A DNA stretch of 64,000 nucleotides from Mesobacillus subterraneus. GTDB lineage: Bacteria > Bacillota > Bacilli > Bacillales > Cytobacillaceae. This document shows, one piece after another, positions 1-64,000 of this stretch. Position 1 is the first letter of the stretch. Each line of letters opens with the position of its first letter. The stretch lies in assembly GCF_020524355.2 (NCBI RefSeq), contig NZ_CP129019.1, forward strand, positions 2,170,001-2,234,000. The letters are read 5' to 3'. A program made the translations under genes and the position numbers. Below the pieces are notes generated by a model that saw only the letters and a list, made by a program, of their open reading frames with translations, searched no databases and was not told the DNA's origin.

Positions 1-251
1 CGCGGCCAGGCGACGGAGAATCGGTATACATCAATACCAAGATCCTTCATGATCGATACATCCTCATCCACTCGATGATAGCTATCGCAAGCTACCTCAC
101 CGTTGTCTCCATCTTTGACCTTACCAGGAGTTTCACAGAAGGTATCCCAAATGGATTTACCTCTTCCATCTTCTCTAGTTGCTCCCTCTATTTGATAGGA
201 AGCTGTTGCTGCTCCCCAATTTATATCTGCTGGAAATTTGATAATTGCCAT
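1..251 (-). CDS. GH1 family beta-glucosidase / 6-phospho-beta-glucosidase, N-terminal part
   Basis: The first 83 residues are present; the rest lies beyond the left edge. The N-terminus carries the glycosyl hydrolase family 1 signature around [13 protein letters not shown] (residues 12-24), followed by the RGKSIWDTF and [10 protein letters not shown] blocks and YRFSVAWPR at the edge. Family 1 enzymes cleave beta-glucosides in the cytoplasm. The ATG at 251 has an AGGAGGT site 6 bases upstream and lies 11 bases after the yesL-like stop, so it is the last visible gene of the sugar-uptake operon. Because uptake is by an ABC transporter rather than a PTS, a non-phosphorylated beta-glucoside such as cellobiose is the likelier substrate (inference). 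Confidence 0.93.
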
Positions 252-262
252 AGTCTTACCTC

Positions 263-895
263 CTATGTGATGTCTGTGTTCAATTTATGTTGACTATTTT
301 GTCCTTCTTCCGATTTCAATGTAAGCTTATGGAATAAGCCATACATTATGAAAGCAAGCAGGCTTCCACTGAATAAAAGAAAGAATGGCAAATAGTAGAT
401 GACAATAAGAAAGAGGAAAATCATCCCAAGAAATAGCACTGTATAATTCAAATGCCCTAAAGAGAACAGCAAAGAATTTTTCACTGTATGAACAAGGCTT
501 AAATCATAATGCACAATCAGAAAGAATAAATAGATTGTCACAAAGACAAAAAGCAAAACAAAGAAAACCAAAAAGATCAGAACGAAACTTTTTCCAACAA
601 ACTCATTTTGGAGCACGATCGCTAAATCAATCGAAATGATGGCAAAAAAGATTGTCCACAGGAAACCTGCGCCGATACTCTTTTTAAAATTCAATTTGAA
701 TTCCTGGACAAACACCCTATATATTCCGACGTCCAAGCCTATTCGAATCCATTTCCTCACCGTCCCAAACAGGGCTGCTGTTGCCGGAAAAATCGTCACA
801 ACAGGCAGGCAGAACAGCAGCCACAAAAGGTTTAAGAGAACAAAGGACGTAAATATAGTGATGATTTGATTGAACATATTCATTGTTTTATTCAT
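263..895 (-). CDS. YesL family (DUF624) membrane protein
   Basis: 210 residues with several hydrophobic segments (about 10-35, 65-85, 95-120, 140-175). The [22 protein letters not shown] stretch near the start is the hallmark of DUF624/YesL proteins, which sit in carbohydrate ABC transporter operons of Bacilli. Their biochemical role is not established. It lies between the permease gene and the glucosidase in a tight operon, which supports an accessory role in oligosaccharide uptake. Confidence 0.88.
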
Positions 896-927
896 TCTGG
901 CACCACTCTCTGAAACTAGACTTTACT

Positions 928-1764
928 TTACTTGACAGCACCTTCAGTCAAGCTGGAAATAAACAAACGGTTAAATAAAAGGAAAATAATTACGAGCGGC
1001 ACTGTCGCCCAGAATGTTCCGGATAGGATCATTCCGTTATCCCGTACATAGTTGTCAATTAGACCACGCAGTGCTACCTGGATGGTTTGTGATTCTTCAT
1101 CACGTAAGACAACGAGCGGCCATAAGAAATCATTCCATACATACATGAATTTAATGATCGCCAATGTCGCGAACGCTGGAATGATGATTGGGACGGTTAT
1201 ATTCCAGTACACACGGAAAATGGAACAACCATCGATCTTCGCTGCCTCAATTAATTCATCTGGAACATTGCTGCTGATATATTGCCTCATCCAGAAAATA
1301 CCAAATGCATCGATTAATCCTGGAACAATGATCGCCTTAAAATCACTCAGCCAGTTTAATTTTGAAATAATGATATATTGTGGAATCAATCCAAGCTGCG
1401 GCGGAATGACCATCGTCACAAGGATCATAACAAACAAAGCATTCTTACCCCTGAAGTTAAGCTTCGCAAACGCAAAACCCGCCAATGAGCTGAGAATGAG
1501 CACCCCAATTGTCGTAATGGAAGCGACAATGAAGGTATTCCATATTGCTCCAAAGAAATCAATTGTATTTAATACCTTTGTGAAGTTTGCAACCAGCTCT
1601 TTGCCTGGTAAGATAGCTGGCGGGATCCGGTTGATCACTTCATTCGTATTCGTTGCCATTACAAACATCCAGTAGAACGGAAAAATCGACAGAAGGGTAG
1701 CAATGACAAGAATCATATACAAAAACGCCTTAGAAATGAATTGACTTGAAGATTGTGATTTCAT
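928..1764 (-). CDS. Carbohydrate ABC transporter permease (MalG/AraQ type)
   Basis: 278 residues from the preferred ATG at 1764, which has AAAGGAGG eight bases upstream; an in-frame longer reading to 1809 overlaps the upstream gene and lacks a site. There are about six membrane segments. The EAA loop is readable as DELIEAAKIDGCSIFRVYWN followed by ITVPIIIPAFATLA, which contacts the ATPase. It is the second permease of a CUT1-type importer. No ATPase gene is in this window; in Bacilli a shared MsmX-type ATPase encoded elsewhere commonly serves such systems (established for the family, inferred here). Confidence 0.94.
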   Translation of the reverse strand: MKSQSSSQFISKAFLYMILVIATLLSIFPFYWMFVMATNTNEVINRIPPAILPGKELVANFTKVLNTIDFFGAIWNTFIVASITTIGVLILSSLAGFAFAKLNFRGKNALFVMILVTMVIPPQLGLIPQYIIISKLNWLSDFKAIIVPGLIDAFGIFWMRQYISSNVPDELIEAAKIDGCSIFRVYWNITVPIIIPAFATLAIIKFMYVWNDFLWPLVVLRDEESQTIQVALRGLIDNYVRDNGMILSGTFWATVPLVIIFLLFNRLFISSLTEGAVK

Positions 1765-1777
1765 GCTAATGCCTCCT

Positions 1778-2716
1778 TTATTTTCCGATCCGATTTGCAA
1801 TGAAAACATTTATAGATGATAGGACGATGATGATCAGGAACAGAATAATGGCTGTTGCCGAAGCTGTACCAAATGCCATATTATTAAACGCTTCACGATA
1901 TAAATAAAGCACCACTGTCAAACCTTCTTCACGGTATGTCCTGCCCACCATAATGAGCGGCTCAGTAAATAATTGTAAAGCACCGATAGTGGAGGTGAAT
2001 ACTGTCAGAATGATGATAGGTTTTAGCATAGGAATGGTGATGTATTGGATTTTCTGTCTAGTTGTCGCTCCATCAATCGTTGCTGCTTCATACAATTCAC
2101 CAGGGATTGCCTGCAAACCTGCCAGGTAAATGATTGTGTTGTAACCAACCCATCTCCAAAATACCATCGTAGAAATAGCTATTTTCAATCCCCAGTCGCT
2201 TGTGCTCCAGTTGATCGGGTCAACTCCGAACCATCCAATAATAATATTGAATAATCCAAATGGCTGATCATTAAACATAATGCCAAATACAATCGCTACA
2301 GCAACTGTAGAAGTAACATATGGCATAAAGACTGAGACGCGGAAGATACTCTTGAATTTGATGATCGTCGCATTCAGTGCATAGGCCAAAATAATTCCAA
2401 TTAATAGCTGTGGGAGAGTACCTAAAATCCACATGATTATCGTGTTAGAAAGCGATTTCCAGAATAATGGATCTGATAAAATCAGGCTGAAGTTTTTAAA
2501 GCCGACATACTCCATTTCTCCAAAGCCATTCCACCTATGGAAGCCCAGGTAAAAGCTGAAAAGAATCGGAAACAAACCAAAGATGGCAAATAATATGAAG
2601 AACGGTGAAATATATAAATATCCTGCCAAAGCTTCTTTCTTCTTTTCACTGAAGGAACGTTTGGTGCTGAAAGGTTTCTTATTCAAAGGTGCTTTTTCAG
2701 AATTCACATCAGGCAT
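1778..2716 (-). CDS. Sugar ABC transporter permease (MalF type)
   Basis: 312 residues with a basic N-terminal tail and six predicted membrane spans starting at YISPFFILFAIFGLFPI. The EAA loop is seen as GELYEAATIDGATTRQKIQY then ITIPMLKPIIIL. The ATG at 2716 has AAGGAG eight bases upstream. It ends just upstream of the second permease start. With its partner it forms the membrane channel of a CUT1 oligosaccharide importer. An intercistronic hairpin separates it from the binding protein gene. Confidence 0.94.
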   Translation of the reverse strand: MPDVNSEKAPLNKKPFSTKRSFSEKKKEALAGYLYISPFFILFAIFGLFPILFSFYLGFHRWNGFGEMEYVGFKNFSLILSDPLFWKSLSNTIIMWILGTLPQLLIGIILAYALNATIIKFKSIFRVSVFMPYVTSTVAVAIVFGIMFNDQPFGLFNIIIGWFGVDPINWSTSDWGLKIAISTMVFWRWVGYNTIIYLAGLQAIPGELYEAATIDGATTRQKIQYITIPMLKPIIILTVFTSTIGALQLFTEPLIMVGRTYREEGLTVVLYLYREAFNNMAFGTASATAIILFLIIIVLSSINVFIANRIGK

Positions 2717-2740
2717 GTTCTTTCTCCTTCCTAAGATTGA

Positions 2741-2772
2741 GAGCGGTCTATGAATTCACCCATAGACCGCTC
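2741..2772 (-). promoter_or_regulatory. Intercistronic hairpin between binding protein and permease genes
   Basis: Perfect 12-bp inverted repeat GAGCGGTCTATG / CATAGACCGCTC with an 8-base loop, placed in the 65-base gap between the binding-protein stop and the permease ribosome binding site. It is not followed by a T run on the transcribed strand, so it is more likely an RNA-stabilising or partial-termination element that raises binding-protein message above permease message (inference by analogy with other binding-protein-dependent operons). Confidence 0.65.
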
Positions 2773-2781
2773 CCTTTCATG

Positions 2782-4062
2782 TTATTGTCTGCCTATTTGC
2801 TTTTCAATACGCTCTACCGCTTTTGTCCATTCCTTCTCTGGATCCGCTTTCTTCGTCGCTACGTTTGTCAAAGCAGTCAAAATTTCAGTGTTTACAATTG
2901 CATAGTTCTTGCCCATATAAACTGGTTTAACGCTCTTAGCAGCTTCAGCAAAAATCTTCGCTGTTGGCTGGCCGCTGAAGTACTCATCCGTTGTTGCCAA
3001 GAAATCTTCATTTTCATAAACATCTGGTGTTGACGGGAATAAGCCCATGTCGTTGAATGACTTCAATTGGCTCTCTGGTGATGTTAACCAAGCGATGAAT
3101 TCCACAGCTTCTTCAGGGTGCTTCGATTCTTTAGGAACAGTAAGGAAAGAACCTCCCCAGTTTCCAGCGCCTTCAGGAATGTTTGTCAAAGACCACTTGC
3201 CGCCAGCTTCAGGTGCATTGCCTTTAACAACTCCCATCATCCAAGCTGGAGCACCAGGCATCATTGCATACGATCCCTCGGCCATGGCACTGCCCCATTC
3301 TGGAGTCCATAATGAGTTCTTGCCTACTAATCCCTCTTGGATCATTTTCGCAGTATAGTCATAAGCATCTTTTACAGATTCTTCGATGATTAGTTCGTCT
3401 TTTTCGTTGAAGTAGTGCTCTGATTGTTGGTCACGCAAAGCATTGAAAACCAGCTCAGGGCTGTCGGACATCGGCTTGCCTGTCTTTTCCTTCACTGTCT
3501 TCGCCATGTCATAGAAATCTTCCCATGTATTCAGTTTTGCTGAAAGGTCTTCTGATTCAGTAGGAAGGCCTGCTGAATCCAGAACATCTTTACGATAGAA
3601 CAGCGCCGTAGGACCAATATCAGTTGGGAATCCCATCTGGAATGAGCCGTCAACATTTTGTCCCTGCTGCCATTTCCAATCAAGGAAGTTCTTTTCATAA
3701 TCACCAGCACCGTATTCATTTAAGTTATAGAAACGTTCGCTTGCTTCCTTGAATTTTTCCATTTGGCTGACTTCAATCATGGCAATATCTGGTGCACCGC
3801 TGCCCGCTGAGATGGAAGTGAATAGATTGTTGTGCATATCATTCATTTCGCCTTCATTCAGCTTGATTTTTACATTTGGATGATCATTTTGATACTCGTC
3901 GATCAGCTTCTGGTACCCCGTGCTTCCAAATACCCAAAAATCCAGCGTTACTTTCTCATCACTGCCGCTTTTGCTTGATGACGCTTTCTCATCGCTGTCG
4001 CTGCAGCCGACAAGGGAAAGTGCTAAAGCCCCTGCCGTTAACAAGGATACAAATTTTTTCAT
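2782..4062 (-). CDS. Extracellular solute-binding lipoprotein of carbohydrate ABC transporter (family 1)
   Basis: 426 residues from the ATG at 4062. The N-terminus MKKFVSLLTAGALALSLVGC is a lipoprotein signal ending in an SLVGC lipobox, followed by a Ser/Lys/Asp-rich linker. The mature protein has the DFWVFGSTGYQKLIDEY start typical of family 1 sugar-binding proteins, plus EGSYAMMPGAPAWM and FIAWLTSPESQ blocks. It is the first gene of the operon and is preceded by the operator-bearing promoter. It captures oligosaccharide outside the membrane; the operon context (GH1, YesL) points to a beta-glucoside. Confidence 0.95.
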   Translation of the reverse strand: MKKFVSLLTAGALALSLVGCSDSDEKASSSKSGSDEKVTLDFWVFGSTGYQKLIDEYQNDHPNVKIKLNEGEMNDMHNNLFTSISAGSGAPDIAMIEVSQMEKFKEASERFYNLNEYGAGDYEKNFLDWKWQQGQNVDGSFQMGFPTDIGPTALFYRKDVLDSAGLPTESEDLSAKLNTWEDFYDMAKTVKEKTGKPMSDSPELVFNALRDQQSEHYFNEKDELIIEESVKDAYDYTAKMIQEGLVGKNSLWTPEWGSAMAEGSYAMMPGAPAWMMGVVKGNAPEAGGKWSLTNIPEGAGNWGGSFLTVPKESKHPEEAVEFIAWLTSPESQLKSFNDMGLFPSTPDVYENEDFLATTDEYFSGQPTAKIFAEAAKSVKPVYMGKNYAIVNTEILTALTNVATKKADPEKEWTKAVERIEKQIGRQ

Positions 4063-4122
4063 GTAAATTGCCCCCAAACTTTAAATTTTTTCTTGCAGAT
4101 TGGTCTTCCATAGAATGAAACG

Positions 4123-4156
4123 ATTATACACGGACTCACTTTAGGAAACCGGTTTC
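4123..4156 (-). promoter_or_regulatory. Probable promoter with overlapping LacI-type operator
   Basis: On the minus strand TATAAT (4128-4123) is a consensus -10 box. The perfect palindrome GAAACCGGTTTC (4145-4156) sits where the -35 box should be. The central CCGG and GAAA/TTTC arms are typical of LacI-family repressor operators. The -35 match itself is poor. Binding here would block polymerase, so the sugar operon is probably repressed without inducer. The cognate repressor gene is not in the window. Confidence 0.65.
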
Positions 4157-4249
4157 TAAATCCCCTAAAAAAAATGGGAAGGTTTCAAATGAAGGATGAT
4201 CTAGTAACCTATCACCCTACTAGATTCACATTTAATCACTTTCACCCAA

Positions 4250-4265
4250 TGGAAAACGCTTTCTT
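4250..4265 (-). promoter_or_regulatory. Probable catabolite-responsive element (cre, CcpA site)
   Basis: The minus strand reads AAGAAAGCGTTTTCCA, matching the CcpA cre core (TGAAAACGNTNNCA-like) at most positions including the central AGCG. It lies about 120 bp upstream of the -10 box of the sugar operon. Carbon catabolite control of a beta-glucoside operon is expected in Bacilli. Confidence 0.5.
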
Positions 4266-4408
4266 AATTAGAATACTACACTCCCTTTTTTAAAAAATCA
4301 ACCCACTTTTTAAGTAGTAATAATTTAGACACAATTTTAAAAACTTCGAACTTAATTAGTTTAAAGTGAGTTTTATACAAAAAATGGCAGTTTTTGTTCG
4401 AATTTATC

Positions 4409-4420
4409 GAAACCGGTTTC
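4409..4420. promoter_or_regulatory. Second LacI-type operator, identical palindrome
   Basis: A second exact GAAACCGGTTTC, 264 bp from the first operator centre to centre. Two identical operators flanking a promoter region suggest cooperative binding or looping by one LacI-family tetramer (inference). Confidence 0.6.
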
Positions 4421-4566
4421 TATATAAAAATACCTTGTACTTTCTTTACCTCCCCCGTCAAGTAACTTATATAAATGTTGAAATTGGTGTTGGGGAATCG
4501 GGGGCTGCTACATAGAAGAGGTGTTTAAAATATTAATATATAAATCTTCGATGGTGACACATATAT

Positions 4567-4705
4567 GAGCGAATTCTCAAATAAGCGTCATCCATAAGAC
4601 AGATGGAGACACAAAAATAAGCGAATTCTCAAATAAGCGTCATCCATAAGATCGATGGAGACACAAAAATGGAGCGAATCCCAAAAAAAGCGCCATCCAT
4701 AGGGC
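4567..4705. repeat. Intergenic tandem array, 52-53 bp period, three units
   Basis: The block GCGAATTCTCAAATAAGCG starts at 4569 and again at 4621, and a diverged copy starts at 4674 (GCGAATCCCAAAAAAAGCG). Each is followed by TCATCCATA or CCATCCATA and a GATGGAGACACAAAAAT segment. No convincing gene overlaps it. The rest of 4430-4850 shows nothing recognisable. Confidence 0.85.
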
Positions 4706-4857
4706 TGTGAAAATCCTAAAGCAGATTTTAACGTAATAGAACGCAATTTAGTATTAAGTTGGCTAGCTCTTTTCTCCATACATGAAGACGTGAATCGACG
4801 TTTGACCATATTATCCTAGCTAAGCTATATTAGGCATGTTTTAACACCCTATATACG

Positions 4858-5106
4858 CTAGGAAAGAAGACCGGTTACCCCTCTAAAATGATCAATGGCA
4901 TTCCCGCCCTTAAGAAGAACCTCGGCACCAATCTCTGATGCAAGAGGATGGGCCGTAGCAACCATTCCATCCTCGCCCACATCAACCTGACTGTACTGGT
5001 CGTAACTGTATTGCGGTTTTTTAGCCATTCCTGCTGCATGCATTGTGCTGGCCAGCACAAGAATACTAAGCAGTGCAAACAGCCCCGAACGTAAGATATT
5101 CTTCAA
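4858..5106 (-). pseudogene. ggt: Gamma-glutamyltransferase N-terminal remnant
   Basis: Residues after a secretion-signal-like start match the beginning of gamma-glutamyltransferase: DGMVATAHPLASEIGAEVL then KGGNAID. The homology stops after GGNAID and a stop follows within ten codons, whereas the family is about 500-600 residues long. The best start is TTG at 5106 with AGGAG seven bases upstream. The catalytic Thr of the small subunit is absent, so this is a non-functional 3'-deleted remnant. Confidence 0.75.
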
Positions 5107-5297
5107 ATGAATCACTCCTGTTCTATATAATTTCAATATTATGGTAGGGGAAAAAGAAGAGTAATAGCAAATATTTAACTGAATTTTATTAATTTTAAAA
5201 CTATAATACTAGCTGTTTTGACAGAAGGGGTAAATTAGACACGGAAATGGAGAGTACATAAGAATGAAAGTAGATGAAAAATTTATCCCCATGAGGA

Positions 5298-5352
5298 ATT
5301 AATCCATGAAGGACTAATCCATGAAGAACTAATCCATTAAGCATTAATCAGC
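5298..5352. repeat. Short tandem repeat, 15-bp period
   Basis: AATCCATGAA or close variants recur at 5301, 5316 and 5331, with a partial copy at 5346. It lies in the gap between the ggt remnant and the next gene. No coding potential was seen. Confidence 0.6.
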
Positions 5353-5437
5353 AGTATTTCAGAACCCTTGCATACTCCCGACAAAAAAGAAGCAAAGGAT
5401 CACCCTGCTTCCACTCATTAATCAATATAAAATCGTC

Positions 5438-5710
5438 CTACCTTCTTCTCCCTCTCCAAACCCCGAACTGAAAAATAATCACTGTATAAGTAATGAAAAT
5501 CGAAAAGGCAATGATATTTTGCTGATGATTAGACCAGATATGCAGAATGGTTTTTTGAAGGTTCCCTGAAAGATACAGATAATAAATATAGACCAATAAG
5601 AAGGTAAGAAAGAGTAAGAAGGCGAAGCGAAGCATACGGAAGAAAGAACTTACTTCGAGAAAGGCTCTGGGATTTTTACTTCCCTTATTGGAAAGCACGG
5701 TCTTAGCCAT
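5438..5710 (-). CDS. Small membrane protein, unknown
   Basis: 90 residues from the ATG at 5710 (GGGGGTG seven bases upstream; a start at 5719 is less well placed). Two hydrophobic segments (about 27-47 and 65-80) and an Arg-rich C-terminus RGRRR suggest a two-span protein with a positive tail. I do not recognise the family. A weak GAAGCA/TGCTTC inverted repeat follows. Confidence 0.55.
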   Translation of the reverse strand: MAKTVLSNKGSKNPRAFLEVSSFFRMLRFAFLLFLTFLLVYIYYLYLSGNLQKTILHIWSNHQQNIIAFSIFITYTVIIFQFGVWRGRRR

Positions 5711-5849
5711 TGAACACACCCCCTGCTACATATCCATTAATATTCTTGCTCTACAGGGCGATTTCCTTTGATTTGATAATAAAAACACATTTGAACACAA
5801 CAATTGTTCGTACTATACTGAAGAAAATGATTAAAAGGGAGTTTGTATC

Positions 5850-6200
5850 TTGAGCAAACATAAGATCTATACGATGAGTTTTGCAAATGTCTATCCGCAT
5901 TACGTGAATAAAGCAGAAAGAAAAGGACGTAGTAAAACCGAAGTCGATGAAATCATCACCTGGTTGACAGGGTATAGCCAGGAAGAGTTAGAAGCGATAC
6001 TGGAAAATCAGACAGACTTTGAGACCTTCTTTTCAGAAGCTCCTCACATGAATCCTTCGAGGGTCTTGATCAAAGGTGTAGTATGTGGAGTACGAGTAGA
6101 AGACATCGAAGAACCAACCATGAGAGAAATTCGTTACCTCGACAAGCTGATCGATGAGTTGGCAAAGGTAAAAAAGATGGAAAAGATTTTAAGAAAATAA
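5850..6200 (+). CDS. DUF2200 family protein
   Basis: 116 residues starting at TTG 5850, with AAGGGAG eight bases upstream. The sequence runs [19 protein letters not shown], then [18 protein letters not shown], and the C-terminal block [22 protein letters not shown]. This pattern is that of the small soluble DUF2200 family, of unknown function. It is monocistronic and followed by a clear terminator. Confidence 0.9.
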
Positions 6201-6203
6201 AAA

Positions 6204-6236
6204 TCAACACCGACCATCTAGTGGTTGGTGTTTTGA
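6204..6236 (+). terminator. Rho-independent terminator of the DUF2200 gene
   Basis: The inverted repeat AACACCGACCA / TGGTTGGTGTT is followed by a short T run, starting three bases after the stop. Confidence 0.8.
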
Positions 6237-6327
6237 TATGTAAACAATCTAGCTAAATGCCTATTATATATCGGAGTTTTATTTACACGTAGCTTACTTG
6301 TTTATTTGTATGTGTGCACTCATTAGT

Positions 6328-7011
6328 TCAACAAGACTCGATAATTTGTTTGTTTAAGTTTTCGATGATTATTGCTATTTCCATTAAATCATCTACTATA
6401 AAATCCGCTTCGACATTGTTCCATTGAAAATCCTTTTTCCAAATTCCTTTCATTCCTACATTTTGTGCAGCTTTTACATCATTTTCTGGATGGTCACCCA
6501 CAAATAAACTTTGATGAGGTGAAACATTAAGTTTCTTCAAAGCTCGTTTAAATATTTGAGGATCAGGTTTTTTTATACCTTCCCAATCAGATACCAAGAT
6601 CACATCAAAATAATCTTCAATTCCCAAAGCCCTTATATTATCCATTTGAAATTGTCCATATCCATTTGTAATCATCCCTAAAAGGATATTTTTTCTTTTT
6701 AATTCTTCCAACATTTCAGTCAGATTTGTAAATGGAACGCAGTTATTTTTAAACTCACTTATGTAATCCTGAAGTAAATCTTCCCAAGATATATTAACAA
6801 TGTTAAATTCAACGACTAACTGTTGGTAAACTTTATCTTTCCAAACATACCCACGCTTATCCAATTCGATAAATCTTTTCATATACTTCTCTTTTGGAAT
6901 ATGACCAACCTGTTTATTTAATCTTTCGTATTGACTATCAATAAATCTTTTTACCGATTGATCTCTATTTAACAAAGTTCCATCTAAATCGAATAGTGCA
7001 GCCTTGATCAT
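6328..7011 (-). CDS. HAD family hydrolase (subfamily IA phosphatase)
   Basis: 227 residues with all HAD motifs. Motif I is DLDGTLL (residues 7-13; both Asp present). Motif II is MITNG (about 115). The Lys of motif III is in IKKPDPQIF (about 146-154), and motif IV is FVGDHPENDVKAA (about 168). The helical cap between motifs I and II identifies subfamily IA (phosphoglycolate phosphatase/YfnB-like). Substrate cannot be told from sequence. It is monocistronic. Confidence 0.92.
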   Translation of the reverse strand: MIKAALFDLDGTLLNRDQSVKRFIDSQYERLNKQVGHIPKEKYMKRFIELDKRGYVWKDKVYQQLVVEFNIVNISWEDLLQDYISEFKNNCVPFTNLTEMLEELKRKNILLGMITNGYGQFQMDNIRALGIEDYFDVILVSDWEGIKKPDPQIFKRALKKLNVSPHQSLFVGDHPENDVKAAQNVGMKGIWKKDFQWNNVEADFIVDDLMEIAIIIENLNKQIIESC

Positions 7012-7133
7012 TTTCTGAACTCACTCTCCCCCAACTTAATACCATCTACTAAGGTTTTTATATACTCATATAAATAATAAATCAACTAATATTGCAGAAG
7101 AGAGCACCACACCGGTTAGTACACATCTTTTAG

Positions 7134-7391
7134 TTACGCTTCACCCATGCCACTGAGCGTAAGAATATATCCTATTGAAAAAAGTGCAATTAGATTAAGT
7201 ATGGTTATTACCCATTTACCAATCCCCTTTTTACCTTTCATCCCCAAAACGGCTCCGAATAATGGAAATAAGAACATTGAGATTATTGCTATTTTACCTA
7301 ATGAACCGAAAGATACGCCATTAATCATCAAGGAAAATAAAATAAAGAATATTCCTAAACAGATAGTTGAAAGAACATTGTAATTCTTCAA
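7134..7391 (-). CDS. Small membrane protein, unknown
   Basis: 85 residues, likely starting at TTG 7391 with AGGAAGGG upstream. Three hydrophobic stretches (about 8-24, 28-50, 58-80) are separated by a KGKKGIGK basic turn. No family recognised. It is probably a real gene judging by the site and the clean hydrophobic pattern. Confidence 0.6.
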   Translation of the reverse strand: MKNYNVLSTICLGIFFILFSLMINGVSFGSLGKIAIISMFLFPLFGAVLGMKGKKGIGKWVITILNLIALFSIGYILTLSGMGEA

Positions 7392-7471
7392 TTTAACCCT
7401 TCCTTATATTGAAATTACTTAAATAACCGTTTTATAGGGAAACTTAAACCAAGTGTGAAAAATAACTTGTG

Positions 7472-7543
7472 CTACTTCCTCTTAATCAATGAACCTGCTA
7501 TTGCGGCAAAAATATCCCCAATTACAGTCAATAATGCAGCCAT
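7472..7543 (-). CDS. Putative 23-residue amphipathic peptide
   Basis: The ATG at 7543 has GGGGG eight bases upstream and encodes MAALLTVIGDIFAAIAGSLI followed by KRK. It is a single hydrophobic/amphipathic helix with a cationic end and no charged residues except one Asp. This resembles short membrane-active peptides (modulin- or toxin-like) and sits alone in a 300-base gap. There is no homology evidence; it could be a chance ORF. Confidence 0.4.
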   Translation of the reverse strand: MAALLTVIGDIFAAIAGSLIKRK

Positions 7544-7696
7544 TATAATTCCCCCATTCAAGTCAGTCATTACCTATTTTTACGATGTTATCACTTAATA
7601 GTTTCAGCTTTCTTAAGGTAAACCGCATCATATGGATCAATATTAGCTCGAAATAACATGAATCCTCCTGGACTTATTGTTAGACAGGCATGTTGT

Positions 7697-8047
7697 TTAC
7701 ACTATTAGCTCATGGATTACGCCACCTAAATTCATAAATAATCCGATTAATGCCAAACAAAAACCCATTATAAATGTCCACGGATTATCTTCTTTTTCTT
7801 TATCAAAGGTTCCATAAGTTAAGAAGCAAAAGATGATTGTTATGATTGGTAAAGCAACATAAATGGGTCCGAAGGCAAAAGATACCCCACCTATAAACAT
7901 GGCTATGATGCCAAATGGGTTTTGTCCCTTAATAGAATTAATATATTCCCTATCTGATTCTGTAATCTCCCCATTATCTGCGTAAAATAATTTCTCTTTC
8001 AGTTTTGTAAATCCAAAGAAATCACTTACTCTTTTAAATAATTTCAT
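7697..8047 (-). CDS. Membrane protein, unknown
   Basis: 116 residues; the ATG at 8047 has AGGAGG four bases upstream. A cytoplasmic-looking basic N-terminus (about 1-45, with KLKEKLFYADNGEIT) is followed by three hydrophobic segments (about 46-62, 64-80, 92-112). Family not recognised. Its start overlaps the end of the aadK remnant, as if it were joined to it by a deletion. Confidence 0.6.
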   Translation of the reverse strand: MKLFKRVSDFFGFTKLKEKLFYADNGEITESDREYINSIKGQNPFGIIAMFIGGVSFAFGPIYVALPIITIIFCFLTYGTFDKEKEDNPWTFIMGFCLALIGLFMNLGGVIHELIV

Positions 8048-8276
8048 TTATCCTCCTACACCCTTGAAGCATCAGTAAATCGCCAAAAATGTTAATCCAA
8101 CCCTTGAATTCTATAAAAGAGGCTATTTCCGTCACTACATATACATTATCGTAATCTTGAAAAATATCTTTTGGAACATTAGGGTTCGTTCTGGAACCGT
8201 TCATATATACTGCCCGGATTCTTTCATCCTCTTCTGCAATTCTTAATATCAAGTCATACATTGCTTTTTCACTTCT
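8034..8276 (-). pseudogene. Aminoglycoside 6-adenylyltransferase (AadK-like) N-terminal remnant
   Basis: The reading frame contains the nucleotidyltransferase start of ANT(6) enzymes: AEEDERIRAVYMNGSRTNPN, then VPKDIFQDYD and WINIFGDLLMLQ. The GSR and DYD elements of the active site are present. Homology ends abruptly after LLMLQ, about 65 residues into a family of roughly 280. The natural start upstream (RSEKAMYDL) lacks an initiator. This is a remnant and should not confer resistance. Confidence 0.75.
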
Positions 8277-8376
8277 GAAGAGTATTCATCCCCTGTAAAA
8301 TAAAGTTTCCACTCCTGCTTTTTCATAAAACAAGTCAAAGCCAACTGCCTTGACCGAACCCATGCTCAACAAGAAC

Positions 8377-8863
8377 TTACTCCATAAACTCTATTAACTC
8401 CCCTGGAACTTGTTCGAAAATGTAAACTTCAGGGTTATTAAAAGGTTTGTGCTCCAAATACTGTGACAGAGGAATCATACTTTTCCAGTATTCTTTCATT
8501 AAGTCCTCCTTTGATGGAAGGGCCTACAACAAAGTGCCCTTTTCCTCCATCATATAAATCCTCAAGATGAGCGAATAAGTCACTGGATATGTCGAGATTA
8601 AAAACTAGGATCTTATCACTGAATACAGGAAAACGAAAGTAAGGTTTTTCGTACGGTTCCAAATCTGCACCGAACGCAATTTTGAAATCAAGCCAAGAAG
8701 GTGCATGTACTGGCCTGAATCGTTCTGTTAAATCCGGAAAAAAATTAGCCCCTCTTGAGTACCATCTTGTTGCTGTGCTGCGATTCAATCCTTCTTTTAA
8801 AACCCTTTGTGGGGCTATACTTAAGTCATCATCATTTTCAATCACGATATGATATAAAAACAA
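8377..8863 (-). pseudogene. Unknown protein, frameshifted (about 161 residues if restored)
   Basis: It starts at TTG 8863 (GGAGGG six bases upstream). The first frame runs to a stop at 8438. From about 8508 another frame continues the protein as EDLMKEYWKSMIPLSQYLEH and ends at 8377 after LIEFME. Removing one G in AAAGGAGG (8505-8512) joins the two smoothly. Content is acidic/aromatic-rich and soluble. Family not recognised. The extra G may be a sequencing error. Confidence 0.55.
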
Positions 8864-8884
8864 ATGCTTCCCTCCATTTTATAT

Positions 8885-9493
8885 TCAGATATCCTGACAA
8901 CTTTTTAATAGTTTTGATAATAACTCAGGATGTTTATTACGGATAAAAACTTCTTCAATAGCTACCACTTCATACCAAGCCCGCTCACTTCTCCCAGCTA
9001 ATACGGGTTTGTCATAGACTAAATGGATTCTTAATCGTTTATCGAATTTTACCGATGCAGCTAATTCTTTATAGACCTTCTCCATTTTGTCATGATCAAA
9101 CACAGCCTCTATGGCTATTTTTCCATGAAACCCGTTCCACCAGGCCAAAAAGAACTTCACACTTTCTGAGTAGCCGAATGAACCTGTTTCATTGTTCTGA
9201 AACAACTTTTGATATATTTCTTTATCTACCTGAAGTACTCCATTGTGGTCATACATATGATCTTGGGAATTCTTTTTGACAGATGCATCCCAGACTTCAG
9301 CAAAAGTCTCTTCAAATTCTTCCCCAAGAAGCCCCCATTTTGAACGATCTACATATGGAAACGAAGGTCTTTCGCTCTCTTTATATTTGCTGTTTAAGTA
9401 TATGTTTTGAATAGTCATTAAATAATTTAGTGAGTATGGTGCATTCACTTCCATTTCGAACCCAGTATGGTATTCTTCTTGACTATCTGGCAT
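8885..9493 (-). CDS. Soluble protein, unknown
   Basis: 202 residues; the ATG at 9493 has GGAGG eight bases upstream. It is rich in aromatic and acidic residues (for example FFLAWWNGFHGKIAIEAVF), with no membrane segment or signal. No family recognised. It is 21 bases upstream of the frameshifted gene and probably co-transcribed with it. The neighbourhood of small soluble singletons next to a DUF4275 gene resembles orphan immunity-gene arrays, but this is only a suggestion. Confidence 0.6.
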   Translation of the reverse strand: MPDSQEEYHTGFEMEVNAPYSLNYLMTIQNIYLNSKYKESERPSFPYVDRSKWGLLGEEFEETFAEVWDASVKKNSQDHMYDHNGVLQVDKEIYQKLFQNNETGSFGYSESVKFFLAWWNGFHGKIAIEAVFDHDKMEKVYKELAASVKFDKRLRIHLVYDKPVLAGRSERAWYEVVAIEEVFIRNKHPELLSKLLKSCQDI

Positions 9494-9531
9494 AGTAAAT
9501 CCTCCCTCTTCCTTTAATCCCTTCTCCCTGG

Positions 9532-9969
9532 CTAAACTCTCATATCACCGATCCTTTTTAAGATCCCCAGACATTTCCCTCTTACAATACCAAACCATTC
9601 ACTCTTGATTGCTTCATCAAGGCACCAGAAGATAAAAGCCGAAACGACAGCGGTAAAAAAGATGAAGCCATTATTTCTAATACTCCCGATCCAATTCCCG
9701 TTTTCAGCATCAAAAATCAAAGTCGGTACGGCAACGAACAGCGCTCCAAGAAAAATATGATGGAAAGCTGCAGCTGCGAATCTTTTTCCGCCATATGTTT
9801 TCCGGGTGAAGAAATCAGATAGTATGGAAGACGGAATTCCATAGATTAGTATGATCGGCAGGATGTACATCCCGAAAAATAACCCTACACCCGATTGATT
9901 CAGGACCGAGAACAGGAGGACCATAATGAGAGTTGCACCGAATGCAGAGATTAGTTTTCTTATGAGCAC
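9532..9969 (-). CDS. Membrane protein, unknown
   Basis: 145 residues from GTG 9969, which has GGGGGA seven bases upstream and lies two bases after the DUF4275 stop. A longer frame to 10008 would overlap that gene and lacks a site. Four hydrophobic segments (about 5-30, 32-50, 65-85, 100-122). Family not recognised. Coupled spacing suggests translation with the DUF4275 gene. Confidence 0.65.
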   Translation of the reverse strand: MLIRKLISAFGATLIMVLLFSVLNQSGVGLFFGMYILPIILIYGIPSSILSDFFTRKTYGGKRFAAAAFHHIFLGALFVAVPTLIFDAENGNWIGSIRNNGFIFFTAVVSAFIFWCLDEAIKSEWFGIVRGKCLGILKRIGDMRV

Positions 9970-9971
9970 CT

Positions 9972-10418
9972 CTATTCCCCCTTCCTGCAAAAAAACGGTC
10001 CAATCCATCCTTGTTCATGAGTGACGACAAATGTCCATCTAAAGTCACGGTCAACAATATATAAATCCGCATACTCGCCATCAGTCATCAAAAGATCTTT
10101 CGCCGTCAAGTCTGATGCATCCTTTACCTTCCACACCTCATCTGAATGCTGAAAAAAAATCAGGCAAGTATCTTTGTATTGGTTGTCGAATGCCAATTCC
10201 GCCTGTTCTTCCTTTTCGCATTTTCTTTTTTCATAGCTGAAAAGATGCCACAGAAACCCGCTGGCTCCGCCTTTATCATGAAGAAATATCTGTCTTTTTT
10301 CCTTAGGACTTAACTGTGACGCAAACGCCGACTCCCACTTTTGTCTTAAATCATTGCCGAAGTCTTCTGTCTTGCTGACTTGTATTCTTTTGCTTTTTAG
10401 TTTGCCAAAGAAATCCAT
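9972..10418 (-). CDS. DUF4275 family protein
   Basis: 148 residues with an AGGAGG site upstream. Family-like blocks are the QKWESAFASQLSPKEKRQIF segment, GFLWHLFSYEKR, the FFQHSDE strand, and the C-terminal DLYIVDRDFRWTFVVTHEQG followed by GPFFCR. DUF4275 proteins are small and soluble, of unknown function. It is first gene of a two-gene unit with the membrane protein that follows. Confidence 0.82.
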   Translation of the reverse strand: MDFFGKLKSKRIQVSKTEDFGNDLRQKWESAFASQLSPKEKRQIFLHDKGGASGFLWHLFSYEKRKCEKEEQAELAFDNQYKDTCLIFFQHSDEVWKVKDASDLTAKDLLMTDGEYADLYIVDRDFRWTFVVTHEQGWIGPFFCRKGE

Positions 10419-10550
10419 TCGCTGCCTCCTGTATTAACATACCTTACTAACCATTCTCTATATGATTAACCATTCTATATATGCTTGTTAAATTCCTCTT
10501 GCGAAATGTAACTGAAAGTTGAGGTTGTGTTTATTTTCATAGTTTATGAT

Positions 10551-10607
10551 GTTCATTGTTCAGTGCTTGTTCCGGATAATAGTTCAGGACAACTGTGCTG
10601 ATGTTCA
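10551..10607 (+). promoter_or_regulatory. Cluster of GTTCA half-sites upstream of the MMPL/HssRS-like operon
   Basis: GTTCA or GTTCC occurs at 10551, 10558, 10569, 10582 and 10603, within 60 bases and just upstream of the MMPL ribosome binding site. HssR of staphylococci is known to bind GTTCATATT direct repeats, and the response regulator here is HssR-like. These are therefore candidate autoregulatory sites (inference). Confidence 0.45.
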
Positions 10608-10643
10608 ATTAAATTTTAGTAACGAACATAGGAGGACATATTG

Positions 10644-12765
10644 ATGAAGAAGATGCTATATTCAATCACAGACTGGGTTTCAACGAAACGCGGGATGTGG
10701 ATTACTATCATTGCCTGGCTGGTGTTGATGCTGGGCTTAAGCGCAGGACCGCAACTGGGCGATTACAAAATCAACAACTTTCAATCGCTGCCGGATGAGG
10801 CAAAGTCTGTGATCGCGCAGAAAAAAACGGAGGAGTTTTTCCCGAATGAACAGGGTACACCTGGTATTCTTGTTTTCCATAACGAGAAAGGCGACATTAA
10901 TCTGGACGAAGTGAATCAAATTCTTGATGGAATCATTTCAGAGAATATCGAAGGAATCAGGAACATCGTTGATACTCGTTCCCTTCCGCCACAGGCGTTA
11001 GGTGGGTTTATCTCCGAAGATCAATCGACTATGATTGTCCCGATGGAGCTGGAACAAGGGTTGGGCAATGACGAATATGCTGAAATCAATGATAAGGCAA
11101 CGGAAATCGGGACCGGAATTGCTGAAAAACTTGATAGTACAGCTTTTTACATCACTGGTCCTGCCGGGATTTCCGGTGATACCATCAAGCTTTTTGAGCG
11201 AGCAGATTTTGTACTGTTATTAGCAACAGTTGGTATCATCCTTATCCTGCTGATTGTGATTTATCGTTCGCCACTGCTTGCGATCATTCCATTATTGGCG
11301 ACCGCCATTGTATATCAGGTTGTGAACCAGAGCGTTGCCCTATTGGGAGCAGGCGGACTTGAAGTCAATAACCAGACAACCTCGATCATGAGTATCCTTC
11401 TTTTCGCGGCCGTTATTGATTATTCATTATTTGTATTCTCACGTTTCCGCGAAGAACTGAACCATTATGAAAATAAATTTGATGCAATGAAGCATGCAAT
11501 GCGTGCGACTGGTGAACCTGTCTTTTTTTGCCGGAGGAACGGTTTTGGCAGCGATGCTTGTGCTGCTGTTTGCAGATTTCCGCGATTATCAGAACTTTGC
11601 TCCAATTTTCGGAACAGCGATGTTCTTCATCATGCTCGCTTCGGTGTCATTGGTTCCTGCATTATTCACTTTATTCGGACGGAAGGCTTTCTGGCCTAAG
11701 GTGCCTAAGTATGGTGTTGAAACAGAGGTCAAGCATGGAGTCTGGGGACCAATTGCCAGATTCGTTGTTAACAAGCCTGGGCTTTCCGGCGGTCTGGTCG
11801 CGATATTCCTTATTGTTACTGCCCTGAACGTTTTCAATCTGGAATATGAATTCGACATGGTGAAAAGCTTTCCAGAAGATTTGCCTTCTCGGGTTGGCTA
11901 TGAAATAGTGGAACAGAAATATGATAAAGGCGAGCTAGCTCCTGCTACTCTTTTGATAGCAGCTGATAACACATTAACAGAAGCAGATGCTGTCGGGATA
12001 ACCGAGAAGCTGAAGGATGATGAGGAAATTGCTTCTGTCCGCCTATCGGCAATCACTGAAAACAATGAAGCTGCCAAGTTCAGCATCGCCCTCGCGATGA
12101 ATCCGTACTCAGTTGAGGCGATGGACTATATGGAGGATTTACAGAAGAAAACACCAGAAATTCTTGACGAGTTAGGCTTGGAGGCTGAGGCTTACTATAG
12201 CGGTGTCACTCCAAAACTGGTCGATGAGCGCGAATACAATAATGGTGACATCATTAAAATCGTTTTACTTGAAACAGCTCTAATTCTTGGATTGCTCGTC
12301 GTCTTGACTCGCCGTTGGAAAATGCCGATTTATATGATGGGAACGATCCTGCTTTCATACGTTTCTGCATTAGGTCTCGGCGTATTCCTAATCGACGTGC
12401 TGTTTGGGTATGATGCCATCAGCACCCGAGTGCCAGTTTACGCATTCATTTTCCTTGTCGCACTCGGAATCGATTATAATATAATTTTAGCGTCTCGATT
12501 TATCGAGGAAAGCAAGAAACATAATGTGAAAGAAGCACTTGAAAGCGCGATCCGCAATACAGGCGGTGTGATTTCCTCAGCAGGGATCATCCTTGCAGCA
12601 ACATTTGCAGCCCTGACAACAATGCCAATCGCTGATCTATTCATATTCGGTTTCATGGTAGCGATCGGAATCATGATTGACACCTTCCTTGTCCGAGGGA
12701 TGCTGCTGCCAGCATTGATTCTTTTCTTTGAAAAAGACAAGCAAAACAAACCGGAGATTCAATAA
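10644..12765 (+). pseudogene. MMPL family RND-type transporter, single frameshift
   Basis: The ATG at 10644 has GGAGG eight bases upstream. About 707 residues in two frames: the first runs to about 11520 and the second onward. Removing one T from the T7 run at 11523-11529 restores GEPVFFAGGTVLAAM. The layout is that of the YdfJ/MmpL family: N-terminal span, large extracellular loop (about 40-180), 5 spans, a second loop after LEYEFDMVKSFPEDLPSRVG, and 5 more spans with the FLVALGIDYNIILASRF motif bearing the conserved Asp-Tyr pair. The first half has the matching AAVIDYSLFVFSRFRE. These are proton-driven exporters of hydrophobic molecules. It heads an operon with a two-component system. The homopolymer indel may be a sequencing error. 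Confidence 0.88.
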
Positions 12766-12813
12766 GGAATGGAGAGGGCCTCCTCTCCCATTCTCTATGT
12801 AGGAGGCTGAAGT

Positions 12814-13486
12814 ATGAGAATTTTGGTTGTTGATGATGATGTTAATATTCAAAGACTCGTAACCATCCATTTAACCCAGGAAGGCTATCAGGTTTTCAAG
12901 GCAAACGATGCCGAGGAGGCTTTAACATTACTTGAAAACCAGAATGTGGACCTTGCGATTGTCGATGTGATGATGCCCGGCATGAATGGCTTTGAGCTGA
13001 CAAAAATCCTTACCGATGACTGGGAGATTCCCGTCATCCTTCTTACGGCAAAAGGCCAGTTAATCGATAAAGAAAAAGGATTCCTTTCAGGCAGCGAAGA
13101 TTATATTGTTAAACCGTTTGAAGTGAAGGAGCTTTTATTCAGAGTGGCCGTTGTCCTCCGCAGGATGAAGCGGGTCATCGATTCACTGATCCTGGCCGGG
13201 AATATGAAAATTGACCGCAACAGCTTTGAAGTGGAAATCAATCAGGAAACGATTCTTTTTCCACTGAAGGAGTTCGAGCTGCTGAGCATCCTCGCCTCAC
13301 GGATGAATAAAACCACTCCCCCGCGCGTCTTTGATTGAACAGGCCTGGGGAGCGGATTATGAGGGCAGTGAGCAAACGCTGAACACCCATATCAACCGAA
13401 TCCGGGATCGCTTGAAAAAGCACCAAGCTTCAGTGGAAATCCAGACGATCCGGGGAATTGGTTACAGACTTGAGGAACTAAAATGA
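12814..13486 (+). pseudogene. OmpR-family response regulator, HssR-like, single frameshift
   Basis: The receiver domain (1-115) has the acidic pair DDD, phospho-acceptor Asp in IVDVMMPGMNGFEL (about 51), the Thr/Ala of ILLTAKG and Lys in IVKPFEVKELLFR. The latter, with the GFLSGSEDY block, is close to HssR. The winged-helix domain is broken at the C5 run 13318-13322. Dropping one C gives RASLIEQAWGADYEGSEQTL, then NTHINRIRDRL and TIRGIGYRL, the standard OmpR ending. The stop overlaps the kinase start by four bases (ATGA). Family HssR regulators respond to haem through HssS. Confidence 0.88.
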
Positions 13487-14877
13487 AAACTTTGTACCGG
13501 AAATTCATCATCGCAACTCTTCTCATCCTGGGAATCAGCATCGTGATTGCCTTCATTTTGACCAATTGGGTCTACATGACCTCGACCAGAGAAAGGATTG
13601 ACTCACAGAACGTAAAGGTTGCCGAAGAGGTCGCCTCAAGTCTTGAGCAGATGCACTCGACAACTCATATAAGTTTCACTGGCTATCTGGACTCAATCAG
13701 CAAACTGGGCTATCAGCTTTATGTGCTAAGTGAATCAGGCGAGGAGTTCTTCTATGGCGAGCCTTTTTCAAAAAAGAACCTGCCAGATGAAGCAATAAAG
13801 GTCGTCGAAGAGAAGAGAATCTACCATGGAATGGACAATTCAAACTCTCCATGGATGATGATGAGCCATTTTTCTAATCATTTGGATAATACCGTTGGCG
13901 TTCCATTTACGATTGGAGACGAGGACTATGGCTTGTACCTGAGACCAAATAATAAATTGTTATTTTCAGACGTCCATGTCATTTTCGCGTGGTTTTTCGT
14001 CGCGGTTTCAATCGTCAGTATCAGTGGTGTCATCTGGTTTGCCAAACACCTGATCCAGCCAATTACCAAGCTGACAGAAGCCACAAGGGAAATCAGCAGG
14101 GAAAACTTTAACTACCCTTTGAATATCAATCGAAGAGATGAAATCGGCCAGCTTGCCGAAAGCTTCAGTCGAATGCAGGTTCAATTGCAGCACAATGATG
14201 AAGCTCGAAAATCCTTCATCAATAATGTATCCCATGACTTTCAATCACCATTGATGAATATCCAGGGATATGCAGAGCTTTTAAAAACACAGGCGCTCGA
14301 TGATGAGCACCTTGAGTATGTCGATATAATTGACCAGGAATCAAAGCGGCTATCCAATTTGACGAAACAGCTGCTGCTGCTTACCTCGCTCGACCAGAAA
14401 TCGTATCCAATGAAGCTTGGCGTCACAAGAATTGACACACAAATCAAGGATACGGTCAGAGGGCATCAGTGGCGGCTTGAGGAAAAGGAGATTGAGATTT
14501 CCTATCATCTCCCCCCTGCCCCCATTCTCGCTGATCCAGAACTATTGATGACGGTATGGGACAACCTGCTTACGAATGCGATTAAATATAACCAGAACGG
14601 CGGCAGTATTTTTATCCAGATTATCGAAAACGACGATACTGCCACGATCACCTTCAAGGATACCGGAATCGGCATGGACAAGGAACAAGCTTCGAAAATC
14701 TTTGAACGCTTTTACCGCGTCGACTCGGCGCGTAAGAAAGATGGAACAGGATTGGGCCTATCGATTGTTAAACATATTATTGAATTACACAACGGAAAAA
14801 TTAGAGTGGAGAGCGAGATTCAAAAAGGTACCACTTTTACGATAAAGCTCCCTAAAGAAAAACAGACGGAGGAATAA
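13483..14877 (+). CDS. HAMP-domain sensor histidine kinase, HssS-like
   Basis: 464 residues: membrane span about 9-29, extracellular sensor about 30-160, second span about 165-185, then a HAMP domain (IQPITKLTEATREISRENF). HisKA has phospho-acceptor His in NNVSHDFQSPLMNIQGYAE, the NVSHDFQSP variant typical of HssS. HATPase N box is LLTNAIKYNQNGG, G1 DTGIGM, F box IFERFYRVD and G2 GTGLGLSIVKH. Translationally coupled to the response regulator. By homology it would sense haem or membrane/haem stress and control the MMPL operon (inference). Confidence 0.93.
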   Translation: MKTLYRKFIIATLLILGISIVIAFILTNWVYMTSTRERIDSQNVKVAEEVASSLEQMHSTTHISFTGYLDSISKLGYQLYVLSESGEEFFYGEPFSKKNLPDEAIKVVEEKRIYHGMDNSNSPWMMMSHFSNHLDNTVGVPFTIGDEDYGLYLRPNNKLLFSDVHVIFAWFFVAVSIVSISGVIWFAKHLIQPITKLTEATREISRENFNYPLNINRRDEIGQLAESFSRMQVQLQHNDEARKSFINNVSHDFQSPLMNIQGYAELLKTQALDDEHLEYVDIIDQESKRLSNLTKQLLLLTSLDQKSYPMKLGVTRIDTQIKDTVRGHQWRLEEKEIEISYHLPPAPILADPELLMTVWDNLLTNAIKYNQNGGSIFIQIIENDDTATITFKDTGIGMDKEQASKIFERFYRVDSARKKDGTGLGLSIVKHIIELHNGKIRVESEIQKGTTFTIKLPKEKQTEE

Positions 14878-14879
14878 AA

Positions 14880-15275
14880 ATGGAACAAATATGGAGTATT
14901 CGGCTTATACGATTTGCAGCAATATTTGGACTGATCGGGACATTCATGGGCTCACATATGGCGGGTGCCGGCGACTATGCCATGCGCCCGATCCACGCCC
15001 ACATCCTGTTGGTTGGATGGCTATCTGTGTTCGCCTGGGGAATCTTTTACAAAAACTATCAAATCAAATCTAAAAAACTAGTAGCCATTCATTCTATTAC
15101 AGGAATGATCGGCTCACTGGGACTCACAATTGGAATGTGGTTGTACAACATCAATCCTTTCAACTTTGATGATACATTGGTCATGGTCTTGTTCATCGTC
15201 GGTGGCTCCCTTCTGCTCGTCGCGTTTATTCTATTTGTGGTTGTTACTTTTTTTATCGAAAAGACTGTGAACTAG
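14880..15275 (+). CDS. Small four-span membrane protein, haem-copper-oxidase-like
   Basis: 131 residues, about four spans, directly after the kinase stop (GGAGGAA near the end of the kinase as the site). The block MRPIHAHILLVGWLSVFAW resembles the His-rich helix of NorB/cytochrome oxidase subunit I (HxHLLLVGW). Two further His residues (SHMAGA, VAIHSITG) could be haem ligands. Such short proteins are often annotated cytochrome-c oxidase-like but cannot be a full oxidase. With HssRS-like regulators, a haem-related role is attractive (inference). Confidence 0.75.
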   Translation: MEQIWSIRLIRFAAIFGLIGTFMGSHMAGAGDYAMRPIHAHILLVGWLSVFAWGIFYKNYQIKSKKLVAIHSITGMIGSLGLTIGMWLYNINPFNFDDTLVMVLFIVGGSLLLVAFILFVVVTFFIEKTVN

Positions 15276-15299
15276 GATGTAAGTTAGTGATATAAAGAG

Positions 15300-15337
15300 A
15301 AATGACCTACTAATATGAGAGTAGGTCATTTCTTTTT
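15300..15337 (+). terminator. Rho-independent terminator of the MMPL-HssRS-like operon
   Basis: AAATGACCTACT / AGTAGGTCATTT stem with an 8-base loop and a TCTTTTT tail; the A-rich 5' arm may also serve the convergent GNAT gene. Confidence 0.85.
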
Positions 15338-15346
15338 GCTTGGAAA

Positions 15347-16129
15347 TTAACCATTTTGAATTTCGGTAATACTTTTTCCGCCTAAAAAGGCATGTCCTGT
15401 CGTAAGTGTTACGACAGTTTCAAAACCATAGCGATTATATACCTTTTCAACCCTTTCATTAATAGGAAATACCCATAAGTTTTCAAATCCTTGTTTTTGG
15501 ACTTCTTGCTGAATATGTTGAATGATATATCCTATTAATCCTTTTCCCCGATATTCTTCTAAAGTCGCTACACTTTCCATACGTGCTTGTCTGCCATGCG
15601 CAAAAATACAGGCAGTGGAACAGGCGACACCATTGTACCTCAACAAAAAGTGTTGATATGCGGGATGATCGAACTCTTCCTTTAAAGCTTTTTCCCGGAC
15701 TTCACGCCCGCCAATTTCTTTGATGCTGCATTCGATTTCTAACGTTTCTTGATAGTTTGCTTCCGTAACTTCTTCAATCGAAATTGATTCATTCCTTTCC
15801 AGGTTAATCACTTTCTGATCCCATAATTGTACAGGAGTTGCAAATTCCTCATATCCAAACCCTCTTGTTTTTAATTCGCGCAGTAAAGCAGGCTGTTCAG
15901 CGGGATTGTATATGTAAAACCTTGGAATAATATTCTTTGCCTGATAAAAGGCACTGACTTCATCCACCACTTTTTCTGGATGATTGACTGGTTTGCGCAC
16001 ATGGGCATGATTCGCATCATAATATACAGGCTGATTCTCATTTAAAAATAGATAACCCCAATCCCTGTCGTGACGAGCAGTAAAGGTACCAAGATTGGCA
16101 AACTCCAACTCTAGTATTCTTTCTAACAT
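15347..16129 (-). CDS. GNAT family N-acetyltransferase
   Basis: 260 residues from the ATG at 16129 (GAGGGG ten bases upstream; an ATG at 16138 would be only about two bases from the site). The C-terminal GNAT fold has the acetyl-CoA loop motif VATLEEYRGKGLIGYIIQ (Q/RxxGxG/A-like RGKGLIG, about 195-210) and a terminal VFPINERVEKVYNRYGFE with the Tyr-xx-Gly-Phe ending. The N-terminal half is a degenerate second GNAT-like module. Substrate unknown. Confidence 0.88.
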   Translation of the reverse strand: MLERILELEFANLGTFTARHDRDWGYLFLNENQPVYYDANHAHVRKPVNHPEKVVDEVSAFYQAKNIIPRFYIYNPAEQPALLRELKTRGFGYEEFATPVQLWDQKVINLERNESISIEEVTEANYQETLEIECSIKEIGGREVREKALKEEFDHPAYQHFLLRYNGVACSTACIFAHGRQARMESVATLEEYRGKGLIGYIIQHIQQEVQKQGFENLWVFPINERVEKVYNRYGFETVVTLTTGHAFLGGKSITEIQNG

Positions 16130-16392
16130 GTATTTCATTCCCCTCATTCAATCGCTTTGATAAATTCCCTCTATTGATTTTAGCATAAATATCCAATTTC
16201 AGGAGTTGTTCCATTATATAATAGTAAAAGACAGACAGCACAAACTACTTCTCTGTAAAATCTGTTTCTAGAACAGTGTATGTCCGTTGGTCGGCATAGA
16301 AGTTAAATTGATCCACCTTTTTTATCAAAAATGAAACCAACGTACCCATTACGAACGACATACTAGTGAAAATAAATTATGGAGGTTGCCCA

Positions 16393-16971
16393 GTGAGTGA
16401 GGAAAAGAAACTAATCAATCAAATTCCGGCAGGTAATGGAGAAGCGTTCAGCCAGCTGGTTGAAAGTCTGCTTTCTTCTGCCTATCGAACGGCTTATCTT
16501 ATACTTGGTTCACGGGATCTGGCAGAGGATGCTGTCCAGATTGCCCTTGAGGACTGCTATCTCAGCATTATGCGAGATCTGGAGATCCGCCACTTCAAAG
16601 CGTGGTTTTACCGGCTTGTCTATACCCGTTCGATCGATGTTTACCGAAAGCAAAAGCGAAATCAGTATTCTGATATTGAGGAAAATCCAGAAGCGATCTC
16701 CAAGATGCAATCCGGATCAGCTCAGGAAATGGCTGTTGAAAGTGAAACAAGACAGGAACTGCTACAGCTGATCACCCGTTTAAAGGATGAACAGCGTATT
16801 CCTTTACTGCTGTTTTACTTTGAAGATTTATCCGTGAAAGAGATCAGCGTCATTCTCAATGAAAACAGCAATACTGTAAAAACAAGGTTGTCACGAGGCA
16901 GGAAAAAGCTAGGAGAACTGATGAAAAAGCATAGCCACTTTCAGATGGAGGGGAACACTTATGGGATATGA
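16393..16971 (+). CDS. ECF-type RNA polymerase sigma factor
   Basis: 192 residues from GTG 16393, which has GGAGG seven bases upstream; an ATG at 16366 in the same frame lies upstream of that site. Region 2 runs from FSQLVESLLSSAYRTAYLIL through DLAEDAVQIALEDCY and FKAWFYRLVYTRSID. Region 4 has LTRLKDEQRIPLLLFYFEDL-like sequence, then VKEISVILNENSNTVKTRLS (helix-turn-helix). It overlaps the downstream gene by 11 bases, typical of sigma/anti-sigma pairs. Confidence 0.92.
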   Translation: MSEEKKLINQIPAGNGEAFSQLVESLLSSAYRTAYLILGSRDLAEDAVQIALEDCYLSIMRDLEIRHFKAWFYRLVYTRSIDVYRKQKRNQYSDIEENPEAISKMQSGSAQEMAVESETRQELLQLITRLKDEQRIPLLLFYFEDLSVKEISVILNENSNTVKTRLSRGRKKLGELMKKHSHFQMEGNTYGI

Positions 16972-18070
16972 TAAGGATAAAATGCAGATCCCTGATTCGC
17001 TGCAAAAGTTTACAAAAGAGTTGCCGGGCCGATTCGCAGCTGGTGAATTTGTTGATGATCGGAGTGATCGAGTTGGCTATGAGCTTGAAGGGTTCAATAA
17101 ATCTTTAAAAAAGCAGTGGACATTCTGGAAAAAAGCAGGTGTAACGACTGCCGCCATCGCTGCCAGCTTCATGCTATTTGTTGGTTCAGGGTTCGTTTCC
17201 CCTACGATGGCGAAAGTAGTATCAAAGATTCCTCCGTTAAGCTCAATCTTTAATAGCCCCGAACAAGACTTGTCAGAAAGACTGACTCAGGCTCTGAAAA
17301 AAGAAGGATATCCTGTGAAGCAAGTGAACGAGTTTGTCGGCGGCAAAAATGAAGGCATCATCATTACATTGGATGCCCCAGAAAAACAGTATCAGCAGAT
17401 AGAAAATGATGTTATAAAAATCGGACATGACATGGTTAAGAGCAAGGAATTCAAAGGAACGAGAATTGAGGATTATTACGTAAAAGTAAGACCACATCGC
17501 GAACCTTCTGAAGAATGGAAACAGGAACAAGCTGAAATCGAAAAGGAAACTGCTGAAGTGTTCCAAATCGTCCAGGCTGCCCTTGAACCATTTGATTACC
17601 AGAACTCTGTCGGTTATATGGAAGGTAAAGTGGAACTTGAAATCCCAAGTATCGAAAAGCAGGAAAAAGTGGATCAAATCAAAAAGGCTGTAGAGGATGC
17701 CCTCGCTGCCAACGGCAGAGAGCATGTAGAGGTCAAACTCAGGAAGTTCGATTTGGCCAAACGCGAGCATTACGCACGCTGGAGTGACGCAGTTTCAGGA
17801 ATTGGCCATGAATTCATGACCTATAAAAAATACAAAGTTTCTGGTGTGGGCTATAAAAGTAAAGACGGCTTTATGACCATTTTCATCACCATGAAATTGA
17901 AAAGCACCGACAAAGAAGCCGTCGCTCACGCCACTGACCTTCACACAATGGCCGTGGAATTCATCAAATCAGACGAAATATGGCCAAAAGTAAAGCAAGA
18001 CCCATATAAGATTGTCATAATGACAAAAGATAAAAAGGAATTTAATACAGAAGAAAAACAGTTTAATTAA
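16961..18070 (+). CDS. Membrane-anchored sigma-factor partner (probable anti-sigma, DUF4030-like)
   Basis: 369 residues; the ATG has GGAGGGG seven bases upstream. A cytoplasmic N-terminus (1-50) is followed by one span (about 60-82, TTAAIAASFMLFVGSGFV) and a long extracellular part with two similar alpha/beta repeats (about 115-190 and 195-260) rich in Glu and Lys. The architecture and overlap with the sigma gene fit an anti-sigma factor. The DUF4030 assignment is from memory of the family and less sure. Confidence 0.75.
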   Translation: MGYDKDKMQIPDSLQKFTKELPGRFAAGEFVDDRSDRVGYELEGFNKSLKKQWTFWKKAGVTTAAIAASFMLFVGSGFVSPTMAKVVSKIPPLSSIFNSPEQDLSERLTQALKKEGYPVKQVNEFVGGKNEGIIITLDAPEKQYQQIENDVIKIGHDMVKSKEFKGTRIEDYYVKVRPHREPSEEWKQEQAEIEKETAEVFQIVQAALEPFDYQNSVGYMEGKVELEIPSIEKQEKVDQIKKAVEDALAANGREHVEVKLRKFDLAKREHYARWSDAVSGIGHEFMTYKKYKVSGVGYKSKDGFMTIFITMKLKSTDKEAVAHATDLHTMAVEFIKSDEIWPKVKQDPYKIVIMTKDKKEFNTEEKQFN

Positions 18071-18072
18071 AG

Positions 18073-18104
18073 AAAGCAAAGGGATCATTCCCTTTGCTTT
18101 TTTG
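18073..18104 (+). terminator. Rho-independent terminator of sigma/anti-sigma operon
   Basis: AAAGCAAAGGGA / TCCCTTTGCTTTTTT, stem of 12 with a short loop and T6. Confidence 0.9.
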
Positions 18105-18171
18105 AGTCTTTTCAAGAAGTATGAAGCACAAGATACGTCACAGGTACGCCCCAGTGCTTCGCTATGCTCCT

Positions 18172-19608
18172 TTAATAAGCACGTGCAAACCAGACGGTAT
18201 GTTTCGATTCGCTCCCACATTGAATGCATGTCTGTTTTTCTGTTGGTGGGTTAAATGGGATGTTTCGAGTTGTGAATTTTGTTTTTTCTTTTACGCTTTC
18301 TTCACAAGCATCGTCTCCGCACCAGCCTGCCAATACCCATCCTGGGATATTTTCACTTACCTTGGACTCAGCAATATGCTGTTCGAGCTGTTCCAGGGTA
18401 TCAATATGAGTATGAGAATTCTCTTCACGGAATGCTTTTGCTTTTTCGAACAGACGAATCTGCATCGTTTCTAGTTCATTTTTAACTTTTTCGACCATGG
18501 ATTCCAATGGCACAGAAATCTTCTCATCCATATCCCGAGCCTTCATCAAGCCCTGATTTTGATCTAAATCACGTGGTCCTAATTCAATACGGACAGGAAC
18601 ACCTTTTAACTCCCACTCATTGAATTTATATCCTGGTGATTGATCGGAATCATCAAGACGAACGCGAATACCTTCTGCTTTTAAAGCGGCGAAGATCTCA
18701 TCCAGTTTCTCAATGATTGCCGGGTTCTTTTTCCAAGGGCCAACCGGGATTAGGACGACTTGTGTCGGTGCGATTCTCGGCGGCAGGACTAGACCCTGCT
18801 CGTCACCATGGACCATGATAACAGAGCCAATCAAACGAGTGGACGTACCCCATGATGTTGTATGTACAAATGTGTGTTTGTTTTCTTTATTCAAGTATTT
18901 AATATCGAATGCTTCCGCAAATTTCGTACCCAAGTAGTGGGATGTTCCTGCTTGCACGGCTTTTCCATCCCTCATCATTGCTTCGATCGAATAGGTGTCA
19001 ACGGCACCTGCAAATCTTTCAGAAGGCGTTTTTTGCCCATCATAAACGGGAATCGCAAGCAACCCTTCGACCACTTCTTTATAAATATTCAACATTTGCA
19101 TCGTTTCCTTGCGTGCATCTTCCTCGTCAACATGTGCTGTGTGACCTTCTTGCCATAAAAACTCAGAGGTGCGGATGAATGGGAGAGTTTTCTTTTCCCA
19201 GCGGAATACATTAGCCCATTGATTAATCAAAACAGGAAGGTCCCGATAACTTTTAATCCAATTTGAATACAAATGCCCAATCATCGTTTCCGAAGTTGGC
19301 CTCAACGCAAGACGTTCTTCTAATTGTTCTCCTGCAGCTTCAGTAACCCACGGAAGTTCCGGCGAGAAGCCTTCAATATGATCCTTTTCCTTCTGGAAGA
19401 AGCTTTCCGGAATCAACATTGGGAAATAAGCATTGCGGTGGCCTGTTTCCTTGAACCGCTTGTCCATTTCAGCCTGGATATGTTCCCAGATTTCATAACC
19501 ATCCGGCTTAAAAGCAATACATCCGCGAACCGGAGTGTAATCAAATAATTCCGCTTTTTGAATCGTATCAATATACCATTTTGTAAAATCATTGCTTTGT
19601 TGTGCCAT
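18172..19608 (-). CDS. proS: Proline--tRNA ligase (archaeal/eukaryotic-type ProRS)
   Basis: 478 residues from the ATG at 19608 (AGGAGG eight bases upstream). Charges tRNA-Pro with proline in the cytoplasm. Class II motifs are visible: motif 2 region VFRWEKKTLPFIRTSEFLWQ, the proline-site TXE loop RPTSETMIG and motif 3 LIGSVIMVHGDEQGLVLPP. The anticodon-binding domain follows (VVLIPVG onward). The C-terminal zinc-like domain contains CGDDACEESVK and CIQCG and ends in Tyr, as in the short ProS3 type. It lies behind a T-box leader. Confidence 0.97.
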   Translation of the reverse strand: MAQQSNDFTKWYIDTIQKAELFDYTPVRGCIAFKPDGYEIWEHIQAEMDKRFKETGHRNAYFPMLIPESFFQKEKDHIEGFSPELPWVTEAAGEQLEERLALRPTSETMIGHLYSNWIKSYRDLPVLINQWANVFRWEKKTLPFIRTSEFLWQEGHTAHVDEEDARKETMQMLNIYKEVVEGLLAIPVYDGQKTPSERFAGAVDTYSIEAMMRDGKAVQAGTSHYLGTKFAEAFDIKYLNKENKHTFVHTTSWGTSTRLIGSVIMVHGDEQGLVLPPRIAPTQVVLIPVGPWKKNPAIIEKLDEIFAALKAEGIRVRLDDSDQSPGYKFNEWELKGVPVRIELGPRDLDQNQGLMKARDMDEKISVPLESMVEKVKNELETMQIRLFEKAKAFREENSHTHIDTLEQLEQHIAESKVSENIPGWVLAGWCGDDACEESVKEKTKFTTRNIPFNPPTEKQTCIQCGSESKHTVWFARAY

Positions 19609-19639
19609 GTTCTTTTCCTCCTGAAAATTCAAGTATATA

Positions 19640-19865
19640 AATAAAAAAGCATAAAGAGTCCTATATAAGGACGTCTTTATGCTAATAGACGTGGTACCAC
19701 CTTAGTTCAACATTCATTTAGAATGCCCTCTAAAAGTTTGTATCGGAACGACCCGGTTAGTTTTTTCGCTAACATCTCCGTGGCAGGGTTCAATAAGGAG
19801 GGGTGATATAGCTTTCAGCCAAGGCTATATTCTCTGCATTCACAATCCTTATTTACTTGATCACA
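19640..19865 (-). promoter_or_regulatory. T-box leader controlling proS
   Basis: Reading the minus strand, AATAAGGA/TCCTTATT closes Stem I. The side facing the specifier loop reads CACCCC and can present CCC or CCU, both proline codons. A GTTAG/CTAAC hairpin follows, then the conserved T-box AAGGTGGTACCACG (about 19683-19703). A terminator AGCATAAAGACGTCC / GGACTCTTTATGCT with T6 precedes the gene. Uncharged tRNA-Pro would promote antitermination. Confidence 0.9.
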
Positions 19866-20211
19866 TCATTGATTACATATATATAAATAAATATATCAAG
19901 TTTCTAACAGGAATTCAAATTGAAGCAAAAAAATGCACCTTTTGTTACGAAAACAACTGAGAGCAGTAATTCCCCAACTGGTCGTTGGAACCTATTCTAC
20001 TGCAATTAACCGAGTGAAAATAACATTAGTTAATGAACGCAACCGGTTCGGTTTTAAAGAACAAAAAAAGGATTCACGGCGCTTTTCGCACGGTAATTCC
20101 CAGTTAAATCAGCCGAAGCTTTAGCAGTAAAATTAGCTCAAAAAAACTCGAGCCAATATACTCCGATCCTGTTTTATAGGAGCACTTTGTTAAAGATTAG
20201 TACCCTTTAGT

Positions 20212-20400
20212 TCATTTATTTTTGTTATTAAAGAAATTTTTAAGATTTGGAGTTGGACTAAATGAAACTCCCAAAATCAATCCCCCATAGAGAGGTATAT
20301 TCAATAATTTATTAGTTGAATAACCTAATAAATAAGGCATTCCTACTACAATTGACACTATTCCAATTATGAATAAGAATAACGCTATTTTCTTGTACAT
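20212..20400 (-). CDS. Small membrane protein, unknown
   Basis: 62 residues; the ATG at 20400 has GGGGAG about ten bases upstream. Two hydrophobic segments (5-28 and 36-48) then a polar NNKNK tail. No family recognised. The stretch 19870-20211 before it holds no convincing gene. Confidence 0.5.
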   Translation of the reverse strand: MYKKIALFLFIIGIVSIVVGMPYLLGYSTNKLLNIPLYGGLILGVSFSPTPNLKNFFNNKNK

Positions 20401-20555
20401 AAAATTTCACTCCCCGTTTTATCATTTAAATCCAATTTTCTTATTGCACATAACTGCTTCTATATTTTAATAAACAAAAAGTGCTACCGCCGCAGCACTA
20501 AAAGAGTGGACCTTCCCGTACCTGAATGAGGGAATCAGTGACAAATTGAAAAATA

Positions 20556-20745
20556 AGCGGAGAAATTCCCCCCTAATTTAAAAAAAACTCTAAAAATAGC
20601 TCAAATAGACGGAGAAATTCCGCCTATGGACTTGAAAAACAAGAAAATGGCCAACTATGCTCCGCTTAACCGGAAATTCTCCCCTTATTTACCAACATCC
20701 GAGACAAATGCCGCAGTATAAACGGAAAATCTCCGCTTATTGTAG
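20556..20745. repeat. Dispersed intergenic repeat, copy 1 (52-bp phasing)
   Basis: GGAGAAATTC occurs at 20559 and 20611 (52 bp apart). The inverted form GGAAATTCTCC / GGAAAATCTCC occurs at 20672 and 20724 (again 52). Some units are imperfect hairpins such as ATAGACGGAGAAATTCCGCC followed by TAT. The array ends before GTAGGTCTTGTTGG. A related array with the same order and phasing lies at 26655-26840. Confidence 0.85.
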
Positions 20746-20822
20746 GTCTTGTTGGTCACTCAAATAAGGATAATACCTCCTTTTTTTTTAAAAAACCATT
20801 AACTCACTAACCTGACCTTATG

Positions 20823-21122
20823 TCAAATAAACCCAGCTTTAATTTTATCATAAATATCCAACAAACCGCTTCCCATATTTAACAAACTAATTAGGATAAG
20901 AATTAACGTGATGCCAATAACTTCTGTCACCTTATTAATAGCGTTGTGAATTCCAATTGATGAAACACCTTTAAAGGCATAGAATACATTGACTTTTGTC
21001 CGAATTGGATTACTCTTTTGCCTGCGTATAATGTTTTTGTAATCGAAAACAGTCCCTACTATGATGAAAGGAGTCAGTTCCTGAAACATACTTGTTTTTT
21101 GCAATAACGACCAAAAGAGCAT
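20823..21122 (-). CDS. Doubtful hypothetical membrane protein
   Basis: 99 residues with one clear hydrophobic stretch (about 68-90, TEVIGITLILILISLLNM). The first ATG lies inside the terminator hairpin of the upstream gene and has a poor site; a start at residue 12 (MFQELT) also lacks a site. It may be the remnant or 3' part of a gene. Family not recognised. Confidence 0.3.
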   Translation of the reverse strand: MLFWSLLQKTSMFQELTPFIIVGTVFDYKNIIRRQKSNPIRTKVNVFYAFKGVSSIGIHNAINKVTEVIGITLILILISLLNMGSGLLDIYDKIKAGFI

Positions 21123-21142
21123 CCCGCCTTGGGAATGCTCCT
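21117..21142 (-). terminator. Rho-independent terminator of the hemAT-like gene
   Basis: On the minus strand GGAGCATTCCC / GGGATGCTC with a short loop and TTTTGG tail, starting 11 bases after the stop. Confidence 0.75.
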
Positions 21143-21152
21143 TTTCTTCTTA

Positions 21153-22909
21153 TTACATAATCAATGATTGTATATATGGTTTCTTCTTTTCGATGAGCTT
21201 GTTACGCAATTCATTCATCAAGGATACTACTTCCCTCGAGGCTTCTCCCATTTCTTGAAGTGTATGTTCTGCTTTTTCCCGATCTCCGTTATTTACTTCC
21301 TTAACCGCTCTTCTTGCTAATTCATGTATACGAATATGGGGCTGTTCGAGTTTTTTAAATGCCGGGTCGTCGCCAATTACCTTTTCTGCTGCTCCATAAT
21401 ACCATTTGCCAAGCCGACACGTTGTATGGGAGGCAACATCAGCTTCGGTCAGGTGTTCGAAACCAAGAATGATATTATACACTCTCCAGCGCCACAGTAG
21501 ATGGTCGGTAATGGATAGTTGAATAAGGTCTTCCTGACTGTATTTCATATTATGTGATATCGCTTCGGTCCGATATTTATCGATCATTTTGCTAAGGTTA
21601 TATACTGCCTGGCCGGTCTTCCTGGCAACTGCTTCACCTTTTTCGATAGCTTCTACCATTGACAGGTTGCGGTTCACGACATCATCCGTCGTTGCAGCCT
21701 GTTCTTCAGTTACAGATGAAATCTCTGATATATTTTTGCCAACGGTCTGCAGATTATTATTGAGGTTCTGCAATTCTTCTGCAACAGAGGTGGAGAAATC
21801 GACTCCTTTATGCAGGTTGTCGGAAATTGATTGGAAATGTGTTGTGATTGTATTGGGAAATACCCCCAAGATCATTGATATCACTGTTGATTGATGTCAA
21901 AGAACTCTTAGTATGATCTGCCAGCTTCCGTACTTCTTCTGCAACGACAGCGAAACCTTTGCCATTTTCACCTGCGCGGGCGGCCTCGATGGATGCATTC
22001 AATGCAAGCAGATTGGTTTGTTCTGCTATCTCGTGAATGAAGGAGATGACTCCTTTCATGCTCGATACTTTTTTTGTTTAATTCATCGACCGACGATACA
22101 ACATGGATCTGCTGCTGATCGATTTCCTTGAAAGTGTATGTAACAGCATCAAGGTGCTTGATGCCCTTATCCAAATCATCAAGTTTTTCTATAGTAAGAC
22201 TATTAATTTCACCAATTGTTGAGGCAATTTCTTCTGTAGAATCTGTCAGCTCTTCCATGGCAGCATTGATTGCCTGTGCTTCCTGCACTTGCTGAGCCTG
22301 GTAATCCAGTAGTTCTTTAACTTCCTCAATGTTGGCATTATATTCAATAATCTCAGCCAATCCGTGAATAAAGTCGCTTGCAGTGTGCTCCATATATGTC
22401 TCGATGATGAGTTGTTGATCTATAGTGATTAAAGCCTGGAAAGCAGTAATCATTTTGATCATTAGCTCCGGCTTATTCGCCCATTTTTCTGCGATTTTTA
22501 TTGTAATCTGCTGACTTAAAATGTGGAAGACAGGAATCAGCCAATCGGGTGTCACACCTAATTTCTCATGCATTTCGGCAATCGTTCTCCGTTTAAATAC
22601 ATAATAAAGATCGAGATCATCTTCAAATAGACTGATTAAATACACATGGAAAGCTTGCTGTATATTTTCTTCATCAACTGTTCCCATTTTTTCAAGGATA
22701 TGCGGGATTTCTTTAAATCGCACAATAAAACTCCCAAGAATTTCTTCGTGATATTCTGCGTAGAGCTCCTGCAATTGTGTTACCGTCTCTCGGTTTTGCT
22801 TGGTCATACCAAGGAATTTAAGCTTTTCTTTGAATCTTTCATTTGTTTCAATGTCAGTAATTCCTTCATTAAATATCGAAAACTTCCTCTTACTGGATAA
22901 GAAATTCAC
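21153..22909 (-). pseudogene. HemAT-like globin-coupled chemotaxis transducer with C-terminal CZB domain, two frameshifts
   Basis: Three frames join into about 585 residues. Residues 1-170 form a protoglobin sensor (LKFLGMTKQNRETVTQLQEL..., with HEKLGVTPDWLIPVFH carrying the likely proximal His). Then comes a methyl-accepting signalling domain with the hairpin tip [20 protein letters not shown]. The C-terminus is a chemoreceptor zinc-binding (CZB) domain: TDHLLWRWRVYN, then CRLGKWYYG and LEQPHIRIHELA, giving the His/Cys zinc ligands. The breaks are at the A7 run 22069-22075 and near 21855-21872. It has no membrane span, so it is a soluble oxygen/redox transducer. Frame errors may be artefacts. 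Confidence 0.85.
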
Positions 22910-23160
22910 GCTGGCACCTCATCATTTTATATTCTTAGGTAGTTAGTACCTGTGTCAATATTTTAATAGTACCATTTAATTTTATATGTTTTTACATTTT
23001 TATGCATATAAACCCTTTTCTTCCCAACATTTTTGTCTAAATTATGAAAAAGGTTATGCTTAAGGACATACCTAATTCTTCTAAAATATAGCAAAGCGGG
23101 GACAACATAACTCTGATTGATTCATAGTAAGAGATAGGTCCCTTTTGCTGCAATTTCATG

Positions 23161-23207
23161 AAAAAAAAAAGCAAAGGGTAGCTGCCTAGCTCCCAGTGCT
23201 TTTAAAG
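23161..23207 (-). terminator. Rho-independent terminator of the YdcZ-type transporter gene
   Basis: On the minus strand AAAGCACTGGGAGCT / AGCTACCCTTTGCTTT with a 4-base loop and a run of ten T. Confidence 0.85.
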
Positions 23208-23225
23208 TTAGCTATATACTATAAG

Positions 23226-23721
23226 TTACAATACTTCCACTTTTGAATCATGCTGTGAGGGGATAACTCCAGCTTCTTCTTTCCTTCCTTCGCTCCACTT
23301 AAAGACAATGGCTCCAGCTATTATGACGAGAACACCGAGAAATTGTTGAAGTGTAAACGGTACTTTCTCCAATCCCATCCAGCCTAATGAATCCCATAAT
23401 ACCGCGAATCCCAGCTGGGAAGTCAACACGATTGAGATCGCAAAGGTGGGGCCGAGAAACCTTATGGCCTGTACGATGCCTGCAACGACTCCGATTCCGA
23501 GCAAGCCGCTGAACCAGTACCACCATTTCATTTCCTGCAAACTGAATAGTTGGCTCCCTTCAAAGAACAGGCCGAGGATGAAGGATGCCAGGAATCCTAA
23601 CCCTAATACTAAGGTCGTTGTCGTCCATGAACCCGCTTTTTCATTGACCTTGCTGTTGAAGATATTCTGCAGGGCCTACAAGCGTGCCCGCCATTAATGC
23701 AAATAGTACGCCTAAAAGCAT
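23226..23721 (-). pseudogene. DMT superfamily (YdcZ/DUF606) transporter, single frameshift
   Basis: It starts at ATG 23721 (AGGGAGGG eight bases upstream). MLLGVLFALMAGTLVG is the family N-terminus. The frame breaks at GGGCC (23672-23676). Removing one C on the minus strand continues LQNIFNSKVNEKAGSW, TTTLVLGLGFLASFILG and the rest to 23226. Five-span half-size transporter family. A paralogue lies at 24472-24897 and a Crp/Fnr regulator lies between them. Confidence 0.8.
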
Positions 23722-23733
23722 GGTTTACCCTCC

Positions 23734-24432
23734 CTATTCATAAAGGTTTTCCTTAGCAACAGATTTGAGTCCATCTAAATCCTTGATTAAGATTGCGCCG
23801 TTGTCCCGCTCCACTAGACCATTTAATGAAAATTCTTTAATGATCCGGTTAAGATGACGATAGCTTGTTCCAATTAAATTGGCAATGTCAGTAAGATTAG
23901 ACGTACTTACCTTCCCATTAACCAGCGCTTCGTTTTCATCATAGGCGACAGATACGAGATAGCTGGCTAGTCGAGTCTCAACCGGGTACAGGATATTATG
24001 GCGCATGAACTGGGATTTAATATAGAATTTTCTTGTAATGATTGTTAGCAAAAATTGCAGGAACGGCGAGTGGTCTTTTAAAAATCTTTTTAGCACAGTT
24101 TGCCGGACTCCAATCATGACGACAGGAGAAACAGCCTCCACCGTGTTGATCGTATCTATTTCCTGCACATATTCAATATCTCCAATAACTTCAAGCGGAG
24201 TTTTAAAGGAAAGAATCAATGTCTTACCCTCTTCTGACGTGGTAAATATCTTCACTTTCCCCTTAACCAGTATATATAGATTCTCAACAGCCTCACCCTG
24301 TGAACAGATCTGCTCCCCTATTTCAAATTCATATAGGGTTAGGTAAGGACGAATCTCCTCATTAAATAAACCTTCAATCTGGTGAGACCGCAGATACGTT
24401 TCGATCTGTCCCGATGCTTTTAATTCTTTCAT
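23734..24432 (-). CDS. Crp/Fnr family transcriptional regulator (YeiL-like)
   Basis: 232 residues. The cyclic-nucleotide-binding fold occupies about 20-130 (YEFEIGEQICSQGEAVENLY, ILVKGKVKIFTTSEEGKTLI). The helix-turn-helix is at about 180-205 (LTDIANLIGTSYRHLNRIIK). No Cys cluster for an iron-sulfur centre and no canonical cAMP-binding Arg, so the effector is unknown. Lies between two YdcZ transporters, which it probably controls. Confidence 0.88.
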   Translation of the reverse strand: MKELKASGQIETYLRSHQIEGLFNEEIRPYLTLYEFEIGEQICSQGEAVENLYILVKGKVKIFTTSEEGKTLILSFKTPLEVIGDIEYVQEIDTINTVEAVSPVVMIGVRQTVLKRFLKDHSPFLQFLLTIITRKFYIKSQFMRHNILYPVETRLASYLVSVAYDENEALVNGKVSTSNLTDIANLIGTSYRHLNRIIKEFSLNGLVERDNGAILIKDLDGLKSVAKENLYE

Positions 24433-24471
24433 AAGCGTTTCCCGCCCCTTTATTCTTCTTCATTCATCCGA

Positions 24472-24897
24472 TTACCAACCCAGGATCATCACACCTGCTA
24501 CCATCATTGAAATTCCAACCAGTTGCGGTCCTCTCATTTTTTGTTTTTTTACCTCAAACCATCCATTCCGGTCAATCAGGAACGTCATCCCAAGCTGTGC
24601 AATCAACATCGCAGAAACTGTCAGAGTGACTCCGATAAAATGAATTGCCGTAACGTTGCTAAAGACAACAATTGCCCCAAACGTACCGCCAATCAGATAT
24701 AGCGGCCTTACTTTTCTGAGCCCTTCCCATTGTCCTTTTACAGCAAAAACCAGAACGAACAGAGCAGCTAAAAACCCGGTAAGTTGTGTAATTGATGCTG
24801 TCTGCCATGTACCAATATCCTGGCTAATCCTCGCATTAGCGACTCCCTGCAGCGTGATAAAAGCTCCACCTAAAAAAGCAAAAATTAAACCTTTCAT
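24472..24897 (-). CDS. DMT superfamily (YdcZ/DUF606) transporter
   Basis: 141 residues from the ATG at 24897 (GAGAAGGAA upstream; the longer frame to 25002 is not supported). MKGLIFAFLGGAFITLQGVA starts the first span, with four more to GISMMVAGVMILGW. The ARISQDIGTWQTASITQLTG loop is typical of DUF606. Half-size protein, probably working as a pair with the broken neighbour. Confidence 0.88.
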   Translation of the reverse strand: MKGLIFAFLGGAFITLQGVANARISQDIGTWQTASITQLTGFLAALFVLVFAVKGQWEGLRKVRPLYLIGGTFGAIVVFSNVTAIHFIGVTLTVSAMLIAQLGMTFLIDRNGWFEVKKQKMRGPQLVGISMMVAGVMILGW

Positions 24898-25029
24898 TTC
24901 CTTCTCCCCAAATCTCATGTTTGTATTAATTAAATGACAGAACAAGGGGGTTCGGGAAGGACATATGTCCTGAAAACAAAAAAGTTCAATTGGCTCCACC
25001 AATCAATCATGCTGTTTTTCCAAACCAGA

Positions 25030-25072
25030 AAAAGGCTGAACCAGTTACTAACACTGTTCAGCCTCATTTTTA
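25030..25072 (-). terminator. Terminator of the STAS gene
   Basis: GAGGCTGAAC / GTTCAGCC stem on the minus strand followed by TTTTT, lying two bases after the stop. Confidence 0.75.
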
Positions 25073-25073
25073 T

Positions 25074-26093
25074 TTATTTCTTCTCCACCAATTCAAACCC
25101 ATTCTGCTGGATGGCGTATTCGACTCCCTGCTGCAAGCTCGAGAAGGACTGGATTCCCTCGATTTTAACGTTGGAACTTAAAATTTGAATACTTAGTTCC
25201 GCTGATACACCTACAATAAAACAATGACCCCCGATCAGACGAATCGACTGGATCAATTTTTGAATTCCATGGATTGTATAGGAATCGACATTCTTGATAC
25301 CTGTTAGATCAATTAAAAGATATTTTGCCTTAAGCCTTGTGACCTCAACCAATGATTTTTCAATCATGTTTGTGAGTCGCTCTTCATTGTATTTGCCTAT
25401 CAACGGGATGACGAGAATCCCTTTCAGAACTGGAATGATTGGCGAGGAGAGCTCTTGTACCAATGAGTTGAGCTCTTCTGTTCGAGACTCCACCTTCTTT
25501 TCCAATTCAATAATGCTTTCCTGCTCTGTCTTCCTAGCAAGTTCATGGATGTTATGAGAAATAGTCACTTTGGATGGGAAGATTTCAATCTCATCATATT
25601 CATGGTCTTCCTGCTGACTTTTCGTCATTTTATACCACATGTCTTGCTTGAACAGTCCGCTGAAAATACCGTCCCAATGGCTTGGGAGCAATACACCGGC
25701 CTTATTTTTACCAGCAAGCTTGAAAATTCGGTGTTCCCAGCTATTTCGGATTCTCACGACAGCTCTTTTCTCTTCATAAGAGTAATCCTGAATTTCGAAG
25801 ACTCCCCAGCCTGCGCTTTTGTATATATCACTATATTCGTTCAGCAACTCAACCACATCGGTCCTGCCTTCATAATAAGAGCTAACTAGATGACCCATGC
25901 GGAAGCCGGTCACTTCATAGACAGTAGTAGATACATCACTTCCGGAAATCTCTTCAATCGTATTCAGAAACAGCTCGATCGCTGAATCCCAGAAAAGCAG
26001 AGCCGGAGCGCCATCAAAAGTCAGTTCCCCTTCCTGGCTTTTCCATATGAATTCATTTTTGTTCACTTTTATTTGATGGTTAGAATGTCCCAT
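25074..26093 (-). CDS. RsbR-like STAS protein with N-terminal V4R/XylR-N-like sensor
   Basis: 339 residues. The N-terminal domain (about 20-165) has the EVTGFRMGHLVSSYYEG, SAGWGVFEIQDY and AGVLLPSHWDGIFSGLF pattern of V4R-like ligand-binding modules. A coiled-coil linker follows (about 190-215, ESIIELEKKVESRTEELNSL). The STAS domain (about 220-325) begins ELSSPIIPVLKGILVIPLIG. The phospho-site region reads DLTGIKNVDSYTIHGI. Likely a stressosome-type sensor. A paralogue lies at 59119-60136. The N-terminal assignment is less certain. Confidence 0.85.
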   Translation of the reverse strand: MGHSNHQIKVNKNEFIWKSQEGELTFDGAPALLFWDSAIELFLNTIEEISGSDVSTTVYEVTGFRMGHLVSSYYEGRTDVVELLNEYSDIYKSAGWGVFEIQDYSYEEKRAVVRIRNSWEHRIFKLAGKNKAGVLLPSHWDGIFSGLFKQDMWYKMTKSQQEDHEYDEIEIFPSKVTISHNIHELARKTEQESIIELEKKVESRTEELNSLVQELSSPIIPVLKGILVIPLIGKYNEERLTNMIEKSLVEVTRLKAKYLLIDLTGIKNVDSYTIHGIQKLIQSIRLIGGHCFIVGVSAELSIQILSSNVKIEGIQSFSSLQQGVEYAIQQNGFELVEKK

Positions 26094-26273
26094 TTCAGTA
26101 CTCCCTCAATAGTATGTATTGGTTTCATTCTAACCAATATGATATTAGAATGCCAATTTGCTGGTTTGAAAACCATACAGAGGCATAGGAATGTAACATT
26201 TACCTTTATAAACTAGCTGAAATTCATATTCTAGCACTTGAAGAATTAGTTATTTTTGATGGATCACTTTATA

Positions 26274-26450
26274 TTAATTCAACAGATTAGCCATTATGAT
26301 AAAGAGTATGGATAGAGTAAAGAAACCAATCATGAAATAGCCAAAATACCTTAGCGGTTTAGGCAAGATTTTCAGATTTACATCTGTTGGGATTCCTTCA
26401 ATTTTGTTCATGTGCTCCATTGCATCATTAATTGGCTGTTTTTCCGACAT
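26274..26450 (-). CDS. Small membrane protein, unknown
   Basis: 58 residues from the ATG at 26450 (AAGGAG eight bases upstream). A polar N-terminus (MSEKQPINDAMEHMNKIEGI) is followed by a single span near the C-terminus. No family recognised. Confidence 0.55.
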   Translation of the reverse strand: MSEKQPINDAMEHMNKIEGIPTDVNLKILPKPLRYFGYFMIGFFTLSILFIIMANLLN

Positions 26451-26654
26451 GATAGCACTCCTTATTTTTCCACATATCCCTATCAAATTCGGGACACACT
26501 GGTAAAAGTCCCATTGGCAAATAAACAAAAACTCAAGACTTCCATTTAGGGATATCCATTATTTTAATTGCGGTTTTCTGTCCGTGGTTATTCAAGAATA
26601 CTTTTTTCTGCCCCGCACAGCCCGGTCACTGAGAAGTGAAGCAGCGGCGAGTTG

Positions 26655-26840
26655 ATAAGCGGAGAAATTCCCCTTAATTTCGAAAAATCTTTAAAAATAG
26701 CTCAAATAGCCGGAGAAAATCCGACTATCGACTCAAAAAACAGGCAAATGGACAATTTTGAACCATTTAATCGGAAATTCTCCGCTTATTTCCACCCAAC
26801 CCAGCCATATTCTTCGCTCTAACCGGAGAATCTCCGGTTA
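26655..26840. repeat. Dispersed intergenic repeat, copy 2 (52-bp phasing)
   Basis: GGAGAAATTC at 26661, GGAGAAAATC at 26712, inverted GGAAATTCTCC at 26773 and GGAGAATCTCC at 26825, so spacing is 51-52 within each half. Flank GTCTTGTTGGG also matches copy 1. The 26529-26950 gap holds nothing else recognisable. Confidence 0.85.
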
Positions 26841-26950
26841 TTTTAAGTCTTGTTGGGAACTCTAATTTGCCTTCACTAACCTGAATCTGTAGTTCGAAAA
26901 CATATTCCATAAAAAACGTTAATCCTCTCTTGATCAATGCACCATTCAGC

Positions 26951-27307
26951 TTAAATAGAAATATATTGTTCCAATTCTTTGTTAAGAATAAAATCTCCTT
27001 GATCGTTTTTAAGGAAGGGGATCACTGTATCAACTGAATCAACATTTAATTCACCATAGATATGGGGATATTTTCTACCGCAATTTTCATCATCTTCCCA
27101 TTTAATATTTGCTTCGACTTTGCTTGAGTCAATGCAAAGAAGCAACAACGGTTCATCAATATCTTTAAAATTTGGAGCAACTCTCCAAAAGTTTTCAATA
27201 GAGGAACAGTGTATAAAACCAAAAGCCTCAATTGATTCCTTGCCGTAGTAAGAGTTTTCCTTCACTTTATCCCACTTGTTTTCGGTTAAACAATGCAAGA
27301 TAATCAT
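26951..27307 (-). CDS. DUF952 family protein
   Basis: 118 residues. Opening MIILHCLTENKWDKVKENSY, then IEAFGFIHCSS, and the YPHIYGELNVDSV block with conserved His match DUF952 (a small alpha/beta fold, function unknown). An AGGTG site precedes the ATG. Monocistronic. Confidence 0.88.
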   Translation of the reverse strand: MIILHCLTENKWDKVKENSYYGKESIEAFGFIHCSSIENFWRVAPNFKDIDEPLLLLCIDSSKVEANIKWEDDENCGRKYPHIYGELNVDSVDTVIPFLKNDQGDFILNKELEQYISI

Positions 27308-27423
27308 CTATTCACCTCATTTGCATTTTATAAATTTTAGACACAAAACTCTCCTAAAAAGTTGACGTTTTATGAATTATTAATCTAGAACATAACTTTC
27401 ACCTTTAGTTAATCAGGAATTGA

Positions 27424-27678
27424 TCAAAAATGTGGATTACCCTCCACGATCATCGTACCCGTTACTGGTAAGGAAATTCCCTCAACGGAAAAGCGGTCCT
27501 TCGTTTTTGAAGCATCATACCGTTAGCTTAATGTAAGTTTTTTTGATAGGAATAAAACTGCTGGATTAGTAATGAAACCAAAAAGCAGTAAGGTAACAGC
27601 TATCTTTTTACTTATTCTTGATAAGGCTTTATTTTCACAAGGGAAATTATTGAATAGATTGTAAATACAAATTCCCAT
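27424..27678 (-). pseudogene. Possible decayed small-protein gene
   Basis: An ATG at 27678 opens a frame with one hydrophobic segment (KIAVTLLLFGFITNPAVLF), a TAA at 27523-27525, and a further 32 codons in the same frame (SVEGISLPVTGTMIVEGN). Coding-like residue content on both sides of the stop suggests a broken gene. Family not recognised; chance remains possible. Confidence 0.25.
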
Positions 27679-27862
27679 TCCTTCTCGGATCTACGTACAC
27701 TTAACTTCAAGAGATTGGATACGGAATGAATAACCATTCGCAATTTCATTCTTAACTTGTGGCTCCAAGGATATTTAACTACTAAACCGCCTGTTAACCT
27801 TCTTCGTTCGCTTAATAAGAAAAGCACTAATCCTTCGCTGGATCAATGCTTTTAAATTGCTT

Positions 27863-28060
27863 CTATTGAATTCGCTGCTTCTTTTTTAACTGTTGAACAC
27901 TTATCATAAGACCCGTAAGTCCAGCAAAAAGAGAGGGAATTATACTGTATATTAAATAATTCCACTCTCCAGTCAGCAGAGAAATTATTAGAAAAATAGT
28001 TGGTAGTCCTGCTAATACTATTAAAGAAACAGTTAATCCAAGCTTAGGATTATTTTTCAT
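27863..28060 (-). CDS. Small membrane protein, unknown
   Basis: 65 residues with two spans (about 8-27 and 34-52) and a basic KKKQR tail. The site before the ATG (AGGTG) is weak. No family recognised. Gap 28061-28202 shows nothing. Confidence 0.5.
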   Translation of the reverse strand: MKNNPKLGLTVSLIVLAGLPTIFLIISLLTGEWNYLIYSIIPSLFAGLTGLMISVQQLKKKQRIQ

Positions 28061-28202
28061 TTAACATCACACCTATCCCTTTTTTATATCCATATTATAC
28101 CATGATCATTAATGTATTAATGAAATCACCTATTTTTGTAATAAGAAGGTCATTAACCAATAGGATTGTACGCACCCAGTAGTTGACGAAGAATGCTTTT
28201 TC

Positions 28203-28648
28203 TTACTGAAAAGACTCGGCTGTTTCAATCATTTTTTCCTTGGTCCCATACTCGTCTGAATAGGATGTTAAGATGTAATGATAATCGCCATCTCTCCAAT
28301 GAATCGAGGACCAGGTCCCTCAATTTAAAAACCTTTGTTTCCGTTTACGGTAACATCCTCTCCCTCTAAATTCATGTATTCAACAGCGTGTGGTTGGATT
28401 GTCAATGAAAACTTCATTCCTCCATCTTCCCCATTGAATGTCACCTCGTGTATATTTGTTTCGTGAGGAGGAATTACATGTTCGTACCCTTCTATGACCA
28501 TTGGAAATTCCGTCGGAAGCTTAGGGGCGATCCCTTCCTCTTTCAATTCTTCTTTAAGTGCCGCATGGTCGAACCTTTCCTCTTTTTGACTGCATCCCAA
28601 TAATTTAAAGGGAACAAATAAAAATAACAAAGATAATACCCTTCTCAT
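28203..28648 (-). pseudogene. Lipoprotein, DUF4367-like, frameshifted near the C-terminus
   Basis: It starts at ATG 28648 (AAGGAG seven bases upstream). A signal with lipobox LLGC is followed by GIAPKLPTEFPMVIEGYEHV. The frame stops after VNGNKGF at 28325. Two small indels (the A5 run 28327-28331 and near 28312) restore KLRD, then WSSIHWRDGDYHYILTSYSD and EKMIETAESFQ, ending at 28203. The WRDGDYxYxLTS and IxxAESF elements resemble DUF4367. The indels may be artefacts. Confidence 0.6.
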
Positions 28649-28718
28649 TAACATTCTCCTTCGATATAAATTAACTACGTTTTCATTTATAAAAAGGTTT
28701 CAGTTTCATTTAAGATCG

Positions 28719-29006
28719 TCAATGTTCAATGAGCCTGTAAGGATAACAGTTGAAGAACAATCTAAAAAATACTTGTCGAATGATTCTACCCTTCAACTCA
28801 ATGGCTAAGACCTGTGCAAAACTTAGGAGTAGAAGGGCGTGAAAACCAGACTTCCCACGCCCATTTGCGTATTTATTTAAAAGTAAATACACAAAGTTCG
28901 GTGCACCAATTAATTCGGTCATGACTCCTGCCGGTATACCTTCTGGTTCAAGGAGATTGCGGCCGATTGTATATGCGAACAATAAGAGCCAGCCGCCGAT
29001 CAACAT
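28719..29006 (-). pseudogene. FecCD-type iron-siderophore permease, C-terminal remnant
   Basis: Only the last part of the family is present: a span, then GRNLLEPEGIPAGVMTELIG and APNFVYLLL, the conserved end of FecCD permeases. A TAG lies in frame just upstream and no upstream homology continues, while the C-terminus has an unrelated extension. Typical FecCD proteins are about 330 residues. Adjacent 29007-29345 contains no gene I can support. Confidence 0.7.
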
Positions 29007-29345
29007 TGCAGGGACAATCTAGAATGCAGCCAACGCAGTCAATATTGCAAAACGGTTCATGGAACCGGCAGCTTCACAGTCAGCAATCGTTTCTTCCCAT
29101 AACAAGGTATTTTCAGAAAGAAACAAGGAAATGCTTTTCAATTGATAAAATGGTTTTAGAAGAGGAAATTCATTTAGTTTTGCAAATAAATAGCGGAGAT
29201 CACGTTTACGGAAGCTATCAAAGTTGGAGTGGATTTTAACAGAAAGCTCTTTGTTCTACTTTTTCCATTTTCCACTCAAGTCTTTGAAGGACAAGCCTTG
29301 AAAGGGTAAAATGATAATAAAGAAAACACGAATAAGGAGACTTTT

Positions 29346-30284
29346 ATGTCAAAATATAAAAAACAGCAACGTCAAGACCGCTGGGATCATAAATACGATT
29401 CGCTTGATCTGAAAAAGCTGCTGACAATCCTGAAGGAAAACCGGAGGAACATCCAGAGTAATCAGCAGCTCTATTATGATCCAGACCAAGATGAGCTGGA
29501 TATCAAGGAATATTATCGGGGCGCTCAGAATCTGGATTTCTCGGGCATGGCTCTCTTTTACAAGTTTAACACGATTGTATTCCAGTCACATAAGAATCAG
29601 CTGCCCTTCTTCTTGGCAAAGGATCTGTATTTGTACACATGGGTCGATTTATATCCGGATGGTTCCGCGAAGAGTGTCTATTCTTCCCAGAAGAAGGATC
29701 CTGAGTTATTGTTGATTGAGGATAACGAAACGCTGAGGGAAAAATACGATGAGTTCAGGCGGCGATCACGCAAGATTCAGGTGAATGGCTTTGATTCGAT
29801 CAAGGATTTGAAGGTTTTTGAGGACCATTTCAAGATGAACACAGAACATATTGTGCCGCAGTCCTGGTTCGAGGGAGCCGAGCCGATGAAAGGTGATCTC
29901 CACCACCTGTTTGTCTGCGAACCGGATTGCAACATCTCCCGTTCCAACTACCCATTTGCCGACTTTGATTTTTACAATCCTGAACGTGACGATGAGCCTA
30001 TTCAGAATAATTGCGGAGTCACAATAGGCTTCGAGTTCGAACCTGAACACGGCAAGGGAGCCTCCGCTCGGGCCATGCTTTATTTTTTCCTGAGATATTC
30101 TAAACGTGTAAAGAACGAATTTAAAAAGAAAGTCGATATCCCGCTGCTCGTCCGCTGGAATAAAGAATTCCCGCCCACACTATACGAACAGCACCGCAAT
30201 CAAGCCATCTACTATATCCAAGGAAACCGCAACCCATTCATTGATTTTCCAGAATTAGCGGAGAGGATTGAGTATCCATGGTAA
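29346..30284 (+). CDS. Endonuclease I family nuclease (Bsn/EndA-like), apparently cytoplasmic
   Basis: 312 residues. The nuclease core runs from about 165: NTEHIVPQSWFEG, then KGDLHHLFVCEPDCNISRSN with PFADF, and near the end HRNQAIYYIQGNRNPFIDFP. The EH and DLHHLF His residues are the metal/catalytic positions of the His-Me-finger endonuclease I fold. Unlike secreted Bsn or EndA, the first 20 residues (KYKKQQRQDRWDHK) are charged and carry no signal peptide. Confidence 0.9.
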   Translation: MSKYKKQQRQDRWDHKYDSLDLKKLLTILKENRRNIQSNQQLYYDPDQDELDIKEYYRGAQNLDFSGMALFYKFNTIVFQSHKNQLPFFLAKDLYLYTWVDLYPDGSAKSVYSSQKKDPELLLIEDNETLREKYDEFRRRSRKIQVNGFDSIKDLKVFEDHFKMNTEHIVPQSWFEGAEPMKGDLHHLFVCEPDCNISRSNYPFADFDFYNPERDDEPIQNNCGVTIGFEFEPEHGKGASARAMLYFFLRYSKRVKNEFKKKVDIPLLVRWNKEFPPTLYEQHRNQAIYYIQGNRNPFIDFPELAERIEYPW

Positions 30285-30320
30285 AGGCTGAACCAGCATA
30301 TGTTGATTCAGCCTATTGTT
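30285..30320 (+). terminator. Terminator of the endonuclease gene
   Basis: AGGCTGAA / TTCAGCCT stem right after the stop, with an ATTGTTTG tail. Confidence 0.6.
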
Positions 30321-30582
30321 TGTATTCCTATTCCTATTGTTCCCAGCATCAACATGGCCAATTGAGATAAACAATGAAAAATAAAGACTATATTAAGAGT
30401 AAGTCCTTGTACGGAATTACGAGAGAAGTGGTCTGCGGTGTATTATAAGCATAAGCATCTGAAACACCCAAAAATAACATTCCCGATTTATTTGAATCTA
30501 TCCATGCAGATTTTCATACATTTATCACATTTTCACCTTATTATTGATGAGAAATTAAATTAACGAATGGAGTTTAGTATTT

Positions 30583-31359
30583 ATGAAGAAACTATTGTTC
30601 TTTTTTATTACAGTCATGCTTCTGTTGACAGCATGTTCAGCTGGTTCGGAACCTAAGGAAGATGCTCTTGAGGACGTCCCAGAACTTTTAGAAGTATCAA
30701 TTATTACTCCTGAAAAAATTGAGATGAATACGGAAATTACAGTCAAAGCAGAAGTACTTCAGGGTGAGGAAAAAGTGACTAATGCAGATGAAGTTAAATT
30801 TGAAATCTGGAAATCTGGTCAGGAAGATCATGAAATGATACCAGCCCTTAACGAGAAGGACGGCACCTATTCGATAAAGAAAAGCTTCAGTGAAGGCGGC
30901 AACTATTTCATTGTGGCGCACACGACGGCAAACCGGATGCACAGTATGCCAAAGAAAGAAGTAATTGTATTGGGTAACGAATCAAACCACGCTCACACTG
31001 CTGACGGAGAAAATGAAAACCATGATGACCAACATTCCGATCAGGGTCATGACGATCACCATAATAGCGAGGTAACGTTTGATTTCCATGCTCCTTCAAC
31101 GATAAAAAGCCATCAACCAGCTGAGTTGACAGTTAAGATTGCTCAAGAAGAACAGCTTATCTCCGGTGCGAATGTCCGTTTTGAAATCTGGGAAGAGAAC
31201 GAAACAAAGCATCAGTTCATCAATACGAAGGAAGTATCAACTGGCACTTATTCCGCTGATTACACCTTCCCTGCGAAAGGGCTTTTCATTTTGAAAATTC
31301 ATGTGGAAAAAGGCAACATACATGACCATACAGAAAAATCGATTGAAGTAGGATCCTAA
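30583..31359 (+). CDS. Lipoprotein with two YtkA/FixH-like domains and a His-rich linker
   Basis: 258 residues; a lipoprotein signal ends in LLLTAC. Two similar domains of about 85 residues (35-130 and 160-255) each have KFEIWKSG/RFEIWEEN, a KDGTYSIKKSFSEGGNYFI-like beta sandwich and a closing I-x-V. Between them (about 137-162) lies HTADGENENHDDQHSDQGHD followed by DHH, a likely metal-binding tract. YtkA-like proteins are linked to copper and respiratory assembly, but the role here is inference. Confidence 0.85.
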   Translation: MKKLLFFFITVMLLLTACSAGSEPKEDALEDVPELLEVSIITPEKIEMNTEITVKAEVLQGEEKVTNADEVKFEIWKSGQEDHEMIPALNEKDGTYSIKKSFSEGGNYFIVAHTTANRMHSMPKKEVIVLGNESNHAHTADGENENHDDQHSDQGHDDHHNSEVTFDFHAPSTIKSHQPAELTVKIAQEEQLISGANVRFEIWEENETKHQFINTKEVSTGTYSADYTFPAKGLFILKIHVEKGNIHDHTEKSIEVGS

Positions 31360-31456
31360 TAATTCTCCCTTAACATTAGACTAATTGTGTTCCATTTAAA
31401 AGGGAAAACATTGATTTATCACCAGATTCAGTGAACTTTTGGTAATCTGATTTAAA

Positions 31457-31497
31457 AAATGCTCATTCCCTTTTTCTAAGGAATGAGCATTTTTATA
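31457..31497 (+). terminator. Rho-independent terminator of the YtkA-like gene
   Basis: AAATGCTCATTCC / GGAATGAGCATTTTT with a loop of about ten bases. Confidence 0.85.
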
Positions 31498-31646
31498 TAA
31501 TCTCATCTTTGACATGAGCAAACGTTAGTTGAATATATCACTTAATCCTTCACTGGACCTTAAAAGGGGTTTTTATCAATATCCGTTTTAAATTCGATTG
31601 CTTTCAATTGAAACATTTTATCTGTACTTATACTAGCATTCATTTT

Positions 31647-31778
31647 CTATTTCTTAACTATCCATAATAGGAATAGGACTAGTCCCAGTAAAACAAAACC
31701 AATATACAAATACCAATAATCAATAAATAACTCCCATTGAAGTTGCTGAATTTCTTTCACTCTTTCAAAGTAACCCAT
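31647..31778 (-). CDS. Small single-span membrane protein (43 residues)
   Basis: The ATG at 31778 has AGGAG seven bases upstream. MGYFERVKEIQQLQWELFID leads into a long hydrophobic helix and a KK end. No stop-free chance ORF of this kind with such a site is expected often, but there is no homology evidence. Apart from this, 31500-31930 appears empty. Confidence 0.5.
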   Translation of the reverse strand: MGYFERVKEIQQLQWELFIDYWYLYIGFVLLGLVLFLLWIVKK

Positions 31779-32008
31779 TAGTTAACTCCTGTATTAGTCT
31801 TTTAATCTCTAATACGTTTGGGTGAAGTTTTAGTTTCAGACTTGCGTAAATTCCTATACGCATAACATTTCTTTAAGGTGAAGTAACGGTTTATTATCGG
31901 ATGTTATAAATGATGAAAACGAGTTAAATGGTTCACCTTTATGATTGTACCAAGTTTTTCCTTATGCTATATTTGAAAAATAAAGCCACATTTAAGAGGA
32001 GTTCGATC

Positions 32009-32524
32009 ATGAACAAGATATCACTTGCCGAGGCAGTTAAACTAAAAAGTGTATTGGCTAAAAGAATTCGTGAACTTGAAGAAGAAATGGACCGGGTCGC
32101 ATTTGTAACGATTGAAAAAGGAAGTGAAATCCCCAAGCAAACTAGGACTCTTGCGAATGTTGAGCAGGAGATGGATGTGGTACGAAATGATTTCCGCTTG
32201 CTCGATAAACTGGTATATTGTGCGAATATAGACAATGAAATACCTTTCAACAATGATTCTTTAACGATTGTTGAAGCAATCGAACTTGCCACACAGCTGC
32301 GAGCTAAAGCCAGGAAGATGAAGGAATTTGGTTCGTCGATTAAAGAGGAAACAGCCTACTCATACAGCGAGACAATGGTGATGGTTCGCGTTGCAACTTT
32401 TGACCCTGAAACTTACCGTGTTAAGGCTTTGGAAGCTGAACGGCACGCTAACAAGCTCTCCAATTTGATTAATGCCAAAAACTACACCATTGAACTGGAT
32501 TTTGACAGCGAAAAGTATTTTTAA
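32009..32524 (+). CDS. DIP1984 family (septicolysin-like) protein
   Basis: 171 residues from the ATG at 32009 (GAGGAG seven bases upstream; the longer frame from 31928 has no site). It is mainly helical: SLAEAVKLKSVLAKRIRELE, a central FRLLDKLVYCANIDN, LTIVEAIELATQLRAKARKM, and the closing LINAKNYTIELDF. This pattern fits the DIP1984 family, whose function is unknown despite the septicolysin label. Confidence 0.82.
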   Translation: MNKISLAEAVKLKSVLAKRIRELEEEMDRVAFVTIEKGSEIPKQTRTLANVEQEMDVVRNDFRLLDKLVYCANIDNEIPFNNDSLTIVEAIELATQLRAKARKMKEFGSSIKEETAYSYSETMVMVRVATFDPETYRVKALEAERHANKLSNLINAKNYTIELDFDSEKYF

Positions 32525-32553
32525 CCTTGGAGGGGTGAGACTCCCCTCCAAGG
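32525..32553 (+). terminator. Strong hairpin after the DIP1984 gene
   Basis: CCTTGGAGGGG / CCCCTCCAAGG stem with a 7-base loop directly at the stop. There is no T tract, so it may terminate weakly or stabilise the 3' end. Confidence 0.6.
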
Positions 32554-32707
32554 GATAGAGGGAGAAATTTTACCATCTAATAGTAGATTAGGAATGGCCA
32601 ATGGCAAACCAATGAACATTGACCCATTACTTCTTCACCTTTAACCCATAACCTACTATGGCAATGGCGGTCGCTGACCAAAATAGTCCTTTTGATCTCC
32701 TTCTATC

Positions 32708-32745
32708 AGCAGGGCGGTTCCATTGTTTGGAACCGTCCTATTTTA
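32708..32745. terminator. Hairpin with T-rich tail upstream of the next gene
   Basis: AGGGCGGTTCC / GGAACCGTCCT stem with a 7-base loop followed by ATTTTAT. It may end a transcript reading rightward from the DIP1984 gene, or act as a leader element of the membrane gene at 32783. Confidence 0.5.
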
Positions 32746-32782
32746 TGTACATTCTGGGGCAATAAAGTATGGAGGTCTTTTA

Positions 32783-33127
32783 ATGTATACAACTGAAACA
32801 TTCGTAACCGATGGTGTGTTTACACTGATGCGGCCAATATTCTTCACCCTGCTGATTCTATCAATCTTGTTATTTATTTTGATTATTTCACGTAAGTTAC
32901 GGGGAAAACTTCTGAATGGCTTCAGCGTTGTAAGTCTATCCATCATTTTAGGGGTCATCACTGTCCAAGTAACCTACTATGATGCGATAATCGTTGATGA
33001 AATTGGACTAGGCGGAGACCCAACGACTTTTTTCCTTGCTTTGATCAATTTAGGTATAAGTATATTAAATCCGATGTTATTTTTTTGGTTAAATTCAAAA
33101 ACTGAACAGGAGATAGCAAAAAGCTGA
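32783..33127 (+). CDS. Membrane protein, unknown
   Basis: 114 residues from the ATG at 32783 (GGAGG seven bases upstream). Three hydrophobic segments (about 15-38, 47-66, 80-103), with a basic SRKLRGK loop after the first. Family not recognised. Followed by a clear terminator. Confidence 0.6.
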   Translation: MYTTETFVTDGVFTLMRPIFFTLLILSILLFILIISRKLRGKLLNGFSVVSLSIILGVITVQVTYYDAIIVDEIGLGGDPTTFFLALINLGISILNPMLFFWLNSKTEQEIAKS

Positions 33128-33160
33128 ACCTATTTTCATTCACAGGTTCAGCTTTTTAAT
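33116..33160 (+). terminator. Rho-independent terminator
   Basis: AAAAAGCTGAACCT / AGGTTCAGCTTTTT stem overlapping the stop codon. Confidence 0.85.
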
Positions 33161-33165
33161 GCTTT

Positions 33166-33395
33166 AACCGTTAATTATTCGTAATTTAACGGTTGAAACC
33201 AAAATTCTACGGTTGGCTCATTAAATAATACGGATAGGGGCAGAAAATTTTATGGTTGAAGAAGATCTGTTAACACGGTTAGGTCCACTAATCCCCGTTG
33301 GTCCTCTTTTAATCCCCGTTGAACACGATTTATTCCCCATTGCCCTAATTTTAATCCCTGTTGAACATGAATTAATCTCCGTTGGCCTAATCGAT
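33166..33395. repeat. Intergenic array with 21-bp phasing
   Basis: AATCCCC or a close variant recurs at 33290, 33311, 33332, 33353 and 33374, exactly 21 bp apart (CCCCGTTG core). To the left, ACGGTT-type blocks at 33189, 33209, 33230, 33252 and 33275 continue nearly the same phase (20-23 bp). A hairpin AACCGTTA / TAACGGTT lies at its left edge. Frames through it are repeat artefacts. Confidence 0.85.
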
Positions 33396-33462
33396 ACAAA
33401 AATCAACAAAGTACAAAATCAACTAGAAGGCAGACTCACCAAGTGCCTGGCTCATCTAATGT

Positions 33463-34155
33463 TCAGTTCGCCTTCTTCTCATATTCCAGCACAAAAAGTG
33501 GTTCATTCTCCATCCATTCCGCGAATAGCACATCTTCAACATGGTGGATTTTTTGCTTCTCTAATTCATTTTTCAGCCACTGTTCGTCCAAGCCTGCCTC
33601 TTTTAAGTTTTTGCGAACTACTTCCCCATCAAGGATCAGGTTAACTGGCAAGGTTGGATCTTCTGCTTTGATTTTCATATCACTAAGCTTAGGAGTGTCA
33701 TAATCCGCTTTGGGCAGAACACTGACCATTCCATTCGTTTCGATGATGGCAAATTCTACTTCGCGCAGTGAAAAGTATCCTTGCTGTCTAATCAGACTTT
33801 GAAGCTCATTGATATCCAGCTTTGCTTTTTTCAAAGCTTCGAACTTAATTTTCCCTTTGCGGACCACTATGTTCGGTTCGCCCTCCAGCAACTTCCGCGA
33901 ACTTAGGAACTTTTGCGTAACGGTCTCTGTAACATATACAAGGACACCCCACAAGGTCACGGCAAAGGCGATTTCGCCTATCTTTACTTCATGATCATAA
34001 ATTGCATTCCCTACCAGTTCACCAAGAATGATCGCCGAAATGAAGTCAAACGGAGTAATCTGGGAGAACTGCGTCTTCCCTTGTAATTTTGTCATGATAA
34101 AAAGAAATATAAATCCACTCGTCAATTCTACAGCAATTGATAAATAATGATTCAA
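33463..34155 (-). CDS. YetF-like DUF421 membrane protein
   Basis: 231 residues from TTG 34155, which has GGAAGGAG eight bases upstream; an ATG at 34179 lacks a site. Two or three N-terminal spans (LSIAVELTSGFIFLFIMTKL and ITPFDFISAIILGELVGNAI) precede the cytoplasmic part. This has the DUF421 pattern GEPNIVVRKGKIKFEALKKA, LDINELQSLIRQQGYF and EVEFAIIETNGMVSVLPK. Family members occur in spore and vegetative membranes; molecular role unclear. Confidence 0.9.
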   Translation of the reverse strand: MNHYLSIAVELTSGFIFLFIMTKLQGKTQFSQITPFDFISAIILGELVGNAIYDHEVKIGEIAFAVTLWGVLVYVTETVTQKFLSSRKLLEGEPNIVVRKGKIKFEALKKAKLDINELQSLIRQQGYFSLREVEFAIIETNGMVSVLPKADYDTPKLSDMKIKAEDPTLPVNLILDGEVVRKNLKEAGLDEQWLKNELEKQKIHHVEDVLFAEWMENEPLFVLEYEKKAN

Positions 34156-34403
34156 TACTCCCACTCCTTCCTTAGCCATTATGGGAAGATTTTCAGAAGT
34201 TGAACCGTTATTTCTTGAAAACTCTATAAAACGACAAATAAATCGATTTATTTGTCGGGCGATTTATTTCCACATAACGGTAAAACATGTAACTTTTATG
34301 AGGAAAAATCGTTTATAAAGATGAAAATAGCATTTCTATCTTGTACGGCCGAAGCCATAACCGGAAATTGGCCATTCAAATGAAATCAAGGGGGGTTGGG
34401 TGA

Positions 34404-35154
34404 ATGAAAAAATGGTTGGTTTCGATGATGCTTTTAGTCTCACTGTTGTTCTTTGATGCACCTGCAGAGGCTGCTGGCGGTGACATGATTATCATCAATA
34501 AGTCTAACAATCAACTGGCTTACTACAAAAATAACAAACTGGTAAAAACGTTTAAGGTGGGTACAGGGCGGAAAGCTTCTTATACGCCTGAGGGCACGTT
34601 CAAAATTGTTAACAAAATCAAGAATCGTCCTTATTACAGCGGAAATATCCCGGGTGGATACTCTAGGAATCCGCTTGGTGACAGATGGCTCGGCATAAAT
34701 GCGCGAGGAACATGGGGAACGACGTATGCCATCCACGGCAATAATAATCCTAAATCAATTGGCGGATATGTGAGTGCCGGTTGCGTCCGGATGTATGATA
34801 ACGAGGTGCAGTGGCTTTATGATCAGGTGAAAGTAAATACTCCTGTTGTCATCACTACTTCCAAACAGTCCTTTAACGCGATCGCATCCGCGAATGGATA
34901 TAAAGTTACAGGCCAGGCTGCAGTTCCAGTCATCGCAGCTCCAGCAAGCACTGTCCTAAAAAAAAGGAATGCGCGGCGCAGAAGTTAAACAGCTGCAACA
35001 GGCCCTCACGAATAAAGGTTACAGCACAAAAGGAATCGACGGCGTATTCGGTCCAGCTACCGAATCTGCCGTAAAGAACTTCCAAAAAGCGAAAAAACTG
35101 AAAGTAGACGGAATCGCCGGACCAGCCACCCAAAAGGCATTAGGAATGAAATAG
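34404..35154 (+). pseudogene. L,D-transpeptidase (YkuD) with peptidoglycan-binding domain, single frameshift
   Basis: Signal peptide 1-23 (ending EAAG). The YkuD domain (about 25-150) has the catalytic motif HGNNNPKSIGGYVSAGCVRM, with His, Ser, the nucleophile Cys and Arg. After a short Ala/Pro linker the frame breaks at the A8 run 34958-34965. One A fewer joins GMRGAEVKQLQQALTNKGYS, IDGVFGPATESAVKNFQ and DGIAGPATQKALG, a complete peptidoglycan-binding type 1 domain. It would make 3-3 or anchoring cross-links in the cell wall. Probably intact if the homopolymer is an error; even the first frame has the whole catalytic domain. Confidence 0.88.
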
Positions 35155-35155
35155 C

Positions 35156-35200
35156 AAAAAGACGGTCCACCTTTTAATAGGAAGGACCGTCTTTGTTTAT
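35156..35200 (+). terminator. Rho-independent terminator, shared by convergent genes
   Basis: AAAGACGGTCC / GGACCGTCTTTG between the transpeptidase and the IDEAL-domain gene. Confidence 0.8.
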
Positions 35201-35529
35201 ACACCTTTGACTAGCTCCCTCATCGAGTTCAGCTTTTCCGAAAGCTCCAGGAACCATTCTTCATCCCCAGTTGCAAGCGCTAAATCAATCAGATTTTGTA
35301 TTTGTGCCTTATTTTTCACTTTAGGGTCTGGCAGTTTCCTGACTCCATTTGTGGAAATCGGAATGGTTTTGCCAACCATGGATTCGTCATCACTTGATGT
35401 AATCGTTGCATTCACCTTTTCGTCCAGAATATCAAGTGACTCTATATATCCGATGAATAATTCACCATCCCGGGATTTCCCCTTAATCCAATCGCCTACT
35501 CTTAAAATACTGTTATTATTGGACAACAT
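35197..35529 (-). CDS. IDEAL domain-containing protein
   Basis: 110 residues from the ATG at 35529 (GAGGTGA seven bases upstream). The N-terminal half resembles a small beta barrel (VGDWIKGKSRDGELFIGYIE). The C-terminal IQNLIDLALATGDEEWFLEL is the IDEAL motif in variant form, found in Bacilli adaptor-like proteins. Function unknown. Confidence 0.75.
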   Translation of the reverse strand: MLSNNNSILRVGDWIKGKSRDGELFIGYIESLDILDEKVNATITSSDDESMVGKTIPISTNGVRKLPDPKVKNKAQIQNLIDLALATGDEEWFLELSEKLNSMRELVKGV

Positions 35530-35599
35530 ATAAGTCACCTCATTCATTTAATCTGTAATATTTTTCATTACATTTATCAGCTAAGAAGTCGTGGGCTCC

Positions 35600-36022
35600 T
35601 TAGTCACAACAGTTTGTTTCTTTTACCAGGTCCACTATTTCTTTGATCGAATAGTGCTTCAAATATTCTCCCAAGTGTTCTTCGGCACCGAGGAAGATAG
35701 CAAACAGGACCTTGTGCATATTCGCTCCGACGACACACTTTTCATTAGAGTCAGGGCACTTTGGCTGCAGTGCACCTTCGGAGGTCAGTTTATATATATC
35801 CCAAAGGTTTACTTCATTTAGATCGAGCGCAAAAATGAATCCGCCTCCGGTTCCTTCTTTTGATTTGATAATACCATGCTTTTTTAACAAGCCCAGCACT
35901 TTGCGGATCCGCACGGGATGAACCCCTGCACTCTCTGAGATGGCTTCGCTTGTCGACATTCTGTCCGGCTGCAGTGCAAGCAGGGTTAAACTGTGAATAG
36001 CCAGGGTAAAATCGCTGTTCAT
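35600..36022 (-). CDS. Rrf2 family transcriptional regulator (YwnA-like)
   Basis: 140 residues. The winged helix (1-80) has the family pattern LAIHSLTLLALQPDRMSTSE, GVHPVRIRKVLGLLKKHGII and SKEGTGGGFIFA. The C-terminal part has only CPDSNEKCVVG and a terminal CCD, not the three-Cys iron-sulfur motif of IscR, so a YwnA-type thiol or other sensor is likelier. GGAGG site before the ATG. Confidence 0.9.
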   Translation of the reverse strand: MNSDFTLAIHSLTLLALQPDRMSTSEAISESAGVHPVRIRKVLGLLKKHGIIKSKEGTGGGFIFALDLNEVNLWDIYKLTSEGALQPKCPDSNEKCVVGANMHKVLFAIFLGAEEHLGEYLKHYSIKEIVDLVKETNCCD

Positions 36023-36100
36023 TGCCGGCCTCCTAACAAAAGAACCTATTTATTATTCTATATATTACCTTTCATCCAGTCCGATATAAAGCAAAAGCAT

Positions 36101-36496
36101 CTAGTTCGCGATACTATCCCACTCTAAGCCGGTAAATGTACGCAGCTTGCGCGGCAAGAAGCTGCGAATCTCTTCTTCATTATAACCAACCTGCAGACGT
36201 TTATGGTCCTGGATAATCGGTCGGCGAAGCATTTGTGGATTTCTTCTGATTAGTTCATATAGTTGATTCAGTGGAAGAGAGTCAATGTCCATATCCAGCT
36301 GCTTATAGGTTTTTGAGTTCGTCGAAATAATCTCTTCTGTTCCATCCTCTGTCAATCGAAGAATCGATTTGATTTCGTCAACAGTAAGTGGATCTGATAC
36401 AATATTTCTTTCAATAAAATCAATTTGATGTTCCTGCAGCCATGCCTTTGCTTTCCGGCAAGACGCACAGCTTGATGTGATATATAAAGTAACCAT
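36101..36496 (-). CDS. Spx family regulator (ArsC fold)
   Basis: 131 residues, exactly the Spx length. The redox switch CASC (residues 10-13) follows MVTLYITSS. Conserved blocks are [56 protein letters not shown] and FLPRKLR. Spx binds the RNA polymerase alpha C-terminal domain and activates thiol-stress genes. A second copy of Spx is usual in this group, so this may be a paralogue (Ile6 and the C-terminus differ from the canonical form). Confidence 0.93.
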
Positions 36497-36735
36497 TGAT
36501 CAACAGCTCCCCCGTCTAACTGTAATAATTAAAATTACAGATAAACAACAATAGAATCTTTTTAAATATAAAAATACCGATACTGTAATATTAAACTTTA
36601 CAGTTAGCAATGTCAATGGTATTTTCAAGGGCTCCCCCCCTTTTCACCACCCATTTTTTCCTGCATCTAAAAATAGGCTTATCCATTCGAAACTCTGGTG
36701 CCATCATCTCGTCAAACTATTTGAGGTGATAAAAA

Positions 36736-37608
36736 ATGAAGAAAACAAAACGTTTCATACAGCTCGGGTTGGGCATCTTGTTGATGGTTTCATTCCTCTT
36801 TTTCGCCAACGGGTTTGGTTATGCAGATGATCATTCTCTTACTGTTAAAAAAGGTGATACACTTTACAGCATTTCAAAAAAATACAACCTGACTGTCCAG
36901 GAGCTAAAGGGTTTCAATGATTTAAAGAACAATACCATCTATATTGGGCAAAAGTTGATGCTTCCTGGCCTATCAGAATCAGAGCCGATGTATGCAGTTG
37001 TTGGAGGTTCTTTTACCAAGAAAGACAATGTAACGAAACAAATCGCTAATCTGAAAAAGAAAGGAATTGAAGCTGCCGTCATTACTAAGGTCATTAATGA
37101 TAAAACTTATTACCGCATCCAGGCTGGCGTTTATTCAAAAAAGACAAATGCTGAGAAACAAATAGAGCTGTTGCGCAAAAAAGGGATTAAAGATGCTTAT
37201 TTTGTAACAAGTAAGAATCTACAAGTTAATGGTGTCCACGTTGGTTCCACATACAGCCAGCTTCTTCACCAGTTCGGAAAGCCGGTAAAAACTGAGGACC
37301 AGTTGAATATCAGGTCGCTGTTTTACAATGGTGAAGGTGCCGGAGTTCGCGTGAATTTCAACATGGAGAATGGGACTGTCTTTGGACTGCAAGTCTATCC
37401 GGAATATTTAAAACTAAGCTTCCCTCCAAAAGACAAAAGCCAGGTTATTGATGTATATGGATATCCTAATGAAGTAAGTAACGTCTCCTGCTACGAAAGC
37501 GCGACTTGCGGACAGTTCATCTACCAATTTAATAAGAACCAATTAATCATCCAGTTCGACCGCGATGGAAAAACTGTTCAGTATTATGATTTAAGCAAAT
37601 TACAATAG
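36736..37608 (+). CDS. Secreted LysM and SPOR domain protein
   Basis: 290 residues: signal peptide 1-30 (ends GYA). LysM at about 34-77 (LTVKKGDTLYSISKKYNLTV ... GQKLMLPG). SPOR repeat pair at about 84-157 (YAVVGGSFTKKDNVTKQIAN, YRIQAGVYSKKTNAEKQIEL). A C-terminal domain at about 165-290 has the GSTYSQLLHQFGKP-like opening seen in several Bacilli exported proteins. Binds peptidoglycan; function of the last domain unknown. Site GAGGTG before the ATG. Confidence 0.9.
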   Translation: MKKTKRFIQLGLGILLMVSFLFFANGFGYADDHSLTVKKGDTLYSISKKYNLTVQELKGFNDLKNNTIYIGQKLMLPGLSESEPMYAVVGGSFTKKDNVTKQIANLKKKGIEAAVITKVINDKTYYRIQAGVYSKKTNAEKQIELLRKKGIKDAYFVTSKNLQVNGVHVGSTYSQLLHQFGKPVKTEDQLNIRSLFYNGEGAGVRVNFNMENGTVFGLQVYPEYLKLSFPPKDKSQVIDVYGYPNEVSNVSCYESATCGQFIYQFNKNQLIIQFDRDGKTVQYYDLSKLQ

Positions 37609-37717
37609 CTTACAGGCCGCCATTTGACGGTCTTTTATTTTACGGTCTTGGATAAAAAAATGCCATTTATAAATAATAATGGAGGATGTTATTAACCTGC
37701 GAAGGAGAATGTGAAGC

Positions 37718-38362
37718 ATGAAAAAGTTATTGTTGATGGGTTTTATTTTAATATTGCCGCTAACTATGATGGCCGGATCAAACCCTGCTTACGCCAAACC
37801 ACAGCACAAATGTATTTCCCAATCTGAGATAAAGTTCGAAAACGATTTCCGGAGACTATGGGTCGACCATGTTTTGTGGACAAGCAACTATATTACAAGT
37901 GCCACGACAGCAGGTGCTGAGGATCAAAAAGACGTGCTTGAAAGGCTCCTAAGAAACCAGGAGGATATCGGAAACTCAATCAAACCGGTATACGGTGAGG
38001 CAGCTGGAAACCAACTTACAGACTTGCTTAAAGAACATATTGTTATAGCTGGAGGTATTGTTGAAGCAGCTAAAAGTGGAGATAAAGCAAAGCTCGATCA
38101 GCTAAACAAAGAATGGTTTAGAAATGCTGACGATATCGCCGCTTTCCTCAGCAAAGCTAACCCAAATCTAAAAAACGAAGATGTAAAGAAGTTACTGTAT
38201 ACCCACCTGGAAATGGTGGCAGATGACCTTAACGCAAGCTTGAAGAAAGATTGGCAAGCACGAATTGTTTCGATCGACGACGGAATGACTCATATCATCA
38301 TGATGTCTGATGCCATTTCAGATGCAGTTATAAAGCAGTTCCCTGAGAAGTTTAAGAAGTAA
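37718..38362 (+). CDS. Secreted helical protein, unknown
   Basis: 214 residues: signal peptide 1-26 (ends AYA), then a nearly all-helical mature part. Four putative helices each carry a His in similar register: LWVDHVLWTSNYI, LLKEHIVIAGGIV, LLYTHLEMVADDL and DDGMTHIIMMSDAI. This suggests a four-helix bundle that could bind metal (inference). AAGGAG lies 11 bases before the ATG. Family name not known to me. Confidence 0.7.
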   Translation: MKKLLLMGFILILPLTMMAGSNPAYAKPQHKCISQSEIKFENDFRRLWVDHVLWTSNYITSATTAGAEDQKDVLERLLRNQEDIGNSIKPVYGEAAGNQLTDLLKEHIVIAGGIVEAAKSGDKAKLDQLNKEWFRNADDIAAFLSKANPNLKNEDVKKLLYTHLEMVADDLNASLKKDWQARIVSIDDGMTHIIMMSDAISDAVIKQFPEKFKK

Positions 38363-38370
38363 GCATAAGT

Positions 38371-38421
38371 CCGGGAAGGTTTTTAGTCAAAACCATGACA
38401 ATTAAACCTTCCTGTTTTCAT
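38371..38421 (+). terminator. Rho-independent terminator
   Basis: GGAAGGTTT / AAACCTTCC stem with a long loop and TGTTTT tail. Confidence 0.65.
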
Positions 38422-38597
38422 ACACACCGTCCCTCGAACACGTACTTCTTCATTTTTCCAGAAAATCCCCCACCGCTCTACATGTTCCATAAGTTTGATG
38501 CGCCTTTGTAGCTTTAATAAGGTTTTTACTTTAGATATATTTTTATTACCAACACATATTAAAAGCTAAATATGTTACACTTTAATGATAGTGTTAT

Positions 38598-39170
38598 ATG
38601 TCTACAATACAACGGGGTGCTAATTTGGAATGTGTGCATTTAAAAGAGGTTAATGAAATTGCAAACCAGGCCAAGGGACATGGACTATATTTTTTCCAGG
38701 ATCAGGAACGATATATTTCTAATGTGATTGATTTCGTCATCTCAGGATTAGAACGAAATGAGTATTCCATCATTATAGAAAATGACCGAATAACACCATT
38801 GATAATTAAAAGACTCACAGTGTTATTGAATGAAACAGTTTAGAAAAAGTGAAGTTTATCAATAATTATGACTTTTATTATGCCAAGGGGAGACTTTAGG
38901 ATTAATTCAATTTTCGAATTCCTCCCGAACCTAATTGAAGGTTATTCAGAAAATATAAATGTCCGGAGCTGGGCACATGTAGAGTGGCGAGATGAGCCAG
39001 AGGTAAGCAAAAAATTAATGGGTTCTGAAAAAGAAGCTGATGTAATCGTAAACGAAACAAACCTTCTTTCTGTTTGTGCCTACGATTCTGAAAGGGTTAG
39101 TGGAGAATTCAAGGAAGGACTACTATCCTGCCACAACTTTTTTATAAATGAAAAAGAAAATGGCGTGTAA
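38598..39170 (+). pseudogene. MEDS (DcmR-like sensory) domain protein, two compensating frameshifts
   Basis: The first frame (to 38843) has GLYFFQDQERYISNVIDFVI and IIIENDRITPLIIK, the MEDS start. The last frame (from about 38888) has DFRINSIFEFLPNLIEGYSE, WAHVEWRDEPEV and ANETNLL-like ends. The 15 codons between are readable in a third register (LEKVKFINNYDFYYAKG). One base is missing near 38840 and one extra G lies in the run 38887-38890. Such proteins regulate sporulation or stress in Bacilli. Either decayed or misread. Confidence 0.65.
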
Positions 39171-39200
39171 ACTGACATTAGTTTTGCACGCCATTTTTTT
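39158..39200 (+). terminator. Rho-independent terminator of the MEDS gene
   Basis: AATGGCGTG / CACGCCATT stem with a T7 tail, overlapping the stop codon. Confidence 0.85.
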
Positions 39201-39315
39201 AATTTATTATTTTCATTCAGCATCACCTAATCGGTAATTAGTAGATCATACTTATGCTAGCCTATTACTAATATAAATAAGTCGGAAACATCTGTATATT
39301 ATGGTGCATTTCTCT

Positions 39316-39426
39316 TTAGTTGAAGATATAATCGAAAAATTGTGAGAACATTGGTATTCCAATGTAACCTATCAAGATGCCGACTAATAAAACCCAAAAA
39401 TAACTCCATTTCAAAAAGCTTTTCAT
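39316..39426 (-). CDS. Small single-span membrane protein (36 residues)
   Basis: The ATG at 39426 has AGAGGAAA about five bases upstream. MKSFLKWSYFWVLLVGILIG then YIGIPMFSQFFDYIFN. One hydrophobic helix with a basic N-terminus. No family known. Similar in size and style to the 43-residue ORF at 31647. Confidence 0.45.
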   Translation of the reverse strand: MKSFLKWSYFWVLLVGILIGYIGIPMFSQFFDYIFN

Positions 39427-39624
39427 TTGTTTTCCTCTTTCCCGCTCTCCTACTTATTCAATAACAAAGGTATTTGATCAGTAAGGTGAAATTTTCAATG
39501 TAGCTGTTTACGCACTTCTATTAATTACGTGCCTGGATTCTTCCTGGACGTTCTCACCCTTCCTTTACCATTCTCCTTCCACATAAAAATTAAAAAACTT
39601 CAGTCACTCGACGCCCCTAAGGTG

Positions 39625-40077
39625 TTAATTTTTCACTTCAAAATTAATTGGTGCTGAGCTTAAACTGAACTGACTTGAGCCAACCGAGAAAGATGAAGTT
39701 TGAACAAATGCATCATATTTTCCTTCTTCCAGATTGATACCATTTAATGTTTGAGAAAACTTCTCTCCTTTTTTCATAGTGGTTTTTATATCATTAAAGT
39801 CAATTTTTTCAATTACATTTCCACCTTCATAATTCCTAATTACAATTGTGATTGTAGGTACAGAAGTAAACTCTATGTCTTTTTCACCAATATATTTTAA
39901 ATAAGCACTAACTTGTATTTCTTCGTCTACTTGGTAAAGATTCTTATCTCCCTCTATAACCAAGCTGAATTGATCTATTTTCTTTTCTTCTTTAACTGGC
40001 TCATTTGATAAATTGCTATTACAGCCAACCAATAATAAAGGAATAATAATAATAAAAATAAAGCCGATGTTCTTCAC
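39625..40077 (-). CDS. Lipoprotein, unknown
   Basis: 150 residues with lipobox LLVGC (about 15-19) after MKNIGFIFIIIIPL. The mature part is a single predicted beta-sandwich (YQVDEEIQVSAYLKYIGEKD, GEKFSQTLNGINLEEGKYD), reminiscent of BsuPI-like intracellular/extracellular Ig folds. Family not confirmed. First of a run of minus-strand small genes. Confidence 0.65.
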   Translation of the reverse strand: MKNIGFIFIIIIPLLLVGCNSNLSNEPVKEEKKIDQFSLVIEGDKNLYQVDEEIQVSAYLKYIGEKDIEFTSVPTITIVIRNYEGGNVIEKIDFNDIKTTMKKGEKFSQTLNGINLEEGKYDAFVQTSSFSVGSSQFSLSSAPINFEVKN

Positions 40078-40157
40078 ATTAACCTCCAGACAATATGACT
40101 TGTTATAAAAGAAGAATTTGCCATTAAAGCCTCATGTTATTTTAAGACTATTTGTCC

Positions 40158-40367
40158 TTATTCTTTATCAAACTTTTGAATCCTCCGCCTATGATTTAAG
40201 TCTATAACCATTTCTCCGACACCCATTGCAATCAATCCATTCAGCAACGCAAATATCAGAAGTGCTATATCTCCACCACCATCTGATAAAAGAACCATTA
40301 TAATTCCCAATATACTAAAGAAAACAAAAGCCATTCCTAATACATATAAAGCACGGCCAATAAGCAA
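40158..40367 (-). CDS. Small membrane protein, unknown
   Basis: 69 residues from TTG 40367 (GAGGTG eight bases upstream). Two spans (5-27 and 33-55) separated by DGGGD, and a basic NHRRR tail. No family recognised. Confidence 0.6.
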   Translation of the reverse strand: MLIGRALYVLGMAFVFFSILGIIMVLLSDGGGDIALLIFALLNGLIAMGVGEMVIDLNHRRRIQKFDKE

Positions 40368-40485
40368 TTTTATTTCACCTCACCATTAGTCTTTCTTCTA
40401 CTAAAATCCGATTATTCCATAAGCAAAACGACATAGAATGTAATCCCTTCAAGGCTTAATGCAGTCATATGTTAAATAAGCTGAG

Positions 40486-40686
40486 TCACCGCTTCTTCTT
40501 AATCAATTCGATTAAATAGTAGGTTTGTGATATTAGAAATGAAAGAAGAAACACAATTACTATTCCTATCGTTAATAACATATCTCCTGCGGGATCTTCA
40601 CCACCCATAAAAACAGAAGCAAATATAAGATAGAGAATTATACTAACCATTAGAGTTAAGAAAAAAACGCTAACATACTTTGACAC
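40486..40686 (-). CDS. Small membrane protein, unknown
   Basis: 66 residues: two spans (5-26 and 36-58) separated by MGGEDPAGD and ending KKKR. Similar in plan to the neighbour at 40158 (GGGD/GGED loop between two helices), so the two may be distant paralogues. Confidence 0.6.
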   Translation of the reverse strand: MSKYVSVFFLTLMVSIILYLIFASVFMGGEDPAGDMLLTIGIVIVFLLSFLISQTYYLIELIKKKR

Positions 40687-40720
40687 AAAACCGCTCCTCT
40701 AAGATTTCATTTTTTATATT

Positions 40721-41011
40721 TCAAGCAAGACCACGCGGAATCAAATAGCAATATATTAGAACTGAGTTAAGAATTATACAAATAGTGTTAACAGTGACCA
40801 AAAACAACTTGATGTTTTTTAAGGTAGACCTAACCCCAGAAATGAATAGTAGAAGAAATCCTATTTGTATTGAACCATACATAAAAACCCATATATTCCA
40901 ATGAGGAAACAAGAGTAATATTGGATAGAACACTACTGCTGTGACTGCCAATAAGATTGTCAAAATACTTAATAGAACAACTGTTGTTCGGTCGTATTCT
41001 TGATATTTCAC
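40721..41011 (-). CDS. Membrane protein, unknown
   Basis: 96 residues with three hydrophobic segments (about 12-33, 40-58, 68-90) after a polar MKYQEYDRTT start. AGGAGGG precedes the ATG. No family recognised. Confidence 0.6.
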   Translation of the reverse strand: MKYQEYDRTTVVLLSILTILLAVTAVVFYPILLLFPHWNIWVFMYGSIQIGFLLLFISGVRSTLKNIKLFLVTVNTICIILNSVLIYCYLIPRGLA

Positions 41012-41138
41012 AACCTTCGCCCTCCTATTTTATACTTCCCAAGCGTCTATTTTGTCCGCACCGATCACTATAAAGTTATATAACTCAATGGACAGGCATA
41101 TGGTAAATATGAAACTTTAACAAAAGGAGCTTATAATA

Positions 41139-41453
41139 ATGAAACAAATTCTTGCATTATCAAGTTTGCTGTTATTTTGCATTTTCTTGGTCTATAACAG
41201 TCCTCAGATTTCCCAGAGATACTTTGACACAGAATCCTTAGAAACAAATGCCCGAGTTGGAACAACTGATGACATTTTAGAAACGATTTTACCTGAATTT
41301 GAATATGTACATGAAAGAGATAAGGACAAAGAAGTGGATGGTTATATCGTTGAAACGCACCGAGAGTATGAAATTCAGAGAGATGAAGATGGTAACATTA
41401 TCAAGCAGATGCCTACATTAAACTTTGAATATATAAGATATAAAAAATATTAA
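41139..41453 (+). CDS. Exported or membrane-anchored small protein, unknown
   Basis: 104 residues; AAGGAG nine bases before the ATG. An N-terminal hydrophobic segment (4-20) is followed by a charged, acidic soluble part (DILETILPEFEYVHERDKDK, YEIQRDEDGN). No family recognised. Only plus-strand gene in this block. Confidence 0.6.
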   Translation: MKQILALSSLLLFCIFLVYNSPQISQRYFDTESLETNARVGTTDDILETILPEFEYVHERDKDKEVDGYIVETHREYEIQRDEDGNIIKQMPTLNFEYIRYKKY

Positions 41454-41558
41454 TAGGTAAAGATACTCATGCTTTGCCTATTTGTTAGTGAGCGCAGCTG
41501 ACATCACCTTAGTTAAAAAATCCATATACAATCCTGATTGCATCAGATTTCGCCCCAC

Positions 41559-41825
41559 TTATGGTCTCTTAATTAAGGACATCCATATCCTTACCCCTAT
41601 CTTGCAAAGCATGTAGATTATAAAGAAGTTGGCTAAAAGCGTCCATATGTTGAGATCAACGCCACCAAAACCCCTTCCCTCATGATAAGACAAAGACGGC
41701 AATGGTAAACCGTAGTATTGAACAGAAGCATCTTCACCAACTCCAGGTACAAATGTAAGAATTATTGTTAGAGCAAGTGATGTGATTTGTAGCTTGTTAA
41801 TCGTCCTCAATTTTTCACTGTCCAA
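41559..41825 (-). CDS. Small membrane protein, unknown
   Basis: 88 residues: two spans (about 12-27 and 60-82) linked by an extracellular loop containing VGEDASVQYYGLPLPSLSYH. No family recognised. Confidence 0.55.
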   Translation of the reverse strand: MDSEKLRTINKLQITSLALTIILTFVPGVGEDASVQYYGLPLPSLSYHEGRGFGGVDLNIWTLLANFFIIYMLCKIGVRIWMSLIKRP

Positions 41826-41881
41826 TTAACCACCACACTTTACTATATTCTATATCCTTCTTTAAGGATTTCACCACTGAT

Positions 41882-42094
41882 TTATTTCTCGAAATTAACC
41901 ATTTTAAAATAAATGATGGAAGAACTCACTAATCCGAATCCAAACAAAATACCTCCGCTTACCACGAAATTAATAATATAGCTTTTGACAATCAGATGAT
42001 AGTAGGCTGTATCCACTTCTCCTCGACTGGCTAACCACGCATCCGCATTAGACCTTCCCAATTTAACACTAAATGCGATGAAAATAATTCCCAA
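41882..42094 (-). CDS. Small membrane protein, start uncertain
   Basis: 70 residues from TTG 42094, but coding-like sequence continues upstream in frame (DQGFAIVCVLLVFLGIIFIA would complete a first span) without an ATG/GTG/TTG and site. The true start or an upstream indel is unresolved. Second span about 38-60. No family recognised. Confidence 0.5.
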   Translation of the reverse strand: MGIIFIAFSVKLGRSNADAWLASRGEVDTAYYHLIVKSYIINFVVSGGILFGFGLVSSSIIYFKMVNFEK

Positions 42095-42243
42095 GAAAAC
42101 TAATAAGACACAAACTATGGCAAAACCCTGATCCTTACTAATGGCTCTAATATAGTGTTGAATATACTCATGAAAACCTTGCTATAATTAATATGGTAAC
42201 GATTGCCTCAACCAAACAGTTAAGAGTGTAAATTAAAATTTCC

Positions 42244-42281
42244 CCACATTGAAATTAGTGTTAATACTAATTTCAATGTGG
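42244..42281 (-). terminator. Strong hairpin terminator of the DUF3231 gene
   Basis: Perfect 16-bp inverted repeat CCACATTGAAATTAGT / ACTAATTTCAATGTGG with a 6-base loop, 14 bases after the stop; minus-strand tail GGGGAAATTTT. Confidence 0.75.
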
Positions 42282-42295
42282 ACCAGACGCATATT

Positions 42296-43306
42296 TCAAT
42301 TCCCTTTTTTGATGATGGCTGCCCGATCCTCCATTTGCGGAGGTTCTTCCAACCAGCCGTTCTTAATCTTGATTTCAATTCCTTCCTGCGCGTAGAAAAA
42401 TATATCCTTTGAAATCATGAAAGCTTTCATGGATAAGTCATTTCTTAAAGTGAAAAACGCTCCCACTCCCGCTCCGACAAGGCTAAAGCCATTTAAAATG
42501 TAAATAAAATGCATCATCAGCTTGTCTGAAAACGGTGGAATGGTTGATGCAGTGACTGTGCCTCCTAAAGCGGCTGAAGGTTGAAGATCACTCTCACGAA
42601 GAAGTTCTTCCATTATTCCAATCTGCTTTTTAGCGAGCTCTTTTCCCTTGAGAAAAAATTTCTTTGCTTCTTTATTCTGTGCACATTGCGCAAAACCGGT
42701 AATCAACTGCATGCCAATAATATTGGATTCAAGATTGTGATTGAGGATTCCAATTTCCAAATTGTTCAATACTCGCTTATCACCAAATAGCTTCATGCCC
42801 TTCATATACTTATTGCTCTCGATGATTTCTGTTGTTTTTGGCATGGTTACTTTTGGCGGCTGTGAAAGAATCCCCTTTTCCAGTAGATATAATGTTGCCA
42901 GTTTGTAAATTTTTTGAGTAACTGTCGTAAGTCCCTCATAAATCGTCATCACTCGATTGTCATAGGACATATTCATATTCAATGTATATAACCCCATGCT
43001 CACTTGCTTCAACACGCGAACAAACATGATATCAAATCCATTGTCAAAAAGTTTAGGAGCATCCAAGTGAACATCCTCTGACGTAAATCCAAGTGGCTTC
43101 ACGATTCCTTGATCCTTAAAAAGAACTTCCATCTCTTTTACATAAAAATCAAGCTCCTGCCACAATCCGCCTAAAATATTTCGAGCCTGCTGATCATCAG
43201 CTTTCTCAATAAAATACTCCAAGATCCTCATGATCAAGGTTTTCTCCTGATATGTCTGCCAAAGAGTCCCGACTTCAGAAGCACTGATCGGCTTAGTTTG
43301 GACCAT
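42296..43306 (-). CDS. DUF3231 family protein
   Basis: 336 residues from the ATG at 43306 (AAGGAGG eight bases upstream). Two tandem copies of a ferritin-like helical module (about 5-160 and 170-330). Each has the SEVGTLWQTYQEKTLIMRIL / NLEIGILNHNLESNIIGMQL opening, a central acidic helix and GLYTLNMNMSYDNRVM / GVGAFFTLRNDLSMKA near the end. DUF3231 proteins are found in sporeformers; function unknown. Confidence 0.9.
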   Translation of the reverse strand: MVQTKPISASEVGTLWQTYQEKTLIMRILEYFIEKADDQQARNILGGLWQELDFYVKEMEVLFKDQGIVKPLGFTSEDVHLDAPKLFDNGFDIMFVRVLKQVSMGLYTLNMNMSYDNRVMTIYEGLTTVTQKIYKLATLYLLEKGILSQPPKVTMPKTTEIIESNKYMKGMKLFGDKRVLNNLEIGILNHNLESNIIGMQLITGFAQCAQNKEAKKFFLKGKELAKKQIGIMEELLRESDLQPSAALGGTVTASTIPPFSDKLMMHFIYILNGFSLVGAGVGAFFTLRNDLSMKAFMISKDIFFYAQEGIEIKIKNGWLEEPPQMEDRAAIIKKGN

Positions 43307-43562
43307 GCAAATGACCTCCTTACCACATTCCATTTTACTTAATACAATCTCCAATTTTATGGAAATAATCCTTATTTTTCACAAGTCTGACTCTGAAAAA
43401 GAATGGTTTTGTATTCAGACCTGGCACTTTTTGGCGGTCAGAAGAAGATTATCGGTATGCGATTAGAAATTTATAAGAAGGGTAAATTTCACAACATCAA
43501 TTAGCAAGAAGAATTAGAGTCCCCTTATGGCATGCTGATTCTATAACTGGATAAGAATTCAA

Positions 43563-43602
43563 CAAAAAGGTGCCTTAATCTTTCTTGGATTAAAGCACCG
43601 TT
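43563..43602 (-). terminator. Rho-independent terminator of the VOC gene
   Basis: GGTGCTTTAATC / GATTAAGGCACC on the minus strand with TTTTTG tail. Confidence 0.85.
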
Positions 43603-43627
43603 TAAATATTACCTTTATTTATATTTC

Positions 43628-44002
43628 CTACCAGTGCACTTGAAGTTTATTGCCATTCACATCAAAAAAGTGAAAAAAAGCATGTCCATTTTCCTCTTTT
43701 ATATCCTCAACCGTAACACCATTTTCAATCAGGTGTGTATGGAATTTAGATAGTTCTGGACTTGTAAAACCAATGCTAAATGCTGGGGCATTCCCAATTG
43801 TAAAATGTGAGAAAGTATCATCTTCAGTAGGAACTAAAATAAGCAAAAAAGGTCCCTCATTAACTTTTATAATCGCAAATGGATCCTCAGTAATGGTTAA
43901 TAATTGAAGCCCTAATATGTCTTTATACCATTGTGCAGACTGCTCTAAATTTTTTACCGGAATCCTAATATAATGTACTTGTTCAATAAATGTATTACTC
44001 AT
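43628..44002 (-). CDS. VOC superfamily protein (glyoxalase/bleomycin-resistance/dioxygenase fold)
   Basis: 124 residues with two beta-alpha-beta-beta-beta repeats: EQVHYIRIPVKNLEQSAQWY at the start (metal-site His at residue 10), and HAFFHFFDVNGNKLQVHW at the end, with the DVNGN turn. The metal triad is only partly evident. Substrate unknown. Confidence 0.88.
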   Translation of the reverse strand: MSNTFIEQVHYIRIPVKNLEQSAQWYKDILGLQLLTITEDPFAIIKVNEGPFLLILVPTEDDTFSHFTIGNAPAFSIGFTSPELSKFHTHLIENGVTVEDIKEENGHAFFHFFDVNGNKLQVHW

Positions 44003-44192
44003 AAACTACCTCTCTTTAATTTAAGTATGGTTTATTAAGTAATTCTCTTTTCAAATCCCTTTTCCCTTCCAATTCATTGAACTAATCTACATCTAAAGTT
44101 GAAACTGCAACTTTTTAAGGAATTCAACAATAGAGCCTAAACCTTACTGCAGAGTTTCACACGATAGCTTAATAAACAAAGTGATTTCCGTA

Positions 44193-44423
44193 TTATTTCC
44201 CTTTCCTTTTTACGGATTTTAGGTTGAGAATAAATGACCAAGCATTAGCAGTTATCAACCCAATCCAAAACACTGCAAAGTTGGAAAACAGATAACCGTT
44301 AAAAATATAGAAATATATTTCGTTGGTAAACAAAACGATTAAGAAGACATAAAAGCCAACAATACAACCTTTTTCCCAATTCTTTGTTTCCTTTTCAGTC
44401 ATCTTTTTAAAAAATATCCCCAT
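44193..44423 (-). CDS. Small membrane protein, unknown
   Basis: 76 residues: basic/polar N-terminus (MTEKETKNWEKG) and two spans (about 22-42, 48-66), ending KRKGK. No family recognised. The 44424-44788 gap holds nothing I can support. Confidence 0.55.
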   Translation of the reverse strand: MGIFFKKMTEKETKNWEKGCIVGFYVFLIVLFTNEIYFYIFNGYLFSNFAVFWIGLITANAWSFILNLKSVKRKGK

Positions 44424-44788
44424 CCTGTATCCTCATTTCTGACTAGTCCTTACAAAATCCTAAATAACTACACTTGACAGCATCGAATTGGAGAAATCAT
44501 TTTGCGAGTATTGATCCTGAATATCACAAATACTCTTTCTTAACCATTATATGAAAACTTCTTTCAGAATCGTTAAATCTAAAAGCAAGAGACTCTCATT
44601 CTAGTCATATCCTATCATTTAAACTGCCCTTTTTTAAAAGATAGATTGCTGTCTTGTTTTAAAAAGTTATATTGTTCTTACACTAATCACAACAATAAAT
44701 TCACAAGATTCATTGCCGTTCCAAGTCAGAAAATAGATTAGTCCTCGCAAAGAATTTTTAGATTCAAGAAATATGAACAAAGCTCATT

Positions 44789-45538
44789 CTACCTGCTTAA
44801 TAAACATGATATAACCTCTGGTAAACGTTTTTTGAAGGCTTGATAATTATGCTCGGCACCTTCTATGACTTTCAGTTCTGCCTCAATTCCTTTTTGCCTG
44901 ATAATCTCAAAGATGGCCTTATTGGTTTCCAGGAATGGCCCAGCAAGTTTTTCGCCACCCTCTTTTGTGCCACAATCCAAATATACTTTTTTTAGTTGGG
45001 ATAGATCTGCCATTTTCAGCAACCGCTCGATTTCTTCCTGGTTACGGTAAAAACCGGATGAAAGACCTGCGATTCTTTTAAAAATATGAGGGTAAGTGCA
45101 TGCCGCATATGTTGTGACTAACGATCCTAAAGAGATGCCGGCCATATAAGTTTCATTTAAATTAGTATTATATTTCGAGTCAATGAGTGGTTTCAGTTCA
45201 TTAACGATAAACTCAACATATTCCTTGCCTTTTCCGCCTTCAGAACTCGGTTTGCCAAGAAACTTTGCTGTATATTCACCGTTTATCCAGGGACAAAACT
45301 CATTCACGCGCTCTCCCGGATTCTGATCTATTGCCACCACGATTAGCTCCACATCGTTCTCATCCAGGTAGTCGTGCAGTTCAAGCGCCACACCGCTAAT
45401 CGCCTCTTCATTTCCAAACACATTCTGTCCATCATGCATGTATAAAACAGGATATATATTGTCTTTCCAATCTGTCGGCAAATAGACTCTAATTTTCCTT
45501 TCCCCTTCAAACAAGGGAACTGAGAAACTTTCTATCAT
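44789..45538 (-). CDS. Esterase D/enterobactin-esterase-like alpha/beta hydrolase (YbbA/BesA type)
   Basis: 249 residues. The nucleophile elbow is YMAGISLGSLVT (Ser about 133), the catalytic His is in EGAEHNYQAF (about 232), and a likely Asp is in KKVYLDCGTKEGGE. YPVLYMHDGQNVF is the typical oxyanion-side block of the family. It could hydrolyse a siderophore trilactone or other esters. No siderophore genes adjoin it, so the substrate is open. Confidence 0.85.
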   Translation of the reverse strand: MIESFSVPLFEGERKIRVYLPTDWKDNIYPVLYMHDGQNVFGNEEAISGVALELHDYLDENDVELIVVAIDQNPGERVNEFCPWINGEYTAKFLGKPSSEGGKGKEYVEFIVNELKPLIDSKYNTNLNETYMAGISLGSLVTTYAACTYPHIFKRIAGLSSGFYRNQEEIERLLKMADLSQLKKVYLDCGTKEGGEKLAGPFLETNKAIFEIIRQKGIEAELKVIEGAEHNYQAFKKRLPEVISCLLSR

Positions 45539-45878
45539 ACTTCCACACTCTTTTCGATTAATTTGATGAAGATTTTACCATATGCGCGGAACCCATTCCA
45601 GAAAAAATGTACAGGAATACAAAAACCACAGTATATCCCATGTTTAGTTTCTAATGACCTTTCATCATCTTCTTACCCTTGCTTTAAATGACAACCTGGT
45701 ATTGTGGCTTATAATAATGAAGGAAGTGCGACAATGATGAGTTCAGCATTATAAAGCATCGTTACAGTTCAATTAATAATGAATGATCCTATGGAAAACT
45801 AAGGATAAGATCCTGCAACAGGTTTTTTTCTGATGTTTGTGCTACTCATTAATGAAAACAAATTCCTGAAATCAAAAG

Positions 45879-45908
45879 AAATGCAAGGGAGTGTGTTCCC
45901 TTGCATTT
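45879..45908 (-). terminator. Rho-independent terminator of the TOMM operon
   Basis: AAATGCAAGGGA / TCCCTTGCATTT stem with a 6-base loop and TCTTTT on the minus strand, 23 bases after the SagB stop. Confidence 0.9.
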
Positions 45909-45930
45909 CTTTATCGACTATTTCTGATTA

Positions 45931-47487
45931 CTAGCTATGCAAACTCCCTTTTAGCCATGCCCGTGGACGGTATGAGCCTATTGGGATTTGGATTAAGCTG
46001 GTTTTCCCTTTCATTCTATAAAGATCATCAGCCTCACCTGCATCAAAACCTAGCAGAGGATGACCTCCTAACCCTAGAGCGGAAGCTGTTAAAAGTAAAT
46101 TTTGCACCAGCATTCCTGTTTCCATTTGTAATATTCGGTAGCCTCTGTATCCTAAGTCTTCTTGAAAAAAGTCCCTATTGCCAGCGACATGCAAACAAAG
46201 TGGTACTTGCTGCAGGTTGACGTTATCAATCGACAATCCAGTTTGTAAACGCAAACGGTGATCTCCTTGCTGAATTTCTTGTATAGCATGTTCTGTGTGG
46301 TTGTAGTAGTAGGCTCCATTGGGAATGCCTTCTATATTATAAAAACAGCCATAGATTGAAACTCTGGGCTCCTGGCTGCAGTAAATAGCGTCCAAATCAT
46401 TGCGGTACGAATAGGCAGCCATCGACTCCTTCAACAGGTCAGCCAGCTGCTGTTGACTAACCCTTGATAAAATAAAGTCCATTTCAGGAGAAGAACGTTT
46501 TTTGCTAACCTCTGCCAAATCAAATTGTAATGATTCAGTTTGAGGGAGAAAGATTCGCCGATTCCCCTTCATATCACTCAGCTGGTTACAGAGCTTTTTA
46601 AACGATTCAGTCGACTCCAGTTTTGAGGCTCCATTCATGGTTATTAGTTTCGGAAACTCTAATACTTTCTCCGACCTTTCATAGCTCTTAATTACAAGCG
46701 GTTTCAGTTCGCTTTTCAATTCTTCTGACGATAGTTTTTTGTAGGAAGCTGTTGCATTCGCAGACCAGTTGGTCGTTTCCACAGACAGCGGAATAATCGA
46801 ATAAACACTTTCCTCCTCTTCAGATAATCCGAGAAGATGATTGATTGCCGAATCCAGAAATTGATAGTAAACACCAGAAGCGAAACCAAATCGTTTCGCC
46901 ACGGCTTGCAGCTGCCCCATCAATACTCCAGCATCCAGCCCTTGCAACCGATAGGAGAAGTTATTGTATTTAAAGAAGTTTTTCCAAAACATCGTAGAAA
47001 CGAATGCAGTTCCAAAACAGGAAGTGATATCACATCGGTCGCCAAGAGCCGCGGCAATATATGAATCAAAGTTTCCAGCCCTCAGTAAAGCAAGGCGGTG
47101 ATGGGCCGGGTCATAATGGTAGACCCCATCAGGCAGCTCCTCTAATTTTAAATATACATAAAGTTCGTTCGGGTAAAGTCCCCCGCCAGAAGGAGCATGC
47201 CTCCTAAAGGTATGAGCTGGATAAGCATCCTCAGAAAAAAACGACTCACTTACTTGCGTTATTCCATAAACATACCAGAGGAAATCTCCCATCTCATCGA
47301 TGCCTGGCCTGGTTGGAGCCTTGATTTCTGCTAGGGACAAGGGCACTTCCCCGGACAGAGGAATCACCGGCAAGTCTCGATACAGTTTATAGGAAAAAGG
47401 AGCGTCTTCCCAGTTAGGTTCCCAGTTTTCCTGATTAGCACGTTCAATATTAAATTGAAGGTCCTTTAGAAATTGTTCAAGATTCAT
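45931..47487 (-). CDS. SagB/ThcOx-type FMN dehydrogenase of thiazole/oxazole peptide synthesis
   Basis: 518 residues; AGGAGG six bases before the ATG. Two nitroreductase-like halves. The first (about 70-235) has HAPSGGGLYPNELYVYLKLE and GVYHYDPAHHRLALLR, the classic SagB opening. The second (about 335-515) has GIPNGAYYYNHTEHAIQEIQ, QMETGMLVQNLLLTASALGL and GGHPLLGFDAGEADDLY. It oxidises the azolines made by the YcaO protein to thiazoles/oxazoles with FMN. Last gene of the cluster; no frame defects. Confidence 0.95.
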   Translation of the reverse strand: MNLEQFLKDLQFNIERANQENWEPNWEDAPFSYKLYRDLPVIPLSGEVPLSLAEIKAPTRPGIDEMGDFLWYVYGITQVSESFFSEDAYPAHTFRRHAPSGGGLYPNELYVYLKLEELPDGVYHYDPAHHRLALLRAGNFDSYIAAALGDRCDITSCFGTAFVSTMFWKNFFKYNNFSYRLQGLDAGVLMGQLQAVAKRFGFASGVYYQFLDSAINHLLGLSEEEESVYSIIPLSVETTNWSANATASYKKLSSEELKSELKPLVIKSYERSEKVLEFPKLITMNGASKLESTESFKKLCNQLSDMKGNRRIFLPQTESLQFDLAEVSKKRSSPEMDFILSRVSQQQLADLLKESMAAYSYRNDLDAIYCSQEPRVSIYGCFYNIEGIPNGAYYYNHTEHAIQEIQQGDHRLRLQTGLSIDNVNLQQVPLCLHVAGNRDFFQEDLGYRGYRILQMETGMLVQNLLLTASALGLGGHPLLGFDAGEADDLYRMKGKTSLIQIPIGSYRPRAWLKGSLHS

Positions 47488-47498
47488 CCTGTTGCCTC

Positions 47499-49451
47499 CT
47501 ATGGGAACGGATGCGGGAATTGATTTAGTTCTTCGAATGACAACGGTTCTTTCAAATAACCAAGCTTCACTGGGACGTGAATCACTCGATTAAGTCCTTT
47601 GAGGCGAGTCAAATGGTGTCCAAAGGTCATTGGAAGCATCCCCGGTATCAACACTTTCACACAGCAAAGACCATTTTTTCGGATTTCAGGTGGAGTTTGA
47701 TCGACAACGACAACATTGAGCCCTAAGTTGCTGAATTTATCTAGAATATCCTTAAGATCCTCCGTCAGGTCCGCATGACGCGATTCCTTTTGAAAAGCGT
47801 CTTTAAAACTTTGTAATGGCCGGTTATCATCTAGCAGGAACCCTAAGCGTTCTTCCGCCTGGGTCAATCCATACAGCATTCCGTGATCATCTATCTCGCG
47901 TACAAGGGAATCATCATCAAGCATTTGTAAATATTTCCCTTTGTTCGATTCCAGTTTTCCATCGAGATTGAGCATCATGCCGGCAAGCTCCTGAACGGCA
48001 CTTTTGGCTGCCTTAATCGGATCAAGATGGGGGCCCCTGCTGCACAAATAATGTTTAATCCTTTATCCTTCCTGTTTTTTGCCATCGCCCAGACACTTGG
48101 AATTCCGTGTTCCATGGTGGCGTTATATAAATACAAATCATATCCAGCAACAGCCCTCATTCGCTCTGCCATCAAAAGCAATTCTTCATCTTCAGCGGAT
48201 TGAAGATCGAGGTGTGGAAGTTTGAGCTTTGAGTACCAGGTCAAAAGGAAGGAGTCACGCTCTACTACTTCCATGATGCCATAGAAAATCGCCTCTTCCC
48301 TGCTTCCGCCAAGGGCACAGCCATTTGACGTTTCATAGACAAATCCCGCTGACCCGCACCCGAGACTATAATAGGATAATAGTTCAGGTACGAGAATTGG
48401 CCGCTCTTCAATCAGTGAATAGCCCCAAACCCAATCCATCTGGGAGTCAGGGTCAAACTTTCGAAATGGAAATCCGGGTTTTTCATATTGTTCATCGGCA
48501 TGGACACCTACTTCCAATGGGTTCAATGCCTGTTTTTCCAGGTTTCGGTAACTGTCACGGATGACTGTCCGTTTCCCGCGGGGGCTGAAGCCCGCAGTGG
48601 CGCTCGAGTCCTTCCAGGATAGCAGTCAATTCACTATCTGCGTAGCATTGCGTCCTGCCAGCTGTACCCTCATTACCTCCGGAGATCATTGGCAGATTGA
48701 CGCTCGCATCGGCAAATGGAGTGACCAAATCGTACATCTTACTGTTTAGCAAACCTGTCCGATTGTCAAAATAATCATCAAAGAGCACTTCCTTCATCTT
48801 GTCCAGCGGTGTACATCGATAGCTGCTCTCACTGATTTTCAAACTTTGATTCAATGAGATTTCTGCAAGCGAAGCTGAATCGTCTGGAATCGTACTGCAA
48901 ACTTGGCACAGAGAATCTGCCAGGAAAGAATGCCAGGATCCATGCAATGCTTTTAAGTCTGCAAAATACATCCTTCCTGACGAAAAGCCCTCTTTATCTG
49001 CTAGAACCTGGTCTGCTTCGTTTACTATTAAGTGAACCAGATGCAGAAGTCCATTTTTCGATGCCCATGGGTCCAAAGCAATTTCTGCTTCAGCCGTCAG
49101 CTTTTTTTTCACCTCTTGCATTTCGCCCCGTTCCTGACCTCCCAGTAGCCTCCTCAGGTCCGCACATTGAGAACATCCAGGAGTGCCAGGCCTGATGAGA
49201 GGTCCAACGATTCCCTCTCCAAAAGAAACAAAGGCTCGGAGCCAGGGACTGCCAGTCAGTTTTGCCGCTTCTTCAGCTTTTTGATGTGCATTGGGATTCC
49301 AATAATCATGAAGGACAAGCATCAACCCTGAATTTTCTGGCAGGCCATTTTCAAAATCTGTCCTTCTGAATACCTGGTAGCGTGATGATAATTCTTCAGC
49401 AACACGGTCAGCCAGCCATCCTTCCCCTATAATGACTACGAAGGAACTCAA
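47499..49451 (-). pseudogene. YcaO cyclodehydratase with docking domain (SagD family), two frameshifts
   Basis: About 650 residues if restored, the family length. TTG start at 49451 overlaps the preceding TGA (TTGA) and has GGAGGG six bases upstream. An N-terminal ThiF/docking-like part (1-200) has GTPGCSQCADLRRLLG and a Cys pair in SLCQVCST. The YcaO core follows: ADSELTAILEGLERHCGLQP, GCALGGSREEAIFYGIMEVV then ERDSF (ATP/Mg Glu residues), and LGLNVVVVDQTPPEIRKNG. It ends in the Pro-rich HPFP that YcaO proteins use for catalysis. Breaks: the C5 run 48581-48585, and the G5C4 run 48029-48037. The ATP-dependent heterocyclase acts on precursor Cys/Ser. Confidence 0.88.
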
Positions 49452-51358
49452 CTCAATCCCTCCTCTCGCAGCGATACACCGTATACTCCATCTAGTTGCT
49501 GGGTGAAAATGGGATCAATCCTAAGTTCGTACACTGACATTTGGGTTCTGTTCTCTTCAAGCACCTCAATCGCTGCCTGCAGGGTTTCATTCTGAATACT
49601 TCCTGTATATTCCGGTATCTTTAAATTTTTCTTTATCCTTTCACTATACTGAATCTCTGACTCCTGAAGGATGGCCACCTACCCCAGCTGACTCATTTTG
49701 AAAATAGGATAGCGCATTCTGCAAAGCGCCTCTTAAGGCCAGAGTTGTATTGAGTCCAGTACTTCCAAACCATCCTTTCTTCGTGCCGATCCAGATAACT
49801 GGGAAACCTCGCACTTCCTTTCCTACCCCTGTTCGTGCTGCTCCCTGTATTGTCGTAAGAGCGTTTAAATAAAATGCACATCTCCCGTCTTCAATAAGCT
49901 CGAGGTCAACAAGGGAAATCGACGCATTTTCGCTGAGCTTTCGATTTTCCAATTCTTTTGAGAGACATTTTTCCAGCCCTCTTCCAACAGCTTCCGCAAA
50001 AGATCCACCTGCACCGATACCCAACATCCGGCCATTCTCGAGTACTTCTGCCATACGAACCGCGTATGCTTCAATCCCTGTCAACGCTGCCTCCGTTCGT
50101 GCTTCTTCATGTGTGAATCCATTACAAACCCTTGCTGCCAGTAATTCAGACGTCCCATCTGACAGCGGATCGGCTGCCTGGACCATGCATTGCGCCAATG
50201 GTAGCTGCTTAAGGCCCCCCTCTTCCCACTTATGCAATATCCCAGCTTCTTTTGAAGTCATTAGACTAAAATACTGCAAAAGCTTCTCAGGCTCAGTTTT
50301 TCTTTGATCATGATTAAGCCGATTTTCAAGGTCCACTACTTTTATGGTCGAGAAAACTCCGGTTACCAAGGGATGTGGCAAGACCATGTGCCAGCTTCCC
50401 TCAAGAGTTTCTAAATTCAGCAAATAGATTCTGTTTCTTTGCTCAGCATTTGTGATACCCGCAAGTTCTTTATATAATTCAAAAGTAATAACGTTAGCAA
50501 GCAGCGCTCCAGTGGTCAAAGAGGCGGCTGAGACCTTCTGCTCACTTACCAAAACAGAAGAATGCAATCGCCTCCACGCTGACTCCCAGCAAAGCTCTGA
50601 ATCAGGTGTAAACAAGGGGCCGGCCATACCCGTTTGTTTGAAAACTATGGCGGGAATGAAGGCTTTCCTCTCCTCCCTGCAGATCGATTGCAAGAGCCGC
50701 ACTTCTTCAACATTGCCATTTTGTGAAACGTACAGGACCGAATCGAAAGGCCGCAACAGCGTGCTCCAGTCACCATTCTTTCTTTCAAACTCCTCGTACT
50801 CCACCTCCGAATCTGTTTTACGTGCATGATTCACAAGCTCTGCCAACCTTTTTCTATTGGTGTGGCTTTCATCGGTGATTGAGACATTCAGTTTTTGCAG
50901 ACCGGATTCCAGCAATGTTGAAACGAGAGAGTTGAACATAGGGCCGGAACCGACGGCCAGTACCTTTGCATTGCGGAATGACTGAAATCTTGATGCACCG
51001 GAACCTGCCAAATTGTCGGCAAACTCAATTTGTGAAGCGAATTTCTTCAGGACATGCTCAGATAATTGATGCTGTTCATCCCCGCTTACATCCCGGACAA
51101 AACCATTTTCAAGTAAAACCTCAGCAATTTGGTAAACGCGCTTCAGGTATGGTTCTGGCAGAGGCCGTCGGTCAATTTCCCCAGCGAATACTCACCGTTA
51201 AACATTGGCAAAAGCTTTTCAACCCACTGATCAATTCCATTGCCTTCAAGACGGAATGAACATGAGTTATTCCTTAAATACACACCACTATTTGGTTCTG
51301 CGAGATAAAATGTATCTCTTTTCACCTTCAATACCATAGAAGGATCCAACTTCACCAT
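49448..51358 (-). pseudogene. ThiF-like thiazole-containing bacteriocin maturation protein, two frameshifts
   Basis: About 636 residues if joined, as expected for the maturation protein of heterocycloanthracin clusters. The N-terminal 60 residues (VKRDTFYLAEPNSGVYLRNN) form the leader-recognition module. Next is a Rossmann/E1-like domain with AKVLAVGSGPMFNSLVSTLL and PAIVFKQTGMAGPLFTPD. The C-terminal half has EEARTEAALTGIEAYAVRMA and GIGAGGSFAEAVGRGLEKCL. Breaks at about 51157-51166 (after KLTDGL) and about 49673-49684 (before AILQESEIQYSERI). ATG 51358 has GGAGGAG upstream. It probably presents the leader to the YcaO enzyme. Confidence 0.85.
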
Positions 51359-51460
51359 CTCACTCCTCCTCCGGCCCTAATGCCCTTACTTTCCTTCATT
51401 GACTGCCATTATCATCGTATGTAGCTCAATTTGTCCCTTATGTCTTATATCAAAGAACAA

Positions 51461-51487
51461 AGCCCCTGCAAAAAATTCGCAGGGGCT
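51461..51487 (-). terminator. Attenuating hairpin between precursor and modification genes
   Basis: AGCCCCTGC / GCAGGGGCT with an internal A/T loop and TTTG tail on the minus strand, 20 bases after the precursor stop. It would let the precursor be made in excess of the enzymes (inference). Confidence 0.75.
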
Positions 51488-51506
51488 AGAGTCTGTATTG
51501 TCTAAC

Positions 51507-51785
51507 TTAACCGCGATGGCATCGTCCGCAACCACCACAGCGTCCGCACCCGCCACAACGAGAACATCTACCACAACCACCGCAGCCTCCGCAACGGAAA
51601 CATCCGCCACAGCCAAAGCAGCTAAAGAAACAAGAAAAACCGAAACAGCCGCCAAATCCACCCAGACCTAGAAAAATCCGCTCATCTCCTGATTGGTATT
51701 GGTTTTGATCCCAGCTAACGGGCTGAGTTGCCTGGAAATCACCAACATTCAGCCTTTGCAGTTCATTTTGAAAATTATTCATCAT
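51507..51785 (-). CDS. Heterocycloanthracin/sonorensin-type TOMM bacteriocin precursor
   Basis: 92 residues (or 91 from the second ATG at 51782); AGGAGGT site about eight bases upstream. Leader: FQNELQRLNVGDFQATQPVS then WDQNQYQSGDERIFLGLGGF. Core: from the first Cys (residue 47) there are 14 Cys, most in a regular C-x-x spacing (CGGC, CGRC, CFRC) with Gly/Arg/Phe/Ser between, ending CHRG. The leader F-Q-x-E-L-Q and Cys-rich core match the heterocycloanthracin/sonorensin family (established knowledge). Cys are the expected sites of thiazole formation. Confidence 0.95.
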   Translation of the reverse strand: MMNNFQNELQRLNVGDFQATQPVSWDQNQYQSGDERIFLGLGGFGGCFGFSCFFSCFGCGGCFRCGGCGGCGRCSRCGGCGRCGGCGRCHRG

Positions 51786-52181
51786 TATTCTTTACCTCCT
51801 CAAATAAATACAGGGCTCAAAAAAACAAGTAACAACGTTGAGTACTACCAGAAATATTCCTATATACATGGTACAAACATAATTAACGAGAATACTCTTC
51901 ACCAATTTATGAAGACGTAACGGCCTTTGTCACATATGCAAAAGCCTATTTATATTTATACAGTAGAATTCAGCTGAAACAATTACTTTCTGTCTCTTCG
52001 AGAACAAGGGATGAAAGAGTATGGAACCATTGACTTAATTCGGCTACTGCTTCAAAAATGAAACACTAATTATAACAGCCTTAAATAAAATCCCATGGCC
52101 TGGCTATAAAAATATTCTGCAACTTCGAACGTAAAGTTGTACAATGAACATGTAAACTTAATTGTTTTGGAGGGAATAGCA

Positions 52182-52973
52182 TTGCGAAACCATGAAATTG
52201 ATTACAAAATCTATGGCGATGACATGCAGTTTGTTGAGGTTGAACTGGATCCGAATGAGACGGTGGTCGCTGAAGCTGGCAGTCTGATGATGATGGATCA
52301 GCAAATTGAAATGGAAACGATTTTTGGCGATGGTTCTGGCAGCGGCGGCGGTTTGGTTGGCAAGCTGTTTGGTGCTGGAAAGAGGTTATTGACGGGCGAG
52401 AGCCTTTTTATGACCACATTTACCAATACTGGACACGATAAGAAGCATGTATCCTTCGCCTCTCCTTATCCTGGTAAAATCATTCCGATGAATTTGAGTG
52501 AGAATGGCGGAAAGATCATCTGTCAAAAGGACGCTTTCCTCGCTGCGGCAAAAGGGGTTTCAGTTGGCGTTGAATTTCAAAGGAAGCTTGGAGCTGGTTT
52601 CTTTGGTGGAGAAGGCTTCATCATGCAGAAGCTTGAAGGAGACGGAATGGCATTTGTCCACGCTGGCGGAACGATACATAAAAGAGAACTTCAGCCAGGA
52701 GAGGTTATCAAAGTCGATACTGGCTGCCTGGTTGCCATGACAAGTAACGTGAATTACGACATCGAAATGGTAAAAGGAGTTAAAACAGCCTTATTTGGCG
52801 GTGAAGGACTTTTCTTTGCGACACTTAGAGGACCAGGAACTGTATGGATCCAATCACTTCCATTCAGTCGTCTAGCCAGCAGAGTATTTGCAGCCGCACC
52901 ACAAGGTGGAGGCCAGAACAAAGGCGAAGGCAGTGTCCTTGGTGGAGTCTTCAGAATGCTTGACGGTGATTAA
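52182..52973 (+). CDS. TIGR00266/AIM24 family protein
   Basis: 263 residues from TTG 52182 (GGAGGG seven bases upstream; the frame from 52137 has no site). Family pattern: MQFVEVELDPNETVVAEAGS, MMMDQQIEMETIFGDGSGSG, ESLFMTTFTN, a central QKDAFLAAAKGVSVGVEFQR, GTIHKRELQPGEVIKVDTGC and TVWIQSLPFSRLA. A double beta-sandwich protein of unclear function. It is divergent from the bacteriocin cluster, 350 bp away, and not obviously part of it. Confidence 0.92.
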   Translation: MRNHEIDYKIYGDDMQFVEVELDPNETVVAEAGSLMMMDQQIEMETIFGDGSGSGGGLVGKLFGAGKRLLTGESLFMTTFTNTGHDKKHVSFASPYPGKIIPMNLSENGGKIICQKDAFLAAAKGVSVGVEFQRKLGAGFFGGEGFIMQKLEGDGMAFVHAGGTIHKRELQPGEVIKVDTGCLVAMTSNVNYDIEMVKGVKTALFGGEGLFFATLRGPGTVWIQSLPFSRLASRVFAAAPQGGGQNKGEGSVLGGVFRMLDGD

Positions 52974-52981
52974 TGATGAAC

Positions 52982-53022
52982 AAAGGGATGGATTCCGTGT
53001 CAGGAACCATCCTTTTTTTCTT
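52982..53022 (+). terminator. Rho-independent terminator of the AIM24 gene
   Basis: GGATGGATTCC / GGAACCATCC with a T7 tail. Confidence 0.8.
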
Positions 53023-53100
53023 GGAACAAAGAGCCCATTCCTGCAATCGAATGGCCAGTCTTTATCTTAAAGCTTTATATGACAAAGCCGAGCACTAAAA

Positions 53101-53137
53101 ATAAAAAGCTAAACCAAGTATTTTCCTGGTCTAGCCT
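53101..53137 (-). terminator. Terminator of the PstS-like membrane protein gene
   Basis: GCTAGACCA / TGGTTTAGC on the minus strand with TTTTTA tail. Confidence 0.7.
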
Positions 53138-53152
53138 TGTTGATGAATATAT

Positions 53153-54625
53153 TTATCTTGCATCTTCCTCGTGTAATGGAATATAACCAATCTCCTCTAG
53201 CAGCTTCTGACCTTCGGGACCCTGCATCCATTTAAGCATAGGCTTCACCGTTTTTTTCGGGTTGTCTTTCACCGTAATGGCATACAGATTGACGACATAA
53301 GGATATTTGCCCGAAGCAATATTTTCAGGTGTTGGTTCTACTCCATCCAGTGAGATCAGCTTTATTTTTTCATTCGGGTTCATGCCAGTTGTAAAAAAAC
53401 GGAATGAGTAACCGAGGGAATTATTGTAGTTGCGGTAGCTGGCAACCTCCTCCATCAAATCGCCCATTCCCGCCACTTCTTCTCTCAGCGCTGGCATCAA
53501 TGGCGTAGCACCCATGAATTTCTCCATGATTGTCTGGCTGCCCGAGTCCGTTGGCCGCTGAAACGCCATAATCTTTTTATCGTCTCCACCAACTTCATTC
53601 CAATAGGTGATTTTACCAGAATAAATCGATTTAATTTCCTCTGAAGTCAGGGTTTCAACAGGATTCTTCTCATTCAAAAAGAACACAAACGCTTCCTTAC
53701 CAATAGGTGTAAGAACGAGTTCCTTCCCGTTACTCTCTGCCAGGCTTTGCTGCGAAGCAGAAGGCTGGGCACCGAAAAAAATATCAACCTCGCCAGAAAC
53801 TAGTCTTTCAAAAGCATAAATCGTATTCGTAAAACTAACAATCTCTTCACCTGTTGGTAGTGAGTTTTTGTTTTTTATATCTCGGTAGGTGGCATTAGCG
53901 AATGCGGCATATACTGGATACGCGGCCTCCGCCCCATCCAGAATAGGCATTTCACTTTGAGTTTCTACCCTCAAGCTGGCAGTGTCTTTAAGCTTTGGCA
54001 GGATGTTGTTAGGGTTCGTGACGTAATACGGCTCTAGGTCAACACTCGAAAAGCCATTGCCATAATCAAATCCATAAGAAGGCGGGAGGATATGCTTGCT
54101 CCGCTCTATATAGATTGAACCAATGACAGCCAACAACATAATTATGACACTCATTCCCGCGAAAAGATTCCCTTTTTTGAGGCTAACTTTCGTCTTGGTC
54201 CTCTGTTCGGACAAAATAAAACCGATCAAAAAGAATAAATAATAAGCAAAAGGTACGGCAAAAGCTAGAATGAATTCCCCCATTAATGCTGAAATAAGCG
54301 AATTAGGTAAAAACGGGAACAGCGCGAATACAAAAATTCCCCAAACCTGGTGCCCGAAAAAGCCTTTGGAAATAATCATCCCTATTGCAGCAAGGAGCAC
54401 TGTCAGAAGCAATGGTATGTATACAGGCAGGTACCGACCATAAAACGAGAAAGCCTGAGGTCTTTTCCCATAATGAAAACCCATTAACAAAGCCGAGAAC
54501 GAGATGATCACTAATATAACCTGCGGACCGAACTTCTCAATCGGCAAAACCGCAATCCCCAAAAATGATAGAAATAGAGGGAATAGTATAAAGTAAATAA
54601 CTAAAAACCCGGCATCCTTCTTCAA
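53153..54625 (-). CDS. Membrane-anchored PstS-like substrate-binding protein (fusion)
   Basis: 490 residues from TTG 54625 (GGGGG eight bases upstream; TTG 54643 is possible). The N-terminal 165 residues are five or six hydrophobic spans (YFILFPLFLSFLGIAVLPI ... FLIGFILSEQRTK). Another span lies at about 155-175, then a periplasmic-binding-like domain (about 210-490): EAAYPVYAAFANATYRD, GEVDIFFGAQPSASQQSLAE, FVFFLNEKNPVETLTSEEIK, SIYSGKITYWNEVGG, and RPTDSGSQTIMEKFMG. The latter are PstS-type phosphate-binding signatures. A PstS domain tethered to a polytopic membrane part is unusual; no Pst permease or ATPase genes adjoin. Confidence 0.85.
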   Translation of the reverse strand: MKKDAGFLVIYFILFPLFLSFLGIAVLPIEKFGPQVILVIISFSALLMGFHYGKRPQAFSFYGRYLPVYIPLLLTVLLAAIGMIISKGFFGHQVWGIFVFALFPFLPNSLISALMGEFILAFAVPFAYYLFFLIGFILSEQRTKTKVSLKKGNLFAGMSVIIMLLAVIGSIYIERSKHILPPSYGFDYGNGFSSVDLEPYYVTNPNNILPKLKDTASLRVETQSEMPILDGAEAAYPVYAAFANATYRDIKNKNSLPTGEEIVSFTNTIYAFERLVSGEVDIFFGAQPSASQQSLAESNGKELVLTPIGKEAFVFFLNEKNPVETLTSEEIKSIYSGKITYWNEVGGDDKKIMAFQRPTDSGSQTIMEKFMGATPLMPALREEVAGMGDLMEEVASYRNYNNSLGYSFRFFTTGMNPNEKIKLISLDGVEPTPENIASGKYPYVVNLYAITVKDNPKKTVKPMLKWMQGPEGQKLLEEIGYIPLHEEDAR

Positions 54626-54769
54626 TCCAAATACCCCCAGCAACTTATTTTATTTATTAATTAGTGTAATTTTACACTAAATGAATATATTAGTAAATAT
54701 GTATTTATTAATCTTTTATGAAATTTGAGAAAAAGAACAAGAGTATTTTAATACTGCCTATTGACCACC

Positions 54770-55050
54770 TAGATTTCTAGATTATGTAAAAACAATGCAC
54801 CAATCAGCCCTATTGGAAACCTAAATGCCCAAATTATGTAAATAAGACACACCAATGAAGGCTATTGGTGTCCTGAATATCCAAATTATGTAAAACATAT
54901 ACACTAATGAAGACTATTGGTATCCTGAATATCCAAATTATGTAAAACAGTCCCATTAATGAAGGCTATAGTGCGCCTGAATATCCATATTATGTAAGAA
55001 TATGACGCCAATAAACTCTATTGGTGACCTAAATCTCTTTAATACGAGAA
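54770..55050. repeat. Intergenic tandem array, exact 52-bp period, about five units
   Basis: ATTATG(T)AA recurs at 54781, 54833, 54885, 54937 and 54989, each 52 bp apart. Between them are short inverted repeats such as CACCAATGAAGGCTATTGGT and AATGAAGACTATTGG, plus a (C/T)CTGAATATCCAAATT block. Copies are 75-90% alike by eye. No CRISPR-like unique spacers, as the whole unit repeats. Confidence 0.9.
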
Positions 55051-55090
55051 AACAGGTCACCAATAAAATTTTGGAAGAACCCGCCCCCAC

Positions 55091-55128
55091 AAAAAGAGAG
55101 AGGAACCATTTTAAAATCGGTTCCTCCA
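55091..55128 (-). terminator. Terminator of the sigma/PadR/FtsW-like operon
   Basis: GAGGAACCGATTTT / AAAATGGTTCCTC with a TCTCTTTTTG tail on the minus strand, next to the stop. Confidence 0.85.
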
Positions 55129-55131
55129 TTA

Positions 55132-56406
55132 TCAAACTGTTCTATTTAACATTAAATCCTTCCTCCGATAAACACTCAGTACGACTCCCATAATAAACGC
55201 ATTAAATATCATTGGGATAAATCCATAGCTTATAAATGGCAGAGACATCGACGTCAGTGGAAGCAGGCCAATCATCATTCCAATATTATAGAGAAATTGG
55301 ACAAGAAAGAGTGTTACACCGCCAACTAGCAATAGGTTTCCAAACCTAGAGTTAATTTGAATCGATATCATAACAATTCTCGCTGCAAACAGTGAGAGAA
55401 TAACGAATAGTCCAATCGCAAACAAATAACCGTACTGATAGGTCAAATTAATAAAGGCATAGTCCGTATGTTCCAATGGTAATGGTTGGCTTTTTGCTTC
55501 TGAACCAAACCAGCCGGAGGAAGACAATCGTTCTTTTAGCTCCAAGTACATATACCCCGAGCTATTCGGATATTTTTCAGGATTCAGGAAGCCTAATATC
55601 CTTGCAAGTTGATATTCTTTCACAGTGAACCAGACAAACGTGCTAAAGGCTGCAACTCCCATGATCGACGTAATCGTTATGAGAGTTGCAGTTATTCTAC
55701 TAATCATGCTCCACCACATCATTACAAAAACCATAACTATATATATGAAGCTACCTGACAAGTTTGGTACCGCCATAAATAGGAGCAGCGGCAAAGTAAA
55801 TAGGATGAAGTGCTGCCATAGTTTAATTTTCGGGTTATTGAAAAATGAAGCCCAACCCAGAAACAAGAATGGCAGTGCGTAGTGGCTTTCAAGCTGGAAC
55901 GGTCCAATCATAAAATATGGGATCCCATTTATGATTGCATTTGGGATTGTTAATAATAAGAATAGAAACAATACTCCGATTGAATAAAATAACCAACCTT
56001 TACTTTCTAATTTTCGATAATCAATAAACATCATAGCCGCTGCAATCATTGCACCTAGTAAAACATGAATTGCTTTGATCACTAAATAACCATCTGATAA
56101 CTCATCACCCAATGTGACCAGTGGCAGGAAGCTCAATCCCATGGTGATCGCCAACAAACCGATCAGCCACCAATCGATCCGCGGTTTATGAAGTTTATTC
56201 ATTTCATGGCCTCCAAGCTTTGATGGACTTCCCATTTGGTTGACTGCTTTTTCCTCGGCCTCTGCTTCACTTAAGCCCTTTCCCATCCATTCTTTCTTCA
56301 CCTGCTCAAGATGAAATTCCAATTCTGAGGTTACAAACCTCTTCGCTTCCTTCGAGCGGATATGTGTCGTCACTTCACTTAAAAAGTGGTTCCATCTATT
56401 ACTCAT
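55132..56406 (-). CDS. FtsW/RodA/SpoVE family (SEDS) protein with N-terminal permease-prefix-like domain
   Basis: 424 residues. A soluble N-terminus (1-70, HIRSKEAKRFVTSELEFHLE then GLSEAEAEEKAVNQMGSP) is the prefix module also seen in PadR-associated membrane proteins. About ten spans follow, ending in GLLPLTSMSLPFISYG, the SEDS signature. It has EHTDYAFINLTYQYGYLFAI, the catalytic-loop-like region. SEDS proteins polymerise glycan or act in division. Co-transcribed with a PadR regulator and an ECF sigma factor, so it is a stress-inducible paralogue. Confidence 0.9.
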   Translation of the reverse strand: MSNRWNHFLSEVTTHIRSKEAKRFVTSELEFHLEQVKKEWMGKGLSEAEAEEKAVNQMGSPSKLGGHEMNKLHKPRIDWWLIGLLAITMGLSFLPLVTLGDELSDGYLVIKAIHVLLGAMIAAAMMFIDYRKLESKGWLFYSIGVLFLFLLLTIPNAIINGIPYFMIGPFQLESHYALPFLFLGWASFFNNPKIKLWQHFILFTLPLLLFMAVPNLSGSFIYIVMVFVMMWWSMISRITATLITITSIMGVAAFSTFVWFTVKEYQLARILGFLNPEKYPNSSGYMYLELKERLSSSGWFGSEAKSQPLPLEHTDYAFINLTYQYGYLFAIGLFVILSLFAARIVMISIQINSRFGNLLLVGGVTLFLVQFLYNIGMMIGLLPLTSMSLPFISYGFIPMIFNAFIMGVVLSVYRRKDLMLNRTV

Positions 56407-56413
56407 TACATTA

Positions 56414-56821
56414 TCACTCCCCCAGCAATCCTTTCATGACGATGCGGCCAGAAGCCGCATTCTTCTCCAGCTTACGCAAATACTTCCTCCCTTTGTCGAT
56501 GAGCTGATACAATTTCGCACCTTCCTCATTCCAGCAGGAAGCAATTAATCGTTTTTGTTCAAACGTATGGAGAATCGTATATAGGGAACCTTCATTGTCC
56601 TCAAACTTTTTAAAGCCTCTGGACCTGAGCAGCCCGGTCAATTCATAACCTGTTTTTTCATGAAGAAGAAGCTGCAGAATGGCCAAAGTAACTACCTCAT
56701 CCCTCTCATCTGGCATGTTAATTTGTTTATGAATCTCTTTTCTCATTTTTTCTGAAAAACTTAATTCATTAAACGTGGACTTCTCCATCGATTTTCGGAG
56801 TTTATTCAGTCGGTTTTCCAT
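56414..56821 (-). CDS. PadR family transcriptional regulator
   Basis: 135 residues. The winged-helix core is at about 42-115: LAILQLLLHEKTGYELTGLL, FKKFEDNEGSLYTILHTFEQ, KRLIASCWNEEGAKLYQLID, then KGRKYL. Its start abuts the sigma-factor stop (shared base), and seven bases separate it from the SEDS gene. It probably controls this operon. Confidence 0.9.
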   Translation of the reverse strand: MENRLNKLRKSMEKSTFNELSFSEKMRKEIHKQINMPDERDEVVTLAILQLLLHEKTGYELTGLLRSRGFKKFEDNEGSLYTILHTFEQKRLIASCWNEEGAKLYQLIDKGRKYLRKLEKNAASGRIVMKGLLGE

Positions 56822-57357
56822 TACAATTCCTCCAATCTTTCCTTCAGGAGTTCTTTTGCTCGCTTAAGCCGTGTCTTTATTGTGTTCTCTTTCATCTCTG
56901 TCACGGCCGAAATCTCCTTGATACTCATCTCTTCAAAGTAAAAAAGGTAAATTACTTCCCGGTAGTTTATCGGCAGCTCCATGACCGCTGATGCCAGCTG
57001 ATCATCCTCCTCATCTTGAATGACGATTTGCTCAACACTATCACTCGGCATTGAATCATAAATAGGCTGATAATCGGTAGTGAAAACATTCTTGTTGTAC
57101 CAGCTTTTCAAATAGTCCTTGCAATGATTGGAAGCGATTCTCCAAAGCCAGGTGCGGAACTTCGATTTCCCGCTGTATGTATGAAGAGATTTATAGCATT
57201 TCACGAAAATCTCCTGAGTTAAATCCTCAGCGATTTGCTTATTTTTCACATATGAAAACGAGAGTTGCAGAATCTCTTGCCCATATCTATTCATGATCTC
57301 ATCAATTCCTTCTGCACCATTCTCGATTTCATTTGTCTCTGCTGTTATTTCATCCAC
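56821..57357 (-). CDS. ECF-type RNA polymerase sigma factor
   Basis: 178 residues from GTG 57357 (GGGGG seven bases upstream). Region 2: NRYGQEILQLSFSYVKNKQI, AEDLTQEIFVKCYKSLHTYS, KFRTWLWRIASNHCKDYLKS. Region 4: LPINYREVIYLFYFEEMSIK, EISAVTEMKENTIKTRLKRA. First gene of the operon and preceded by an ECF-type promoter, consistent with autoregulation. No classical anti-sigma gene; the PadR and SEDS proteins may serve the signal path (inference). Confidence 0.93.
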   Translation of the reverse strand: MDEITAETNEIENGAEGIDEIMNRYGQEILQLSFSYVKNKQIAEDLTQEIFVKCYKSLHTYSGKSKFRTWLWRIASNHCKDYLKSWYNKNVFTTDYQPIYDSMPSDSVEQIVIQDEEDDQLASAVMELPINYREVIYLFYFEEMSIKEISAVTEMKENTIKTRLKRAKELLKERLEEL

Positions 57358-57381
57358 AATCGTTCCCCCTTCATAGTTATA

Positions 57382-57405
57382 GACGACGCGCTGTTAAAAA
57401 GGTTT
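57382..57405 (-). promoter_or_regulatory. ECF-sigma promoter (AAAC-N16-CGTC)
   Basis: On the minus strand AAAC (57405-57402) and CGTC (57385-57382) are separated by 16 bases. This is the spacing and consensus of SigW/SigX/SigM-type promoters, 24 bases before the sigma-factor GTG. Supports autoregulation. Confidence 0.7.
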
Positions 57406-57550
57406 TAGGAATATAAAACAGGATAAAAGTTCTAATTTTTAAAAATTTGCAATAATATTCGTTCCTATCCTCTTTCGTCTTGTAAAATAGAGAGAGGCAT
57501 TCAACGCCAATAACATATTATACAGGACTAATAGTTAGGGAGGCTTTTTT

Positions 57551-59008
57551 ATGATAAAGGAAGAAATCCAACAAGCCTTTGCCCCAGACATAAACGATAT
57601 ACATGATATAAGCATAGCACTTGCCAGATCAAAGGAATTTATTTCTAGTCATTTTCCGAATGGAAGTTTTACCTATGCGGCACCTTCCTGTGAGCCTCTT
57701 TTTGGTTACACATCAGCCGAGCTCCACGGAAAATCCATTTTCAGCTTTTGCCATCCATTAGATCTGGATAGGCTGGAACAGTACTTCTCTTCTAATCATA
57801 CTGGAGAAATTTCGTTTCGTTTCAGGAGAAAAGAAGGAGATTATCTCTGGCTGGAATCTAGCAGTACGAACGGTCCTTCTCAGTCAGAAATAGTTCTTGT
57901 TTCTAGAAATGTTACCCAGCGTGTAAATCGAGAGGAAAAATTAAAAGAACATCAAAGAAGAGATCGGTTATTCCTGGAGCATTCAAAGGATACAATGGGG
58001 ATCATCACAAGAAACGGTGTATGGACTTACATTAATGAACAAGGGAAGAAATTGATGGGCGCAACCAGTTTTGATGAAATTATTGGTACTTCTTTGTATG
58101 ATTACACTGACCCGCAAGACTATAAGCTGCTTAAAGAAAGCCTGGATACAAGAAACTCCAGCGATTTTGAAATCAGTTTGATCCGAAAAGATAATGATTC
58201 AAAAAGGGCTGAGGTCCAGCTCATTCCGACAGTCTTTAAGAATAGGGACGTTTTCCTTATCATCATCAAGGATATTACAGAACAAAGAAAAACGGAGGAT
58301 CAGCTGCAGGTAGCTGAAAAACTTTCAGTAATCGGTCAAATGGCGGCTGGAATCGCTCATGAAATCAGGAATCCATTGACTGCGATAAAAGGCTTTACCC
58401 AGCTTTTGAGTGAACATCCTGCAGAAGAAGCAGAAGATTATGCCGAGATCATCCTCGATGAGCTCGCCCGTATTGAATCTATAGTTGGTGACTTGCTGGT
58501 CCTAGCCAAACCTCAGGCTTCCGATCTATCGAATGCAGATGTGATTTCTCTGGTGAATGGGGTTGTTAATTTGCTGAACCCTCAGGCAACGCTATCCGAT
58601 GCCTTCATTAAGATTAAAACTGATACACCTAGTATTCACATAGATTGTGAGCCTGACAAAATAAAGCAGGTGTTAATCAATTTAATCCAAAATTCTATAG
58701 AGTCGATGACAACGGGAGGAGAAATTCTCGTTACTATTTCACAAGAAGCAAACCTAGCTTCAATTAAGGTAATGGATCAGGGATCCGGAATTCCAGAAGA
58801 CCGTCTCAATAAACTAGGAGAACCCTTCTATAGCACAAAGGAAAAAGGAACCGTCCTCGGCTTGATGATTTGCCAGAAAATCATCAAAAACCATGGCGGC
58901 AAGATCGATTTCTCTAGCATCGTTAATGAAGGAACAACCGTTACGATTACACTGCCTATACATGATCACTCCACGAACCAGGAGGAAACACCCGCCTTTA
59001 CTCCTTAA
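57551..59008 (+). CDS. PAS-domain sensor histidine kinase (KinA/KinE-like, soluble)
   Basis: 485 residues; GGGAGG before the ATG. PAS 1 (about 25-125, FPNGSFTYAAPSCEPLFGYT) and PAS 2 (about 140-250, KDTMGIITRNGVWTYINEQG) precede HisKA with AAGIAHEIRNPLTAIKGFTQ (His about 277). HATPase: N box LINLIQNSIES, G1 DQGSGIPE, G2 KGTVLGLMICQKII. The G2 box has Val where Gly is usual. No membrane span, like the sporulation/phosphorelay kinases. Confidence 0.93.
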   Translation: MIKEEIQQAFAPDINDIHDISIALARSKEFISSHFPNGSFTYAAPSCEPLFGYTSAELHGKSIFSFCHPLDLDRLEQYFSSNHTGEISFRFRRKEGDYLWLESSSTNGPSQSEIVLVSRNVTQRVNREEKLKEHQRRDRLFLEHSKDTMGIITRNGVWTYINEQGKKLMGATSFDEIIGTSLYDYTDPQDYKLLKESLDTRNSSDFEISLIRKDNDSKRAEVQLIPTVFKNRDVFLIIIKDITEQRKTEDQLQVAEKLSVIGQMAAGIAHEIRNPLTAIKGFTQLLSEHPAEEAEDYAEIILDELARIESIVGDLLVLAKPQASDLSNADVISLVNGVVNLLNPQATLSDAFIKIKTDTPSIHIDCEPDKIKQVLINLIQNSIESMTTGGEILVTISQEANLASIKVMDQGSGIPEDRLNKLGEPFYSTKEKGTVLGLMICQKIIKNHGGKIDFSSIVNEGTTVTITLPIHDHSTNQEETPAFTP

Positions 59009-59012
59009 TAAA

Positions 59013-59055
59013 ATAAATGCCGAACCCTGTGTGTTAAAATTCGGGTTCGGCATTA
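59013..59055 (+). terminator. Rho-independent terminator of the PAS kinase
   Basis: ATGCCGAACCC / GGGTTCGGCAT stem with a 15-base loop. Confidence 0.8.
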
Positions 59056-59118
59056 TAAATTAAATAATCAGTGATTTTTCAACGAAATTTAAGAGGAATA
59101 AGTTAGCTCCTCAATTCT

Positions 59119-60136
59119 CTAAACAATACTGCGCCCGCTTTTTCCAAGAGCGTAGTATATGCCATGCTGCAGTGTGTGCAGACATTCATATTTTTTTCAA
59201 GTTGCTTAATGTTTCTGTAATCACCATCGCCAGTTCGGCGGAAATCCCTACAAGGATCACTTCTACTCCGAGCAATCTGGCCGCTGAACCTAATTTGTCG
59301 ATCAACTCGGCTGTGTAAGGTGAGATTTCCTTATTCAATCCAGTGAGGTCGAGTAAGACGTACTTTGCTTGATATTTTGGCAGATTGTTCAGCGTGTTCA
59401 TGATCAAATCCTCGGCACGATCTTCATCGTATCTGCCGATTAAAGGGACAACGACAATTCCATCAAGCACTGGAATGAGCGGAGATGATAATTCTTTCAC
59501 CAAATCCTGGAGCATCTTAGTTTTGTCCGCCACGAGGCTTTCCAGTTGCCTAATTTGCTTGGCTTCTTGCCTCCTCGCCATTTGCCAAATGCTTTCTTGT
59601 ACATCCTTATCGGAAGGGAAATATTCCACAACCGTATATGGGTTGGTATCATTCTGATACTCAATGATTTTATACCAGAAGTTCCTGCCAAACAAGCCAG
59701 TAAAAACACCAGCATAATGCGCCGGAACGAAAATCCCTTGTTTTTCCTTGTCACCAAGTTTGTTCATCTTATATTCCCAGTCATCTTTAATGAATAAAGT
59801 AAAATTCTTGGTTTCAACATCCATTTTTTCTACTCTCACATAACCCCAGCCTGCTGGTATGTATGTATCCGACACCCATTTCACCAAATTGGATGTATCG
59901 ATTTCCTTCAGTTCCTTAAAGCCTTCACCGACGATGATTCCCTGTCGGAACCCAGTCGCTTCAAGTACCAGATTCGTTGCCTCTTCGCCTGTAATTTCAT
60001 TAATGGTATCGAAGAAGGTTTTCATGGCAGAAACCCAGAAAAAAACAACATCTCCTCCTTCAAATAACACTTCTCCAGTATTTAAATCCCACTTTATTTC
60101 CACACCGCCAACAACAATATCCTTTTGCATCTCCAC
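59119..60136 (-). pseudogene. RsbR-like STAS protein with V4R-like sensor, C-terminal frameshift
   Basis: Paralogue of the gene at 25074. N-terminal sensor (about 15-150) has LEATGFRQGIIVGEGFKELK, AGWGYVRVEKMDV and GIFVPAHYAGVFTGLFGRN. A linker is followed by STAS (from KELSSPLIPVLDGIVVVPLI, with DLTGLNKEISPYTAEL). The frame stops at 59186 after NLKKI. One A fewer in the A7 run 59191-59197 continues YECLHTLQHGIYYALGKSGR to a TAG at 59119, matching the paralogue's LQQGVEYAIQ end. The indel may be an artefact. Confidence 0.85.
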
Positions 60137-60364
60137 TTAATTCACCCACTAGTATTAGATTATGATTAAAGCAAAATGAGGTTTATAATCATGTCTTCGA
60201 CTCACTATCTTTCATTTCCTGCCGAATCGGTCATTTTGTCCATATAAATCCTGAAACTTGAACACCATAGCTAATTTAACTTATCGAAAGGTAACCCTGA
60301 TAAGAAATGCATTTTAATATGTATGTTTAAATTCTTAACAAGCAATCATTACGCTTCTTGTCTA

Positions 60365-61103
60365 TTAATCTATAAATCTACCCAGAGCTGAGCTTACATT
60401 GTTTATGAATTTAAAATCAGTAAAATCGGTTCCAGTCTGCACCCATGTCCTTGCCAGTTCAGGACGTATCCCGCTTATTAAAACCTCTACCCCCAGCAAT
60501 TTTAGAGATTGTTTTGCCTTTTTCAGGGATTCTACAAACTCAGTATCAGGGTCTCTTACTGACGATAAATCAATGATTAACGATTTGACATTTTTTTCTG
60601 ACACTTGTTTTAGCGTCCGTTCCACATTTAAACCTGACTGCCCTGGCATCCAATAAATCGGAAGAAGGGCGACCTTATTTTTAAGCGGGATGAGGGTAGC
60701 AGATAATTCGTCAATCCGTTCACTTAATTCCCTTTGAATGGTGATCGCGTCGGTAACATCCATGAAATACACAGCTGCGCCAATGAATCCTGATTTATGT
60801 TCTAAAATGGATGTACGAATATCCAAGTATTTATTATATTTCCCCCATTTAAGGCACGGCCTTTACATAATATTCTTCTTTATATGTGACAGTTTTCTCT
60901 ACAAAACGTACATCATCTGGGGCATCTGGCCAAATATCGTAAGCATTCTTTCCCAATATACTATCACCATTTAAACCTAAGATTTCCTTAGCCAAATCGT
61001 TTATAAAGATCACATTATATTGTGAATCAATAGCCATAGCTGCCTCAGATACCGAGTTTAACATTTTAGAAAGTAATATTTCAGATTGAACCGTACTAGA
61101 CAT
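60365..61103 (-). pseudogene. PAS-STAS sensor protein, frameshifted
   Basis: The N-terminal PAS (MLNSVSEAAMAIDSQYNVIF, ILGKNAYDIWPD) stops at 60849. A second part (from about 60826) finishes the PAS (GFIGAAVYFMDVTD) and gives a STAS domain (ELSATLIPLKNKVALLPIYW, SLIIDLSSVRDPDTEFVESL, LLGVEVLISGIRPELARTW). About 15 codons between are readable only if two single bases are added near 60849-60870. GGGGGA before ATG 61103. The ATG overlaps the TetR stop. Confidence 0.72.
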
Positions 61104-61728
61104 TTATTATTTCCCCCGTATTGGTCTGTCTTTTATCCGTTCCCTTGATTCCCGACCAAAAATGATGCCAGCCATCATGCAGCAGTTCTGCAGTGTCTTC
61201 ATTTCCTTTTAACAATCGCGCTGTCAGTATCCCATCGATCAGTATTTGAAAAAGATTGACTAGATTACCTGATGGAGCATTTCTTAGTTCCCCATTCTCT
61301 ACACCTTGTCTAAATATGTCAGCAAGTTCATTGTGAAAACTCTGTGCCACAGTTTCGGCAGATATGCTTTTAATATCATTTTCGAGGTGTTCTGGAGGAA
61401 AGACACTTACTCTTCGCCATAATTTTGTCACGTCTTTCTTATCAATCCAAAGCTGCATGTACCAGCAGAATACTTGAAAAAGTTGATGTTCCACCGGCTG
61501 ATTTTGTTCTTTTAATTTTGAGAAAAATTGCTCCGTTTCAGCTTTGTAGATATTTGCGACATACTTAATCACCGAGATAAACAATTCATCTTTGCTATTA
61601 TAATGTGCATAAATAGAAGACTTTCGTATGCCTACTGCCTTAGCAATCATTGATAGCGAAGTACCATAATATCCTCTTTCCGCAAACAGGTTCAAAGCTT
61701 CTTTATTTATACGATCCAGCGCGTTCAT
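61096..61728 (-). CDS. TetR/AcrR family transcriptional regulator
   Basis: 210 residues. The helix-turn-helix (about 5-50) has ALNLFAERGYYGTSLSMIAK, AVGIRKSSIYAHYNSKDELF. A C-terminal ligand/dimer domain follows (WHHFWSGIKG near the end). It is first of a two-gene unit with the PAS-STAS gene, whose start overlaps its last codons, so it may regulate that sensor. Confidence 0.9.
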   Translation of the reverse strand: MNALDRINKEALNLFAERGYYGTSLSMIAKAVGIRKSSIYAHYNSKDELFISVIKYVANIYKAETEQFFSKLKEQNQPVEHQLFQVFCWYMQLWIDKKDVTKLWRRVSVFPPEHLENDIKSISAETVAQSFHNELADIFRQGVENGELRNAPSGNLVNLFQILIDGILTARLLKGNEDTAELLHDGWHHFWSGIKGTDKRQTNTGEIINV

Positions 61729-62002
61729 CTTTACCTACCTATCGTTCGTTTTTTTATTTAAATTATATCAAATCTCTATATATAGTCCAAGGATAATCTG
61801 CTAAACAAATCTTGCTATACACTTCCTTAGAAGACAAAAACGCGTCATACTCCTCTGTTGCTAGCTATCCATTTAAAGGAATTTAAAAGGGTAAGTCTGT
61901 AATCGTTGAGTACCATTTAAAATCGAAACTTTCCTAAAAATAAACCTTATACAAACCGGGAGATCCCAGAATGACTATTAAAAGCTTGTTGAACAATATG
62001 AA

Positions 62003-62042
62003 AAATCGCGTTAACCCTGATGGATAAACGCGATTTTTCATA
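62003..62042 (-). terminator. Rho-independent terminator of the signal peptidase gene
   Basis: AAATCGCGTT / AACGCGATTT stem, T-rich on both sides, next to the stop. Confidence 0.85.
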
Positions 62043-62049
62043 TTGTGAT

Positions 62050-62595
62050 TTAATCACCAATAATCTTCATATCTTCAAATGGGTAAAAAATAACCTTTGT
62101 TGTTCCAATGATGTTTTCAATCGGTACTGCCCCAATATGACGGCTATCTTTACTATTCCTTCGGTTATCTCCCAGCACAAAAATATGCCCTTCTGGAACA
62201 ACCTCACTGCCAACTGGAGTTTCTCCTAACGTAAATGAACCGGTTAGCTGCCCATAAGTGATGAGCTTTTTGCTCTCCTCCAAATATGGTTCTTCATAAG
62301 GCTTTCCATTTATATAAAGCACGTCGTCCTTGTACTCAACCCGGTCACCAGGAAGCCCGATGACCCGTTTGATATAATCTTTGTCCTCCGTTGCATGGAA
62401 AACAACGATATCAAAGCGTTTGGGCTCGCCGATTTTAGTAACGAACATCCTCTCCTGGCTATGCAAAGTTGGCTCCATGGAAGCACCTTTTACTTCAATT
62501 GGAGTCATTAAAAACGATCGAACAACAAAAGCCAGTACTATTGCGATTAAAAATGCCTTTGCCCATTCCCAAATTTCATTTCGCTCTTTTACCAT
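62050..62595 (-). CDS. Signal peptidase I (Sip type)
   Basis: 181 residues from the ATG at 62595 (AAAGGA about eight bases upstream). One N-terminal span (WAKAFLIAIVLAFVVRSF). Catalytic Ser in GASMEPTL (about 40). General-base Lys in DYIKRVIGLPGDRVEY (about 80). Family box VLGDNRRNSKDSRHIGAVP. Cleaves signal peptides outside the membrane. Typical length for SipT/SipS. Monocistronic. Confidence 0.95.
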   Translation of the reverse strand: MVKERNEIWEWAKAFLIAIVLAFVVRSFLMTPIEVKGASMEPTLHSQERMFVTKIGEPKRFDIVVFHATEDKDYIKRVIGLPGDRVEYKDDVLYINGKPYEEPYLEESKKLITYGQLTGSFTLGETPVGSEVVPEGHIFVLGDNRRNSKDSRHIGAVPIENIIGTTKVIFYPFEDMKIIGD

Positions 62596-62669
62596 ACGGC
62601 ACATCCTTTCCAAACTAATCTATTGGATACTATTTCCACATAGAACATTGAAAATCCTTCCTATTCCCA

Positions 62670-62995
62670 ATTCAAAATAAAAAAAGCGCAAGCACCTTGT
62701 TCAGCCGCGAAAATCGCTGGAGGGCCTGACAGTGAAGTCGTTCTTTGACTTCATTGGCAGGACTGAACTCGAAAAGTATAGCCGACTGTCCAGAAACGCA
62801 GAAACTGGAGACTCCGACAAAGAAGCGCTTTTTGCTTCTGCCGGCGGAGTTGAAGTTTCGGAGTTTCTAGGAGGCGACACTAGACTAGCGTCTCGAGGAG
62901 TTAGGAGCCACAGCCAGACTAGCGTCTCGAGGAGTTAGGAGCCACAGCCAGACAAGCGACTCGAGGGGCTAGGCACTGGAGCTGGACACTAATCT
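62670..62995. repeat. Intergenic element with internal 34-bp tandem repeat
   Basis: The tract starts AAAAAAAGCGCAAGCACC and ends CACTGGAGCTGGACACTAAT. It looks like a family of Bacilli intergenic elements with fixed ends (recalled from general knowledge, not searched). Inside, GACTAGCGTCTCGAGGAGTT with AGGAGCCACAGCCA is tandemly repeated at 62883 and 62917, with a diverged copy at 62951. It also holds GAAGTCGTTCTTTGACTTC and AAGTTTCGGAGTTT hairpin-like parts. Frames through it are not credible genes. Confidence 0.75.
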
Positions 62996-63020
62996 AAGTA
63001 CAAAATTTAATACTTTCAGT

Positions 63021-63047
63021 AAAAAAAGAGGCAAAAAGCCTCTTTTT
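63021..63047 (-). terminator. Rho-independent terminator of the glutaredoxin-like gene
   Basis: AAAAAGAGGC / GCCTCTTTTT with a 5-base loop, bidirectional. Confidence 0.9.
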
Positions 63048-63055
63048 AGTAATGA

Positions 63056-63289
63056 TTATTTTTTAACATACTGCATCAGTGTATCCGGGTCAAAACCAAG
63101 AACCCAGTTGCCGTTAACCTTCGTTTGCGGCACACCCATCTGACCTGTTTCTTCAACCAGCTTTTGTGCAGCAACTTGATCGTTTTGTACATTCACTTCT
63201 TTGTAGTTTATTCCTTGACCCTCAAGGAATTGTTTCATCATTGTGCAGTAAGGTCAAGTATTCGTTGTATAAACAGTAATATCGTTCAT
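63056..63289 (-). CDS. Glutaredoxin-like thiol-redox protein with in-frame TGA at the active site; candidate selenoprotein
   Basis: 78 codons from ATG 63289 (AGGAGG eight bases upstream) to TAA 63056. It reads MNDITVYTTNT, then TGA (63256-63254, codon 12), then PYCTMMKQFLEGQGINYKEV, the MGVPQT cis-Pro loop (GVPQTKVNG) and GFDPDTLMQYVKK. The TGA stands exactly where the first Cys of CPYC belongs; the second Cys is present. Everything after the TGA is intact and family-like, so it would be read as Sec-Pro-Tyr-Cys if decoded. A SECIS-like hairpin follows at the right distance. An ATG (63241) after the TGA could start only a truncated protein lacking the first beta strand and that residue. Sec decoding needs SelA/B/C/D elsewhere. 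A TGC/TGT-to-TGA mutation or base error is the alternative. Confidence 0.72.
63210..63230 (-). promoter_or_regulatory. Candidate bacterial SECIS hairpin
   Basis: Minus strand: ATTCCTTG AGGGT CAAGGAAT, a perfect 8-bp stem with a 5-base loop having G at loop position 2. The loop begins 31 bases after the TGA. Bacterial SECIS elements lie just downstream of UGA, with the apical loop about 16-37 bases away and a G among the first two loop bases. The hairpin is inside codons 23-29, so it must also encode protein. Confidence 0.65.
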
Positions 63290-63429
63290 ACTAAATGCCT
63301 CCTCAAATTTTTTATACCCTATCATGTATTATCCCTATTATGCTAAATTTAGGCAAAAATGAATCACCGGGATATCTATGTTTTTCCCTAATACACTGAA
63401 AAAAAACAACATAAGAGGTATTATTATAG

Positions 63430-63446
63430 TGGTGAGAATCTCACCA
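63430..63446. promoter_or_regulatory. Perfect operator-like palindrome next to a -10 box
   Basis: TGGTGAGAATCTCACCA is a perfect 8+1+8 palindrome overlapping the probable transcription start region: TATTATAG lies just before it. Placed 30 bases upstream of the small gene at 63476. Likely a repressor operator, or a leader hairpin. Confidence 0.5.
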
Positions 63447-63475
63447 AAATCAGCCCAGAAACGGAGGCAAGATCT

Positions 63476-63631
63476 TTGGAACTTCTAATCATCCCAATTG
63501 CTATCGTCTTTATCTCTATGTTCATCAATGCTGTTAATGATGTTTCAAAAGTTCGAAAAGAATTAGAACTTGTTAAACAACAAAATATAGAAATCATTGA
63601 GTTATTGAAATCTAATACAAAAAGTATGTAG
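63476..63631 (+). CDS. Small membrane protein with coiled-coil tail (51 residues)
   Basis: TTG 63476 has GGAGG eight bases upstream. A hydrophobic N-terminus (MELLIIPIAIVFISMFINAV) then a charged helix (KVRKELELVKQQNIEIIELL). Good site, promoter and typical membrane-coil architecture. No family recognised. Confidence 0.65.
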   Translation: MELLIIPIAIVFISMFINAVNDVSKVRKELELVKQQNIEIIELLKSNTKSM

Positions 63632-63705
63632 TTTTTTGCTGTCGATCAGCAAACAGCCGAACCGAAACACCAATACCATGTCCAACCCATCGTAAAGATT
63701 TGATT

Positions 63706-63815
63706 TTATAGCGAGTTTCTCTTTTTTATAGCGATTTTTTTGTTTTTATAGCGAAATTCTCTTTTTTATAGCGTTTTTTTTGTTTTTATAGCGAAATTCT
63801 CTTTTTTATAGCGAA
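63706..63815. repeat. Intergenic array, exact 20-bp period, six units
   Basis: TTTATAGCG recurs with GCG at 63711, 63731, 63751, 63771, 63791 and 63811. Units alternate between GCGAAATTCTC-type and GCG(A)TTTTTTTG-type, giving a 40-bp higher-order unit. The rest to 64000 shows nothing recognisable. Confidence 0.9.
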
Positions 63816-64000
63816 TTGGTAATTCAGCTTGTTTTTTTCCAGTTACATTTTGATAAAATATGGTTGTTCTCGTATAGATTGTAGTTAGAATCCTAAAACC
63901 GATTTTCACGTGATAAAAGCCATTTTGTATTTCGTTATTAAGGTGCAGGCGCTTTTCACATAATAGATCTTTAGTTTTGAAAAGAAAAATGGATCATTCA

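Follow-up and report, generated by a model that had tools for sequence, protein, structure and literature searches.

The window analysed here is a 64,000-nucleotide stretch of the 4.79-Mb single-contig genome of Mesobacillus subterraneus. On its reverse strand, positions 63056..63289 hold a gene for a glutaredoxin-like protein of 77 amino acids that runs from ATG to TAA and contains a single internal stop in frame, a TGA at residue 12 (63254..63256, reverse strand). The peptide reads MNDITVYTTNT-U-PYCTMMKQFLEGQG... (63289..63056), the frame after the U also being given as MNDITVYTTNT-U-PYCTMMKQFLEGQGINYKEVNVQ.... The TGA, a putative selenocysteine (Sec) codon, forms the first residue of a UPYC motif whose second Cys, residue 15, is encoded by TGC at 63245..63247 of the same strand, as placed by the reading frame and the codon alignment. 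A ribosome-binding site, GAGGAGG, is read upstream of the ATG (63298..63304, reverse strand), and just 3' of the gene (63020..63049, reverse strand) the sequence shows, by eye, a terminator-like inverted repeat that carries a run of T. Also, the transcript can form a SECIS-type hairpin, ATTCCTTG-AGGGT-CAAGGAAT, at 63210..63230 of this strand. A sequence-only reading of this DNA had claimed a 77-residue glutaredoxin frame with TGA as its sole internal stop, the replacement by that TGA of the nucleophilic Cys of CPYC, a hairpin with an AGGGT loop 31 nt from the TGA, and a strong ribosome site with a downstream terminator. Translation of 63289..63056 and the Cys aligned at this position in homologues agree with the first two, the hairpin lies exactly as claimed (63230..63210 in mRNA sense), and a ribosome-binding site and a terminator-like repeat flank the gene. 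Two further repeats are seen by eye in the vicinity, 'gcgtctcgaggagttaggagccacagccag' at 62860-62980, beyond the signal peptidase gene, and 'ttttttatagcga'-like units in the AT-rich interval 63705-63820. A T-box leader (102.2 bits) occurs at 19664-19878 of the window.

In profile searches the protein matches the glutaredoxin domain PF00462 with 69.8 bits (cut-off 22.9). Its best NCBIfam match, with U entered as C, is the YruB-family glutaredoxin TIGR02196 (residues 4-75, 87.6 bits, just short of the curated cut-off of 88.55). Glutaredoxin 3 (TIGR02181, 58.7 versus 90) and UXX-star (NF041212, 49.1 versus 66) fall below theirs. The UXX-star families (NF041212, NF041114, NF041211, NF047338) are likewise small glutaredoxin-like (seleno)proteins, and the window protein scores below the cut-offs of all four. 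Among solved structures the nearest chains are 7c10 and 7c12, each named only Glutaredoxin. A Sec glutaredoxin of Clostridium sp. OhILAs / C. oremlandii has reportedly been described (Kim 2011, Lee 2014). That protein reportedly shares with the one reported here the PF00462 domain and a UxxC active site. The host there is clostridial; here it belongs to a Bacillaceae lineage whose genome also encodes a Cys twin.

Sec-containing relatives are documented elsewhere. A Sec-containing 'Distant Grx-like protein 1' is placed under TIGR02196 in PMC9312934; it has UxxT, however, and the window protein UxxC. Sec glutaredoxin with UxxC figures as a verified Sec family in PMC13188914, and Table 2 of PMC1794560 counts three selenoproteins of three families in Bacillales, so that Sec use in the order was already known in 2006. 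Literature searches for Mesobacillus selenocysteine and Neobacillus selenocysteine gave no match, and supplementary tables may still name such genes. Among the 120 matches listed of 397, three proteins of 61 amino acids (P0065, P0069, P0105; 92-95% identity) start after the TGA; these near entries are truncations, and the gene therefore looks overlooked. Very probably, the Mesobacillus gene is an added member of a known Sec glutaredoxin family, the searches made having turned up none in print for this lineage.

The genes for Sec synthesis and decoding, selB, selC, selD and selA, which the sequence-only reading had named among its checks, are all present in the host genome, selA being frameshifted in this assembly. 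The profile search recovers selB with 364.4 bits, over its cut-off, and the tRNA-Sec gene, about 39 kb outside the window, scores 56.3 bits (gathering 47) and is typed SeC with anticodon TCA. The selD gene carries its own in-frame TGA (AG-U-GCK). Internal TGAs also occur in a formate dehydrogenase alpha gene (771 bits, over the cut-off) and in an FdhA-like gene (209 bits, under the cut-off), at loci L154 and L158, and in both a GGUCU-loop hairpin lies 18 nt downstream of the TGA. Together with SelD, FdhA and the FdhA-like protein, the glutaredoxin thus brings the candidate selenoproteins of the genome to at least four.

The selA gene (L053 7435-8875; G000:C1:1845435-1846875) is split by a frameshift into two overlapping frames. 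It is uninterrupted in 18 of the 21 genus genomes (18/20 excluding the window genome); besides the window genome, the exceptions are two drafts of lower quality (87% and 66% complete). A neighbouring ATPase gene and a dehydrogenase/epimerase-like gene beside selD look split too (L054 9055-9823 and L053 4897-5842). The ATPase open frame spans 101 amino acids here versus 190-288 in the stretches of seven relatives, some of which end at the stretch edge. Since these neighbouring genes are split as well, indel errors in the assembly are the likely cause of the selA split. Alternatively, selA may really have been lost in the window strain, which could then not make Sec.

TGA forms were counted in genomes of the genus, the GTDB family and a named set, locus L124 being left out of the counts. 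The TGA form is kept in 20 of 21 genus genomes, a set that includes M. selenatarsenatis SF-1, and the lone miss is the 66%-complete genome; tRNA-Sec was likewise found in 20/21. A sequencing error at the TGA, as a possible cause, is ruled out by the recurrence of the same codon in these genomes. Across the family, with SelB scored at E <= 1e-70, the TGA form occurs in 40 of 193 genomes, all 40 of which have SelB, and in none of the 23 SelB-less ones. Among the named genomes (50 of the 61 first listed, a set that overlaps the family set and is no independent test), SelB occurs in 32/32 with the TGA form versus 9/18 without it. Of 14 control genomes, those of E. coli and M. jannaschii were the two with a SelB match at the same threshold. 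By itself the tRNA-Sec model is unspecific, 5 of the 14 controls scoring above its cut-off. Three of these five, Caulobacter, Thermus and Thermotoga, are not known to be Sec users. Records L058, L098 and L095 hold Bacillaceae-like sequence under titles that name Chryseobacterium sp. ISL-80 and Pseudomonas sp. ISL-84, and look mislabelled.

SelB was present in 170 of the 193 family genomes, and the expectation of the earlier reading that Sec use is rare in aerobic Bacillaceae does not hold in this family. This count sits better with the finding of PMC5029168 that Sec users occur in aerobes and anaerobes alike than with the statement of PMC13188914 that selenoproteins are rarely retained by aerobic bacteria.

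A second small redoxin of RPM-TGA-TDC type occurs in 17 of the 21 genus genomes. The eight loci read for it (L141-L148) share a GCGAAGGAGTT[T/C]CTTTCGC stretch near position 1000, and neither NF041212 over its cut-off nor the P0001 query found it in the window genome.

The hairpin of the window gene has a stem of 8-9 bp, an AGGGU loop, a TGA-to-loop spacing of 31 nt and an MFE of -9.8. In PMC13188914, bacterial SECIS elements are given a loop of 3-9 nt with a G in its first two bases, a stem of 4-16 bp, a spacing of 16-37 nt, an MFE <= -7.5, and the loop pattern N1-G-[G/U]-N-N2 with N1 and N2 pairing; the window hairpin lies within this model in stem, loop, G position, spacing and MFE. Within the genome, the spacing from UGA to hairpin is 17 nt in selD, 18 nt in FdhA and 31 nt in the glutaredoxin. 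Of the SECIS-like character claimed for the hairpin, the geometry thus stands, but taken alone the structure is statistically weak: 426 of 5000 random synonymous recodings of the same peptide reach a stem >=7 bp with an MFE <= -7.5, and 304 reach a stem >=8 bp. The fold z-score is -1.47, with 21 of 200 shuffles equally good, and the four TGA sequences folded range from -0.18 to -1.47 against their shuffles. Also, one of the 40 TGA forms has a rounded energy of -7 kcal/mol and so lies above the -7.5 of the SECIS model, while in 21 of the 53 Cys forms the rounded value is -8 kcal/mol or lower; the energies of the two classes overlap, and fold energy consequently does not separate them. Hairpin energy was thus rejected as evidence, being unexceptional beside shuffles and recodings and too little unlike that of the Cys forms. 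What lies beyond chance is not the single hairpin but the retention of TGA and hairpin together across species.

The codon comparison covered distinct sequences from the fetched loci, 40 of the TGA form and 53 of the Cys form. A stem >=7 bp is present in 40/40 TGA forms versus 3/53 Cys forms; the other 50 Cys sequences are without one, so that the hairpin is not shared equally by Cys orthologues. By the same measure the stem is of 7 bp in 39 of the 40 TGA forms, a longer perfect stem being peculiar to the window strain. The hairpin codons, TTC CTT GAG nnT CAA GGA, are each identical in 39-40 of the 40 TGA forms, whereas Leu, Gly, Gln and Val codons vary farther along these genes. In the TGA forms, normalised synonymous entropy is 0.013 at codons 21-26, against 0.282 at codons 13-20, 0.339 at 27-33 and 0.73 at 34-76. 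At codons 21-26 it reaches 0.85 in the Cys set, whose greater diversity means that it does not match the TGA set as a control. None of 100000 random draws of six other codons was as low in entropy as codons 21-26, a figure that is not a strict probability since the 40 TGA sequences are related, 19 of them coming from the genus set. Codon 24 alternates between Gly, Ala and Ser, a change confined to the loop, which becomes AGGGU, AGGCU or AGUCU, all three matching N1-G-[G/U]-N-N2. No compensatory pair changes were seen by eye in the stem across the TGA forms, covariation not being visible because the stem is nearly invariant. The hairpin is nearly frozen in the TGA forms, without the compensating changes that the sequence-only reading had looked to, and the support at the RNA level consists of synonymous constraint and of loop changes within the SECIS consensus, not of covariation.

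All 21 genus genomes also encode a CPYC paralogue (68-75% identity). A tree of 93 rows and 75 columns, with most forks open, implies 5 Sec/Cys changes, where shuffles give about 30. Four Cys rows (L075, L129, L130, L133) stand among its Sec rows, without firm support. Sequences with Cys from genomes G077, G212 and G081 have such a position in this poorly resolved tree. In Niallia endozanthoxylica (L075; L138 is the same sequence) the codon is TGT, the hairpin is still formed and the genome has SelB. PMC1794560 describes what remains of SECIS-like structures in Cys homologues from other families, so that a Cys codon with a leftover hairpin has precedent. The signal peptidase neighbour was matched at 16 of 19 genus TGA-form loci (the window's own included) and at 0 of 11 Cys-form loci; the named loci with a match are L056-L062, L099 and L125 only, the stretches being short and the window protein the sole query. 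A STAS-like gene (window 59186-60136) is located some 3 kb away from the Sec glutaredoxin; a gene related to it (54% identity) is near the Cys glutaredoxin (L051), which hints at an old segment duplication.

Several readings of the internal TGA can be weighed against Sec insertion. The TGA could have inactivated a Cys glutaredoxin whose work is done by the CPYC paralogue. The presence of that paralogue throughout the genus, the other broken genes of the window assembly and the damage to two of the 40 TGA forms (L101 from Salirhabdus, without an intact start region, and L099, frameshifted) point that way. Such a pseudogene would however be hard to reconcile with 40 distinct sequences that share this TGA and an almost unchanging hairpin, with the conservation of the protein despite drift at synonymous sites elsewhere in the gene, or with the AGGAG or GGAGG site found by eye 5' of the ATG in 39 of the 40 printed TGA-form sequences (L101 being the exception), and we regard it as highly improbable. 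No more credible is a product that starts only at Met17 or Met18. This protein of about 61 residues would correspond to the truncated database entries described above, yet it would be missing both the first strand and the CPYC motif, and so have no active site. It would also leave unexplained why 8 of the 11 residues upstream of the TGA are identical in 38-40 of the 40 TGA forms, why a ribosome-binding site precedes the first ATG, and why the gene co-occurs with SelB.

Finally, a near-cognate tRNA could decode the UGA with no Sec involved; the hairpin would then be incidental or have some other role at the RNA level. The 31-nt spacing, which exceeds that of the other SECIS-like elements of the genome, is compatible with this. 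Nevertheless, the recoded position is that of the redox nucleophile, homologues have Cys there, the genome has a Sec pathway and the TGA form is absent from every SelB-less genome of the 193, all of which makes near-cognate decoding very unlikely.

We hold it very probable, on comparative sequence grounds, that the gene encodes a Sec-containing glutaredoxin-like thiol-disulfide oxidoreductase with a UPYC active site, made by SelB- and hairpin-dependent read-through of the UGA.

Under Sec insertion, SelB bound to the hairpin would deliver Sec-tRNA(UCA) to the UGA and the ribosome would continue to the full 77 residues, while without selenium or SelB translation would end after 11. The Sec selenolate would be the attacking nucleophile and Cys15 the resolving residue, and the enzyme would work alongside the separate CPYC paralogue encoded elsewhere in the genome. 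The sequence data establish the frame, its TGA, the machinery genes, the conservation and the synonymous-site constraint; Sec insertion itself is an inference from these, as are the activity, reductant and substrate of the UPYC protein. The GFDPDTL surroundings seem closer to NrdH-type redoxins than to glutathione-binding glutaredoxins, and for this reason our guess for the reductant is thioredoxin reductase or bacillithiol.

A broader proposal, which we put forward tentatively and consider less likely than its opposite, is that in Mesobacillus the two glutaredoxins, Sec and Cys, act as isozymes whose use depends on selenium, that the lineage displays stages of a trade between them, and that one SelB serves hairpins at spacings from 17 to 31 nt. 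With selenium present the UPYC enzyme would be made; in its absence the UGA would act as a stop, only the leading 11 residues would be made and the CPYC paralogue would take over. The stages of the trade might include N. endozanthoxylica, with its Cys codon and its retained hairpin and SelB.

Members of the family are spore formers, aerobic or facultative. The occurrence of SelB in 170 of 193 genomes suggests that they keep Sec decoding broadly, and apparently use it for a small redoxin besides formate dehydrogenase and SelD. The presence of Sec and Cys copies in one cell, along with apparent Sec-to-Cys replacements, may offer a clean system in which to ask what selenium buys an enzyme, and how much spacing between UGA and hairpin one SelB tolerates.
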